Source: Apostichopus japonicus
Lineage: Eukaryota > Echinodermata > Holothuroidea > Aspidochirotida > Stichopodidae
Direction of reading: 5' to 3'
NCBI RefSeq assembly: GCF_037975245.1
Contig: NC_092576.1
Location: 23,791,111-23,855,110, forward strand
DNA: 64,000 bases
In this document: positions 1 through 64,000 of the stretch, one piece after another
Position numbering within the stretch: the first letter of the stretch is position 1
How the letters are laid out: each line of letters starts with the position of its first letter
Made by a program: the position numbers and the translations under genes
Notes under the pieces: generated by a model
Database searches by the model: none
What the model was told of the DNA's origin: nothing
The model's input: only the letters and a program-made list of their open reading frames with translations

Positions 1-543
1 GCCACTCAGATACTGGAAATGACACTTTCCAGACGTTAAAAGTTGCACAAAACACTCCACCGTTTACTCGAGTCATTAGAGGTCAGTAAAAACGTTTTTC
101 AAAGTTATTTCTTACCACTCTGGTCGCCATACCTAGTCTCTGTTGTGCAAAGTACAAAAAGCGGGTAAAATCATATTCAGTTTCAAAGCCGAATGCACAA
201 TGAATGTATGAAGACGTACAACAAATTATCTAGCGTGTTGCCGTACAACGCAAAGCGCTCTAATTTTTTCAAAACACACGGCTATACACTGTGTCAGCGT
301 TCTTCCTTGTTCAATTTCTATAGTAACAGTGTAATAGCGCCATCCCTTGCGTGTGAGTTTGAAAACGACTTTCAGTAAGTACAGTCGACACATGTTCGTG
401 TTACGCAATTCTAGACTTGTCCGAAATTCCATATGTCTGAATAGCTAGCCAATAATGTACTGTACACGTATAGAGAGGTATTGGTCGGGTACACATTATA
501 GTAGAGAAATATTTACTACGAACATCTTAAATTCTGAACGAAA
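1..543. other. Upstream region and probable 5' UTR of PINX1
   Basis: No coding exon is recognised here. The stretch lies directly upstream of the PINX1 start codon at 544 and should hold its promoter and 5' UTR. I see no convincing TATA box or CpG-dense island. Short open frames on both strands have no recognisable protein content. Confidence 0.5.
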
Positions 544-3500
544 ATGCTCGCTGGCCCGAGGAGAAAACAGAAGATATCAGTGGATCCTAGGAATAAAAAT
601 TGGATTGAGGGTAGGCTGTGCTAAGTTAAAATGCCCCAGTTACTGTAGTGTATGCATAACGTCATATTCACAGCAGGCAGTATCATGCGGTTCTAGGCTA
701 GGCGTAAGACTAACCGGTAATACACGAGCCTACCCTATCAATTATCATGGACCTGCATACATAACTTTTTTTCTGCAGATGAATTTTTCACCAGTAACTT
801 TGGACTCCGCTGCAGGGTAGCCTAGGTCTAACTTAGGTAAACTGTATTTACACAATTACTTATGAACGTGTGGCAAGCATGTTATATAACTTGTTATAAA
901 GCAAAGTAGGCCTAGATTGATCAATTCAAGACCCTAGCACTAGGCTACTACTACTAGTAGTAGTAGTAGAACTAGTACGTACAGTAGTGGTAATAGTAAA
1001 GGCTTCATAATTGATGAACCTTTGTAATTGACGCACCTTTAAATATAACTAGCAACGAAACAACAGGCAACTTTAACTTCTTGCAGTCAAGCAGAGTTAC
1101 ATCATTGATAAGTTTTAATCCATTTCTTTTTCAGGTAAATGCTAATCAAATTGTGTTTTTTTAAGCTTTTAACACCCTCCCCCCAGTTTTGCAGAATTTC
1201 TTTTGGCATTTGGAAATCTTACTCTCTAAAAATAACCAAAATTACCTCAATATGATACCAATACTCTCTGGAACCTGACCTGTCTTGCCTTAGAGGCTCA
1301 GAGCATAGCAAACAGCATCCAAAGTCAATGGATGTATATATACTAAGGCCTACACTGCAGTTAGCTTATCGACGAATGTGTCAATTTAAGGTTATGAAAG
1401 AACTTCACACAGCAGACGTTTTGAGGTCTAGCCCTGCTCAATTGTACGTTGCATATAGGCACAGAACCATAACTATTTTGAGACCATTACATTTCTGAGG
1501 CACTACACGTATGAAAAACAAATACATTTGAGGGTGATTTCGTTTTTCGTAATCAAATTAATTAATGAGATTCTAAAGTGTGCCAATTATGAGCCCACCA
1601 TGCTGCTAGACCTAGTGTTACAAAAATCATTGTGAAATGACGTTACTGCACCCTACCATTCTACATGGAAAAATTATCAGTCTTTGAATGCTGTGTCAAG
1701 ATATACCGTAGCCTATAGTCTAACGCAAAACAGTCATGGTTTGATTCAAATATTCTTAGTTTTTTTCAAAAACTCACAATGCTGTGCAGTGACTGTATAG
1801 GGTCCTAGCTTGTTTATCCTATCTTAGGCTAGTCTATTTTACTTGCTGGCATGCATTAGACTATTCTGGTCACTGTTAGTGCTAGTCTACTGAGGATAGC
1901 CATTTATGGCATTGTTGGTATTCTATCTATTGTTTACACTGTAGGTTGAGTTATGTTTGGAAGCTTTTATGGCCAGGTCAATTGGAGAGTACCCAGGTGC
2001 ACATACACTGGTGTGATCCCATGTTATACAGGTGTCGATGTTTGTGAGAGGTGGAATGACCTAGTGGGAGTGGTCAGTGGTCTTCCACCTACCAATAGGG
2101 TTGTGTTGTACTAGGGTGTTGGTTTATGTTAGTGTTAATTTGTTATGTATGTTGGAGATGATGTTACAAGAGAATAATATAGAGCAGAGCTCCTCCAGCC
2201 TCCAAGCTGTCAACTTGCCTTGTGTCATTCTTTGTTGATTGCATATGTTTTAGTTTGTTCTGTTACCGCTCCGTCACTACAACTGCACTGAGCGTCCTGA
2301 GAAATATCAAACATATTGTTTCTCTTTGCATGGTATGTGCATTTGTTTAGCTGAACCTTAGCTGTACACATACTGTACATGTACATATGTCATTGTTAAA
2401 GATCTGCTTTATTGGTTCCAATTATACTGTAGCAAGCTATAACAAGGAAAGATTTGTGATTATGTAATCGACCTGCCACGGTCCTACAGTATATCGACCT
2501 CAGGCTCTACAATTAGCCTGCATAGCTTCTTAACACCATTAGGCTCTTAGTGTTAATAACACTGTGTGGGAATATTTTCATGTTTATGTGTGTAGTTTAT
2601 CATACCCTCAAACAAGAAAAAATATGTGGCAGGCATTGCAATCCTAATTGGTAAACAGAGGTCATGTTACGACCAAGGCAGGTCAATTAAATGTAATCTC
2701 AAGAAACTTTTCCATAATAGCGTGCTATAGTTGTGGTCTATACAGCAGACCTTTAAACTGTATATGCTGCTATATACTGTATGCCAGAAGCAGAAATGGA
2801 AGATGTTGCAGACATTTACAGTACTTAGTTACTTTTTGAACATAAAAAGAGATAACTAATAGGAAAAACATGTGAAAACTTAAGATCTGCATGGTTTTAG
2901 AATGAGATTAGCCTATTTGAGAAATAACTCGATTTAAGGTCTACTGTACATAATAATGTTTTGAAAGAATATTGTTTATCAATTGATACATAAAATATGT
3001 TACTATTACAATGTTGTTAATGGTAGAGTCGGTAAAATGATATGGGTTGTATGGCCAAAAATTGCTGACCCCCAATGTCAGTGAAGAGTTAAAGGTCAAT
3101 AGTGACCAACTGTACTGTATATATGCAATACCATTTTATTGCAGTGACGGGTAATACCATATATATGTGCTAAAGATATTTTCATCAAGTGCGACTACTG
3201 TATTGTATTCACAAGATTCAGCAATGAAAGAGTTTGATGCATTCATCAGCCTTTACATACCCACAACTGTTTGGTGACATATTTATGTGTGTGTATAAAC
3301 AGTAGCTATTAACATGTTACTATGTACATTACTCAGCCTTCAAGATCTAGAAATGACTTGTACAGTCTCTTTTGGTTGATGTTATTCTCACAGATCCCAA
3401 CCAGTTTGGACGTCGGTTGATGGAGAGGATGGGATGGAGCGATGGTAAAGGATTGGGATCCAAAGAAGATGGAGAGAAAGACTTTGTGCGGGTATCGGTG

Positions 3501-6500
3501 AAGGGAAACACCAAAGGTGATTGGTTAGAATCAATATAATATAATATCTATTAGTGTTTGCACAGGGTATCCGGGTACCTGGGTAGCCACCTGACGCTTA
3601 TACTACCCGGTTCCTAATTTATTACCCGAATCCTACGCAAAGTGTGATATTTTTGTTTTTGGCAAACCGATGGGTAGGCAAGATTTCTCATTGACTAAGT
3701 GTGATATTAGGCTACCATGTGGTCAAAGATAACAGCAATAATGAAAGTATTCCATGGATATCTTATAACTGCGTCACAATTCAGCGAATAAACAGATGGT
3801 GGTTAGGCTAGATTTCCCCATTGACTTAGTGAAGTTAGTGTGGTGTTAGGCTACCATGTGGAAGAAATTGAAAGAATTCTCACAATTATGATTTTTTCAT
3901 TCGTTTACTTCATAGAAGGAAAGACTGACAAGGAAATTTACGAGATGTTACTAATAGATTATAGACGGGATTTAACTAGTGGCTTTATACTAAACGTTTA
4001 AATTTCAAATGCGATCAAATTTTAGGAATCATGCAATCCCATGGCTTATGCGAACCTTGGGCCTGCATAATAGATGGTAGTAGTAAAAACTGTCTAAGAG
4101 CTAAATTGGATATTAATATGGTCTAGCAAACATAAGCAATGGCTGCAGTGCGATGTTAGTAGTGATGCTAATTATATGAAGTTATAATTATTAAGTTAAT
4201 GAAAGAAATAAAAGCAAATAGAAGGTTTTACACCTTATCTTACACCTATTTGAACGTGAAAATATTGTCAGTGGAGAATATAACTCATTTAGTATATAGC
4301 ATCGAGTATGTAATACTGTTAAGATTCAAATGACCCTCTCCCTTCCCTCTCCAATCTACACCTCTCCCTCCCTTTCACTTCCCCTCTCCCTCTCTACGCC
4401 CACTTTCTCCTTGATTTTCTCATATCCTGCCTATACCTTCCTTCTCCCTGTCCCCTCCCCATATTTTTTCAGCACTGGTCACTAGTACTAGCATCTAACA
4501 GTATGGTCTCATTTCTTTCCAGGTCTCGGTTTCAACCGTAACGAGGAAGAGAACTGGATTTCACATCAGGATGATTTCAACGACCTTTTATCTCAGCTTC
4601 ACCATGAACACAGCAGCCAGGGAGAAGAGGTATCCGACAACCCTAAAAGCATTGAAGAAAAATCCAAGAATTCAAGAAAACGGGTCCAGTGAGTCGTATG
4701 TAGTATGTACATGTTTTAAATGGTAGAGTAACTAGAGTTGTATCAGCCACCACTCCCTGCCCCAAATTATGTAACTTGTGATCAACACAGACAAAGCAGA
4801 ACATACAGTAGTTCTGAGAGTGGGCCGAGAGGCAGCAATATACAGAGTTTTATATATAGATTTGATGAAATTTGGAAAGAACCTTACTTATATTATATAT
4901 TTGTGGGTCATGCATGACTTGTCAAATCACGGATAGCTGTCGCTGGACCCTCTGCAAAAATGACCACCCTCATTTCATGTTTAGAGCACCAAGAAATAAG
5001 CATATTCTGAAAATATCAGTTGTGTTGCTTCAAAATTGGCCACCATGGCATTTTAGCATTTTCTTGATTATTTAAGGTCTGATTTCTCAGCAATTAAGCA
5101 TCCTACTACCTTTCTATTGCAGCCTATAAATTCTTTCCCATAGAATGGAAAATAAACAAAATATTAGATTATAATTAGTCTTTGTCTCGTGAAGTTAGAT
5201 CAAATTAAAGATGCCAAAATATTCAACTATTATATTTTTTGCTAAAGATGTGCTATTTTTAGTGATTTAATTGCTCCTAAACTATTCTTCAGGGTACTTG
5301 ATTCTTTGAGAGATTGTCATGTCCACTCCAAGCAATACAAAATACTGATTACAATGCTTTCCTCTAATATATAAATTGCAAGTTGTGCAGCTCTAAATTG
5401 CTATTTCATGCTGTGATTCAGCATTCATGAGGAAGGGGCTGATGGGATAGAGTTTACCGGCTTCTGTAACAGAAAGGTAGTACAGTAGGATGTTTTATGC
5501 GGATAAATCAGACCTCAAAAATCAAGAAAATGCCAAAATGCCACGTTGGCGACAATTGCAGAATTTCAAAGTGTGATAAATCGCAATTTTGAAGCACTAA
5601 AATTTTCAGAATATGCTATGATGTTCCGAGCATACAATAAGTGTGATAATATGTAAAAGAGTTCGAACAACAACATACTCCAAAATTTGGTGACTTGATA
5701 TGGAATGACCAATGTATAATAAATCTAATATTTACATTTATGGGGGGGGGGGTGGGCAGGGAGGGGGAGTAGGTGAGCATGACAATCAGACTGGAGTACT
5801 GTACCTTGCATTTCAGTGGGTGTTAAGAGGGTGACACTACCCTATTATTCAATACAACCTAGAAAGCAGTAGGGAAACGTTTTCAAGAGAAACTCAGCTC
5901 TTTTGCAGGTCAACAAGTCAACAACAGAAAGTGTTCTTCTAAGCCACAGTGTTATACAAGGAAAGTCTGGTGACTCTGGTCATCTTTTGGGAAATGCTTG
6001 TAAATTTTGAAAAAGACAAAACTATGGTTTGTTTTGTTTATAATTTTAATAATGCAATGATAATAATAACTCTCACCATTAACACTCAGAATATATTCAT
6101 GGGTGCTAACAGACAGTTGTATCTTCTTTATATCTTTACTCCAGTTACAAGAAGTTTACCCGCGGAAAGGATTTAGCTAATCGCAGTGTCGATGACATGA
6201 ACTGTATCTTAGGGAAACGATCGGGCTCGTCAACTCCCCAAAATCTATCAGTAAGTCTAACGTCCTGTATGCGACAATGTTTTTCTTGGCAAAAAGTGGA
6301 AGGAAATAATGTTTGAGTGCAGGTTGTTTCTCTTGGCAAGAAAATAGGACAAGGACAGGCATGATTCAGTTTGTCCTTGGATAACAAATGTTAGAAAGTA
6401 ATGTGTGAATCCAGTGATAACACAGAGACCAGATTCAGTGGCTGAGCTCGAGTCAGGTTACGTGCTGGCAATGACTCTCCCGTCCGCCTGAAAATGAAAT

Positions 6501-7985
6501 GACAATGTTCTGACTCCAACTCGTACATACCTGTTTTGGTACTGTACTGTATATGGGTGAGGAAGTTACATATTTATGTAACAGTACATGCTTCTTTAGC
6601 TAAGCATTTGGGAATCATTTATACAAAGAGGACAATGATATTCTTACAACTTTTTTTTTCCATTCTGATTAAAAATTTATAGCAAGAGGGTATTGTCCGA
6701 AAAGCAAACAGATAAAATTGTGCCATGTTTGCAAGAAGAAGTCAAGAAAGTTATCTTATGTCAAACAAGCTGTTGAAAGTTATTAACCTTCCTGGTATTA
6801 CATATTAACTACTCTACAGTGTTCCTGTAAGTAACAAAAACTGTTAATGATAAAACCAAGTCTTTCTTTTGCAGTTTTCGTTGAACTAACAACGGCTGTC
6901 TAATGACAAAAAAATCTTTCAGCAGCCACATGATTTATAGTACCTGGAAGGCATGTTTGTTGTTATTGTGTTATGAGCAGCATCATGTGCCCCCTACCTT
7001 ACCACAAACCTAACAAGTGTCACTTTTCATATTTCAAAAGTGCACCCATTGTGCAATGAAGAATACCTCTTTCCCATTTTTTCCCATTAAAAAGTGCCCT
7101 TTAATTGAAAACTTGAAATACCCTCTTGTTGAAAATTAAGAAAATGTTATTGATAAGTGCCAATTATTCTAAAGTATGAGGGCTTAGTGGGGGGTTGGAT
7201 ACACAGGATACATTTTTCAGGACGTATTGTGAATACCTGGCCCAGGAAAAATATGAAGAAATGGTCCAAGGCCTAATCAAGATAAAAGAGTAGGTGATTG
7301 TTGGTACTGCAGAGAGAGAGCCCCTGGCCCACCATAAAGATTGTACCCCCTTCACCCGCCACAGTCTTTCACTGAAGGAACCGTATAGCTTGACTTTCAA
7401 TGAGCTTTCAATTTGTTTCAGGCTCCAACTTCTGACAACGAGGGTGACAACCATGGAGTGAAAACTGTAACAAACACCACCAGTGTGCAGGACTACTTTG
7501 CGCAGAAGATGAGGAAGATGAAAGAGGCCAGGAGGGTGAACGATGACCAGGTGAAGGATTCGGACATGCAGGCGGACTCCCCACCTGATCAAGAAGATGG
7601 ACGTAAGGGTGTCGACAGTGATGTGGATGAGCCGAAGAAGAGAAAGAAGAAAAAGAACAAGAAGAAGAATAAAAGGAAGTTAGATGCAGCAGACACAGGA
7701 GGGAGTCAGGAGGGAGATGTTGGAGGAAGTGAGGACTGTGAAGATGTGGGTATGGTGGGGTTTATAGGGTTTAAGAATACTACTAACAATGAGGATGGGT
7801 CGGAAGAACAACAAGAGGTGGTTGGAGAGGATCGAATGGGAGTGTCCAGGAGAGAGGTAGGAGCATATCAGTCTGAAGTTGGAAGTAATGCATGTGACGA
7901 TGATGATGTAGATGATGAGACACCGATGAAAAAGAAGAAAAAGAAAAGAAGGAAAAAGAATAACAAAGAGGTTAATATAGTATGA
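544..7985 (+). CDS. PINX1: PINX1, PIN2/TERF1-interacting telomerase inhibitor 1 (G-patch protein), five exons
   Basis: Coding exons: 544-610, 3394-3516, 4523-4688, 6145-6250, 7422-7985. All introns are GT-AG and phases 1, 1, 2, 0 close exactly, giving 341 codons against about 328 in human PINX1. Exon 1 encodes the family N-terminus (MLAGPRRKQK, then a DPRNKNW stretch). Exons 2-3 encode the G-patch (about residues 26-72: FGRRLMERMGWSDGKGLG, later GLGFNRNEEENWISHQDDF). Exons 3-4 give the PINX1-specific EEKSKNSRKR and YKKFTRGKDL blocks and ILGKRSG. Exon 5 has SVQDYFAQKMRKMKEAR (about residues 173-190), a lysine block at about 226-240 and a second basic block at about 324-337, as expected for nucleolar targeting. 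Known family roles are binding TERF1 and telomerase, restraining telomere elongation, and rRNA maturation. No in-frame ATG precedes 544 in the exon. Recognition rests on the protein pattern; intron positions are inferred from phase and splice sites. Confidence 0.93.
945..966. repeat. Perfect CTA/TAG palindrome in PINX1 intron 1
   Basis: A 22-bp perfect palindrome built from CTA repeats turning into TAG repeats. A similar ACTAGT-rich palindromic tract occurs at about 35899-35940. Probably simple-repeat expansion; no function can be read. Confidence 0.7.
4325..4465. repeat. Polypyrimidine low-complexity tract in PINX1 intron 2
   Basis: About 140 bases that are almost entirely C and T on the + strand, ending about 60 bp before the exon 3 acceptor. 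Low complexity only. Confidence 0.7.
4975..5650. repeat. Inverted-repeat (foldback-like) element in PINX1 intron 3
   Basis: About 4978-5150 is an imperfect reverse complement of about 5440-5650: the left side reads catattctgaaaat and ggcattttagcattttcttg, the right side carries their complements. The left arm also matches about 33905-34050 (cagcaattaa...cctactacct and the following bases), so this is a dispersed family. Probably a non-autonomous element; superfamily not assigned. Confidence 0.55.
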
Positions 7986-9237
7986 GTTGAACAGGGAGGG
8001 ATAACAGATGGAATTGTTGGTGCTGCAAGGATTAATGATGATGATGATGATGGTACTTTGTGGATGATGTTTGGAACTGTCCATACTGTAAGTTCTGTAG
8101 CCCAGAGAGAGGGAGAGTTGATGTGTATTGTGTGGAGGAAGAGAGATACGCAGTACAGGATGCTACATGTGAAGAAAGGATTTCTGATGAGAGTAACTCT
8201 TTGATGAGAAAAAGTAAAAAGAAATTATCCAAGGCCAATCAAGATAAAGCGTAGGTGATGAATGATTGTTGGTACTGCAGAGGAAGAGAGAGAGAGAGAG
8301 AGAGATGTATGGTAAAGCATGTTATAATTAATGGACAGATTTGTGGTGAAATAGGGAGAGGCAACGGGTGATGGCCTGTGTAGATGGACAGTAGGTGATG
8401 AAGGATTGAAATGTTGGTGTAAAAAAATGGTGTAAATTTGTCAGGAATGTAAAGAGTTCAAAAGGTTCTAAAAGCTGCCTGGTTTATTAAATAAGATCTT
8501 TCACACTGGTTTGGCATGCTATCTCTGCACGCAGATCCATTTCTCATTACCATATATGGATATTCCAAAAGCGCAGACATTGTAACACTTATATGGAACT
8601 TATGGAAGAGGAAAATGCTCTGCACTGTTGGTGGAGATATCTTGTTAGATTACACATGGCTGGTTTAAGTTGTCTGAAAGTAAGTACAATATCTTAGGAG
8701 ATCAACACCTCCTTACCATTCGGGAAGTGGTTCATTTCAGGTTGTCTGTGATGTCAGCACGGTAGGTGTTCTTCAAAAGCTTTCCCTTTTTTATTTTTTA
8801 TTTATGATGATATTGTGGATGATTTTTAATCTTTGAAATGTTTGGAATATTTAGAATGTCTTAGCATTGAAGAGACCATTTTGTGGAAGATGAGATGATA
8901 ATGCCAAGAACCTGTAATGTTATGTTTTAAACTGATTCCATTTGTTTGATGATGTCATTAAAATTTGACGTCATAAAACCGACAATGCATGTTGATCACA
9001 AACTGATTATACTGTCTAGATGTAAAATATATTTTCACTCCTAAAGGAGTGCCAAAGGCAGTGACCTCTCCTGTCTTTAAAAGTGAAACTCCACTTCAGC
9101 TGCAAACCGAATGACATTTTCTTTTCTCAGCAGACAGCTTCCCCATTAGCTTTCTGTCCATCCTTAATACACGCTCAGCTATTCTTTCAAGTTATAGTAG
9201 CTCATATTTTGAAAGCATATTGTAACATTCTGCTTTC
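7986..9237. other. PINX1 3' UTR and downstream intergenic DNA
   Basis: Begins after the PINX1 stop. It contains a short GAT repeat (8037-8051), a GA repeat (8287-8306) and, at about 8225-8300, a second copy of a segment also present in PINX1 intron 4 (7262-7319). An open frame at 8060-8254 reads lysine-rich at its end (KKKLSKANQDKA) but is in another frame and has no recognised domain. ATTAAA at about 8956 is a possible polyadenylation signal. Confidence 0.45.
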
Positions 9238-9526
9238 ATATGTATGTATGTGTGTGTATGTATGTATGTACGTATGTATGTGTGTATGTACTGTTTGTAT
9301 TTTAGATCCTCCTGCACGCAGGAACTCGTAAAGAAGCCATCATTGGCTTATCAAAGCCGCAAGCTGACCGAAGTCAGTCTCTTAGATTCATATTTAACGT
9401 CCATGATTATGAATTGTTAATTATCAAACAAGTCTGTAACTGGACGACATACATTAATCTTGAAGTGACTCGACCAGGGACCTAATGATTAGAAGGCACC
9501 GGCGTTAACCACTGAGCTATCACTCC
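9238..9526 (-). repeat. tRNA-headed SINE, copy 1
   Basis: Read on the - strand it starts GGAGTGATAGCTCAGTGG (A-box-like), carries a B-box-like GGTCCCTGGTCGAGTC, then a body of about 150 bp, and ends in a CATA-type tail (9238-9300). The body matches 55471-55716 over its full length (TATGTCGTCCAGTTACAGA, GGTCAGCTTGCGGCTTTG, CAGGAGGATCTAAAATACA). Two head-to-tail copies at unrelated loci identify a dispersed Pol III-type SINE. Confidence 0.8.
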
Positions 9527-10440
9527 TTAGATTGTTAGGAAATGATTGTCATATGTGCGTTACCGGTAACTAATTTGTATACTATGGAATGGTTTACCTT
9601 TCATAGACTAATTTACTTTTCTACCTTCTGTTTTGAATGAACAAGTGTGCATTTATTGAAATATGGAGATTCATCGTCTACATCAGAAATAAATACCTAT
9701 AGATCAAAAGTCTTATCTTGCTAACAGTGGTTATTGAAACAATATAACAATTTAAATATGTGAAGGTAACCAACAATCGTGAACTTGTCCCATAAATTAG
9801 GACTTTCCAAGCCTAATTTTCGAGATCCGTTGTCGGTATGTCAGGGGATTTTAGTAGTTTACGATTTCTTCAGTTTGGGGTGTCAGTGTAATTCTTAGTA
9901 CACGTTGCAACTTAGTTCACTAGCGAATTTAATGTCCATGTTTTAATAAAATATATTAAATGCAGTAAAAATTAACATAAGTCGCTGCAATTAGAGACCA
10001 AGCGAAGTCAACAGTATACCAAAATAATTGCTCTTGCAACCTCTACTGCGAATCTTTGTTGTATTTTGTCTTTGTGCAAATATGACGACTTGACGATGCG
10101 TGGGATATACGAAGATGGGAATAAGTGGAAACTGGTACACCCCTAATCAATTGTTATTTGTTTATTTATTTATTTTTTTGGGGGGGGGGGAGGTCTGTAA
10201 CTCCAAGTGGGAAATTTGTTAAATTCCAAAACGGTATAGCCAGATTACGTAGCTAATAATAGATTTGTTCATTTGATATTCAATGCTTGCTAGTGATGAG
10301 AAGTGCAACTCTGTGGATTGCCCTCTTATTATAGATAGCACCCATACTGGAGTCCTAACAGTGGTCCAATGTGACGAAATACATTAAATCGTCAATGTCG
10401 TGTGGTGTTTATACTGTGGTGTTTATACTGTATCCCAATG
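9527..10440. other. Intergenic, no gene seen
   Basis: AT-rich sequence with a homopolymer G run near 10181-10190. No exon, RNA gene or dated repeat recognised. Confidence 0.5.
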
Positions 10441-10757
10441 CAGGCACCTATCCAGGGTGGGGGAGGGGGGTTGGGGCGCACGCCCCTCGGGTAAGAAAAA
10501 GAGGAGAAAAAAAAAGAGAAGAAGGAAGGGGAAAAAGAGGGAAAGGAACGGAAAAACTAAAGAGGAGAAGGATTGGTAGAAGAAAAACGCCAAGACACCG
10601 GGGAGAGAAAGAGAACAGTGACATAATTACAGTGCTGATCCCTATTATATACACAGGGTAGCCAGTGACGGACCAAGGATTTCAGAGGGGGCGTGTGCCT
10701 CACCATACCCCTTACACCGACAACTCCATTTTTGACGTTTCCATTTTCCATCTCTCA

Positions 10758-10809
<52 letters not shown>

Positions 10810-10936
10810 TAAACTCTATATATTGTCTATCATAACGCGTGTGTGTGTATGGACGCCTTTAACAATTGTGCTATGAAAACAACTGTGGCTGGTCTCGAAC
10901 TCGACCGAGTCGTCGGGGAACATGACGCATTTCGGT
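10441..10936 (+). mobile_element. hAT-type non-autonomous TIR element, + copy
   Basis: Begins CAGGCACCTATCCAGG, then a GC-rich gggcgcacgccc stretch, a polypurine tract (10495-10610) and an AT dinucleotide run (10760-10806), ending near the palindromic gcgtcat...cgg block. The whole unit recurs in inverse orientation at 12645-13130. The CAGG-GCGTATCCAGG terminus is typical of hAT-type non-autonomous elements. Internal open frames are low-complexity shadows. Confidence 0.65.
10760..10806. repeat. (AT)n microsatellite
   Basis: Uninterrupted alternating A and T for about 47 bp inside the element at 10441-10936. Confidence 0.95.
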
Positions 10937-12099
10937 ATTAGACCAGGATCTATATGCGAACTGCACTTGACATATGTCCTTCGATGTAACACTGCCATCC
11001 ACAGATACAATGTTATACACTTCGACCTGAATGCTAATTGTTACCCCAAAACGTACAATAAATCTAAAAATAAATTCCGCATGCGATTGGAGAATTTAGC
11101 ACATCTCCTAAGGATATGCGTTGGATCAAAGGGCGTGTCATGGGCAGGGGGGGGGGGGGAGGAGAGGAGGGGCGATGGCGGAAGCACGAATCACTTCTTG
11201 AGATTGTTCCATCTGCATGAAAACGCACGCCCCTCAACCCTACGCCCCACCCCTCTAATCGCTTCCCGATGAGTTACGAAAACCTTCGCCCGTAGTACCA
11301 AGAACTTGACAAAATCCGGCAACACACCACTGTCATAAGCAAGTGATCGGGTTGTGTATTAGTGACGTCTAAAGGTCGTGCACTGACCTACATGCATGGA
11401 GTGTGACCACTCCCGATTTTGCAATTTCCCAAAATCAGGCCCCGAAACCCGCAAGAAATCCCAAGGACACTGTACTGTATGGATATCTAGCAATATCTAG
11501 GGATGAAAATCCCAAGATCTTCCCTAAACTGAAAGCAGGGAGAGACCCCAGTATGTAATAAACTTATAACTGTGCGTCTTTTGAAATGAAAAAGAATGTG
11601 GGGAATTGCACAATAAAAAGATAAAAGTAATTTATTTCAGTCTCATTTCAGTTATTCGAATTTGCAAAGCAAAAAGCAGATATCACATATCAGTGAGCAA
11701 AATAGCGTTCCAGGATGAACAGCCTCCAAACTGTCTATGCGTGTAGTGCTTTCGGTTCGGAAATATCTGGTATTTTTGCATTTCTTTCAACGAAGTTTCA
11801 TAGTAGCCGTTATAAGAGGTTTAATATTTACACACCAATAAATTAACTGTGTCTGAATTTTTGAAACTTCCCTGACCAACATTCTACATCACACTTCCCT
11901 CTACTCGTGCAATTTTGACCGGTCTGTTAGGGTTGAAGGAGGTTTTTCTATATTGGTTGTCCATAGATGAAATTTTGTGCAACATTATGGGTATCTTTTG
12001 AAGTGAATTTATTCACGAGAAATGTGAATTTTAAAATTCTGAATAAATAATGGGCTTAAAACCTTGAAAAGTGGGGCTGACGGGTATTGTGGGCCGCGA
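10937..12099. other. Intergenic between inverted element copies
   Basis: No gene recognised. Contains a G-run (about 11150-11159) followed by GC-rich bases that resemble the ends of the surrounding hAT-type elements, and otherwise unremarkable AT-rich DNA. Confidence 0.45.
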
Positions 12100-12530
12100 C
12101 GTAGAATCAACTATACAAAAGCAATGATTCACAGAAGATGCGATGAGGTCGAACATGTCGTGTGACAATCTTCAAAAGTAATGTCTGAAAAAACAACTAT
12201 TGGGAAATACTTGGTTCTCAGGCAAAGGTGTACATATCAGGGGCGTATACAGGATTTTCTAACCCGGGGGCGCGAATTACTATCTAAGCGGAGCGCCACC
12301 ATCGGTTGGCGCGCACCGTACAAGAAAATTTCTGGTTTTGATACCACCCAGATCACCGGAAATGGTACTTCTCGGGCTTGAAAATGACCAACCAGATGTA
12401 CACCTTTTGCCTGAGAACCAAGTATTTCCCAATAGTTTTTTCCATCCATAAACTTTTTGAAGATTGTCACCAGTCACAAATCATGTTCGACCTCATCGCA
12501 TGTTCTGTGGATCATTGCTTTTGTAGGTGA
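12100..12530. mobile_element. Palindromic arms around a hAT-type MITE
   Basis: About 12115-12235 and about 12392-12525 are reverse complements (for example gatgaggtcgaacatg on the left and catgttcgacctcatcgc on the right; cttggttctcaggcaaaggt against cctttt...gagaaccaag). Between them lies a MITE starting CAGGGGCGTATACAGG (about 12238) with the core gagcgccaccatcggttgg. The same core recurs inverted at 13131-13305 and again at 44985-45080. Confidence 0.65.
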
Positions 12531-12644
12531 TTCTACGTGATTCCAGGCCTTGTAAGTTGCATCTAAGCACTTTCTATTTTGAAATTACTAGCAATATCAT
12601 ATAAAAAATATGCTGAAGGGGGGGGGGGGCGGTCGCCCCCTTCC

Positions 12645-13130
12645 CGAAATGCGTCATGTTCCCCGACGACATGGTCGAGTTCGAGACCAGCCACAGTTGG
12701 TTTCATAGCACAATTCTACAATTGTTTAAGGCGTTTAAACACACCCGCGTTATGGTAGACCATATAAAGTATATATATATAGATCATGAGTGAGAGAGGA
12801 AAAATGGAACTTCAAAAATGGAGTTGTCGGTGTAAGGGGTAGGGTGAGGCACACGCCCCTTCCGAAATCCTTGACCCGTCACTGGCTACCCTGTGTATAT
12901 AATAGGGATCAGCGCTGTAATGATTCATTGTTCCTCTTTCTCTTCCCGGTGTCTTGGGGTTTTTCTTTTACTCCCTCCCTTTCTCCTTTTTCTCTCTTTC
13001 TTCTTTTTCTTTTCCCTTCCTTCCTCTCCTCCTCCTCATTTTTCCCCTCTTTTTTCTTCTCTTTTTTCTTCTCTCCTCTTTTTCTTACCCGGGGGGCGCG
13101 CGCCCCCAACGCCCCCTGGATACGCGCCTG
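12645..13130 (-). mobile_element. hAT-type non-autonomous TIR element, inverted copy
   Basis: Reverse complement of 10441-10936: starts CAGGCGCGTATCCAGG when read from 13130 leftward, then a C-rich block, a polypyrimidine tract on the + strand (12930-13085) and the shared gaccagccacag and gcgtcatgttcc blocks. The two copies form a pair of roughly 490-bp arms separated by about 1.7 kb. Long open frames here (F/S/L-rich or K/R/E-rich) come from the polypyrimidine tract and are not genes. Confidence 0.65.
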
Positions 13131-13305
13131 CATATGGTTGGTCATTTTCAAGAAGTGCCATTTCCGGTGATCTGGGGGGAGGGGGGGGGGGGTATCAGCA
13201 CCAGAAATGTTCTTGTATGCTGCGCGCCAACCGATGGTGGCGCTCGGCTTAGATAGTAATAATTTGCTCCCCTGGGTAACAGAATCTTGGATACGCGCCT
13301 GGTTA
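13131..13305 (-). mobile_element. hAT-type MITE, inverted relative to 12238-12400
   Basis: On the - strand it begins CAGGCGCGTATCCAAGATTC at 13305 and carries the core ccgagcgccaccatcggttg, then a CACCGGAAATGGCACTTC block matching the element at 12238-12400. It directly abuts the start of the element at 12645-13130, so one has probably inserted into the other. Confidence 0.6.
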
Positions 13306-13860
13306 ACACGTTAACGTTTCAGAAACTTGAGGGAAATTGGGCAGTCGAGTATTTAGTTAAATTTATTAATTTTTAAACGTTTATTGTAAATCTCGTATTA
13401 GCCCCCCCCCCCCTCCATAAAAAAAATAAACCCATTGACTCAAAACGAAATCAACATATATGCATACAGGTGTTTGGCATTCCGTATTGTATCTATTAGA
13501 AATTAATGTTTACACTGAGCGATAATAACCAAAAATGCATTGTCAAACTGCACACTCACGAATGTGATATTAAATGCAGTACATGGAACGCACATAACAC
13601 GAGTGGCGTAGAGAAACGGGTAGCCATTTTCCATCGAGAATTGGAACCTACATTGGCTTTAGAACAACGGAAACAATGTGTCTTTATACCGGCTTTACAT
13701 TACAAAGGTAACACGTTAACGTTTGTAACGGATGTACTGATTCATTCAGTTAATCTTTGCTCGAGAAGCTAGAGGAGAATAAGGGATTCGAGTATTAAGA
13801 AGTACGTTAAATTATGTATTTTTCAAACGTTATTGTTAATATTAAAATCACTTAGTATAA
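13306..13860 (+). repeat. Satellite-like repeat, locus 1
   Basis: About one and a half units of a roughly 310-bp repeat that forms a short tandem array at 42016-42830. Shared blocks include cactcacgaatgtgatatta, gggtagccattttcc, gaattggaacctacattggc, aacacgttaacgtttgtaac and gtcgagtattt. The open frame at 13506-13772 lies within this repeat and is not counted as a gene. Confidence 0.75.
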
Positions 13861-14755
13861 GCACCTGGAGATTAAAAGTTTGCTCTGAGTGATAACATAT
13901 TGCATACCCTATGTGTTTCATTTTTGTTAATTATATACTAGATAAACACTGGTAGAATATATGTTTTGCTCTATCAAGCTATTCAATTAATGCATATATG
14001 ATCTTTAAACTTGGAAGTAGTCATAGCTAAACCGAAGATAAAATTTGAGTTGTTCCAATGAGTTTGTATTTTCTGCTCGATCTTCGTGAAAGAACGTTAA
14101 AAGATGGAGGTTAAACAGGGTCTGTTATTACCTCCATGGTTAAAACCAGTTGGCAGTTCTGCCTGAATGCTGAATTCGACCTAATTAGGAATTGTTTCCT
14201 TACCCTGCAAATGATTTACTACAGATATTTATATGAGTTCAGCATTCGAAGCTTCAATCTCTTCGTATTCTTCACCGTCTTTCATGATAGCCTATATTAT
14301 ATTTATTTTAAATACATCTCTGAAGTCAAATACTTCATAAGGGAAATGACGATTATCAGTTGAACCCGACAGATATCAAGCGCCCTCTGTAATAGACCAA
14401 ATGACAGATGGTGGTTGTAAGGAAAATCCACATCTAGTTAACATGTACTCATAACACACACAGCACAGTGCGATTGAGCGTAAGTCATTTTGATAACTGA
14501 GAAATCAAGACAACTCATTGAAACATTAACTTAGACTACTTACAACAAATGTCAATTACACAGAGATATACGCTTTCACATGGACAGGAAGTTTGTGTGT
14601 TATTTGTGTAGGCCTACGTTTGACTTTTCAAAGCTACTCCGGAAACTAAGTAAGCCAATTTCATGACCTCTTGCAATTAAGTTTTGCTCCCAGCTTCCAT
14701 CTGTTTGTAAACCTAGTTCAATTATCTTATATTATCGGTCTATGTACGCTACAGT
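13861..14755. other. Intergenic, no gene seen
   Basis: AT-rich unique-looking DNA with short random open frames. Nothing recognised on either strand. Confidence 0.5.
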
Positions 14756-14758
14756 CGT

Positions 14759-14837
<79 letters not shown>

Positions 14838-14842
14838 TATTA
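14759..14842. repeat. (AT)n microsatellite
   Basis: About 80 bp of alternating A and T with minor breaks at the right end. A shorter similar run is at 15112-15143. Confidence 0.95.
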
Positions 14843-14991
14843 CCATATATATAGATTTTCGAGTTGGTTAGCATCATCATGTTTGATCTCTAGAGTAAAA
14901 ACAGAACTAGTATTGTTCGATACGGGTGTCAAACGCCTACAGTGAAATTACGACCTTCCTTACCGGTTTCGAACCTCTGTACATACAATCA

Positions 14992-15063
14992 GCGTCCATG
15001 GCCTAGTTGGTTAGGGTGTCCGCGTACAAAGCGGGAGGCCCGGGTTCGAATCCCGGTGGAGGC
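14992..15063 (+). tRNA. tRNA-like gene or tRNA pseudogene, anticodon ACA
   Basis: A 72-nt cloverleaf can be drawn: acceptor 14992-14998 with 15057-15063 (one G-G mismatch), D stem 15001-15004 with 15014-15017, anticodon stem 15019-15023 with 15031-15035, loop GTACAAA (anticodon ACA after U33), 4-nt variable region, T stem 15040-15044 with 15052-15056 and loop TTCGAAT. A box TGGCCTAGTTGG and B box GGTTCGAATCC are canonical. A T5 Pol III terminator follows at 15070-15074. ACA would read Cys UGU; cytosolic tRNA-Cys normally carries GCA, so a pseudogene or the head of a SINE is likely. Related heads, also starting GTCCATGGCCTAGTTGG, occur at about 50697-50767 and 22531-22600. Confidence 0.6.
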
Positions 15064-15113
15064 TGGAAGTTTTTCACTTTTCTGGATTTTCCTTCTCATT
15101 ACGTTTTCATTTA

Positions 15114-15144
<31 letters not shown>

Positions 15145-15329
15145 TAATTAATTATATTAAATTAATTATATTAATTTAATATATTTATAGTTTGCAGCTG
15201 ATAGTAATTAAATGTCCTTAAATCCATAGATGGAGAGCTGATCTGCCTATTAGGTCTCAGGGGTTACATATTAGTCCGGTCACTGTGCGACATTCCTTCC
15301 TGTCTATGATCGCAAAAAGTTGTCTAAGG

Positions 15330-15990
15330 TTAATAATAAATAATAATTTATTCTTATATAGCGCTTTACATCAAAAGAATGATCTCAAAGCAGCTTCACA
15401 GAAACGCATAAAAAATACAACTGAAAAAGTATTACAGCTTAAATATAATACAATCTAAAAATATTGCATCCTAAGAATTACAGAAATAAATAACTTAACA
15501 ATAATTATTAAAAAACAATAAAATTCAGAAATTAAAGACAAAAGCAATAAAATATGACAGCATACAATAAAACTAAAATACTTAACTATTACAGCCGAAG
15601 AAATAGCAACAATAAGACTATCAAAACATAAATAGAAAATAAATTTCAATATGAAACAATCAAAACATGGCAAGATGGTAACACAATCAATAAGACTGGA
15701 GGTTTAAAAAGAATAATACTTTCGAAAAAGGTGAGTTTTAAGGTGTGCCTTAAAAACATTTAATGATGGAGCTGCCCTGATGTCATTGGGGAGTGCATTC
15801 CATAGATCAGGTGTTAAATAGGCAAAGGATCGTGCGCCAAAGCTTTTTTGGGCGAATCTGCCAGGCTCTAGTCGTATCTCCATAGAATGTCTGTTCCTCT
15901 GTCTTGTGCGATTTGCAATCTGCATGGGCTCTGGAAGAGCCTGACGACTGATCAGAGAGCCAAGATAGTGAGGGCAGTGCCATTTATAAT
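15330..15990 (-). mobile_element. 3' end of a CR1/L2-type non-LTR retrotransposon
   Basis: The - strand frame 15925-15704 encodes the extreme C-terminus of a LINE reverse transcriptase protein: RTRQRN, SFGARSFAYLTPDLWNALP, then a basic end KAHLKTHLFRKYY. This block is standard in CR1/L2-like ORF2 products. About 400 bp of 3' UTR follow leftward and end at about 15350 in the typical agcgctatataag motif with TTATTA-type repeats. The 5' part is absent, as is usual for truncated LINE copies. Confidence 0.8.
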
Positions 15991-16075
15991 ATTGTAAGTT
16001 ATGACTAGAGACTTAAATTCGATCCTTGCGGAGACAGGTAACCAATGAAGGTCAATCAATATTTTTTTTATATAT

Positions 16076-16222
16076 TCAATCAATATAACCGAGACCATTC
16101 AGACCAGTGATACATTTTTCGCACTTTTTTTTTCAACACCTAAAATCCCAGTGGGGGCGACTGGGGGCGACAAGCTTTCATGGGGGGCTGTCGCCCCCAC
16201 GCCCCCCTTGGCTACGCCACTG
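16076..16222. mobile_element. One end of a hAT-type element
   Basis: Ends at 16222 in ggctacgccactg, that is CAGTGGCGTAGCC read inward, preceded by repeated gggggcgac/gtcgccccc blocks that can pair (about 16152-16200). Its partner end was not found, so the left limit is approximate. Confidence 0.55.
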
Positions 16223-16745
16223 GGTGTCATCAATTGTTTAGAACGTTGTCAACATATTAGGATTATTTAATCACCTTATTATCGGCAACTCAGTATGTAC
16301 CTTTAGAGCACAGTCACATGATATGTGCTTGCTCTCCGTTTAAATCACATGGGTATCAAGTCTTTGTTAGGTACCGTATCGGATCTAACAGTATATTTCA
16401 TGTTCTAATTAATTTACTTATTTACTTATTTAGCCTTTGTAGTTTCTATCTTCCAGTTCATGGGTGTTATCGGATAGATCGTTATGTTAATCAGTTACTA
16501 AATCCGAAGGTACATTTTTGTAGTATCGCTATTAGAGGTAACCTAATTTATTCTCGTCATTTCATACTCAGTCATAGTTATGCTTTAATCATCATAACCG
16601 ACATTATTAGCACGTCACTGTTCTGAGTACAATCATTATCGTATTTAGTTTAGTAATTAATTCTCGTAAAGCTGTAGTATTATTTTGAATCATTTATCTT
16701 GTTTCACAGTTTCATCACATAAATACAAGTTGGGAAATTCAGAAA
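16223..16745. other. Intergenic, no gene seen
   Basis: AT-rich DNA. The open frame at 16318-16626 has no recognisable content and looks random. Confidence 0.45.
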
Positions 16746-16749
16746 GCTA

Positions 16750-18480
16750 CATCTGTCTTTGCCTCATTTTTTGGTAAGCTGGCTGTCTAACGAGCATATC
16801 TAACGTGAGTGAGGGCAGCACACAAAGTATCATTAATCGTAACAGCAGATGCAACTTTGCTAGTTTGAAGATGTTGCTGATAAAATGTCTAACCTTTGGA
16901 CTTAAAATATGAACATTCTGTTCTTTTAACCCTGTTGACTTTACATTTATCCATTCCAAAGAAGTTTACTGCCCGGGAATTATAACGCATCTGATGTCGA
17001 TAAAGAAATGTTTCGGCTATAGGTTTTCCCGGTTCTTTGTTTTCCAAGCAACCATTTTGAAATAGCTATGTTTAACTCCAAATCATATTCAATTAACCAT
17101 AGGACCAAACGGTTCCATTTGGTTACTGTAATGTGTTAAATAGTTTATTTTTGTTGCAATACTACCTTCTGGAAAAATCAACACATATTAGTTTAGGAAA
17201 TCGTCAACAACACCATGCAAATATACTACCATCTGACCACTTTGCTTTGGAGAAAACAAAATACTTAATATGTCATTTAACTGAACAATCAACTCCCAAA
17301 CATTGTCGCCAGCAACCTCATTTCTACCAAACATCAGTAGAGCTAACCTACAGAATCACCACATCTATGATGCATTTTGGTTAAAGACAACTTTTCCCGA
17401 TGACCACAGTACATAAGATGGTTTGGATGATTTATCTGCCCATACATACTTGACATTTTGTAGTGCTTCGTTAATTTCTGAGATAATTAAATACTTTATT
17501 TCTACTGGGGAAGCAATAACTTTAGTCAAAACAAGAGGGCAGATTCATTCTAGCAAATCATCTATTGGATCATATGGGAGTCCATATTGATAACATAAAA
17601 GCATGACAACTTGTTTAATGAGGAATGGTGTTTGACACCATACTCTGAAGACAAATTTGGTTGTTGTTACACAATATGCAACTGATGTTCATAGTCATGA
17701 ATAGATTGTTCTCTTAAAGTGACTTGCTAAATGTGTCGCTTCATACTATTTTAGGTGCACATACAACTCCGACAAATCATGTTGGCATGCTGTACTGTTT
17801 TCCGTGTACTTTCAGGCTTCAGCCCTTTGTCTCTAAAACTTGAAAATTAGTGACCAACTGTTTTGCAACATGAGTTCAGCCAAATTTCTTCAAAAGACTT
17901 ATCTTACATAACCATTCCAATTGTATTGAACTCAGCTTTATTCTATGCTTTGCTGGTTACCAATTTTATAGTACATCTCATTAAGCGTTTGTTTTTCCAT
18001 TGTAGTTTCCTGTAATGATTGCATATATCAAATCATCAAAGAATAATTGATTTTTGACTGTTTGCGGTGTTTCAAAAATCTTGTTTTCATTGGTGAAATG
18101 ATCCATCATAAAAATTGATGTTAGACCCAATGTTGACAACGCATGTGTGTTTAACACTTCATTCAAACATATGTTTGTTTGAGAAGTGACTTCATACTCT
18201 CCAGAATAGGAACATACATGCATGTAACTACTTCAGTGTTATAACAGTTGATATGACCGATGATGTATTCTACTGGGGCTATATAGGCGGTGTTGTTCAA
18301 CACAAATTCTTTCTGGTGAGTCTCACTGTCGAAGTATTTGTTGAGTATTTGTGTACTTACTGTTGTCCTTGGCAAGCTGTGTTTTTCTATAAGTATCAAG
18401 GTGAACAAGCCGACATCATCCTGCATATTTTTTTCCTGTATATTTTAGTTGTTCTTCATCATCTCTGTTAGAACCTATTT
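16750..18480 (-). pseudogene. Decayed transposon-encoded protein gene
   Basis: Read on the - strand in shifting frames, this region keeps the order of blocks seen in a protein type common in repeats of marine invertebrates and fish: YVPILESMKSLLKQ (about 18200), KIGNQQ (about 17960), QYNWNGYVR, and EYGVKHHSSLNKLSCFYVI (about 17600-17660) before a DSHMIQ stretch that corresponds to an intact LPxDIMHDLLEG-type motif. Many stops and frameshifts break it. I do not know the superfamily with certainty. The same family seems to contribute fragments inside the TIR element at 33157-36716. Recognition is from memory of the pattern only. Confidence 0.5.
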
Positions 18481-18989
18481 TGATTCCCGGATCATTCAGT
18501 ATTTGTCCATTTTCTACAATTGCAAGAGATGGTTCACAATAGTAGTCTTGCAACCAAGTTTCTTCAATGATATTAGAAGCAGCATCGATCTGAAACCCTC
18601 ATTGGCTACGTTGTATATGTTTTATATAGGAATTCACCTCAATGTACACATTCTCACATACATGTATCACACACCTAACATTGAAATTTGACTCGTGTTC
18701 ATGAACTAAACGTAAGTACTGAATTAATCTTCTAAATGCCACTGCCTGGTACATATGACATTGCAAACACCTGTTTTGCATCCATAGTTTAGTCATGAGC
18801 CTAATTTTTCTTAAAAATCAGAATTTGGTTATATTCAGTTGAGGCATAGACTACCTATACTTTAGCCTAGGCGTATGTAGGCCATTAGCCTATTCAAAGT
18901 GCAAACGTTGATACCCTGAATTACTGGCTATAGCCTAAGCTACAACTAAAATCTTAACAAAGTGTGTACTGCTAAGGTCCGCGTGACGT

Positions 18990-19368
18990 TATAAATATCT
19001 AATATACGATAAATCAAGACTAGTTAATAGAACTGTAAGCGCGTAAAACCAAACGAGTTTTACATACTGATACCTTTTTGAAATGATATATTGTCTTATT
19101 GTGAGGTCAGTGGGGGAGGGAGTGAAGTGACATGGCAACCATGGAAAAGTCTATTATATTCTGGATATAACTTATACCGTTATTCCACTGACCTACGAAT
19201 ATTTAGTAGGTAAAGAGATCACATTTAGTAAATTCTTTAACATGACAGTAACACTAATGAACATGGACAGTCGAAAATTAATTGCTTTTTTAGTTGCTTG
19301 AGCTATTGCATTAAATAACGTAACAAACAAGATCGTCAAATGCAACATTTTCCTCTTTCAAGGTCAAG
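18990..19368 (+). promoter_or_regulatory. Conserved upstream region of paralogue A
   Basis: Strongly similar to 48205-48587 upstream of paralogue B (tacgataaatcaagactagt, gtgaggtcagtgggggag, tattctggatataa). The paralogue duplication therefore took the promoter along. Just before the ATG both copies have a pyrimidine run ending ttcaag (19350-19362), which could be the acceptor of an upstream noncoding exon instead of the 5' UTR itself. 18481-18989 to the left holds no recognised gene. Confidence 0.5.
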
Positions 19369-22300
19369 ATGAACAAATCTATAGCAATAACATTGGTAGC
19401 ATTGGTGTTCGTCTCTGGGCTCGTCTTCTGGCAATATTCAACGGTAATTATCCAATCAATAGGTGAGTTCAGTCCTTCTTATGATGAAACAAAATATATC
19501 ATGTTTAACCATTAAATATGTCATTTGTAACTGCTAATAGTCTTACTTCAGCTTAGAATGTTAAGGACGTGTAAGTGATGATATCGAGTTGAATAAATTG
19601 CATACGATCTCAGAAAATATCGCGATGTTGGTACGTAGTTGAACCACAACATATTCAATATAGCAGTGAACGTAAAAAGATAAACAATAAATGTGTTATC
19701 AAATAGTAGACGATTGAATACCTGCCTCTCGGCACATTACTGACTAACAATACTGAAGGTGTCGTAGATTCCCCAGGAATACAATTTAAAAATGTGGGTT
19801 GGGGGAGGGGCTGTTTTGGTGGAAACGCCAAAAATAGAAACCAAGAACAAATAATCTATATGAGGTAATCGTCTAAGCATATTTGTAACTGAGCCTATGA
19901 CTGTTTGTTTTGTCAATGGTTCCTAGGTAGAACATTGAGTCACGGAATATATTTTTTAATGTTTTTAATACTGCCTCATATTGATCGAATTTGTGAATAA
20001 ATTTAGTTAGGAATAATGTATATGCGTTGGAAAAATTTAGCTACACTAGGCATTTGCAATAATCCACACCTTGCAACCTAACCAGTAATAGCTATATATT
20101 ATTTTCTGCTCATGTGAGCAAATGAAAATATGCACTTAAATTTGGTCTCATTATAGAAAAGTATTCATGGCTTCATCCGATATTTTTATCTCATTTGTTT
20201 CTCGAATATCTCCTCCTTGCACCTTTCTCCTGAAAGTCTCAATTTAATAAATGCTATATCCAGTTAGCTCTATACTACCAAGTCGTATGTATTTGCCAAT
20301 TGATTTGTTGAAAACGAACATGGTATAATGATATGTATATGCCGTTTTAATAATAAAGCAACTCTCATCGTATACATTGACATAGCGTAAATTCATATGA
20401 TCATCACTTCCACGCGGACATAGCAAATATTTTGAATATAGGACATTATTATTGCTTTTTCAGTTACCTTAGCAACTATCGATATCACAATTATTATAGC
20501 TTTTTCAGTTACCTTAGAAACTATCGATATGACAAAAGTGGTTATTTAATTTTCCAGAGGCAGCAAACCCAAACAGTAATTTTAGCTTTAAACGCAGAGA
20601 CAAATATATAATAGATTTGAACAACGTACGTATTATCAAAATACATAATTACAACGGTAAAAGCCAAAACAGTATGAGGATAGCTAATACTTTGTTCATG
20701 AATGAAGAATGTGAATGTTTAATATAATAGAACTACCTGAATTGTTTTTTAGTTCCTGTTTATGTTTAATTGTTGTTCGAGGCGGAAACAATTCTAGGTT
20801 CGTGCCATCTCCAATAAGATACTCAGATATTGATGTAGATGTGTCAGTACCTTCGATAGATGAACTGCACGAAAGATCGGTCCTCATCACAACCTCCTCT
20901 GACAAAAATATTGATTTAGATGTGTCAGTACCTTCGATAGATGAACTGTACGACAGATTGGTCCTCATCACAGCCTTCTCTGACAATCACTACAAAGAAG
21001 CGATGGGTTACATCGGGACAGCTCAGAAATATATGCCTGGAAAGAGAATCGTCGTTTATGACCTAGGATTGCCAACAAAGAAGCAACACGAGGTATTAAT
21101 ACATTGTAATGCTTCTTTGAAAAATTGGAAATAATATGATACAACAACACACAACATGGGTTATTTAATTGTGAAATATTCTTAAGCATGGAAAACCATT
21201 CTGAGTTATAATAATTGGCGTGTAGAGCAATGGACATTGCTACATGGAATTCATGATCATTCCTACTTGTGGTGGTTTACTAAAAAGGAGCAAACCAAGA
21301 CACCTGCATAATACATCATAACACCATACATTTTGATGTAACACGCAATAAGTCATAAATACACAAAGACAATTAGGATACAAGTCTGCTACGAAAACAC
21401 TTTTTGTACGACACTTTAGCTTTTACCAGTACCGTTTCATGTATACATTTTTAAACTTTGCACTCACTGAAAACTAGACTATAAAACAGAAGTCAATCAA
21501 TCATGACAGTCTTTCTTATTTAGTACATAACATTTACTAACTGCTTCTTTTAATTTAAGAGAGCTGACCAATTTGAGTAAAGTCTGATCTGGATGTTGTC
21601 ACCAGTGACAGCTAGTTATTATGGTAAAATTTCTTTTAATTATGTAGAGGTCTTAGAATTGAGTTCTGTAACACGATTACGTTGGATGTTCAGAAGAAAG
21701 GTTAACTAATGAGATAATCAACAGACACATTCCCAAAGTTATGGTAACACTTTAATGCATCTTTATGCCGCTCCCCGCCCCCACCACCACCACAAGAAAA
21801 AAATACCGATGCGATAACTGCACTTTGATGTAAATATGTTCTTACATCGCTTTTGCTTAATACAGGTGAAAAGGCTCTGCAATGTCGAACTACGGATGTT
21901 TAACTTCAATGATTATCCACAGCATGTCAGCGATTTGCATACTTACGCATGGAAGGCAATAATAATTAACGTGAGTTGTCATTAGAATATCGTTTCATCG
22001 TATTGGCTGTTCTCAACCCGTTCACTATTTTGTAACTCTCACATATTATAACATATACTCAACAGTCGACATGTTTCTCTTTGTAGGGATATAACAATTT
22101 TAACGTAACAAAGAAAAATCTTTTGGACAAAACATATGCATTTCGTAATAACAATTGTTCGTAACATCATAAAGAGTAAACATTCCTTAGAAACGGATAT
22201 AACCATTTACAGATGTATTCGGCACTACTTTATTTATACCAGAATGTGTACTTCTAGGTATATTTCTGTGCAAGGCAGTTACAAGCAAAACTCATTCACA

Positions 22301-25300
22301 CACTTTGAAAAATACGTTATCGGTAGCCTAAAAATATCTTTCGATATAATGTAAGTAAAATGCTTGTTTGTTATGGCTTACGCAGTTTCGTGTGACAAAT
22401 TGAAACACTTCTCTCTCGGCACTGTAATTAAAGCCCAAAATAGTCCAGAAACAGATCCCGACCAATAGCTAAAGACTTCCGGCTGTGACACTAGATTTCC
22501 AAGTTTCAATTCAAGTGAGAACATTTTTAGCCCCCACCGGCACTCGAATCCTGACGTGCCCCTCAACTTGCTCTCTTCCCTAACAATTGGGCTTTGGACT
22601 GATTGTAGGTAGAGACCAGTAAGGAAGGTCGCCATTCACTTCTAGGTCTTGCCTTTATCGAACAATGCTAGTCCTGTTTGGTGATAGTCTTTGCATTAGT
22701 CTAGAGATCAATCATAATGCTAAGCAGCTCAACAAGTATATTGTCCGATCATCGTCATTCATAAAAAGATGAATTTCAATGGCGTTCATCTAATACGAAG
22801 CATTAGTCTAAGTAAATACAATAAAACGTAAACAGGTTTAGACGTTGACGTTACTCTGTTTGGCAAACATGAAATATTTTGCGACTACCAATTGGCTGCA
22901 AAAATTAAGGTAAACAATTGCATTTATATATAACATTATATGTGTTATTATGCAATGTCAAGAAAGCTATCCAATTTCATCCAGATCTAAGTTTTGACTT
23001 AATGCTCAATTTTTAATTAAATGTTTTTATTAGAGGTCTGTTAGTAGATAGATGGCCGAAGGGTTGGGACCAGTGGCGGATTGGCCACACGTTGAACCTT
23101 TTCACCGATGCTTACTAGAGCGTTTGGCTTGCCTACAAGCTGATGATAACGCTACCTGTGTCACAAGTGGCATATGAACGTTCTTTCTCTGCCTTGAAGA
23201 GAATCAAACACCGTTTGAGAAGTACAATGACACAAGAACATGTTGAGGCGTTCATGTTGATGTATGTGGAAAAAGGGATCTTGGCCAAACTTGACACAAA
23301 ATATATCATCGATGGTGTGGCTGCCAGAAACAGCGAACTGCGTAGGCTTCTACTCTCGTAGACATGACATGTGCTCGTGTTATTGAACATATATGTTTTA
23401 GTGGATTTTATTTAGGTTTTGTTTTTCAATTTTTTAAGCATGTCGTCACAAATGCTTGAAAAACCAATTAAAATTCAGTCTAAAACATATATTTTTGCCT
23501 ATTTTGGTTTACGTTTTAACATTCCTCAGAAAGTGTTGCTTCTGGATATTATTTTTGGGTCTTTTTTAAAGGATTATATTAACCTACAAAATTGAAAAAT
23601 ATAGCACCATTTTGCATCTAGGCCAACACATCTCAACGCGGAGGGGGACACCCCTCCCCTTAGACCCTCCCCCAGGACTGCGATCACTAGTAAGTAATAT
23701 ATCAATGAACAATGGGCCGGTCTAGGGAATAATGCCCGGGCCGGTTTTTAACACCCAGTCCGCCCCTGGTTGGGACTACTAACTCAGTAGACACGGCTAA
23801 CCTATAGAACAATGTTGAGTTTACTTAACTCATAATATATCTAGATGGAATAAACAATTAGTAGAATGGTAGTAACGTCATTCATAGTTCACTTCTTAAC
23901 AAGCTTTGTAATGTTTCGGATATATTAGGCAATATTTTTATACTACTTGCAAAGGTCGTTCATGCAAAATGTAATGTGTTGTGTTCTAACCGAGTATTTT
24001 TGCTTTGTTAAATGAGGTCAAGTTACAAGTCACTCATAATAAAGTCAAGTGATAAGTGAATTTCATTTGCATCAAGGCAAGTCACAACTTATTTGATTAT
24101 AAATTTAAAATACAGTTAAATATAACAACAACCAATGAAGTCAGTCTCTAGGTCAAATGACACATTAACAGCTTAGGTTTAACTAGGATTATTGATGAAG
24201 TGTCTCGCGTCAAGTGGATGACATGTACAATTTCCTAAAATGCCATGATTTAAAACAGGGACTTTATTCTACCTCTCCCAATTCAACTATGACATGAACT
24301 GAAATTGAAATCATGAAACACGACAAAACAATATTTATTATAGCTGAACTGATTACAGTTATTACCAAGATACTACCTTTAGGAATCACTTAACTGAACT
24401 TTCATATCAATTGCTATTGCCAACAATATGCCCATAATGCAATAAGTTTAGATTAAATAATTGTATATCCCACATTACTTATGATCCTAAAGCTTCAACT
24501 GTATATTTCATGTCCCAAAAGGAAGATTTACTTTAATGTTTTTTTGATGCTAATAGTAACTAGTCCTATGTAGCATATTTAGCATAACTATCAATGGCCC
24601 ATAAAAACAAACCCTACTTAAGAAGTGAAGAGAATTGTAACACTAAAATATTAATTTCTAGGGTGTTAGTTAATTGGACTGTTTACATTGACATTGAAAA
24701 GATGACAAAAAACCAAGAGAATTAAATTATATTCCACCCACCCCCCCCCCCCCCAGTGGCATATGACATCACAAATTAGCAAAGGGTAGCTCCATGCCAC
24801 GACGTTACAAATAAAATTTACTCCCGTACCTTGCAAAATAATGGTCTTATATATTTTAGGGTAAGTTTATCACAAGGATCTCCGTTATATAAGTTCAGTA
24901 TGATGGTTTGGGATTCCTTCCATTTAATCCTAAGGTATGTTTAGGCTAACACTAAGAATGACTTAAATTAATTATTCTAAGTATAGATATTGTAGTCGTC
25001 GCGGTCACAAGTAGAATTTGATATATTTTCACATGTCAATCATCATCGAAGTCTGATTTGGAATATGTTAATGAGATAAATCGATGATGTGTCATTTTAA
25101 ATCGACATATCATCAATTTAAACTGGTAGATGGCGAACTAAATTGACATATACCGATATATTTTACAAATCATTGATTTAAATTGGTAAAAATCTAACTA
25201 AATTGGTATAAGTCGATTTAAATCTGTTTATGCTGATTTAAACTGGTATAAGTCGATTTAAACCGGTAGATGTCGATTTAAATGACATATACCGATTTAT

Positions 25301-26527
25301 TTTACATGTCCTAGATTTAAATTGGTAAATGTATATTTAAATTGTTGAAAGTCGAATTAAACTGGTATAAGTCAATTTAAATCGACATCTGCCCGGTTTA
25401 AATCGATGATATGTCAATTTACATCGGTAGAAGTCAATTCAAGCTGCTAGAAGCTGGTATAAGTCGATGGAAATCGGTATATGTCAATTTAAATCGTTAT
25501 ATATCGATTCTCCACGATTTGAGACTGATGGCCCGCCGTAGAGGCCATGGTCTATCGCCAACCTCTGCCAGAAGATACGATGATCACGTGGCTTCGCGGC
25601 GACAGCGTACAGTAGTGGATGATGTCACTTAATGATGTAATTTAATAAATATTCAAAAGGTAAAGCAATTACCCAATACCATCGTTATATAATGAGACGT
25701 ATTCTTAGATAGTATTACCATTGTATAATCAACGACATGAAGGTTAATTCTTCTTATTTTAATACGAACAATTTCCAGTAATATCATTCTTTGTTATTCT
25801 AATCAGTTTGTTTCAAAATTCGCAACCATATACACAATTAGTATATGCAAGCTGGCTTAAAGGTTCCATGCCACTTAGCTACATATAATTAAATATAACA
25901 AGGTACCGTTATAATGGCCGCTTAAGGACAACCATGCAGATACAGGCTGTCCACTTACATATATATTTCTCTCTATTTATCTGCCTTTGTCAAAAGCTCG
26001 CCCTAAACGAATTCGGTGCTGTATATTACGGAGACGCTGCTATACGATTCAAGGAATCCCTTAAAGTATTGCTTCCAGGAATTGAACGTCACTATGGTTA
26101 CATGACGTGCATTCTAAACTTTAATCCAACGGATCCCAACTTTATACATCATTATCAACTAACTGTACCAAAGATGTTCATTAAACTTAGCGTAGATAGA
26201 GACGAGTACCGTGATTGCATCAATTGTGCTCCACATATACAACCAGGTACACAGCTAATTATAAATAGCACCACAATTCAAACGAAGCTCATGCAACCAT
26301 GGCTACAATGCGCTATGGAAAAAGAATGTATCGCGCCTACGGGTTCAAGCAGAGCAAACCACCGACAAGACGCATCTGCAATCACTCTCCTTGTTTATAA
26401 AAACCTGTTTGGAGAATGGACGGTGGAGGATAACGATACCAAGAAGATGCAGGCAGTTGTAGCCGTTAGGAGAAGTACAGACGGATTCCAGCATCATCCA
26501 CAGTATTGTGTTAATGACAAAATATGA
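19369..26527 (+). CDS. Type II membrane glycosyltransferase-like protein, paralogue A, four exons
   Basis: Exons 19369-19462, 20782-21092, 21866-21970, 25997-26527 (GT-AG, phases 1, 0, 0), 346 codons. Exon 1 gives a short cytosolic tail and signal anchor (about residues 5-21, [15 protein letters not shown]), so the body should face the Golgi lumen. The body reads [30 protein letters not shown], then [38 protein letters not shown] and a late [20 protein letters not shown]. This looks like a GT-A-type fold (nucleotide-binding first half, YGD as the candidate metal/donor site) of the uncharacterised DUF1647-like sort; donor and acceptor are unknown. Oddities: an in-frame 81-nt duplication in exon 2, and a displaced exon 2 acceptor, because the site used in paralogue B (here 20751-20752) would lead to a TAA after five codons. 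The introns hold a SINE, a hAT relic and a tandem array. AATAAA lies at 26756. The gene structure is solid by comparison with B; the function is inference. Confidence 0.75.
20446..20535. repeat. Two-copy 45-bp tandem repeat in intron 1 of paralogue A
   Basis: Two adjacent units share gctttttcagttacctta and aactatcgatat with few differences. Not seen at the matching place in paralogue B. Confidence 0.75.
20832..20993 (+). repeat. In-frame 81-bp tandem duplication inside exon 2 of paralogue A
   Basis: Unit 1 (20832-20912) and unit 2 (20913-20993) both encode D[11 protein letters not shown] followed by VLIT. Unit 2 continues into the conserved SDNHY segment, whereas unit 1 ends SDKNI. Paralogue B has one unit. 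The duplication adds 27 residues without breaking the frame. Confidence 0.9.
22380..22640 (-). repeat. tRNA-related SINE in intron 3 of paralogue A
   Basis: The - strand carries a B-box-like GGATTCGAGTGCC followed by a GCCGGTGGGGGC end (about 22531-22600), then about 150 bp of body toward 22380. The same insertion is at the corresponding place in paralogue B (50520-50860), so it predates the duplication. The head resembles the tRNA-like gene at 14992. Confidence 0.6.
23071..23768 (+). mobile_element. hAT element relic with perfect 8-bp target duplication
   Basis: Left end CAGTGGCGGATTGG, right end the reverse complement of CAGGGGCGGACTGG. The 8-mer gttgggac flanks both sides (23063-23070 and 23769-23776), the target duplication size expected for hAT. 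The frame 23143-23361 encodes the C-terminal dimerisation region of a hAT transposase (LPVSQVAYERSFSALKRIK, then MTQEHVEAFMLM). At 698 bp it is an internally deleted derivative without the catalytic part. It lies in intron 3 of paralogue A and is not apparent at the matching place in B. Confidence 0.9.
25060..25510. repeat. AT-rich tandem array of about 20-bp units in intron 3 of paralogue A
   Basis: Degenerate units built on taaactggtataagtcgatt and aaatcgacatat are repeated for about 450 bp. Many contain short self-complementary steps such as ATTTAAAT and ATCGAT. Not found at the matching place in paralogue B. Confidence 0.8.
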
Positions 26528-29500
26528 AAACATGTACTAGTTAATTGAATGTTTAAGACGAGGAATTGTGAGAACAGCAATCTTTGACATTGATCAGCGA
26601 TTTTTATATACAAAGCACAGTCTTCGAAGTAGCATGAGAAGCTCTTTATTCCTTTCATTAAAAAGAGAAGATAGTAGCTCAAATTTAACGACCGAACTAT
26701 TATTATGCCATTAGAAACAAAACCCTTTAATGATAGCAGGCACGCTAGTAGGGCAAATAAAATAAGCAAGGTTGTGTATTGTTAATTGTTACATGGAAAC
26801 TATTGACGGTTTTATTGAACCTTTGTTCATTATCTTAAGATTTGATTGTTGTTAGACACGTGCTAATGCTGAGTGATCACATCGCATAACTGGAAAGACA
26901 AATGTATACGTGAACGAGTGTAAAGTACGACTTATACCATGTTAAGCCAAGCATACCCACCACATAGGCATACGTGTTAGGCGTCAGAAGAAGTTATATC
27001 TGAAATAGCTACGTGTCAAACAAAACAGAGTATGTGTACACGTTGTGCGATACAAGGTTATTGTTAAAACATATTGCTAATGCTTGTATTACAGCTGGCA
27101 ACCATGACACGTTTCCTAACATAATGGAAGGCTCTTAAATTCTGTATAGGGATTTAATGGTTTTAATACTGTCACGGGTAAGGTAAAACTATTCGCTGGA
27201 CAACGTAAATACTCGAGGCGGATGGCGTGTGTCTTTTCTATGAGTTTTATTTACTCCTCGTAACCAGGGGCAAAAACCCTGAAACACAACGTAAAATGTA
27301 CGCATTGTATAAACAAATATTTCACACAAATTAGACGTTACATCGGCAATATGAAACATATCAAACATGCATTGATCTCGCTGTATGATCACATGATTTT
27401 ACACCTTATTAACACTTATCACCTTTCTACAATATGCCCTCCCTATACAGACATTCGATACTAACAAACTTCTCATAAATATATTTTATATGTGCTTTCC
27501 AATCTCTAACATATTCCGGCCTCGCTACACTCAAAGAAGAAACAAGAATACGACTAACTAGTTGCGTTCCCTCTACTGCATAGTAAGGTTTGACTTAGTA
27601 TACATAAGAAAATGAGACACTTCCGGAATTCGGTCAGTTTCCGGCTTTTACACGTTTCGATACGTCCTTTACGATATATGACAAGATATATATATTGCCA
27701 CGAATTCACCAGCGGGGAACTGAAGTTGTCCCTACATATACTATATTAGGATAGTGAAGTACTGCGGGCTAACGTCGCCCAACGGACATCGTGTCCAACT
27801 GCAACAAGTAACTGCTGTGGTGCACCCAGCACCCTTGCACCAAGTATACTATACCAAACACGAATACCACGCCCTGACCTGCTTACCCGGCCTATTCATA
27901 CCAACCCTTTACCTGCATTTTATGCAAATTAATCTAAACAAAGACTTGCACAAATTCCATTGATGCCCGTCGAGCAATCAGTGAATTAAACAAAGCATAT
28001 ACTAGAATGTCGTATGTTACTAATTTGAACTTCGTGAGCAACACAGACAACAAATGAATATTCATCAGTAAATTTATACAGCTGCACGATAGTCGTTAGA
28101 CTTGCGTCAAGCATACTCGTGACAAATACGTAGGATCAACAAATATAGAATGTTATCTTTAAATGAACTTGATCTTATGTCCTTGACAACGAATGAAATT
28201 TCATTTTTTGCTTCATCAGTTTTAATTTCAGTTTCAAGCACTTTCTTTTGAAATTCGATCATTGTTCTAAAAAAAATTAACCTTAACTGGATCATCGCGA
28301 CGTAGTGATATTTTTGCAATTATCTTGTTTTTATTTGGGAGGGGAGGGAGGGGGTAATAACAATGTGTTATTGTGTGGGGGTGATTGCTGTCATAGTGTT
28401 ATTGTACGGATAAACGAATATTTTTAATGATCATCTAGATATTATTTTTCTCAACGTTTTTGGTACAATTGAGTAGTAAATTATTACACAAGGATGAGTA
28501 TGTAAATTTTTCAGTAAAGTTGAGTCCATTTGCAGAGACCAAGTGAATGCAACATTCAACCAAAACTTGGTATGAGGTCATTTTATTGTTTTGGTCGGGT
28601 CGATAGGCGACATCAATCTGATACATGCGGGGGTAGATGTCACCTATTGACCTTAATGTTCATTACTATACTATAGCTGGATATATGCTGGGTAACGTTT
28701 CTTACGCAATGACGTTATGATTTTTCTATCTCTCTCTTCATCTCAACGTCACCGCAGCAGAGCGAGCCGTTCGAAGCACATATTTCAGAAATAACCTCTA
28801 GCTATTACTTGCTAACTTTGCACTAAGTGTAGTGAGACCTTTTCAATGTGACGACTCCATATTAAGGTGAAGACATCTGTTTGTGCATTCGTTGGGTTAG
28901 TGGTTTGGTACACACATACAGAGTATAAACAAACACTCTGTAGACTGTCAAGTTCACATGCATAATGGGGCTTTAAGATTTGATGTATGATTTTCATAAT
29001 GTAAATGACCACTGTCCAAAATGCTCACTATTGAGTGTCCAAAGCACTCCAACTGAAATCATAGACTGCTATTGATGGGATAGTCAAGATTAATTTCAAG
29101 TTTATACGATCCAGCGCTTTGTTAGCATTTGGTTAATGGAGCGCGTGTTGTAAAAGACAAATTAAGTTTTCATACATCCTAAGATCGACTAAGAGAAATG
29201 ATTTTAAAGAATTAATTAAGTAGTTGTGAATATATCATGTGCATAGTGTCTACTTTTTTTTATATTCATATTGAATTTCTATTCGGTCGTCGGTTGAAAT
29301 GACAGACAGCTGCCACATAATGACTAATGAACTCGTCTCCTTGTTGGTGTGCAACATAATATGTCCACTGTTTGCGTAATAGGTCATCCATTTGCATTTA
29401 AGCTCTGTGTCATCGTTGCCGATATGTGTTATTTCCTTAACGTGACCAAAGGAAAATTTCGACTTGGTCGAGGTCGGGCAAATGTCAATGCTGCCCTCGC

Positions 29501-30424
29501 CCAATGGTGTTTAGGGTGTGACCTTTTATACCCACTTTCTTGCTTAACATACTTACGCAATCGATGCACACTTACGTATTATGTAAGGTACATATGCTTC
29601 ATTCCTCTCCTGGTTCAGAGAGGCGTCGCATGTGCTCCATTAGCAGAGTTCCTTAGTATTTTAGTATAATACATGTTTTATATAGGTATTAAGGGGCTAG
29701 ATATCGTAATTGTATACCTCTTTTAATATCGTATTATAGAATTTTACTTTAATGTGATTTTGCTGTATGCTTGTGCCTGTTATTTTGATTGTCTTTGCGT
29801 GTATTTGTTGTTTTGCTCATTTGTAAGAGTATCTTGAGTTCAAGTATCATCTTCGAAGAGTATCTCCCCAGAGGTTATTACTTTTGTTGGTATTCTATAC
29901 ATTCTCCAGAAAGCCGCCGTAAACCCCAGAAAGCCGCAGTAAACCCATGTAAGCCCCTGTATACCGCAGTTTGTCGTGCGGTTGGGTTTGCCTGGTAACG
30001 ATTGTAAGTTGAGTGTTATAATTATCAAGAATGTAATTGTTGTCAATCCTACTCTATATTTTGCTTCATGTTACCAAATGTTATTTGTTATACTTCTTCC
30101 CCTTTTAATTTTTTTATAAGGGGAAATATAATTCTGTATTATGTTATTATTGATTTGTGCAATTTCATGTGTTTGTTTTACCAATGTTTGTATATTAATG
30201 TTTTGATATTTTTACTTTACAGTTTTCACCGTGGTTCTTGTTGAACCACGTGTGCAATAAACGGATGTAAGATGCATAGCTGTACACACCAGTGTCATAC
30301 ACAGACGTAATAAACTATACATTGAGCATGTAGACTAATCGGACGGTCTACTCCTAATGTCATATTCTAATAAGTCTTCTGTTTTTATATTGTTGTTATT
30401 TCCGGCTAAATTGACTCTGTTTTA
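26528..30424. other. Intergenic between paralogue A and the paralogue remnant
   Basis: Holds the 3' UTR of paralogue A (AATAAA 26756-26761). The rest is AT-rich DNA with no recognised exon. A small direct repeat of gaaagccgc-gtaaaccc lies at about 29910-29950. Open frames here are short and compositionally random. Confidence 0.45.
30230..30261 (+). other. Perfect 8-bp hairpin followed by AATAAA
   Basis: CGTGGTTC (30230-30237), loop TTGTT, GAACCACG (30243-30250), then AATAAA at 30256-30261. This could be a transcript or LTR 3' end; no partner LTR was identified. Confidence 0.5.
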
Positions 30425-30431
30425 GGACGGA

Positions 30432-30600
30432 GTTAACTGTACCAGAGATGTCCATCAAACTTGGCGTACATAGCGACGAGTGGTTGCATCATGGATGACA
30501 ACGATAATAAGAGGATGAGGGCAGTCATTGACGTAGAAAGAGTTCCAAAGAAACTTAAATTCAAGCCTCAGAATAGTATAAAATCATGTAAAAATGTGTG
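30432..30600 (+). pseudogene. Exon 4 remnant of a third glycosyltransferase-like paralogue
   Basis: Matches the middle and end of exon 4 of the paralogues: ttaactgtaccagagatg, a block close to atcaaacttggcgta, and after an internal deletion of roughly 200 bp a DDNDNKRMRAVI-like stretch corresponding to [11 protein letters not shown]. The reading frame is broken (stop just after the first block). Same strand as A and B and between them. No exon 1-3 remnants were recognised upstream. Confidence 0.8.
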
Positions 30601-31800
30601 AACTGAAGACAACGAGTGTGGCATTTGTATGTATTTATACCTCATCTTCTCTTTCCTTTGTTAAGATGAGGGTTGGGGAGTTTATCGGTTGAATATTATA
30701 AGAAATAGGAGAAGAACGACGAGCAGAATGCTAAAAGCTAGTAAATTAAATACATGTATTAAAAGGGAATACATTTAACAAGATTGAATAGACTGTAAAC
30801 TATGACTAAACAAATTAATGCCGATAAAAGAGGAATGGAGGTTTTTGAGCTAATTAATAATAACAAAATGACATCTTTTAAACCTTGTATATTGCACATG
30901 TGATCAAAGTCAGTGAAGGGTGCGCTTTGTTACTAAAGGTAATAAATATTTTATATATATTGTTAGGTTTTATCAAATTGTTCATAATGTACAGATGCTC
31001 AATTTATTGATCTTTAACTACCAGTTGACTCGAGTCAACAACCTTGATTTGAGTCCGACTCGACTACCTTCTTCTTGACAATAACTTGACTTGGAATTTG
31101 CCTGTAAACGAAATGAGCATACATACACTTAATTCGCCTTTTTTACAAAGTCAAACTAACACAATTTCAGAAACGAATCATTAAGTTGTATTTAGTTCTA
31201 TAAGATTCCATACACGATTTTTAATCTCAGAGACGTTTCTGATAAACATAACTTAACACAATGATTCATTACAGATGTTATATACCACCATATAAGTAAG
31301 TTTTATTCATACTTTATAGTATGACTTCATGTTGCGTGTGATGACACAACGAGTCACAGCACATACAAACTTAGTTGTCTCATGTCTTAGCGAACAAGTA
31401 CTTGGTTTACTTCTTTTGAAAATTGGATGATGCATTAATGCCTTGAGGATACTTAATTGACTTAGCGCCATTAGTGTCCGCTGATCGTTATATACTGCTA
31501 TGTATTTCCTTCCACCCTTCTGTTGTCTCCGTTTTGAAATTACGAGCTTACGGATCGTAATGTAAAATTATGAATAACATAAATGAACAGAGATTGTTAG
31601 TAGCATAAATGAATAGAAGTCAACTATCTTCAATAAATACGATTAAAAAACTGATTACAATATCTGGACTAACAACTCGACTAACAAAGACAACAGAACA
31701 TTCCAAGCATTCACACAACTGAACTAGTTGTAGAGTCAATATAAATTGCTAGTGAAACAATGCATACCAATAAGAAATTCTTCAAAATACAATATGGTAA
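30601..31800. other. Intergenic, no gene seen
   Basis: AT-rich DNA with a short actcgagtcaa-type repeat near 31028-31090, resembling motifs near 55070-55200 and 24000-24090. Nothing else recognised. Confidence 0.4.
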
Positions 31801-31835
31801 GCGGTTGACTTAAAATATCTTCTTTATATTGTGTT

Positions 31836-31878
31836 TGCTTGACGTTTCGATCCTAGCAGGACCTTCTTCAGAGGTTAA
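31836..31878 (-). ncRNA. Hammerhead-ribozyme-like core of a Penelope-like element 3' end, copy 1
   Basis: On the - strand: CTGAAGA (31871-31865), an extra A, stem II GGTCC with loop TGCTA and GGATC, then GAAACGTC (31848-31841). These follow the hammerhead boxes CUGANGA and GAAA and the GUC cleavage triplet. Stem I is weak here. The next bases leftward match the other copies less well. Confidence 0.5.
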
Positions 31879-32019
31879 TTGACAAGTAGCAGTAACAGAA
31901 GGGTGTTACCTACAAGAGCAGGGTGCAATTCGGCGTGTTCGAATACAGGCTATCCGACCAATATATAGACACAGTACAAGAAATTCAACAACACATTCAA
32001 TATAAGCTTGGTAATAAAT

Positions 32020-32953
32020 TTAAAGGTATTGTCTGGTAGTTCTTAGAAGTTACCTGGAAAAACGATAAATAATTTTCCAGACATGTTTTCAAAATATGAA
32101 AACGCTAATGTTGCATTTGACAGAGAAACGATTTTCAAATCGTCACGGTAGGATGGATATTTCGAATATACTTTGAACAGTACAGAACGTGACGTCACCT
32201 TCGCAAATGCAGATTGCGACATAACCCACATTCCATACAGTTCGTACAGTAATCACAACATTAACCGCGTTTGAATACAGATGAATTTCTTCCTTCAGTT
32301 TTGGTGAAATTTCTTATAAATTATATATGTTTTGAAAAAATCTATAGGCCGTTCATATATGAAGTGCATCGGGGATTTCGTGATTTTTTTTGTAACACAA
32401 GATAAGTTTGAACAGTAAACTCTTCGTTGTTTATACATCGCGCTGTCCAGCTTCAACGCGAAGAATTTTCTCACGAAGGCTACTCTAACGTTTACAAATA
32501 CTTTTCAAGTTTCCTTTTACTGTAAAGTTGATACGTGAATTTTATTTCAGCGATTTCGAAGAACAGTTTATGAACTGTGGTTTGAGTTTGAGAGTGTGTT
32601 ATGTGTAACGCTATGTACCTATACCAACTGGGCATGGTAGGCTGTATACGTTCGCGATGTGTACGTAATATATAATAGGCAATCACCTGTGCGTTTACAC
32701 GCGAAAGTGTGTTTGCTGCGTAAATAGGAGTGCTAACTTCAAGTCGCTCGTTTTGCCTATTTGCCTGTAATACGTCAATCACCAAATGATGCCTTCGGAC
32801 AAAAGGTGCTATTGGTGATAAACTATTGAATTTGAAAACCAGATTACTACAAGAAGAAAACGTCGAATTGGGACAAATTTTACATAATTAGAAAGAGAAA
32901 AATAAGAACTACGAAGAAATGTATCAAAATCGTCCACCAGACAACTCCTTTAA
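32020..32953. mobile_element. TTAA-flanked non-autonomous TIR element
   Basis: Left end TTAA then aggtattgtctggt; right end accagacaactcct then TTAA. The termini are inverted repeats over about 20 bp with few mismatches. TTAA flanks are characteristic of piggyBac- and Kolobok-like elements. No transposase is encoded in the 0.93 kb. Confidence 0.6.
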
Positions 32954-33179
32954 TTATTCAAAGTGACACAAAGTTTCGTCTTCCTTTAATTATAATTGGG
33001 TATAATGCTTAATTATCAATACCTTTGATTCAAATATTAACCAGGTATGAGCATGGAGTTCAGGTACTATACAAAGTTGAAACCATTTGCACGAGATTAG
33101 CAAATGTTGGGTATTTCTAAATATATTTTGTTTTTCATTGTAACGCTTACTAAATACACTCAAAAAAATGAAGTGTTAA

Positions 33180-33660
33180 ATTTGAATCGTAAAGTGTTGA
33201 ATTTAACACCCCACCCTGTTTGGATTAGGGACAACACCCGCCGGGTTAAATTAACACTTCAGAAGTGTAACATAATATAACACTTTGCGAGTGTTGCCTT
33301 AACAACACCCAAACAAGTGTCAAAATAACACTTCCTGGTGTTGAAGGTACACTACAGGGAGTAAAATTAACACCATAAAGTCTTCATTTGTTAGAACTCC
33401 TGGGTGTCAACATGAGACTTCAGGAAGTAAAATTAACACAATAAAATGTTCATTTGTTAGCACTTCTGGGGTGTCAAAATTGCACTTCAGGGAGTATAAT
33501 TAACACTCTAGTGCTCATTGTTTTGGCCTTCTGGGTGTCAAAGTTCTGCTTCAGATGAGTAGAATTACCACCATATAGTGTTCATTTGTCATCTGTGTCA
33601 AGATGATACTTAATGGACTCTCAACACACAATAGTGCTCTCTCGTTTATACTTCTGGATG
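33180..33660. repeat. Subterminal array of about 76-bp units
   Basis: About six degenerate units share cttcaggga-taaaattaaca, gtgttcatttgtta and cttctgggtgtca. It begins within the left TIR of the 33157-36716 element, whose aagtgttaaatt motif seems to be the seed of the units. Confidence 0.75.
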
Positions 33661-34139
33661 TATATTTAACTGCTGGTTTGTAAAGTTTTACATGTTTATT
33701 ATGTAACGCAAATACAATACTGTTATGTAAAATTTTGCCAGAAAAGTTTACATCGCACCCGTTTAGTAAATATTTTATACAGGTTTTAGGTTAATTATTA
33801 CCTAGTAATTAGGTAAACAATATGGATGCATGTTTGAATAGCTCACAGCAGAAAGTTACATTTAAGAGAGAGCAAAAAGCAATGACAACACAAACAATTC
33901 AGAATGCGGGATTTTCAGCAATTAAACACCCTACTACCTTCCTATTCCAGAGGTCCATTTATTATATCCCATTAAATGTAAAACGAACAATTTAGGCTAT
34001 AAAAGTATTGTCTTGTGGAATTAAGTCAACTTAAAAGTGCCAACATTTTCAAATGCTACAGTGCAGTTACTTGGTCTTTATTTTTTTGCACATGCCTTTT
34101 GGTTTCTAGATTAAAGACAAAGAAACAACTCTTCTTCAA

Positions 34140-34250
34140 CTTCAAAGTCAACTTCAAGTCAAGTCAAAGTCAAGTCAAGTCAAGTCAAAGTCAAGTCAAA
34201 GTCAAGTCAAAGTCAAAGTCAAAGTCAAGTCAAAGTCAAGAAAGTCAACT
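34140..34250. repeat. CAAGT/CAAAGT minisatellite
   Basis: About 110 bp of alternating caagt and caaagt units. Open frames across it read S/Q/K-rich and are artefacts. Confidence 0.9.
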
Positions 34251-35000
34251 TCAAATAAGCAACAACTTTAGAAAAATTGTGATCCATGGGATGAGAAAAC
34301 ATGGAGTGCTGTATATGATGACTGCTACACTACAGTGACTATGTCTTTGTTGTTGGCAAATGCCTTTTGGTTTCTAGATTAAAGACAGAGACAACTCTTC
34401 CCAAAGTCAACTTCAAATAAGCAACAACTTTAGAAAAATTGTGATCCATGGGATGAGAAAACATGGAGTGCTGTATATGATGACTGCTACACTACAGTGA
34501 CTATGTCTTTGTTGTTGGCAAATGCCTTTTGGTTTCTAGATTAAAGACAAAGAAACAACTCTTCCCAAAGTCAATTTCAAATAAGCAACAACTTTAGAAA
34601 AATTCTGATCCATGGGATGAGAAAACGTGGAGTGCTGTGTATGATGACTGCTACACTACAGTGACTATGTCTTTGTTGTTGGCAAATGCCTTTTGGTATT
34701 CCAGATTAAACACAAGAAACAACTCTGCCCAAAGTCAATTTCAAATAAGCAACAACTTTAGATATATGCTGATCCGTGGGATGAGAAAACGTGGAGTACT
34801 GTCTATGATGACTGCTACACTGCAGTTACTTTGTCTTTGTTGTTGGCTCGTGCCTTTGGTATTCCAAATTAAACACAAAGAAAAAACTCTCCCCAAAGAC
34901 AATTCCAAATAAGCAACAACTTTACATACATTCTGATCCGTGAGATGAGGAAACATGGAGTTCTGTCTATGACAACTGCTAAACTGCAGTAACTTTGTCT
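34250..35000. repeat. Tandem array of about 165-bp units
   Basis: Four to five units, each with aagcaacaacttta, a gatcc-tgggatgagaaaac block, ctgctacactacagtgac, tttgttgttggcaaatgcc and a trailing ccaaagtcaa. Units to the right diverge progressively. A partial upstream unit is at about 34050-34130. Confidence 0.85.
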
Positions 35001-35071
35001 TTTTTGTCGGCACGGTGAGCATAAAAATCTCGAATCTGGTTGCGTTTCACACCACCAGGCAACTTGTAGAA

Positions 35072-35362
35072 CTAGAACTTTTTGGAAAAATTCCCAGGCA
35101 CCGAGACTTGCAATTTGGTATAATTCAGATTTAACACGTAGAATAATTTGAAGCAAACATCAATGGCTTCATAAATGTCCTCTGGGGTAGGGCATGTCTC
35201 TGGATGATCACAAATGACTGCTTGGGGTGTATTTTGCTTCCTCCAAGAAGTAAAACATATTGCTGAGGTCTTTCTGAAATCTTTTGCAAATAGAATTCCA
35301 AGTTGATGCTTCCTAAGTAACAACAAAGAAAAGAAAAGAAAATTCCCATCATAATGAAGTTG
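35072..35362 (-). pseudogene. Probable C-terminal fragment of a transposon protein
   Basis: The - strand frame reads SWRKQNTPQAVICDH, CPTPEDIYEAIDVCFKLFYV and NLNYTKLQVSV. The composition and the order (strand-helix pattern ending in a KLFYVLNLNY block) resemble the C-terminus of an uncharacterised repeat-encoded protein. Lies inside the 33157-36716 element. A possible N-terminal exon on the same strand, about 36375-36288 (GDWGLEELIEKFE before a GTATGT donor), recalls the SAM-like start of such proteins. Tentative. Confidence 0.35.
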
Positions 35363-36718
35363 TGTTAAAACCTTCTTGGAGCATAAGCAGTTTTTTACAT
35401 GTACGCCTCACAAAACATGAACATTCCTAAAGAAAATGCCCACAATTTAATCAGTTGTGATTCTAACTTCTTCAAGTACGTTTGAATCTAGAAAGCCAGA
35501 TGGCCTATAGTGATTACTTGTCAAAACAGGAACTTGCATTAAACTTTCATCAGACAAGGTAGGCAACTTTTATAACCAATGCATCATGTTAACAATGCTT
35601 AAAACAATGCTCACTCCCACTGTATGCAATTGTGTAGATTGCTATGAATTATAACAGCTAGATCACTTCCATAATATAGCTAAATTATAGTTGGGCCTAG
35701 GTTTACAAGTATCACCAATCCACATCAGCTTCGGCCTACTTGCTACAACTTACAAGCTAAAATGGCAATTAGTGGTAATTATATATTGCATTACATGAAT
35801 ATATGTTTATCCCTTATTGAACATAGTACCAGCGTAACTATTGGCCCATGCCCGATGCTATTTAAAATGCATTGTCTTGAAATAGCCTAAGTATACCCTA
35901 CTACTAGTACTAGTACTAGTACTACTAGGCCTAGTAGTAGTGCTACTTAAAAAAGTGACTCGCAGGGTATACGAAGTTACGGTTAACGCAAAAAAAAAAA
36001 GGAATAGAATGCACTAGATTACAATAAAGGCCTAGACCAAAGTCCTCCGTCCGTCCGAAGGCAATTCCGTTTAATGTTTACTTGTATGTAGGCTACACTG
36101 ATTCGTTGAAAATTATGAGTTGACTATGACAAACAGCAGCTAGCCTATTATATTAACTTATAGTATGACTTTAACGTTAGGTCTACGTAACGCAAGCGAT
36201 TCAAATGCATTCGTCTACCCAGCTTAGTCGTGGGTCTCTAAGCATATCTCGTTCTTGTCACGTACACTTACATAATATCAAAACATACCTTCGAATTTTT
36301 CAATCAATTCTTCCAGGCCCCAGTCTCCTATAGCGTCATTTTCATGCCATTGTAGCTCGTTATCGCACACTGAGTACGTAACGTTTTGTGGCTTGAACGT
36401 ATATATGGCTGTGGTTACTATAGTACATTTAGTAACGATAAATGACGACAAACTGGTACAAGTATTGCTAGGTACGGTAAATGGGTGTTCACGGTACGGT
36501 GGTACCGTTTAAACACTTAACTTGCACTAAGAATCCAGCTGACGGGAGGTTTGACCAATCAGAATGCTCGAACTGAAAGTACACTTTTTGCAGGTGTTAA
36601 AAAATCCACGCTACATAAATTATGTAACCCTACTAGGGTCAGAGTAACCCTTCAGGTGTAGGGTGAACGGTTACACCTGGAAAGTGTTAAAATTCAACAC
36701 TCCATTTTTTTGCGTGTA

Positions 36719-39200
36719 CCCCAGCGGTTCGTTTACCCTAGAAAAGTTAAGTAATACCTCATACATAGAAAATGTTGGTTTTACAACATACTTTTATGAG
36801 TGGTTTCTTGTGAACACGATATTAAGAGTTCAAAGTTTAACGACGTTCCATTGTCCAACGCTTCTCAGTATTTGTTTATGTTCAATTGTACACTTTTTTT
36901 TTTAACTTGGAGAGAAAGTGAATGTAGTTATACATATTCAAACAAAAATCCATAAAATAAATTGCAGTGTGAAATTTCTTCCTTTTGGGTGGCATGCATT
37001 GATTTAAACAATCGTTTAATTGGTGTGTCAGGAAGGGGAGCTAGTTGGAAATACAGCACTACATAGCAGACCCCCTTTCCCCCTTTTCGCTCCCACCTAG
37101 AAGAGTTAAGTTGGTAGAGTCTAATTGTCACAGTTAAAGCCTTTGGTAAAAGGCCATTAAGAACTCAACCTTTTTTATACATATGGCTTTCAGCCATAAC
37201 AATATTTGTGAACACACTTGTCACTATTTCTATGTGGGGGGGGGGGGGGTAACTACAGTTGACTTTTAACAGAATGCTGCATGGTTTGGGTGTAAGTGAA
37301 ATATGGTTACACACTGATTACATACACAATATAAACTGTTATATGTTACATAACATGGCATAGTTGGCATATATAATGGTGAAACAACAGCTAGTTATAT
37401 CCTACTTGATGAGAAGATAAAAACATAGGACATTGCACTAGACATTTCAAATAGTCTGGACGAATGCGAAATGTGCTTGAACATTGCAACATGCTATTTA
37501 CAAGTAATGGTTGTATGGTTGTATTCGTGGCCTTTAAGACATCTACTGCAACAACTAGCAGAATATATTTTCATTTTAAAATTGAGAGAATTATCTCACA
37601 AGAGATTAAACAGATAATTGAAACATCTTGCTTAAAATTAATGTGAACATCAACACAAGTCAAACAATAATTATTGGCTGCTTGTCGAACTTGTAGAACT
37701 CCTAAATATGATTGACATCATCGGGAGTTAAATTGTTGTGAACTATATCTGAGGTAAAAAGCACACTAGTTGGTGAACTCAATGTTACCACTGAACCTGC
37801 TTTGGAAATTTTCCTGCATTTCCTCAATAGAAGGTTTGAAACAGTTGTCATTCCTGGCCAGATCTTTTTGGAACTATCAGGTCCAGGATCACCTCATTTG
37901 TTGTAGAATTATATTTTAAACACGGGCTGCCACAACTCTCTCCATAAACCTTGTTTACCTTGACGGGTATCGGATGCCATTCATTGGTCGCCTTGGAATA
38001 TTCTGCTGTCAATCTCTGACAGAACATAATATTTTATTTTCACACATGTATTCCAATTTCAGGTAAAAATAATCAGAAAATGTCATTATGGTTTTGATGA
38101 TGTAACCTGGGTTATTTTTGTATGAATCTAAAATACTGTACAACAAAGATGTACAACATACTTGATAAAGGTAAAAAGCAAGGAGCATTGATATGAGACA
38201 AACTTATTAACAATAAAAGTTGATAACATAAAATAACCACTGGTAGACTTGTTGTACTCTGTGGGATAAATCAGCAAAATAAACATGACAACTGGTCTTC
38301 ATGCTCTGTTCACAAGGTTTTAAAAATTTGACCTTTCTCGACCCTAAATGAATTATTGACCTCCATCAAAATCAGTAGGCTACTTGTCGACAATGTAATA
38401 CACCTTAATACTTACTATGAGATTTCTCTAAGCTTTCCTTCTGGCAATCTTATTTACAAACAGGGCATCACAAATACACATGCCATCATATATGCATAGG
38501 TTCATGGTTTTATAAAAACCAAAAATAGTTATTACATGTATTCAGGCAGTGGAAATTACATAGCACAACAAACCTTTAATGGTATCATAACATTTTTGCA
38601 AACATCTCGCAACAACATGTATACCAAAATTTCTTTCTTTCACAGAAATGATAAATGCTTAAAATACAATATTGACCCATGAACAGACAGGGTACCTTTA
38701 CGTGGTGACCTCTGTCTATCTGACAATGTGGTGTAATACATTAAACATACAGTACTCACTAGACATTTCCATCTTCATAGACGGCATTGGGACGATTTCA
38801 ATGATGATTAAAGTCAATGGCAGCAAGGCTGTTTCTTACTAAGCATCAAATGTAGCTGATGAAAGACAAGAGAGTACTTTTGCACGATACATAAAATTTG
38901 TCTTACTGTAATTTTAAACTGGCAAAATCATACAGTAGCAATGAGTTTGCATCTAACATCACTTTTTACCCTGTATGTTCAATAAAATGAAAATGGTTCA
39001 TGACGTAAGCAATATATAGCAATAGCATGCTGCCGGGTGTTGTCAGGGAGACCGGAGGGGGGGGGGGTGAGATGTGTGTAAATGCTGTTTGATTATCCTT
39101 TTTGGTGTTGAATCATAAAGAGATGGAATACACAAATATCTTTTGAAACTTTTAATCCAAATACATATGAAATTTGAGGCTTAGATTGGAGATTTGTCAC
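36719..39200. other. Intergenic, no gene seen
   Basis: AT-rich DNA with homopolymer G runs at about 37236-37247 and 39057-39067. No exon or recognised repeat. Short open frames have no domain signature. Confidence 0.45.
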
Positions 39201-39285
39201 AATATAAAGTGAAAATAAAATAAAACTGTTAGCAAACTGCTTATCCACTAGAGAGCCTGAGTAGGAGAATGTATAAAAGTAAGTT

Positions 39286-39328
39286 GGCCTGACGTTTTGA
39301 TCCTAGCAGGATCTTCTTCAAAGGCTAA
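39286..39328 (-). ncRNA. Degenerate hammerhead-like core, copy 2
   Basis: On the - strand: TTGAAGA, extra A, GATCC-TGCTA-GGATC, then AAAACGTC. Compared with the better copies, the first box has C to T and the GAAA box has G to A, so catalysis is not expected. Stem I AGCCT/AGGCC is still mostly pairable. Confidence 0.5.
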
Positions 39329-39399
39329 ATGACAAGTAACAGTAACAGAAGGGACAAAAACACGCACAGAATACAGACAGGTTAATGAGCATGGTGAAC

Positions 39400-39640
39400 A
39401 CAAAGAGATAGATGTAAGGGGATAAGTAGACAAGGGATGGAGAGAAGAAAGCAACAGGGGAAGAGGAGAGGTAGGAGATAGACAGTGGAGGGACAAATGG
39501 AGGATTAAGGGAAGGGGTTAGGGAATAACTGGAGAAGGACAAAAACAGACAGGTGTGGAGAAAAGAGGTGGAAGAGAGCTATGAGAAGAGGAGTGAAGGG
39601 GAGGGGGGACAAAGGAAGAGGGAGAGGGGGCAGGAGAAAA
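39400..39640. repeat. Polypurine tract
   Basis: About 240 bases that are almost purely A and G on the + strand. Lies within the Penelope-like 3' UTR. The - strand open frames over it (S/L/P-rich) are artefacts. Confidence 0.8.
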
Positions 39641-40128
39641 GTTAGTCATGTCCTTCCTAAATTTTGAGCCCATGAGGTTGAATGTTGCGAAGGCGTTGCA
39701 TCCACAGCCTCTCTCTGCTGATTCGTACTAGGTTAAGACGGCTACCTAAGGATTCAATCCCCTGTAGGGAAATGTCGTTAATGGTATATCATACAGTTGT
39801 GCCTATTAATACTCATGTCTTCTTTGTTCTGATTAGTATCAAGCTTATCTCAAAGCTTACATTTATTTTATTCTGATAGACATTTTGATGATGGCAATTA
39901 CAAGATCTGAAATTTCATAATCATGGTGAAACAAGGAAGGGGTGTACCTTAACACTTTAGCATTTTGTTATCAGTTACCAATAATCTGAATTATTTTTAA
40001 TGGTAGAATAGATATGAATTACCCACACAACCAGGTTTGGCAGTCACCTACGTACTTGCCACTTCATAATAATGCTTGTAGTTATGTAGCCGTGCAATAT
40101 CCCCTCCCTCCCAAACACCTGGAAAGCC

Positions 40129-40503
40129 CTATTTACGAAAGCGATAATGCAGACAGTTTTCGGTCAGCTGCGTTTGATGATGGGTCTGATGATCTTTCCC
40201 CAGTAGTTGCCTTCGCCATGTAACTTTGATCGAGGGAAAAGCCACTTTTCGACGAACATAAATCGCAACAGTGCTTAGATGGACATCGAGAAGGTACCTT
40301 GCTAACTGGTTGTGTGTCCAGCTGCCTAAGTGTTTCAGTATCTTGTTCCAATCCTCAAATACCTCACCGAGTGGTATCTGCTTTCTTCTCCATGGTCGTG
40401 CTTTTCTTTCCCTTGTACAGTTTGGGTTTGTAGCAGATATCATGATAAGCCAACCAAGTTGTGTAGAATGTGATCTGCAAAGATTATTTGTAGCAAAGGC
40501 CAA
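40129..40503 (-). CDS. Possible coding exon, unknown protein
   Basis: A 124-codon - strand frame whose middle reads IPLGEVFEDWNKILKHLGSW then THNQLARYLLDVHL. This helix-rich pattern (Trp, LG, xLAxYLLD) resembles a small domain found in some invertebrate zinc-finger and repeat-encoded proteins. A second - strand frame (40351-40133) overlaps it and reads Ser/Asp-rich with CPSKHCCDLC. One frameshift or splice could join them. No neighbouring exons were recognised. It may be a relic. Confidence 0.25.
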   Translation of the reverse strand: MAFATNNLCRSHSTQLGWLIMISATNPNCTRERKARPWRRKQIPLGEVFEDWNKILKHLGSWTHNQLARYLLDVHLSTVAIYVRRKVAFPSIKVTWRRQLLGKDHQTHHQTQLTENCLHYRFRK

Positions 40504-40979
40504 CTACCAAATCGGTAACTGTTTACATTGGAGCTATGCAGACTGCACACGGACTGAGGATAGTCGACATTTAAGATGTAACGCACACTGTTGGAATCGT
40601 TGACTGCCTAAGTTAACCGGTATCATTTCGCCCATAATAAGAGGCATATGTTTTCTAAGCATTCGCATTTTCTACAACTTTTGTTCAGTAAAACGCGCGG
40701 TAGACTACTATACTTGCAATACAGTACTTTAGTTCTGTTATGCGTTGTGCAACTATTATTGTTGTATACATTGTACGTATTGACAAGGATCGATTGTGGC
40801 GTCTAACAGTGCTGTTACACCTCCTTCAAAACTAGGTCAGATTACCGGCATCAGACGTTTCTTTTCACGGGATTCGTCACCCCTTTAACACGGTTTTACC
40901 GAACCGCTTAATCAGTGACGTATGTAGTGTTATGAGGTAAGTTGACTTATTCACTGGTTGGTAGACTTCATAAAAGGCT

Positions 40980-41770
40980 GGTTCAGGCAAATACAAATAC
41001 AGGAGTTTTTTTTTCTACATCTGAGATTGAAACTCCCGTCCCCTCAAGGAGGTACCCTATCAGCCCTACTATCCACTATTTATATTGACGAAATACGTTC
41101 AGACTCCCACTCCTTTGTTGTTATATATGCTGAGAAAACTGCCTTATCTTGTCATTTCTCTTAACGTGCAAATCGCCAAAATCAACGTGCTTATCGATGT
41201 TGTACTACGGAGGTTTTTAATACGTGTGAAAAGAAAAATTTACTTTTTAATCCAAAGAAAACAAGATAAATGATAGTTGAAGATATTAAAATTTAGAAAC
41301 AATAGAGGAGAAAACGATGATTCTCGTTTCATATGTTGAGCGTACTCCCCAAACTATGTACGTAGGAGTCTCAACTAAGACACGTTAACATTTCATAACC
41401 ATATTTCAAAGGTGTTAGCTAAGTAATTTAATATTTGACCTATTTTGTCCCCATTTTCCTATGGGAACACGAAAAGTGTTTAATATATCAATTCCACCGT
41501 ATGTTAATTATGCAAGACCCAGTTTGGTATCACTTCATACATGTTAACGGAAAGAAAATAGTTAAGAATTTCCTAAAATATTGTACACATATATTTTGCT
41601 TTGAATATAATATTCTTGAATGTTGCCGCCAAAACATTATTAGACTTACCAAAAATATATATCTGCTTTGAAAGATCATCCTCTACATCGTTTATATGAA
41701 CGCTTAAAGTATTTTAATATTCATAACATTATACTGGTAGTTTCTGTGTTCTGTGCTATATGAAAAATGA
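40980..41770 (+). pseudogene. Decayed LINE reverse transcriptase fragment
   Basis: In changing + strand frames it reads PSPQGGTLSALLSTIYIDEI then VIYAEKTALSC (motif B and the position of the FADD box, here YAEK, so the catalytic Asp pair is lost), NTCEKKNLLFNPKKT (about 41200-41265), and at the end DHPLHRLYERLKYFNIHNI, the usual C-terminal region of Jockey/CR1-type RT proteins. Several frameshifts and stops. Confidence 0.7.
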
Positions 41771-42015
41771 GCGTAACCGACAATTTACATGTCGATGTTC
41801 AAACTTCGCAGCGTTGTTTATTAATACAAAACTAACTCGGCTAACATACCCATCATACACACATACATGTGTGATCTATCGAAAGTATTTGTTTGTGTAA
41901 TAGATTAATGTGCAACCAGGAAGAATGTGTACATGGTCAGTAGGCTTACAGACCGCTACGATATTACATATGTAACACGTTAAAGTGTTTAACGGTTTTA
42001 CTTCCTGATTCAGTT

Positions 42016-42830
42016 CACCGTTGCTCTAGAAACGGGAGGAGGTTTGGGAAGTCGAGTATTTAGTAAGTTTAATTTGGTATTTTTCAAGCGTTATCGTTAA
42101 TTTTGAAATCACGTATTGTCAAAATACACACTCACGAATGTGATATTATATGCAGTACACGGAAGCGTAACACAAGTGACGTTGAGAAGCGGGTAGCCAT
42201 TTTCCCATCGAGAATTGGAACCTACATTGGCTTTAGAACAATGGAAAGCATTCGTCTTTTTACTGGATTTACATTACAAAGGTAACATTGGCGTTTGTAA
42301 AAAATGTACTTATTGATTCAGTCTTTGCTCGACAATCTAGAGGAAAAAAAACGGGGAGTCGAGTATTTAATTAGTTAAAATGTGTACTTTTCAAGCGTTA
42401 TTGTTAATTTTAAATCACCTAAAATGCATTGTCAAGCTGCACACACAAGAAATTGATATTATGTGCAGTACACTGAACGCAGCGTAATAAAGTGACAGTA
42501 GAGAGCGAGTAGCCATTTTCCCATTTGGAATTTGAACCTGCATCGGGGTTAGAACAACGGAAAGCATTTGTCTTTATACTAGCTTAACATTACGAGTGTA
42601 ACACGTTCACTTTTGTAACGGATGTACTTATTGATTCAGTTATTCTGTGCTCGAAAATCCAGAGGAGATTTGGGGAGTCGAATATTCAGTAAAGTAATGT
42701 TTTTTATTTTTCAAACGTTAGGGATTTGTTCTGTCTGCGCTGTCGAACTGCGCACTCGGGAATAGGATACAATGTGCAGTAAACGGAACACAACGTAACA
42801 AAGTGCTGTAAAAGAACAGGGCCGCGTGGC
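42016..42830 (+). repeat. Satellite-like tandem array of about 310-bp units, locus 2
   Basis: Two full and one partial unit. Landmarks cacac-cacgaa-tgatatta recur near 42125, 42440 and 42750; gggagtcgagtattta near 42040, 42356 and 42676. The same unit is at 13306-13860. Confidence 0.85.
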
Positions 42831-44900
42831 TCATATCCATGCAGCGACATGCAGCGATAACATCTTTATGGAAACAAACACTCACAGAGTGGGTCTTGAA
42901 GACTTAATCGTCACATTTGAAGGTCTGAATTACTTTACAGTAAAAACGCCACATATGCAAAAATGAGTGACCAAGCACTTTCCATAGTTAGGATTTGTCT
43001 TAGCGTACATAGGCTAGTGTCTGTGAAAGCTAGGGTATAAGTCAACGGGTAAGGCTATGCTACGATGTTATCAGTGTAGCCACTTGGAACAAGTGAAAAA
43101 TATGTCTATAAACATTTACCAATTGTTTTTTACCAGGAGGATGGTACCTGACTTAGTCTAATGTAGTTGGGTGCGATACCTAGGCCTAGGTTAATAGAAA
43201 TTTAGTATGGCACTAGAAAACATTTAAGTTAGTTGCCTGAGTAAAGCATATACTGGTTACAAAAGTTGATATTACTGGCTAGGGCCAGCCAATATACGCC
43301 TTTAATGCCTGACCCAGTTAGATAATAGGTATTTGCAAGACCAAACTCATATGTGCTGTTCAATATTCATATTTCCTAGCAATTTGCTTTGGGTCGTAGC
43401 ACAAGGAGGTCCCAGTTTCAGAAGGCTAGTGAACATAACTTGTTGATTGAAATTCTCCTCTAGACATGCCGATACACTGTCTATTAACATCCAGCTTTAG
43501 AAAAAGAGCTGTAAGAAAATCATGTAACACGACATGTAATTCACTAGCCTCTTCGTATGTTGCACATTTAATTTCAACTGATAAAAATTGAAGATACAGC
43601 TCAATAGATATTTGTGATCCCTGAATATTGCATTCCAGTCCTGATATTGTCGGCCATTCTCATAACATGTATCACATATATTTCTTGCAGCATGCACTAT
43701 AAAATAGTACCCCGACACTAGCCATGCACCCATTAAATAATGCTTTGTTAGGCCTGCCAAACGTCATTAGCTGATATTGCCCACTTTCTTTCTTGTTTCA
43801 TATGGTACACAGTTTAGATTTTAAGAACATCATGAAAATTCCATAATTGGGCTCACTCGTACAACGAAAACCTATTTCATTGTCAGTTTATTGATATTAA
43901 GTTTTGTTTGTTTGGGGTATTTTTAAACATGATTTGAGACACCAGTTGATAAGATTGAGTGACTAATAAAAAAGTTGTGTCTGGTTGAAGGGGCAGGGGA
44001 GGGGTGGGTTGGTTTCATCAATGATCAACTGTAGGGCTTTGAAAATTGTACCCATACACAATAACAATGGAGTTCAGAGCGTTCTGCTCTTATGAGGGTA
44101 ACTGGTGTGAAACAGTGCATGTGATATGGAAAGTTAGGTTCAAGTTGCACTCAAATACATAAACATTCTTAGCATGTTTATCTATTGCATTGTCGAGGGT
44201 ATTTGCACTTAATCACATGTTGTACGTACATTTGTTATAATGATATGCACGATGTTTTAATCAAATAATGTGTGATTGTGGATTGTAAAGATCAGCATGT
44301 TTACATTCAGTTTCTTTACATGTTCTTCAATTTGTTTAAAATGCTTTTATTTTATTATTGTTATAGAATGATTGCTGCACAATCAAAATTTCTGATTAAT
44401 AACCTCAGTTCTGAACTACTTTTATGATAATGACTTAAAACCATCCTTTTCATACTACTATACACTAGAACAAACATGTGTGATGCTAAAGACAAGATAT
44501 GACATAGGACATGTCCATAACGTAGTTCTGAATATCAGCCCAACAGATAGATGCTGTGATACAACCAAGGCAGTTAATTTTCTTTTGATTAAAACCAGAC
44601 TTGCATCTCCTGGTTATGGCCCTGTGCACAACATATTTAAACTTATAGAGTGCCTGACTTGTAGAAACATTAGATGCTGTGCCTATCCCCTCGTGTAGCT
44701 ATATTTCAATATAAAATATTTATATATGTATACATACATATATATATATATATATATATTTATTTATATATTATTTTGACAGTTCTGTTTCTTATTGGTA
44801 CTTCTCGTGTCTGAGATATTTGAAGTAGTTGTTCCACCGCTGTTTAAAGGAGCCGGTAATGTGAGACTGAATACGAAATATCTAATCGATGACCGTCCGC
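42831..44900. other. Intergenic, no gene seen
   Basis: AT-rich DNA. - strand frame 43760-43497 is long for chance (87 codons) but has no recognisable domain. (AT)n run at 44720-44760. Confidence 0.4.
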
Positions 44901-44904
44901 CTAC

Positions 44905-45120
44905 GTCAGCGAAGTAGCCAGGAATTTGAAAGGGGGGGGGGTAGCACTTTTTGCGATTGATATGGATTTTCAAAGTTGTAGGCACGACTATCTGAGCGGA
45001 GCGCCACCATCGGTTGGCGCGGAGCGTACAAGAAAATTTTTGGTTTTACAACCCCCCCAGATGGCCGGAAACGGCCCTTCCCGAATGTTCATTCTGGTTC
45101 CCTGGCCTCTTGCTAACTTG
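44905..45120 (+). mobile_element. hAT-type MITE end
   Basis: Starts near cagcgaagtagccaggaatt, then a G-run, and contains gagcgccaccatcggttgg and a ccgga-a-ggcccttc block shared with the elements at 12238-12400 and 13131-13305. The right limit is uncertain because the next element begins at 45220. Confidence 0.55.
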
Positions 45121-45219
45121 AGACACCTCATTCAATATCACTTTTAAACCCAAAAAACAAACGAGTTAAAATAGTACGTAATTCAATAATACATAATGTA
45201 TTAAAATTAGCAAGGTACA

Positions 45220-46117
45220 CAAGGGCGGCGGAAGCACTTTTAATCTGGGGGGGGGGGGGCACCGACGTCAAAGGGCACTTTGCAGATATTCGATTGGACT
45301 GATGCAGCCTGATATTTAGTACCCTTTATAAATCTTATTGTATTATCTTATTTGCGTATACACATCACTCCATCAACGCCCCCCCCCCCCCCCGCCCCGT
45401 CTTAGTAGTCTTACTTTTCAACTTCTGATACTTGTAGATACAAAGATAGGCCAGAACTGTCTTTGATACAACCAAAGCGAGTAATTTTCTTTGATACAAC
45501 TGTAGCTAGTAAATGTTTATCGAAGAGGCTGTTTTGGAATTTGGAACGCCGATCGTGACAACAACAGGCAACAAAGTGCTGCAGCTCTATACATATAAAG
45601 TCTGTTAATCAACGATAGGCTTATTTGACTGTGGAATGTTCTCAACTGAAATTTTATCTGCGTAAACGGGTTCTTAAGTAGATGTTAAAAAACTGACAAG
45701 ATCGTATCCTAGTCTTTTTCGGCGGGTAGAGTATTGAATGAAACGGCACGCGATATGAATGACAGCCTAGATGACAGAAGAATAGGTCACCTAATTTAGC
45801 CATAATCTTGCTACGTTCATTTCAATAGTTTTTCCTGTCTAGGCTCTTAAACTCGTCCAGCAAGCTTATGGATTTGAATTATGGGTGTTTTAATAAAAAA
45901 GATAACTTGGCCAAAAAAAGTGAAGGCCCGGGCCTACAGTGCTACATACTGGCTACGCCCCTGATAGTTCTAAATTAGGATTAGATCTCTTACTGAAATA
46001 TCGCTGACCTAATAAGGTGATCAAGAGTACAAGTTTTATGTAGAAAAAGGTAACATTTTTAACCTGAGGAAAAGTGGGGGGCACTTGACCCCTGTGCCCC
46101 CGGTTCCGCCGCCCTTG
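45220..46117. mobile_element. 898-bp hAT-type non-autonomous element with 8-bp target duplication
   Basis: Left end CAAGGGCGGCGGAA, right end its reverse complement TTCCGCCGCCCTTG with a near match further in. The 8-mer aaggtaca flanks it on both sides (45212-45219 and 46118-46125). No transposase frame. G/C homopolymers lie at 45248-45259 and 45380-45393. It includes a second hAT-like terminus, ggctacgcccctg, at about 45950-45962, suggesting nesting. Confidence 0.8.
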
Positions 46118-46430
46118 AAGGTACATGTACAGAGTAGTCTTACTTTTCAACTTCTGATACTTGTGGATACAAAGATAGTCCAGAAATGTCTTTGATACAA
46201 CTGTATAGCTAGTAAATGTTTAAGTTAGCCTAATAAGAGAAGGCGAGAGCTATCCGACGATTGCCATCTGATGCAAATTTCTCAAGTGTTTTCTCAACTG
46301 AAATATTATCTGCGTAAACGGGTTCTTAACTACATGTTAAAAAACTGACAAGATCGGATCCTATAGTCTTTTTCGGCGGGTAGAGTGTTGAATGAAACTA
46401 TCGTGCTACATACTGGTTACGCCCTGATCA
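45404..46430. repeat. Direct repeat pair spanning the element border
   Basis: About 45404-45745 and 46134-46400 share gtagtcttacttttcaactt, tctttgatacaac, ctgcgtaaacgggttcttaa, gttaaaaaactgacaagatc and tttttcggcgggtagagt. Both continue, after a gap in the second copy, to a gtgctacatactgg-tacgcc end (45940 and 46408). One copy lies inside the 45220-46117 element and one outside it. Confidence 0.8.
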
Positions 46431-47079
46431 TATGATATCATTATCAGCAGATTTTGTTTCCTGTTTAAATTCTTTTACATGTTCTTTTACATAATATATC
46501 AGAAAGACAAACATAGTGCTCTTTTACAAGTTTTCCAGTAGGATGATTCTTGTTTATTGTCCAATGTCTGGACTTTAATACATTTGACGAACTTAACTGA
46601 TGGACAATATAAACTTTCATATTTTGTAATACAGTCAGATATGCAGTGGCCTAAAAACAAATATCGTTATCGCAGTGTATTAGCAGTGTAATAATTATTT
46701 ATAGGAAGTGCGTATCACGTACGATTGCTAGTTTAGCTTCATAACATGCTGTTCGTGCAACAATTTAGGACGACTCATTGAACGAACGTTGTCGACGTTG
46801 TTGTGCATACAGTTCGTGACATTCCATAGAGTGCGGTTAGGTAGGCAATATGTATTTTATAACGCAGTGGCCAACTGTAGGCTTGTAATTGGCTATAAGC
46901 TAAATTTAGCTAATTGCATCTGCCAAACTAAGTAAGTAGTTGAATCAGTAGGCGTGACTGTTACTACGATTACAATCGAGTTAACGGAGCTGACGAGTAT
47001 TCAAGATCAAAAGAGCACTGGCAAAATACCATGCTAAAAAAACGACAGTTTAAAGAAAAAAAATCGACACTGAAAGGGG

Positions 47080-47121
47080 GGGGGAGCGGTCGCTCCCCCT
47101 GCTCCCCCCTGGCTACGTCCC
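47080..47121. mobile_element. hAT-type element end
   Basis: gggagcggtcgctcccc is palindromic and is followed by ctggctacgtccctg, a CAGGGACGTAGCCAG-type terminus. The partner end was not located. Confidence 0.45.
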
Positions 47122-47316
47122 TGGCCTACGTTCAGTTAAATATTTGAAGTTAGATGTAATTAAATACATGTTAGGTTTGTTAAGAGAATGTCGACGAAGA
47201 TTGGAGTGTTCAGAAACTGGGAATCCTGCGAAATTATCACCAAAATAAAAATAAAACTATTGGCAAACTGCTTATCCACTAGAAAGTCTGTTTAAGAGAA
47301 TTTGTAAACTTAAATT

Positions 47317-47357
47317 GGCCCGACGTTTCGATCCTAGCAGGATCTTCTTCAGAGGCT
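47317..47357 (-). ncRNA. Hammerhead-like core, copy 3
   Basis: On the - strand: stem I AGCCT, CTGAAGA (47352-47346), extra A, GATCC-TGCTA-GGATC (stem II, 5 bp), GAAACGTC (47329-47322), then GGGCC pairing with the stem I strand through 4 pairs including a G-U. Confidence 0.55.
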
Positions 47358-47424
47358 AAATGACAAGTAAAAGTAACATAAGGGACAATAAACGCACAGA
47401 ATACAGACAGGTTACTTGTCATTT

Positions 47425-47465
47425 AGCCTCTGAAGAAGATCCTGCTAGGATCGAAACGTCAGGCT
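47425..47465 (+). ncRNA. Hammerhead-like core, copy 4 (best copy)
   Basis: Stem I AGCCT (47425-47429) pairs perfectly with AGGCT (47461-47465). Between them: CTGAAGA (47430-47436), one extra A, stem II GATCC/GGATC with loop TGCTA, then GAAA and ACGTC ending at 47460. The predicted cleavage is after GUC. Stem III would be only the palindrome ACGU, which can pair between two RNA copies but not within one. Known biology: Penelope-like elements carry hammerhead motifs. The extra A before stem II departs from the consensus. Confidence 0.6.
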
Positions 47466-47470
47466 TACTT

Positions 47471-48204
47471 ACTTTTACAAAAAAAGATCACCAAGTGAAT
47501 TTTTACAAAAAAAACAACATTACAATATGTTAATGACGTTGCTAGGGCCACAAGAAAGTGAAGAGGTTCTAAGACCACAGTCAACATTGATCATATTAAT
47601 CACGGTGCCTGAGTTATTATGGGGGCATATTTGGCACCGAGGTTTACCGCAACTTTGTATACTCTATATAGCCGATACTAAATACAGTGAAACGAATGTG
47701 CTATGGCAATTGGACCACCTTTTGGAAAACCAACGATCCCATTATTCCTTGGGTGATTAGTTCGGTACATACAGCGAAATGACATGCATCTCCCCCACCC
47801 CCCTCCTCCTCCACCCTACCTGCAAGAAACACTGACCCTTACGTCTCTGCTAGTAATCAATCATATAAACAATAATTAAATGAAATCATAATATCGATAA
47901 TGTCCTATGTGTTTTGCTTTTTATATACAAATATTTCAGTTAAAGACAAAACATAAATGTTTTGATTCCTTGACTAAACTCGAATTGAGTCTTTGGCTTT
48001 TCCAAATTACGCGTCTATCGTTGTATTGGTTCACCCAGTCACTTATTATTTTGTTGCTTTGCAGGTAATTTGTGTTTGTACATTCGAGCTTCCTTAAAAA
48101 AAACATTTTGAATGTTACAGTTATATATGAGTTCTGATGTTGTACTACAGTCCTTCGACTTGAAAGCTCACACGTTTTCCATTACCGTAGTCGGCTAAAA
48201 GTGA
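47471..48204. other. Intergenic, no gene seen
   Basis: A C-rich patch lies near 47790-47815. The open frame 47527-47760 has no recognisable content. Confidence 0.4.
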
Positions 48205-48587
48205 TGATATCTTATATACGATAAATCAAGACTAGTTAATAGAACTGAGGGCACGTAAAACCAAACAATGTTCACATACTGATACACTTTGAAATGATAT
48301 GTTGTCTTAATGTGAGGTCAGTGGGGGAGAAAGGAGGGAGAGACATGGCAATCATGGAAACAATTAGGCCTATTATATTCTGGATATAAGTTATATTTTG
48401 AATCCACTGACTGACGATTTAGTATTTTTAGTAGATAATGAGATCACATTTAGTTAATTCTTTAACATAACATTAATTCTAAGAAACATTGACATTGACG
48501 TTAATTGGTTATTTAGTTACTTGAGCTAATGCACTAACGTAGCCAACAGTATCGTCCAATGCAACGTTTTTTTCTTTCAAGGTCAAT
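48205..48587 (+). promoter_or_regulatory. Conserved upstream region of paralogue B
   Basis: Aligns with 18990-19368 up to the ATG. The shared limit near 48205 marks the 5' edge of the duplicated unit. The pyrimidine run ending ttcaag immediately before the start exon is also conserved. Confidence 0.5.
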
Positions 48588-49602
48588 ATGAACAAATCTT
48601 TATCATTAAAATTGGTAGCATTGGTGTTCGTCTCTGGGCTCGTCTCTGGGCTCTTCTTCTGGCAATATTCACCGGAAATTATCCAATCAACAGGTGAGTT
48701 TGTCTTCCATTAGATGAAACATGGCTATTCTTTTAAATATATCATTCGTAACCGTTCATAATCTGAATTCACATTATAATGTTAAGAACTTGTAAGTGAT
48801 GAATATTGAATTGCATAAACTACATGCGATCTCAGAAGTTTCGCGATGTCGGTACGTAGTTGACCCATTAACATATTCAATATGGCAGTGAACATAAAAA
48901 TATAAACAATGAATATATAATCAACATATTTAAATAGCCACTTTAATTTGGTCTAACTCATAGAAAAGATTTCTTAGCATAAACCGATATCTTTTATCAT
49001 TTTTTTACTCGAATGTCTCTTCCTTGCTCCTGAAGTTTCACTTTATTACTTGCTCTATCTAGTTTTCTTTATACTACCGTGTCGTACTTATTTGCTTAAT
49101 AGTTTCTTGAAACAAACATTGCACCATGATATACATTAGTATTGAATAAAAAATTATGTCCGTTTCAATAAAAAAGTGATTCTCAATTATATATTGCGTT
49201 AATTCATATGAGGCCTATCATCAATTGTTCTTGAAATGAGTTTGTATCTCCCTGGATTGCTCGTTATTCCTTTTTATATTTAGTTTCTGTTCAAGTCGGA
49301 AACAATTATTGGTTCATGCCACCTCCAATGACATACTCAGATATCGATGTAGATGTGTCAGTACCTTCGATAGATGAACTGTACGACAGATTGGTCCTCA
49401 TAACAGCCTTCTCTGACAATCACTACAACGAGGCGATGGGTTACATCGGGACAGCTCAGAAATATATGCCTGGAAAGAGAATCGTCGTATATGACTTAGG
49501 ATTGTCAACCAAGATGCAAGACGAGGTAAAAAGACATCGTAATGCTACCTTGAAATTTCTAAATAATATGATATAAAAAAACAGCATGGGTTATATATTG
49601 TA

Positions 49603-49677
<75 letters not shown>

Positions 49678-49712
49678 GTATATAAATATATATATATATA
49701 TATATAAATATG

Positions 49713-49746
<34 letters not shown>

Positions 49747-49762
49747 AATCTATATATATATA

Positions 49763-49857
<95 letters not shown>

Positions 49858-52800
49858 TACATTTTACTTACTTTAGTACATATAAGTACATTTTACAAGT
49901 ACATTTCACAACTCAAATGCATCTTTAACCCCCAGCCCCCCAAACAAACAAAAAAACCGGTGGGATAACTGCACATTGATGTAAATATGTTCTTACTTCG
50001 CTTTTGGTTAATACAGGTTAAAAGACTCTGCAATGTCGAACTGCGGATGTTTAACTTCAGTGATTATCCACAACATGTCAGCGATTTGAATACTTACGCA
50101 TGGAAGGCAATACTAATCAACGTGAGTTCTCATTATAATATCGCTTTATTGTGTTTGGATGATTTTATCCAGTTCACTAAGTTGTTAGTTTCACACATTA
50201 CGAAATATACTCAACAAATCGAAAGTTTTTATTTTTAGGGGTAAACCATTTGAATGCGAAGTAAATATTTTGGTAAAAATATATAGTTTTCGATTTTCCT
50301 TTAATAATAGCATTTTTTGAACTTCAAAAGGAGTAAACATTCCTAAGCAACCATTTACAGACCTATTTGGTACTACTGTATTTGTACCAGAATGTTTCTT
50401 CTAGGTATATTTCTGTTCAAAGCAGTTACAAGCAATACTCTTTGACCCACTTTGAAAAAATACGTTATCGGTGGTATACAAATATCTTTCCATACATGGT
50501 AAGTTAAATGCTTGCTAGAATTTTCACATTTGTTATGGAACACGCAGTTTTGTATAAACAATTGAAGCACTTCTTTCGGCACTACAATTACAACCCAAAA
50601 TAGTCTCCCTTGCACCCAAAAAAGATCCTGGCCAAAGCAAAGGACCTCCGGCTGTGACACTAGATCTAAGTATCAATTAAAGTGAGAAACATTTTAGTCC
50701 CCACCGGGACTCGAATACTGACGTGCCCCTCAACATGCTCTCGACCAAAACCAACTAGGCCATGGACGGATTGTAGGTCCAGTGGTTCCAAACAAGTAAG
50801 GAAGCCCGCCATTCCCCTCAATGCCTTGCCTTTATCGAACAATGCTAGTCATGCTTGGTGATAATATTTGCATTAGTCTAGAGATCAATCATAATGCTTA
50901 GCAGCTCAACAAGTATATTGTCCGATAATTGCATTCAACCTTCTAAAATCTCTGCAAAATCGGTTTGTGCCATCCCGTTTTCGGACTAGCACTACTGGTG
51001 ATGCATAGGCTGAATTTGATTCTTCATACTAACCATTTTATGAGAGTTTCAACCTCTTCCCTAATGACATCTCGTACCGCAATTTGAACTGGCTTTGACC
51101 TTACCGGATCACTGGACGTTCATTGAATACTCTGCTAAATTAAATATTTCCTATAAGACAAATCTGTTATTTTGTCTAAATACTCTTGTAAGAGGTCTCT
51201 CATTACCTTTACATGACAATCATTAAGATCTTCAATAATCTTGAAATCACAATAACATTCTTTTGATTTGATACAAGTGAATACTATCCCAATTTCATTC
51301 TTTTCATCAATGTTATCCTCACCCTGCAAACTAAACCTACTGACACAGCAAGCATAACCATTTCATCTCCTATATCTTCATTAGTTTTATTTTCTTCATT
51401 TACATAACCACTTTCCATCCCAACCAAACAGCAGTTTTTCACATTCTCTTGTAATCACTTTTTTATGTTAGCATGATATAATGTTTCATAGCCTTTGACA
51501 TTCAGTTTGTAGTCATTTTTTCTTAACTTCTCTACTATTTTGTAGGGACCTAGCCATTGGGTAAACAATTTGTTAGTACTTGAGGGCATGAGCGAAATCA
51601 CTTCTTCACCCAGTTTTTTTTGTCTTACACTTTGCGATAGCGCTTTGACGATTTTGACAACTTTCATACGCGATTCGACAGGTTTCTTCTAACCATTGCT
51701 TGAGGTTGAACACATATTGGTAAGTTGTTTTCACCTCGTCCTGAATTTCATTGGACCAAATGTCTTTCAGAACATCTCGGGGGCTACGAATCGTTCTGCC
51801 ATACAATAGCACAAAGGGCTAAAAACACATGCTTTCCTGTGGGACCTCACTATGAGCAAAGAGAAGTGCATGCAAGTAACGATCCCACTCAGATGGGCGT
51901 TCTGCTGGCATTTTTTAACATGCGATTCAATGTCACGTCAAACCTTTCTACCAGACCGTTACACATAGAGTGATACGGGGTAGTATGAAGCTGCTTCACC
52001 CCCAACTACCTCCCTATTTCCTTCATCAAATCTGAAGTGAACTGACTTCTCAAATTAGAAAAAAGATTTCTTTTGGCACACCTACTTTAGAAAATATATC
52101 AATCGATGCCTCAGCAACAGTTCCAGTATCCATCCATTTTAGAGCAACAGCTTGTGGGTATCTAGATGCGTAATCTACCAGAGTCAAAATATACCGGTTG
52201 CCTCTGTCAGTAACTGGGTCAATAGGCCCCACCAAATACATAGCTACTCTTCTAAAGGGTGTATCTATTAAGGGCATCTCCCCTAATGGTACCTTTGTAA
52301 CCGACACCCTTGGAATTGTCCTCTGACATAACTCACAAGAAATACAATAACGTTTCACATCACCATTAATACCAGTAAACTGTTGTAATGATGCGATTCT
52401 TTGCCGTCTGTGCGCCTAACTGTCCAGACATTGGAGTGTCAAGAGCCAGTTTCAGTACAGTGTCTTTAAATTTTGTAGGCACAGCTAATTGTCTTACAAT
52501 TTGGCCTCGTCCCATCTTAGGACTTGTAAATTCACGATACAGCATTCCATCACAAATTTGATCTCATCAGCTTTTCTTAGAAATACACTTGTCCCCTTTT
52601 ACAGCTAATTTCCAAATCTTTGATAAAAATTCGCCGTCTGTTCTCTGTGCTTGCAAAGTTAATCTTTTGATGCAATATCTAGGGCTTACATAACTTTCAG
52701 AGGCTATTCGATTTTTGTCTCCTTGTTTTCACAGCAAACCCATCCATTTGTAATGATTCCAAAATGTGTTTAGAACTGTATATTGCGTTCCAATTTGGGT

Positions 52801-55800
52801 TTGGACACTTTGGATCACCCGATCTACTTACATCACCAACAGGTAAAGCATATAATGGATTTTCCAATAAAAAAGCTTCTACTTCACCAGACAAAAATGG
52901 TGTGTTTGCTTGAATCAAAGAAATTAAATCTCCCCTTACCGTACTTTCTCACAATATACATTGCTGGCTTTCCCTGTGTACTGATGTTTCTAAAACCACT
53001 TTTGTCTGACTACAACTGTGCTGCACCCTGTATCCCTTAGTAAATGAACAAGATCATCATGCACAATACCTTCTGCTAAGGGCATACTCCTTTCCAATAA
53101 AACAATTGCACTTATGACAGGCAATTCATCCCCTGATTGCAATTTCCCTAATTTTCCAGGAACCTGCACACCTTTATGTCGGCCTCTACACATAATCCCA
53201 TGTTTTCACTTGACTTGTCTGACTTTTGCTTGGGTTTGTTTCTCATTGGGCAATCTCTGACAATATGATCTACGTTCTCACACATAAAGCAAACTCTTTG
53301 ATTTGGTTAAGCACTAAATTGAGTGCCAGGTTTTCCCCTGTACTCCCTATTCCCATCAAATGTATTGTGCTTCAGTTGGCCTGTTAAAAAGTCCCCCTAC
53401 TTCCTCGACTTCTTGGATGGGACTGCAAATACCTATCTGCCAATATGTGAAGTCGTCTACACTTGGAGGGTGTCTCTCCTTAATGAGGAAAGTAAGGTTT
53501 CTATCACTTATATGAAATAATTGCTCTTTAAAAATTAAATTCTTTCTTACATCAACTCAATTCTATCCTAAACTTACGTCTAAATACCTAATCATGAAGT
53601 TCATACCTCCGTTATCATGCCTCTTTTAAGTTCTTAAAGTTTATTGCACGATCATCAGGTAGTCTCGAATAAACTTCTAAAGATTGTCCTGTGAGTATTG
53701 CAGACAGAGGTGTCGCCCATTTTTCTCTGACCATCCCATTACAGATAGACCTGACCATCCCATGACCATCCCATTATAGATAGACGTCAATTTCATCTTT
53801 TCCTTCTCAAAAAGGCGGCAATTTGGGTACACTTTGGCCTGAAGACATCCAGCGATCCTCTACAGCTATTTCATCCCCAACGTTCTCCTTTTTCAGCGAT
53901 AAAGTATTAGCTCCTATTTCTTTCATTTTTGATTGTTGTTTACGTTCTTTTGTTTTTGTTACCGCTCTTTGAACCTATCGTCTCTTTCCTTTGTTTCTCC
54001 TCTTTTTCACTCTCTTCTATTAAAATTGTGCGAGATCTTTTCCATCTAACTCCATTCCATTTCCAATGCTTACCAGCTCTTTTATATCCATCTTTCCTGC
54101 TTCGATGAGGTATAGCAGACGCATGTAGTACGGTTGCCATATCTTGTATGATATCGTTTGATTTTCGGGTGCAAGCTTTATTTAGTCTACTCATCTTTTT
54201 GTTAACCTTTTCATAAATATATTTTAACCCTGTCTTATACGCCGCAACTACCCTTAACTGAAACTAACAGGCTTAATTGAATCTTTTAGATTAGCATTAA
54301 TGCTTACTTACTCAAACTCTTCATACACCTGGTTTCAAACATTAGGTCCATTGGTCAATGTGACTCCTTAACTGTTGACCCAGTAGTGCCGTTATAACAA
54401 TTAAATAAACGTAATACTGGTATAAAAGGAAGGATTTACAAGCTTCTAATCCCATAAGAGGATATTAAAGGACTATGTGACAGTCATTCATTCAAAGATA
54501 AATTTCAATGGCGTTCATGTAATACGAATCATTAGCATAAGTAAATACAATATAATGAAAACAGGTTTTGACTTTGACGTCACTCTGTTCGGCAAGGGCA
54601 GTGAAATCATGAAACACTACAATGCAATATTTATTATAGCTTGACTGATCACAGTTATTACCATTATATCGCCTTAGGCTATTAACAACGTAATGCCCAT
54701 AATTCAAACGCTTAGCTTAAATAACTGGATATCTCACTATACATATTATCCTATACCTCGTGTCCCCAAAAGAAGATCTACTTTGATGTATTTTTTTGTG
54801 CTAATAGTGACAAGTCCTTATGTAGAATAGTAAGACACATATCAATGACTCTTCGAAACAGATCCTACTCAAGAAGTAAAAAGTAAAACATTGTAACACT
54901 AAAGTATTAATTATACATTCAGTTGCAAATTCTTGTAAAGTCAACGGTTACCAGATGACGTGTTGGTATCAATGGCAGTTGACTTAATATCAATACCAAG
55001 TTTGTATATAATACCAAATTGACATTTGTTGGAATGTGTTCAAGCCAACTCGCAACACATTTTATCCGCACGAGAAGTCAAGTCACAGTCCATTCTTGTC
55101 ATGACAAGTCAAGAGTCAGTTATCGTCAGGTCAAATCAAATCAAAAGTAAAAAATATGGCTGACTAGTGTCAAAATCATGACTTGGTCTCGAGTCAGACA
55201 CAATGGTGACGTCATTATTCGGACGCGACCTCAGTGTTTAACGTTCATGCACAGCCAACACGGAAACGAAGGACAGCAATAACTGTGTGATACAGGTACG
55301 CATCATAACTGTATATAATATGTAACGTTATCAAAGCACAGGTACGCAGATAGTGTGTACTCTGCCCACATTTGTGAAATACCTTCAAAAGTGTCACTTC
55401 TGGATACATAAGATGAGGTTGTTTCCACGGCACTAAAGGAAGGTCCTGTTGTCTCAAAACCTCGAAACAAGGAGTGTTAGCTCAGTGGTTAACGCCGGCG
55501 ACTTTCAATCATAAGGTCCCGATATCGAGACACTCCAAGATTAATGTATGTCGTCCAGTTACAGAGTTGTTGACAATTGACAATTCAAAACTATCGACGT
55601 TATATATGAATCTAAGAGACTGATTTCGGTCAGCTTGCGGCTTTGGTAAACCAATGATGGCTTCTTCGCGAGTTCCTGCTTGCAGGAGGATCTAAAATAC
55701 ATACATACATACAAACAGTTAGTAGAATTCGCTGTGAATACAACCAGAGACAGTGGTGGTTATTTAGTCTGAGGATGGCAATTCTTCTGTGAATGTAAAC

Positions 55801-58800
55801 TCACTTGTCACAATTCAGAGGTAGCACATCTAGTGCTGGCTTGGCTAGATAAAGACTTGTTTGCAACCTCTTGGATTTTACTTGCTTTTGAAAAAAAAAT
55901 CAAATACTGGAACGTGTGGTAAAGACTTCAGATTGGTTCCACTCTGTGAAAAGGTTTTGAATTACATTCGTGATATTCCAACTTCCCATCGAGACTTATG
56001 CCCTTTCAGATTATGACGTCTTCCACCGCTCACTGTAGAAGTCAAATGTTTGACTGCAACTTTAGTAACAGCATTACATCATATAAACAAAACTATTTGT
56101 CTATATCATGTTTTCTTTAAGTTAAGCATGCATGGATTGTTTCTGTGATGAATCAGTGACCTCAGGTATGCATGTCAATACCAGTATTTATTACTTTCTG
56201 AATAACTGAGGAAAACAGGGAACGTATTGACAATAACGTGTGTGATCAGACAACCTGAGCATAGCGACTGAGTGATTCATGTTTGTAACTAGATATATAC
56301 CCACAAATATTGTTGAAAAAAAGCAGTCCGTGTCACAATTGTATGGAGGAGGACTCCCACGAGGCTTCCTGTGTGTGGTGCATTTCAACAACCCCGAGAC
56401 TACATACCTCCTGCTTTATAAACGTTTGGTTCCGCCTTTGACAGTCTAACACCTTTATATCGCTCTATACACACATTCTTAATCCAACTTCATTAGTATT
56501 ATTTCCTCCACAGAAAATTCATAACATGCCCGTACGAGTTTTTTTAACGCCCATCATGATTTGTTTTGACTATTTGTAAAGTCAACAGTATACAAGTTTT
56601 GCTGTCATAAGTTTAATATAGCTAAGAGAACTTAGTTTCCGTGTTGGATAATCAAACATAACATAAAACCTCCCCGATTATCAACGCTATAGTTATACAG
56701 TCTTAGTTTAACAGCTTAGCTGATGTAAATGTTACTTTCTATTAATAATATTAGCAGGAAGTAATCGGTATCAATTTTTAGCGTGTATATTAACATTTCA
56801 TTTCTTCTTTGGCGCGAGAGGAAATACTTTATGACGAGCCTTGGATATAACAGTAACACCTTATCCGACCATTAAAAACTCCAAATTTGCAGTGACGCTG
56901 AGAAAGGAAATTTAACACGTGCTTGAACATCACATTGCATACTTCATAACTATATAATTAGTAATTCCACTAGCTGTTACAAATTTACTAAACATGGTAA
57001 ACAATTAATGATTTCTTATTATGAATAATGAAATCCAGTGATACTAAGTGACGTTTCGTTATAAACGTACTAGTATTTCATTAAATCAAATAATTTGTAT
57101 AAACAAATCAATAATCATTTTAACAAATTACAATTCGTTATGATGAAATAAAACTTTGTATCTACTTGCATGTACAAATTCTTCATGTGTGGTACTTATT
57201 AATAAGACATTAATTGTAACAAATTAATTATTTTATCATTATATATCATTATAGTGAACCAGTATTTCATTACAGCAAAATAATAATTCGTACTAACAAT
57301 TAATTAATCATTATAAGCTATTTTCGGTGGCAATTTGGGCTTTCTTGTATGTTGGCTTAACATGCACAAGATCCCAATGATTGAGTGAGAATCGATACTA
57401 AATGAAATGGGTCAACACAACCTAATATGAGGGTCAAGTCTAGTATGATGTTTTGGCCACAGCCAGATGACTACAAGACGAATCGCGATATTACTTAATT
57501 TTGTCAAATACTAAGTACGAATGCCAGTAAATGCGGCAAGCCCTAATGAATCGACTAGCTCCAACATCTTCGCGAAAGTAGTATTAGCTAGTGCCTATGC
57601 ATGTTGTTACATGATCCATGCTCCAAGAGCGAAACTTTGAGAAGTGATTTCATCTTTATCAAATGTAATACTGACAGATACTCCCCCATTGGTTGAATAA
57701 TTGTATAATAGCAACGCGTCTATCAGCTTTGTAAAGCTGGGCTGACAAATGAACTTACTTTATGCAATAACATCTTACATAACTTTTTCGAACGTGAAGC
57801 CTGTGTTAACTGGTTATGAGTTCGTTGGTGTGATCATTATGTGACAGTAATAATTGTCAGAGATAACTCCTGTGACAATTTTGGGTCCGTTGAATTTCCT
57901 GAATACTAGGGTGTTTACGCCTGTACAATGAAAGATGCAACAATTAAACAAAAGAACAATTATTAGATATTGCAATGACGAATTTAATGATCAATAATAA
58001 TTTTGGATTTATAAAATTATAGCAACATCATTACTTCCATTACTTAATGATAAAATACTTGGGTTTAGGTTCAGCTAATAAGGTCATTCAATAATCGTAA
58101 CAACGTGATGTTAACTGTTATTACAATGTTAATGTCAGCTTGCACAAATTACTATAGTGTACTGTTGAAGAACCTAAAATCTGCCCAAACCTACAGAGAC
58201 CGTGTGGGACAAATTTGTCGGCTTAGTAGACCAATTGCAGTAATTATACGGTATCCACTTCCGGAAGAAAACTTCTGGAGTGACCAGGATCCACACATTC
58301 ACAACAGAGCGGTTTACTTGCCCGGTTCAGTTGGGATCACTGGGTCTGACTTGGTGTAGGTTTTGTTGTCTATGAGTCCTACCAGGGACTGGATACATGT
58401 TAGTAGCCTTAACTGCATGTGGGGTCTATTATCTAGGAGCCCTCACTGCTCTTTGGTCTCAATTGGCTAGGAACCCAGGCTGCTTGCCTGAAAATTAAGT
58501 TATCAAACTTAAGTGAATTTGCCAGAAATCAACACTTTCTAAAATAAACAATATGCACGCATTTCATATAACTTATTCATGAAATACACATAATTAGTTA
58601 ACCAACTATACGCCAACATTAATGAATCCTCCATATATATTTTATCAAATCAATTAACAACTCATAACGCTTCACTAAATAACTTGTCTCACCCATTAAC
58701 ATTGCATTACCTTACGTTTCTTTCAAAACATTTCAATATGTTTGAATATACTTCGAACAAGTTTCGACACCCCTAATTTACTTAATGTCACAACCAACAT

Positions 58801-60710
58801 TAATCATTATTACCAATACTAGAAAATTATCCACTGCGAGTCGTTCTAGAAATTACATTTACAAATAGAAATCTTACCATTTCAAATGGAAACCAATATC
58901 CTCAGAAAACAGACGGTAGGACTGGCATAGAGGATGTACTGACAACACTAGTGTAAATTACTCATTCTAGACCTTGTAACCTATTCCCCAATTCAATGAC
59001 GCCACTTGCTCAACGAAATAGCGTTGCAAGCATAACTATAATAAAGTAGATAGAAAACTATACACAGTCAAGAAGTCTGTATGACAACTGCTGACAACCA
59101 ATCGTGGTTTTTCCTTTCAAATGAGCACCAACAGTTATTCACTGAAATTGATACCATGCCTCCAACATGTGTTTCTATACAACTTATTCAACTTTGAAAT
59201 TCAGATACAAGCAAGTTATTTCATCATCAAGCATGTCCCTATTGAATTTATGTTATATCTACGTGGCCCTACTTTGTGTACATAACATATTGTAATACAT
59301 TACCTTGTACATCTATAACTACGGAGAGTTTAACAATCCATCAACTTTTAATAGTCAACCTACGGGAGATTTAAATTTCCATACAACTTGTGACAATGAT
59401 GCTCTTTGATTGGCGTACGCGTCAATAGTCTAAATAAGAATTTCAGAGTGCATTTTTAGTACTCAGTTTTACCCAAATAGCAAAAATACGTGCTCAAATT
59501 GTTGATAGGACATATTGCTTTTTCGAGGTTTTATCAGTACTTGGGAGTATTTTTGGTTTCCCCTCTGACCAGTCGACAGAACTGCAAGAATAACGGCTTT
59601 ATTAATAACTGGTTTCCTCAAGACTGTGATGGGTAAGGAAGTTGATAGGGTAAACGACTTCTTGAATATAATGAAATAAAATTGGGTAAATAAATGCGTG
59701 GTGAGAGGCCATGTTCTATCTCCAACCTCTGCCAGATGTTACGACGATCTCGTAGCTTCACGGCGACAGCGTACAGTAGTGGATGATGTCACTTAATGAT
59801 GTCATTTAATAAATATTCAAAAGGTAAAGCAGTAACCCAATAACATCGTTATATTCTGAGACGTATTCTTAGACAGTATTATCATTGTATAGTCCACGAT
59901 TAGAAACATTCAGCTTTAACCATTGCCATGAAGGTTAATTCTTCTTATTCTATTACGCAATATTTCCAGTTATATCATTATCTTTGTATTCTAATAATTT
60001 TGTTTCAAGCTTCACAACCATATTCAAAATTAGAAGCTGTTTAAAAGTGCCATGCCACTTGGTTCACAGAGAATTAATTATAAAAATGCACCGTTATAAT
60101 GGACGTTTATGGACAGCCATGCAGATACAGGCTGTCCATTTATAAATATTTCTCTCTTCTTATCTCCCTTTTGCAACAGCTCGCCCTAAACGAATTTGGT
60201 GCAGTGTATTACGGAGACGCTTCTATACGATTCAAGAAATCCCTTAAAGTATTGCTTCCGGGAATTGAGCATCACCATGGTTACATGACAAACATTCTAA
60301 ACTTCAATCCAACGGATCCCAAATTTATACATCATTATCAACTAACTGTACCAGAGATGTTCATAAAACTTGGCGTAGATAGAGACGAGTACCGTGATTG
60401 CATCAATTGTGCTCCACATATACAACCAGGTACACAGCTAATTATAAATAGCACCACCAATCAAACGAAGCTCATGCAACCATGGCTACAGTGCGCTATG
60501 GAAAAAGAATGTATCGTGCCTACAGGTTCAAACAAAGGGAACCACCGACAAGACGCATCTGCAATCACTCTCCTTGTTTATAAAAACTTGTTCGGAGAAT
60601 GGACGGTGGAGGACAACGATACCAAGAAGATGCAAGCAGCCGTAACCGTTAGGAGAGATACAGACGGATTCGAGCATAATCCACAGTATTGTGTAGGTGC
60701 CATGATATGA
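48588..60710 (+). CDS. Type II membrane glycosyltransferase-like protein, paralogue B, four exons
   Basis: Exons 48588-48693, 49284-49525, 50017-50121, 60180-60710 (GT-AG, phases 1, 0, 0), 327 codons. Residues about 5-25 form a signal anchor with a duplicated GLVS step absent from A. Residues 72-90 [19 protein letters not shown] and 101-109 RIVVYDLGL look like the first strands of a GT-A-type fold; 121-151 CNVELRMF to [10 protein letters not shown]; 157-169 [13 protein letters not shown] is the candidate donor/metal site. Sequons lie at N129, N241 and N245; paired Cys at 225/228. All four exons align with paralogue A at identical junctions, and exons 3 and 4 are equal in length in both (105 and 531 bp), arguing that B is under constraint. 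Intron 3 (10 kb) holds a SINE, a Gypsy relic and a second SINE. Family name and substrate unknown; DUF1647-like is my best comparison. A non-Golgi role cannot be excluded. Confidence 0.78.
49606..49854. repeat. Long (AT)n microsatellite in intron 2 of paralogue B
   Basis: About 250 bp of AT repeats with a few ATAAAT and ATCTAT breaks. Paralogue A lacks it at this position. Confidence 0.95.
50520..50860 (-). repeat. tRNA-related SINE in intron 3 of paralogue B
   Basis: The - strand head starts GTCCATGGCCTAGTTGG at 50767 (A box) with the B box TATTCGAGTCCC and ends GGTGGGGAC near 50697. The body follows to about 50520. Orthologous to 22380-22640 in paralogue A. Confidence 0.65.
50925..54480 (-). 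mobile_element. Gmr1-like Ty3/Gypsy retrotransposon relic (gag-PR-INT-RT order)
   Basis: Reading leftward: gag-like basic region (54194 down); CCHC knuckle [14 protein letters not shown] (about 53290-53245); protease [12 protein letters not shown] (about 53030); linker [20 protein letters not shown] (52915 down); integrase zinc region with CISCELC but both His lost (DTPMSGQLG); integrase core [15 protein letters not shown] and [13 protein letters not shown], with the first catalytic Asp replaced (AMYLVGP); then [28 protein letters not shown] and [17 protein letters not shown]; finally the start of reverse transcriptase, [20 protein letters not shown] with [10 protein letters not shown] (about 51010-50930). 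No RT lies between protease and integrase. Known Gmr1-like elements have this copia-like order. Frameshifts and stops make it dead, and it is truncated inside RT. Paralogue A has no insertion at this place. Confidence 0.8.
54481..55470. other. Intron 3 of paralogue B, homologous to paralogue A intron
   Basis: 54485-54920 aligns with A (22765-22870 and 24300-24660: caatggcgttcat, gaaatcatgaaacac). Then comes a gtcaagtca-type patch (55075-55150). No exon recognised. Confidence 0.5.
55471..55716 (+). repeat. tRNA-headed SINE, copy 2
   Basis: Head 55471-55536: GGAGTGT pairs perfectly with ACACTCC, A box TTAGCTCAGTGG, B box-like GGTCCCGATATCGAGAC. The body matches 9526-9301 read on the - strand. 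It ends in (CATA)n at 55698-55716. Intact tRNA acceptor pairing makes this the better-preserved copy. Confidence 0.85.
55717..59690. other. Intron 3 of paralogue B, unassigned part
   Basis: AT-rich DNA with no recognised exon, including an AT-rich degenerate repetitive patch at about 57000-57310 (attaatcattat/aacaaattaat-type units). From about 59700 (gaggccatg, gccaacctctgccag equivalents) alignment with paralogue A (25540 onward) resumes and runs to exon 4. Confidence 0.5.
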
Positions 60711-60930
60711 AAACACAGTTTAATTGAATGTTTAAGACGATGAAATGTAAGATCAGCAAACTCTGACATAAATCAGCGAGTTGTATATATGAAGCACATG
60801 CATCCAAGTAGCATGGAAAGCTCTTTATTTTTTGAACAAGAGAAGAAAGTTTTAGACCAAGCAGCTCAAAGTTATCGATCAAACTATTAGCATACCATTA
60901 TAGAACCAGAAAGGAATAGCGGAAAAACTA
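60711..60930 (+). other. 3' flank of paralogue B
   Basis: Aligns with the first 200 or so bases after the stop of paralogue A (gaatgtttaagacga, gcatg-aaagctctttatt). Similarity ends near 60905, where the Penelope-like sequence begins. Confidence 0.5.
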
Positions 60931-60993
60931 TTTACTTGGTTTTTGCAGAGCTCTCGAGCAAAACTAGCCCTTCGTCAGTGCGTGATCACCGAA
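60931..60993 (-). mobile_element. 3' terminal piece of a Penelope-like element with divergent hammerhead-like core
   Basis: On the - strand: GCA, CTGACGA (60978-60972), extra A, stem II GGGC/GCTC with loop TAGTTTT, GAGAGCTC (60955-60948), then TGC pairing with GCA. It has the same 31-nt layout as the other cores, with a different stem II, a different stem I and the palindrome AGCT instead of ACGT. It is separated from the rest of the element (63612-64000) by a LINE insertion. Confidence 0.6.
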
Positions 60994-61006
60994 AGTGACA
61001 AGGAGT

Positions 61007-63598
61007 CGTCGTGAAAAATGTGTGTAATCTGATCAAACTTGGCGGAGACCAGCTCCTGCAGAATTTGGGAAATTAACTATAGAACTTTAAAGAATGCTAA
61101 GTAGAGTAGACAGGAAAGATTTTGTGTTTAAGACGGGTTTTTTCCATTTTGTTTTAGAAGTAATAATAAGAGAATTTGTGGGAAGGCGGAAGTGGAAGGC
61201 TGAACCCTGCCCTGGCTGGAGTACTTTGAAGAGAAGGAGCATTTAGAATCCTCCCGGTGGCTGTGCTGTATAGCTCACAAGCACTCAAGCCACCGGGTTC
61301 CTAGTTTTTCTATAGGGCTTAGGGGCCACCAGTCCCCCAACTCCCCTCTGCTAAGGCCGAGGCCTTTTTCCACGAGTTAAAACATAAGGATATCCAGGGT
61401 ACTTCTGGTTCTGTTTGATTTAAGCTTAGAATGGGTAGTAGAGATTATATATATAATCAAGGAGTAGATTATTGATTAGAGGGTCATGTATTAAGTTAGT
61501 TTTGAGAAGTTTGGTGTTAAAGTTTTTAATAGTTATAATAATGCTGGATGTTTTGCCAATTTCGTAAAGTTGTTTATTGAAAGTAAACCTTGGGGTTTGA
61601 GGCAGATACGGTAGGCAGATTTATGTATGCTATCTTATTTTTGTTTTAATATTCGTAGAACTAATAAAGGCGAAACTACCATACTAAAGATTAGGTTTGA
61701 TTTTGGCATGATAGATTTTGAGGAGAGTTTCGGCTCTTAATATGTTTGTATTACTTAATGTTCTTAGGGTCATAAGGGTTCTCCATGCTATCCCCGCAAC
61801 TTTATTGATATCAGTTTGATACTTTAGTTCTATATCAGATGTTACGCCTAGGAAAATAGCTTCTTTGCTATTAGTTATTGTATTATTAAAGAGGTTGGTT
61901 GTCTTGGTTTTTATTTTGTTTCTACTAAACAGGTATTCGAAAATTTTGAATGTATTCTTAATTAGGTTTATTTTTATTCCCCATTAGTAACATCACTCTT
62001 CTATTATATAAATTGAGTTTTGTAGATAATTGATTGCCTTTTTGACTGTTTGACAAGTGTTCCACATGGCTATTTTGTTGGCGAATTGGCTAGTTTTGGT
62101 AGTACTAACTTTATTGGTGGGTAGGTCGTTTACGTATAAAGAGTGGAGTAGAGGACTTTGTAATGAGCCTTGGGGAGTGCCAGCTTCTAGAATGAAAGGA
62201 TCAGAATGGATGGAATTGTAATTAATTTGCATAAACCGGTTAGTTAAATAAAAAGAAAGGAGCCTGGGGATATTTACTGGGAGGTTATATTTGAATCATT
62301 TGTATGTAAGACCTTTATGCCAGGTTTTATCGAATGCCTTTTGTGCATCAAGGAAGACTGCCGTTTTACTTTTAAATCCTATTTTAATTCCTTCAGTTAA
62401 TCCTGCAATGAGGTTTAATGTAGATGTATTTGTCCTGAAACCGGATTGGGAGGTATTAAAGAGGTTATTGCTTTCTAGGTGGGTTATTATTCTGCTATCC
62501 GTTACTTTTTTCCGAATATTTTTCCGATTGTTGAAAGTAGGCTTACAGTTCTGTAGTTGTCTGTTTTTGTTCGGGTTTTGTTTGATTTAACTAACAGTAT
62601 TGTAAGCGCAGGTTACCATGGCTTTGGAAAATAGTCTGTTCCGAGTGTCTCGTTAAAGAGATGTAGAGTTAGTTTTATAAAGTTATCTGTGCAGTTTTTG
62701 TTAGCATTATGTACATTACCCTATCTTTCCTAGGAGAGGAAGTATTTTTAAAGTTTATTAATTAATTAATTATTAATTTTTCATTCCTTATGGTTAATTG
62801 GTTTGGTAAGGGGTTCTGGTCATCTAAAGTCCCATTGATGGAGGGGGAAGGTTATTGGCGTTTCTTTGGACACATTTGTCTATTTCTTCTTCAAAGAGGT
62901 TATTGCAATTAGGGTCAGTCGTGACAGAAAAGATATTTTCAAAGGTAGTTGCAAAGAGTTTAATTTGTTCTTTGGGGTTTTGAATTTTGTTCCTCTTTTA
63001 TCAATTAAATAATTCATGCGGATTCCTAGGTTTGGGTTTTATGTTGGTTTAAAGATAGTATTAAGATGTTAGTATACTCTTTTTTTCAATGCGTAATTTC
63101 CTTTGTATTTAAATTTTGTTGTTAATTTCATTTTTGATTCTGTTATTTTAGTTTTTAATAAAAAAAAATACTAATTTATTGGAATTCCCTTCTCAGTTTT
63201 CACCTGGCCTTGATTAAATTAAAGATTTCATTTGCAAGGGACTTGTTATTATTAACGCTTACTTTTATGGGGCAGTTTTTGTTATAGTCATATAATATAA
63301 TTTTTAAGAGGGCTTAGGATGTTGTATCAATTTGTTTAAATTATGTACTTTGGAATTTATTCATTCGGAGGTCATTAATATCTTTTTCTACATCATTTTC
63401 AAAATTAACCCAGTTAGTGTTTTGGGGAGAACGGAAGTAGTTTCTTGTGTTATTATGGGTGGATAAGTTCAGCTCGCAAAAGAAGATATGGTGATCACTA
63501 TAGTTTATGTTGTCAATTATTTGAAGTTCATGAAGTTTTTTTGTTCTATTATTGGTAATTATTAAATCAAGTAATTCTTGTTTGCCACTAAAGGGGTC
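61007..63598 (-). mobile_element. 5'-truncated Jockey/CR1-type LINE with perfect 13-bp target duplication
   Basis: Flanked by agtgacaaggagt at 60994-61006 and 63599-63611. - strand coding starts inside the endonuclease: GKQELLDLIITNN, then INYSDHHIFFCELN (SDH motif). Reverse transcriptase follows: AVFLDAQKAFDKTWHKGL (about 62350), LPVNIPRLLSFYLTNRF, GTPQGSLQSPLLHSLYVNDL and SQFANKIAMWNT, where FANK replaces the FADD catalytic box. Multiple stops and frameshifts. Inserted into the 3' region of the Penelope-like element around it. Confidence 0.8.
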
Positions 63599-63611
63599 AG
63601 TGACAAGGAGT

Positions 63612-64000
63612 AGCAGGAGTTGAAACTATTTCATAGAGAAGAGTGTCGACATGGTTGTGAAGTCAAAGCGACTTACTGATTTCTGCTGGATTTAGCAGAA
63701 GTTTTGGAAAATCGGATTATTGTTTTGATCGCCGATCTATGTTGTGTCATTCTCATTCTTAGACAGGTTTTTGACTCTCCAACGTATTGTAAGTTGCAAA
63801 TATTGCAGTAGATGAGGTAAATGACATTTTTGGATAGGCAGTTTATTTTATGCCGAATTTGGAACGTGCGTTTGGTTTCGTTGCTCTGGAAGGCCCCAGT
63901 CGAATCGACAAGTTAGCACGTTTTGCAAATTTTGTGTACAGGGCGATGATCCTGTAGTTTCTGCTTTGTTTTCCCCTAATGGGGTATCATCCTGACTGAA
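63612..64000 (-). mobile_element. Penelope-like element, GIY-YIG endonuclease end
   Basis: - strand reading leftward: PVHKICKTC (about 63925), then CLSKNVIYLIYCNICNLQYV, GESKTCLRMRMTQHRSAIKT (about 63840-63720). This is the zinc-linker plus GIY-YIG domain that ends Penelope-like proteins (here YLIYC and QYVGES blocks, with the downstream R and H present). An in-frame stop follows CKTC, so it is not intact. The reverse transcriptase would lie beyond the right edge of the window. Confidence 0.8.

Follow-up and report, generated by a model that had tools for sequence, protein, structure and literature searches.

Minimal type I hammerhead motifs of a putative Penelope-like element in Apostichopus japonicus and the record kept by its insertion ends

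Hammerhead ribozymes are widespread in Penelope-like elements (PLEs) according to the consulted part of a review, which terms their role unknown (PMC7761336). Minimal PLE hammerheads have already been published, and the sections of the two sources used here propose that they act as dimers (PMC7761336, PMC6155905). As far as these partial descriptions go, the small PLE hammerheads (Cervera and de la Pena 2014; Lunse, Weinberg and Breaker 2017) are like the motif of Apostichopus japonicus in belonging to type I, having no internal helix III, and occurring both in pseudo-LTRs (pLTRs) and as dispersed copies. They are compared here by description rather than by sequence, and in comparison with those descriptions only the present analysis links dispersed copies to insertion ends. 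The Poseidon PLE of Anolis carolinensis, PAc, is also alike, with RT-GIY-YIG tandem units, a pLTR hammerhead, and two RT start sites, to which an optional tail is tied (PMC11167929). Its ribozyme-dead RNA inserts as well as the normal one, and unprocessed RNA is called the dominant substrate (PMC11167929). In PAc the frame begins at stem II, with the cut 26 bp inside (PMC11167929), whereas here a clear frame does not open until past the motif.

As for the Penelope of bdelloid rotifers, the part of the source consulted describes pLTRs, an optional tail on one inverted pLTR, a mostly head-to-head arrangement, and 8-10 bp duplications (PMC3846280), all of them similar to what is reported below; hammerheads are not a subject of that part. 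Since the tail, the head-to-head joins, and the short duplications are described in that portion of the rotifer study, they are not new (PMC3846280). Type I hammerheads of newt and axolotl likewise have a weak palindromic helix III and cleave better as dimers; however, in the pages used they sit in retrozyme-type tandem repeats and not in a PLE (PMC7229834). The kind of object found here is already known, and what is added is the host element of the first motif family, a second family, the nature of the interval 47317-47465, and the record of insertion ends.

The window is a 64,000-nt stretch of A. japonicus DNA (GCF_037975245.1, NC_092576.1, positions 23,791,111 to 23,855,110) on contig 16 of an assembly of 671.6 Mb in 35 contigs. 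The original prediction placed five copies of a 31-nt hammerhead-like motif in it, and all five are present: copies 1 (31841-31871), 2 (39291-39321), 3 (47322-47352), and 5 (60948-60978) on the minus strand, and copy 4 (47430-47460) on the plus strand. Copies 1-4 have the layout CTGAAGA-A-stem II-GAA-ACGT-C with minor changes. Of the layout claimed earlier, the core, the extra A, and the hairpin hold; the GAAA followed by a 4-nt palindrome does not, because the last A of that GAAA is the first base of the palindrome ACGT, and a search for the literal form (GAAA, 4 nt, C) gives 0 matches in the window. Nor is the layout shared by all five copies: it stands for copies 1, 3, and 4, but the cores of copies 2 and 5 are changed. 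Copy 1 has an intact core, homology confined to 31833-31903, and no stem I, which agrees with the claim of stem I pairing for copies 2-5 alone. Copy 2 (TTGA...CAAAACGTC) has two core changes, from C to T at the first core base and from G to A after stem II.

The cores of copies 3 and 4 are intact, with predicted cuts after the C at 47322 and after C 47460, respectively. In the predicted monomer fold, the 5' strand of stem I of copy 4 (AGCCT, 47425-47429, plus strand) is paired with its 3' strand (AGGCT, 47461-47465, plus strand). Copy 5 reads CTGACGA-A-GGGC-loop-GCTC-GAG-AGCT-C, with AGCT as its palindrome; as its sequence is GAGAGCTC, it has no GAAA. Its last core A is changed to G, a position that we take to be A14 in hammerhead numbering. 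Homology among copies 1-4 is found in five pairings of 52-174 nt with 88-94% identity; copies 3 and 4 align over 186 nt (76%) and form an inverted repeat with 70-nt arms, 91% complementary. By these alignments copies 1-4 are one repeat family, and the flagged copies themselves are ordinary. Elsewhere in the window, 52050-52415 (minus strand) is probably what remains of an integrase (Integrase_H2C2, E 0.0023, and rve, E 0.066, neither of which reaches the cutoff). Similar open frames lie at 60084-60710 and 25889-26527 (both plus strand), with the DNA just downstream 77% alike over 261 nt; the latter matches Lysyl_oxidase weakly (E 0.035, under the cutoff), and the former has no such match.

According to the genome counts, the motif occurs beyond chance, since family 1, CTGANGAA-N(8-20)-GAAACGTC, has 1,743 exact matches versus 18 for the reversed pattern, and family 2, CTGANGAA-N(8-20)-GAAAGCTH with the palindrome AGCT, has 568 versus 28. 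All ANNT forms with C17 give 3,968 genome matches versus 357 for the control; at least 1,657 of them lie beyond families 1 and 2 and represent an undivided mix of CpG decay, other palindromes, and other families. Among the 61 family-2 rows listed with letters, 34 have one and the same sequence with stem II GAGC/GCTC, and several others resemble chance matches.

The position of the hammerhead-like core at Penelope-like 3' ends, as originally predicted, is upheld by the genome: in 29 of 30 fetched endonuclease loci the motif follows the endonuclease motif on the same strand at a distance of 549-590 nt, and only L032 has no downstream motif. An open piece upstream of one motif copy (L027) resembles GIY-YIG endonucleases (E 0.0043, below cutoff). 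The genome search with a 92-residue endonuclease core as query gives 150 scored matches among 2,083 candidates, many of them 100% identical, with open frames of up to 953 aa. On contig 11 the units are in tandem with a spacing of 3,249-3,252 nt and a head-to-head flip in orientation. A 592-aa open piece of L055 matches RVT_1 (E 3.4e-9, 37.1 bits vs 29.6) and, towards its C-terminal end, GIY-YIG (E 1.6e-4, 22.3 bits vs the cutoff of 22.6, that is, 0.3 under Pfam's). The PDB sequence search with the endonuclease piece returns a single match with E 0.97. On the evidence of these domains and their order relative to the motif, the host element of family 1 is read as a PLE.

The window itself holds a putative 5'-truncated 3' end of this PLE with copy 2 at 39212-39787 (minus strand), 85.6% identical to L055 over 589 columns and of the LONG class defined below, including a predicted C-terminal remnant of the RT-endonuclease frame at 39645-39788 (minus strand; 85% over 48 residues, E 4e-20). 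The sequence just past the end of the PLE array in L055 is 77% identical over 389 columns to 23404-23768 of the window, which is probably another repeat. Several head-to-head endonuclease pairs have open frames of equal length on their two arms (for instance C8:41308452/41311507, C16:8303633/8304966, and C14:1267973/1271824, with 577/577, 298/298, and 714/714, respectively), as if both arms were truncated at one point (palindromic copies); other pairs differ.

Positions along the element are counted from the first motif base (0), the C before the predicted cut being 30. Most sampled insertions end either at 51-60 (SHORT, ~21 nt past the cut) or at 108-115 (LONG, ~80 nt past it); SHORT ends fall at 51-53 in the majority and at 49 in copy 4 of the window. 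Atypical ends are seen in the second arm of L008 (90), the second copies of L020 (102) and L028 (99), the first arm of L064 (103), the second arm of L049 (64), L032 (69, truncated at the locus boundary), and copy 1 of the window (38). No insertion in the sample ends at the predicted cut. Of the head-to-head pairs whose outer ends could both be classed, 12 of 12 combine a LONG end with a SHORT one (L008, L014, L017, L019, L030, L031, L044, L052, the window, L043/L045, L047/L048, and L039/L040), a count that includes L039/L040, which lie at a distance of 5.6 kb and are perhaps separate insertions, and L008, whose LONG arm aligns only to +90. L049 is left unclassed, with one LONG end and the other at +64. 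Left out of the pairs are L020 (two diverging LONG ends 4.4 kb apart, the right copy with its own candidate duplication), L028 (both copies LONG and on the same strand), and L063 and L064, where the arms continue into the element and are not outer ends. In vitro, PAc has no start-site difference between strands, in contrast to one SHORT and one LONG end per classed pair here (PMC11167929). By analogy with that element, the SHORT and LONG ends suggest two internal RT start sites.

Candidate target-site duplications, 8-14 bp long, flank 7 of 9 pairs (L017, L030, L031, L044, L049, L052, and the window; p 0.002-0.03); the L014 pair has a weak candidate (p 0.09), and none was found for the L019 pair. 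Among single insertions, where L003/L009, L006/L010, and L007/L011 are the same places and each is counted once, 9 of 16 have candidates with p <0.02 (L003, L006, L007, L012, L018, L020, L021, L022, and L024), those of L003, L021, and L024 sitting 5-13 nt off the aligned ends. L016 has a candidate with p 0.034, and for 6 of the 16 there is none. As for the 5' ends of long copies, 6 of 9 stretches near them cross the cut site, arriving from upstream element sequence (L059, L061, L063, L064, L065, and L066), and L060, L062, and L067 show other joins; in none of the nine does a 5' end start at the cut site, as ribozyme-made ends would. The sampled insertions span the cut site, and the copied RNA was therefore uncut there or re-joined. 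Uncut templates agree with the unprocessed RNA that serves PAc as substrate in vitro (PMC11167929).

In the light of these classes, the interval 47317-47465, which holds copies 3 and 4, is part of one small head-to-head insertion of two 5'-truncated PLE ends. According to the arm alignments and end classes, the insertion occupies 47244-47486, the right edge being approximate. Its arms at 47241-47414 (minus strand) and 47411-47479 (plus strand) are 89% and 96% identical to the genome's element, with few shared bases at the junction. The left arm has a LONG 3' end (the tail) at 47241-47321 on the minus strand, whose first 3 nt overlap the duplication, and the right arm has a SHORT 3' end at 47461-47479 on the plus strand, as given by the arm alignment and the end class. 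The candidate 8-bp target-site duplication ATCACCAA, supported by the arm alignments and the repeat test, lies at 47236-47243 on the left and at 47487-47494 on the right, where it begins 7 nt past the aligned end; p is 0.02 versus random places in the same 3 kb. The reading of the two motifs as a working dimer fails here: one is antisense to the other within the insertion, so copies 3 and 4 form no cis dimer, and that candidate was rejected. In one transcript the opposite-strand arms would pair together, which likewise leaves no two sense hammerheads in cis. Among the 100 ANNT places listed, neighbours less than 4 kb apart comprise 6 head-to-head, 1 converging, and 2 same-strand pairs (2,969 and 3,145 nt).

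In many insertions the 5' end lies shortly before the motif ('solo hammerheads'). Among the 25 different places selected by motif on contig 1 (L001-L028 without the three repeated ones), the 5' end is at -5 to -15 in 11, at -16 to -75 in 1, and further up in 13, the ends of L014 and L005 being those of gapped alignments. If the 12 nearest ends were uniform over -5 to -75, the probability of at least 11 in -5 to -15, a stretch chosen after the data had been seen, would be 1.3e-8. Insertions L012 and L022 are only ~60 nt long and have candidate duplications of 13 and 11 bp. Exact genome matches number 2,014, 942, and 778 when started at -5, -9, and -13, respectively, a retention of 0.47 and then 0.83; the fall fits a frequent 5' limit beside stem I. 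Three of the places (L004, L008, and L015) read CAGCCT instead of the TAGCCT of others, and 76 nt can be aligned between L004 and L008; a sister family with other upstream sequence may cause part of the fall between -5 and -9. The motif search is blind to copies cut inside the motif, and second arms ending inside it are seen in L044 and L052 (at 26), L019 (at 10), L062 (at 8), and L063 (at 2). The A at -9 lies within TCATTT, with GGATC 28 nt on, and we take the two to fit initiator and DPE strings, which is only a lead. At C2:23018216-23018351 (plus strand) three motifs start exactly 57 nt apart, a possible tandem of near-solo hammerhead units.

The whole is very probably explained by a minimal type I hammerhead of an abundant PLE, with templates uncut or re-joined, pairing of the palindrome between copies, and solo hammerheads from stopped copying. 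The hammerhead would lie in the pseudo-LTR, after the RT-endonuclease frame has ended and before the following tandem unit. Reverse transcription of the element RNA would begin at either of two internal start sites immediately 3' of the hammerhead and pass through it, the inserted templates presumably being uncut there or re-joined. With no internal stem III, the hammerhead would, as proposed for its described counterparts, need two copies paired through the palindrome in order to cut; such pairs can form either between tandem units or between separate RNAs, not between the flagged inverted copies. Solo hammerheads would arise where copying stopped, or the template ended, just upstream of stem I.

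The alternative that survives best is that the motif is kept for some other role (an internal core promoter, protein binding, or an RT-start signal) and that its likeness to a hammerhead is incidental or vestigial. It gains from the covariance-model check, which went against the original prediction: Rfam hammerhead models have no match in the window at the gathering score or with E up to 10. The sole Rfam match at the gathering score in the window is a tRNA at 14992-15064 (plus strand, 54 bits). By letters, copies 3 and 4 have the whole conserved core (CTGANGA ... GAA), stems I and II, and H17; an intramolecular stem III is absent from the motif, which has only a 4-nt palindrome without a loop. 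The predicted fold of the monomer consists of stems I and II alone, and the predicted co-fold of two monomers, which is no measure of cleavage, is a long heteroduplex and not a hammerhead dimer. The genomic record adds two further points for another role, namely that the templates copied into the genome were uncut and that many insertions begin at -5 to -9, at the initiator- and DPE-like strings mentioned above.

Variation within family 1 also speaks for such a role. The 100 places listed for this family comprise 51 identical and 49 variant ones, and among the latter stem II has 48 one-sided changes (19 still pair, 29 do not) and one two-sided change, which is non-pairing; 5 rows are length variants. 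In none of these 49 variants from the 100 listed places is a stem II change compensated, and by these rows stem II of family 1 gives no indication of selection, which is the pattern that decaying copies should have. Between the families, in contrast, one stem II pair and both inner palindrome bases differ and are compensated, in a comparison of two. Helix III does change as a self-complementary unit between the families, as foreseen: it is ACGT in family 1, for which the PLE context is seen, and AGCT in family 2. That stem II and the palindrome differ with core and pairing kept in both families counts against an incidental likeness, and so does the lizard PLE motif, which cleaves in vitro given its protein (PMC11167929). 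We consider the motif unlikely to be kept for another role with only a vestigial hammerhead likeness, although the hammerhead and another role are compatible and do not exclude each other.

It is very unlikely that copy 5 is a chance match outside any ribozyme family. Its core is damaged, and no shared sequence was found between its flanks and those of copies 1-4 in the comparison within the window, both of which would suit chance. In contrast, a motif scan for core, extra A, stem II, palindrome, and stem I with at most one core mismatch recovers copies 3, 4, and 5 in the window, and gives 8 matches in 4,178 Markov sequences of window length, or 0.0019 each, under criteria fixed only after the copies had been seen; with up to two core mismatches there is 1 match in 40 Markov sequences. 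Moreover, copy 5 differs at only 3 of 31 positions from the commonest sequence of the second family (34 of 61 lettered rows), the family with 568 versus 28 matches. On the same strand, 2.7 kb upstream, is an endonuclease remnant of another PLE (63718-63876, minus strand; 47% over 57 residues, E 7.7e-11), although the stretch in between is repeat-like and LINE-like by eye. Chance was rejected for copy 5 on the Markov scan rate and the genome counts of the second family, and this copy looks like a decayed member of that family. As for an animal retrozyme origin, in which the copies would be small hammerhead repeats in tandem, with circular RNAs, and would not represent PLE ends, the same ribozyme type and the one 57-nt-spaced triplet on contig 2 are in favour, but this origin is very improbable and was rejected for the sampled copies, as their flanks are PLE sequence, close neighbours among the 100 places listed are mainly head-to-head with two same-strand pairs ~3 kb apart, and tandem hammerhead units of 150-450 bp were not found among those neighbours.

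The preferred reading, a minimal PLE hammerhead whose copies pair through the palindrome, can be taken one step further, although we hold that step to be unlikely. Besides cleavage, the palindrome may serve insertion: two uncut element RNAs held together by ACGT:ACGT pairing might be copied from both sides of a single target break. One RNA copied from the SHORT and one from the LONG start would yield a head-to-head insertion with one end of each class. With the hammerhead close to the 5' end of the element RNA, copying from a 5'-proximal start site would end just upstream of stem I and leave a solo. The 12 of 12 classed pairs, the 11 of 25 5' ends at -5 to -15, and the fall from 2,014 to 942 matches make such a role in insertion consistent with the data.

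If true, it would account for the scattered minimal hammerheads that animal genomes are reported to contain. The insertion ends serve as a record of the RNA that was copied: it extends across the cut site, starts at two discrete points on the 3' side, and in many cases has a 5' limit just upstream of stem I. This record makes the origin of dispersed minimal hammerheads testable.
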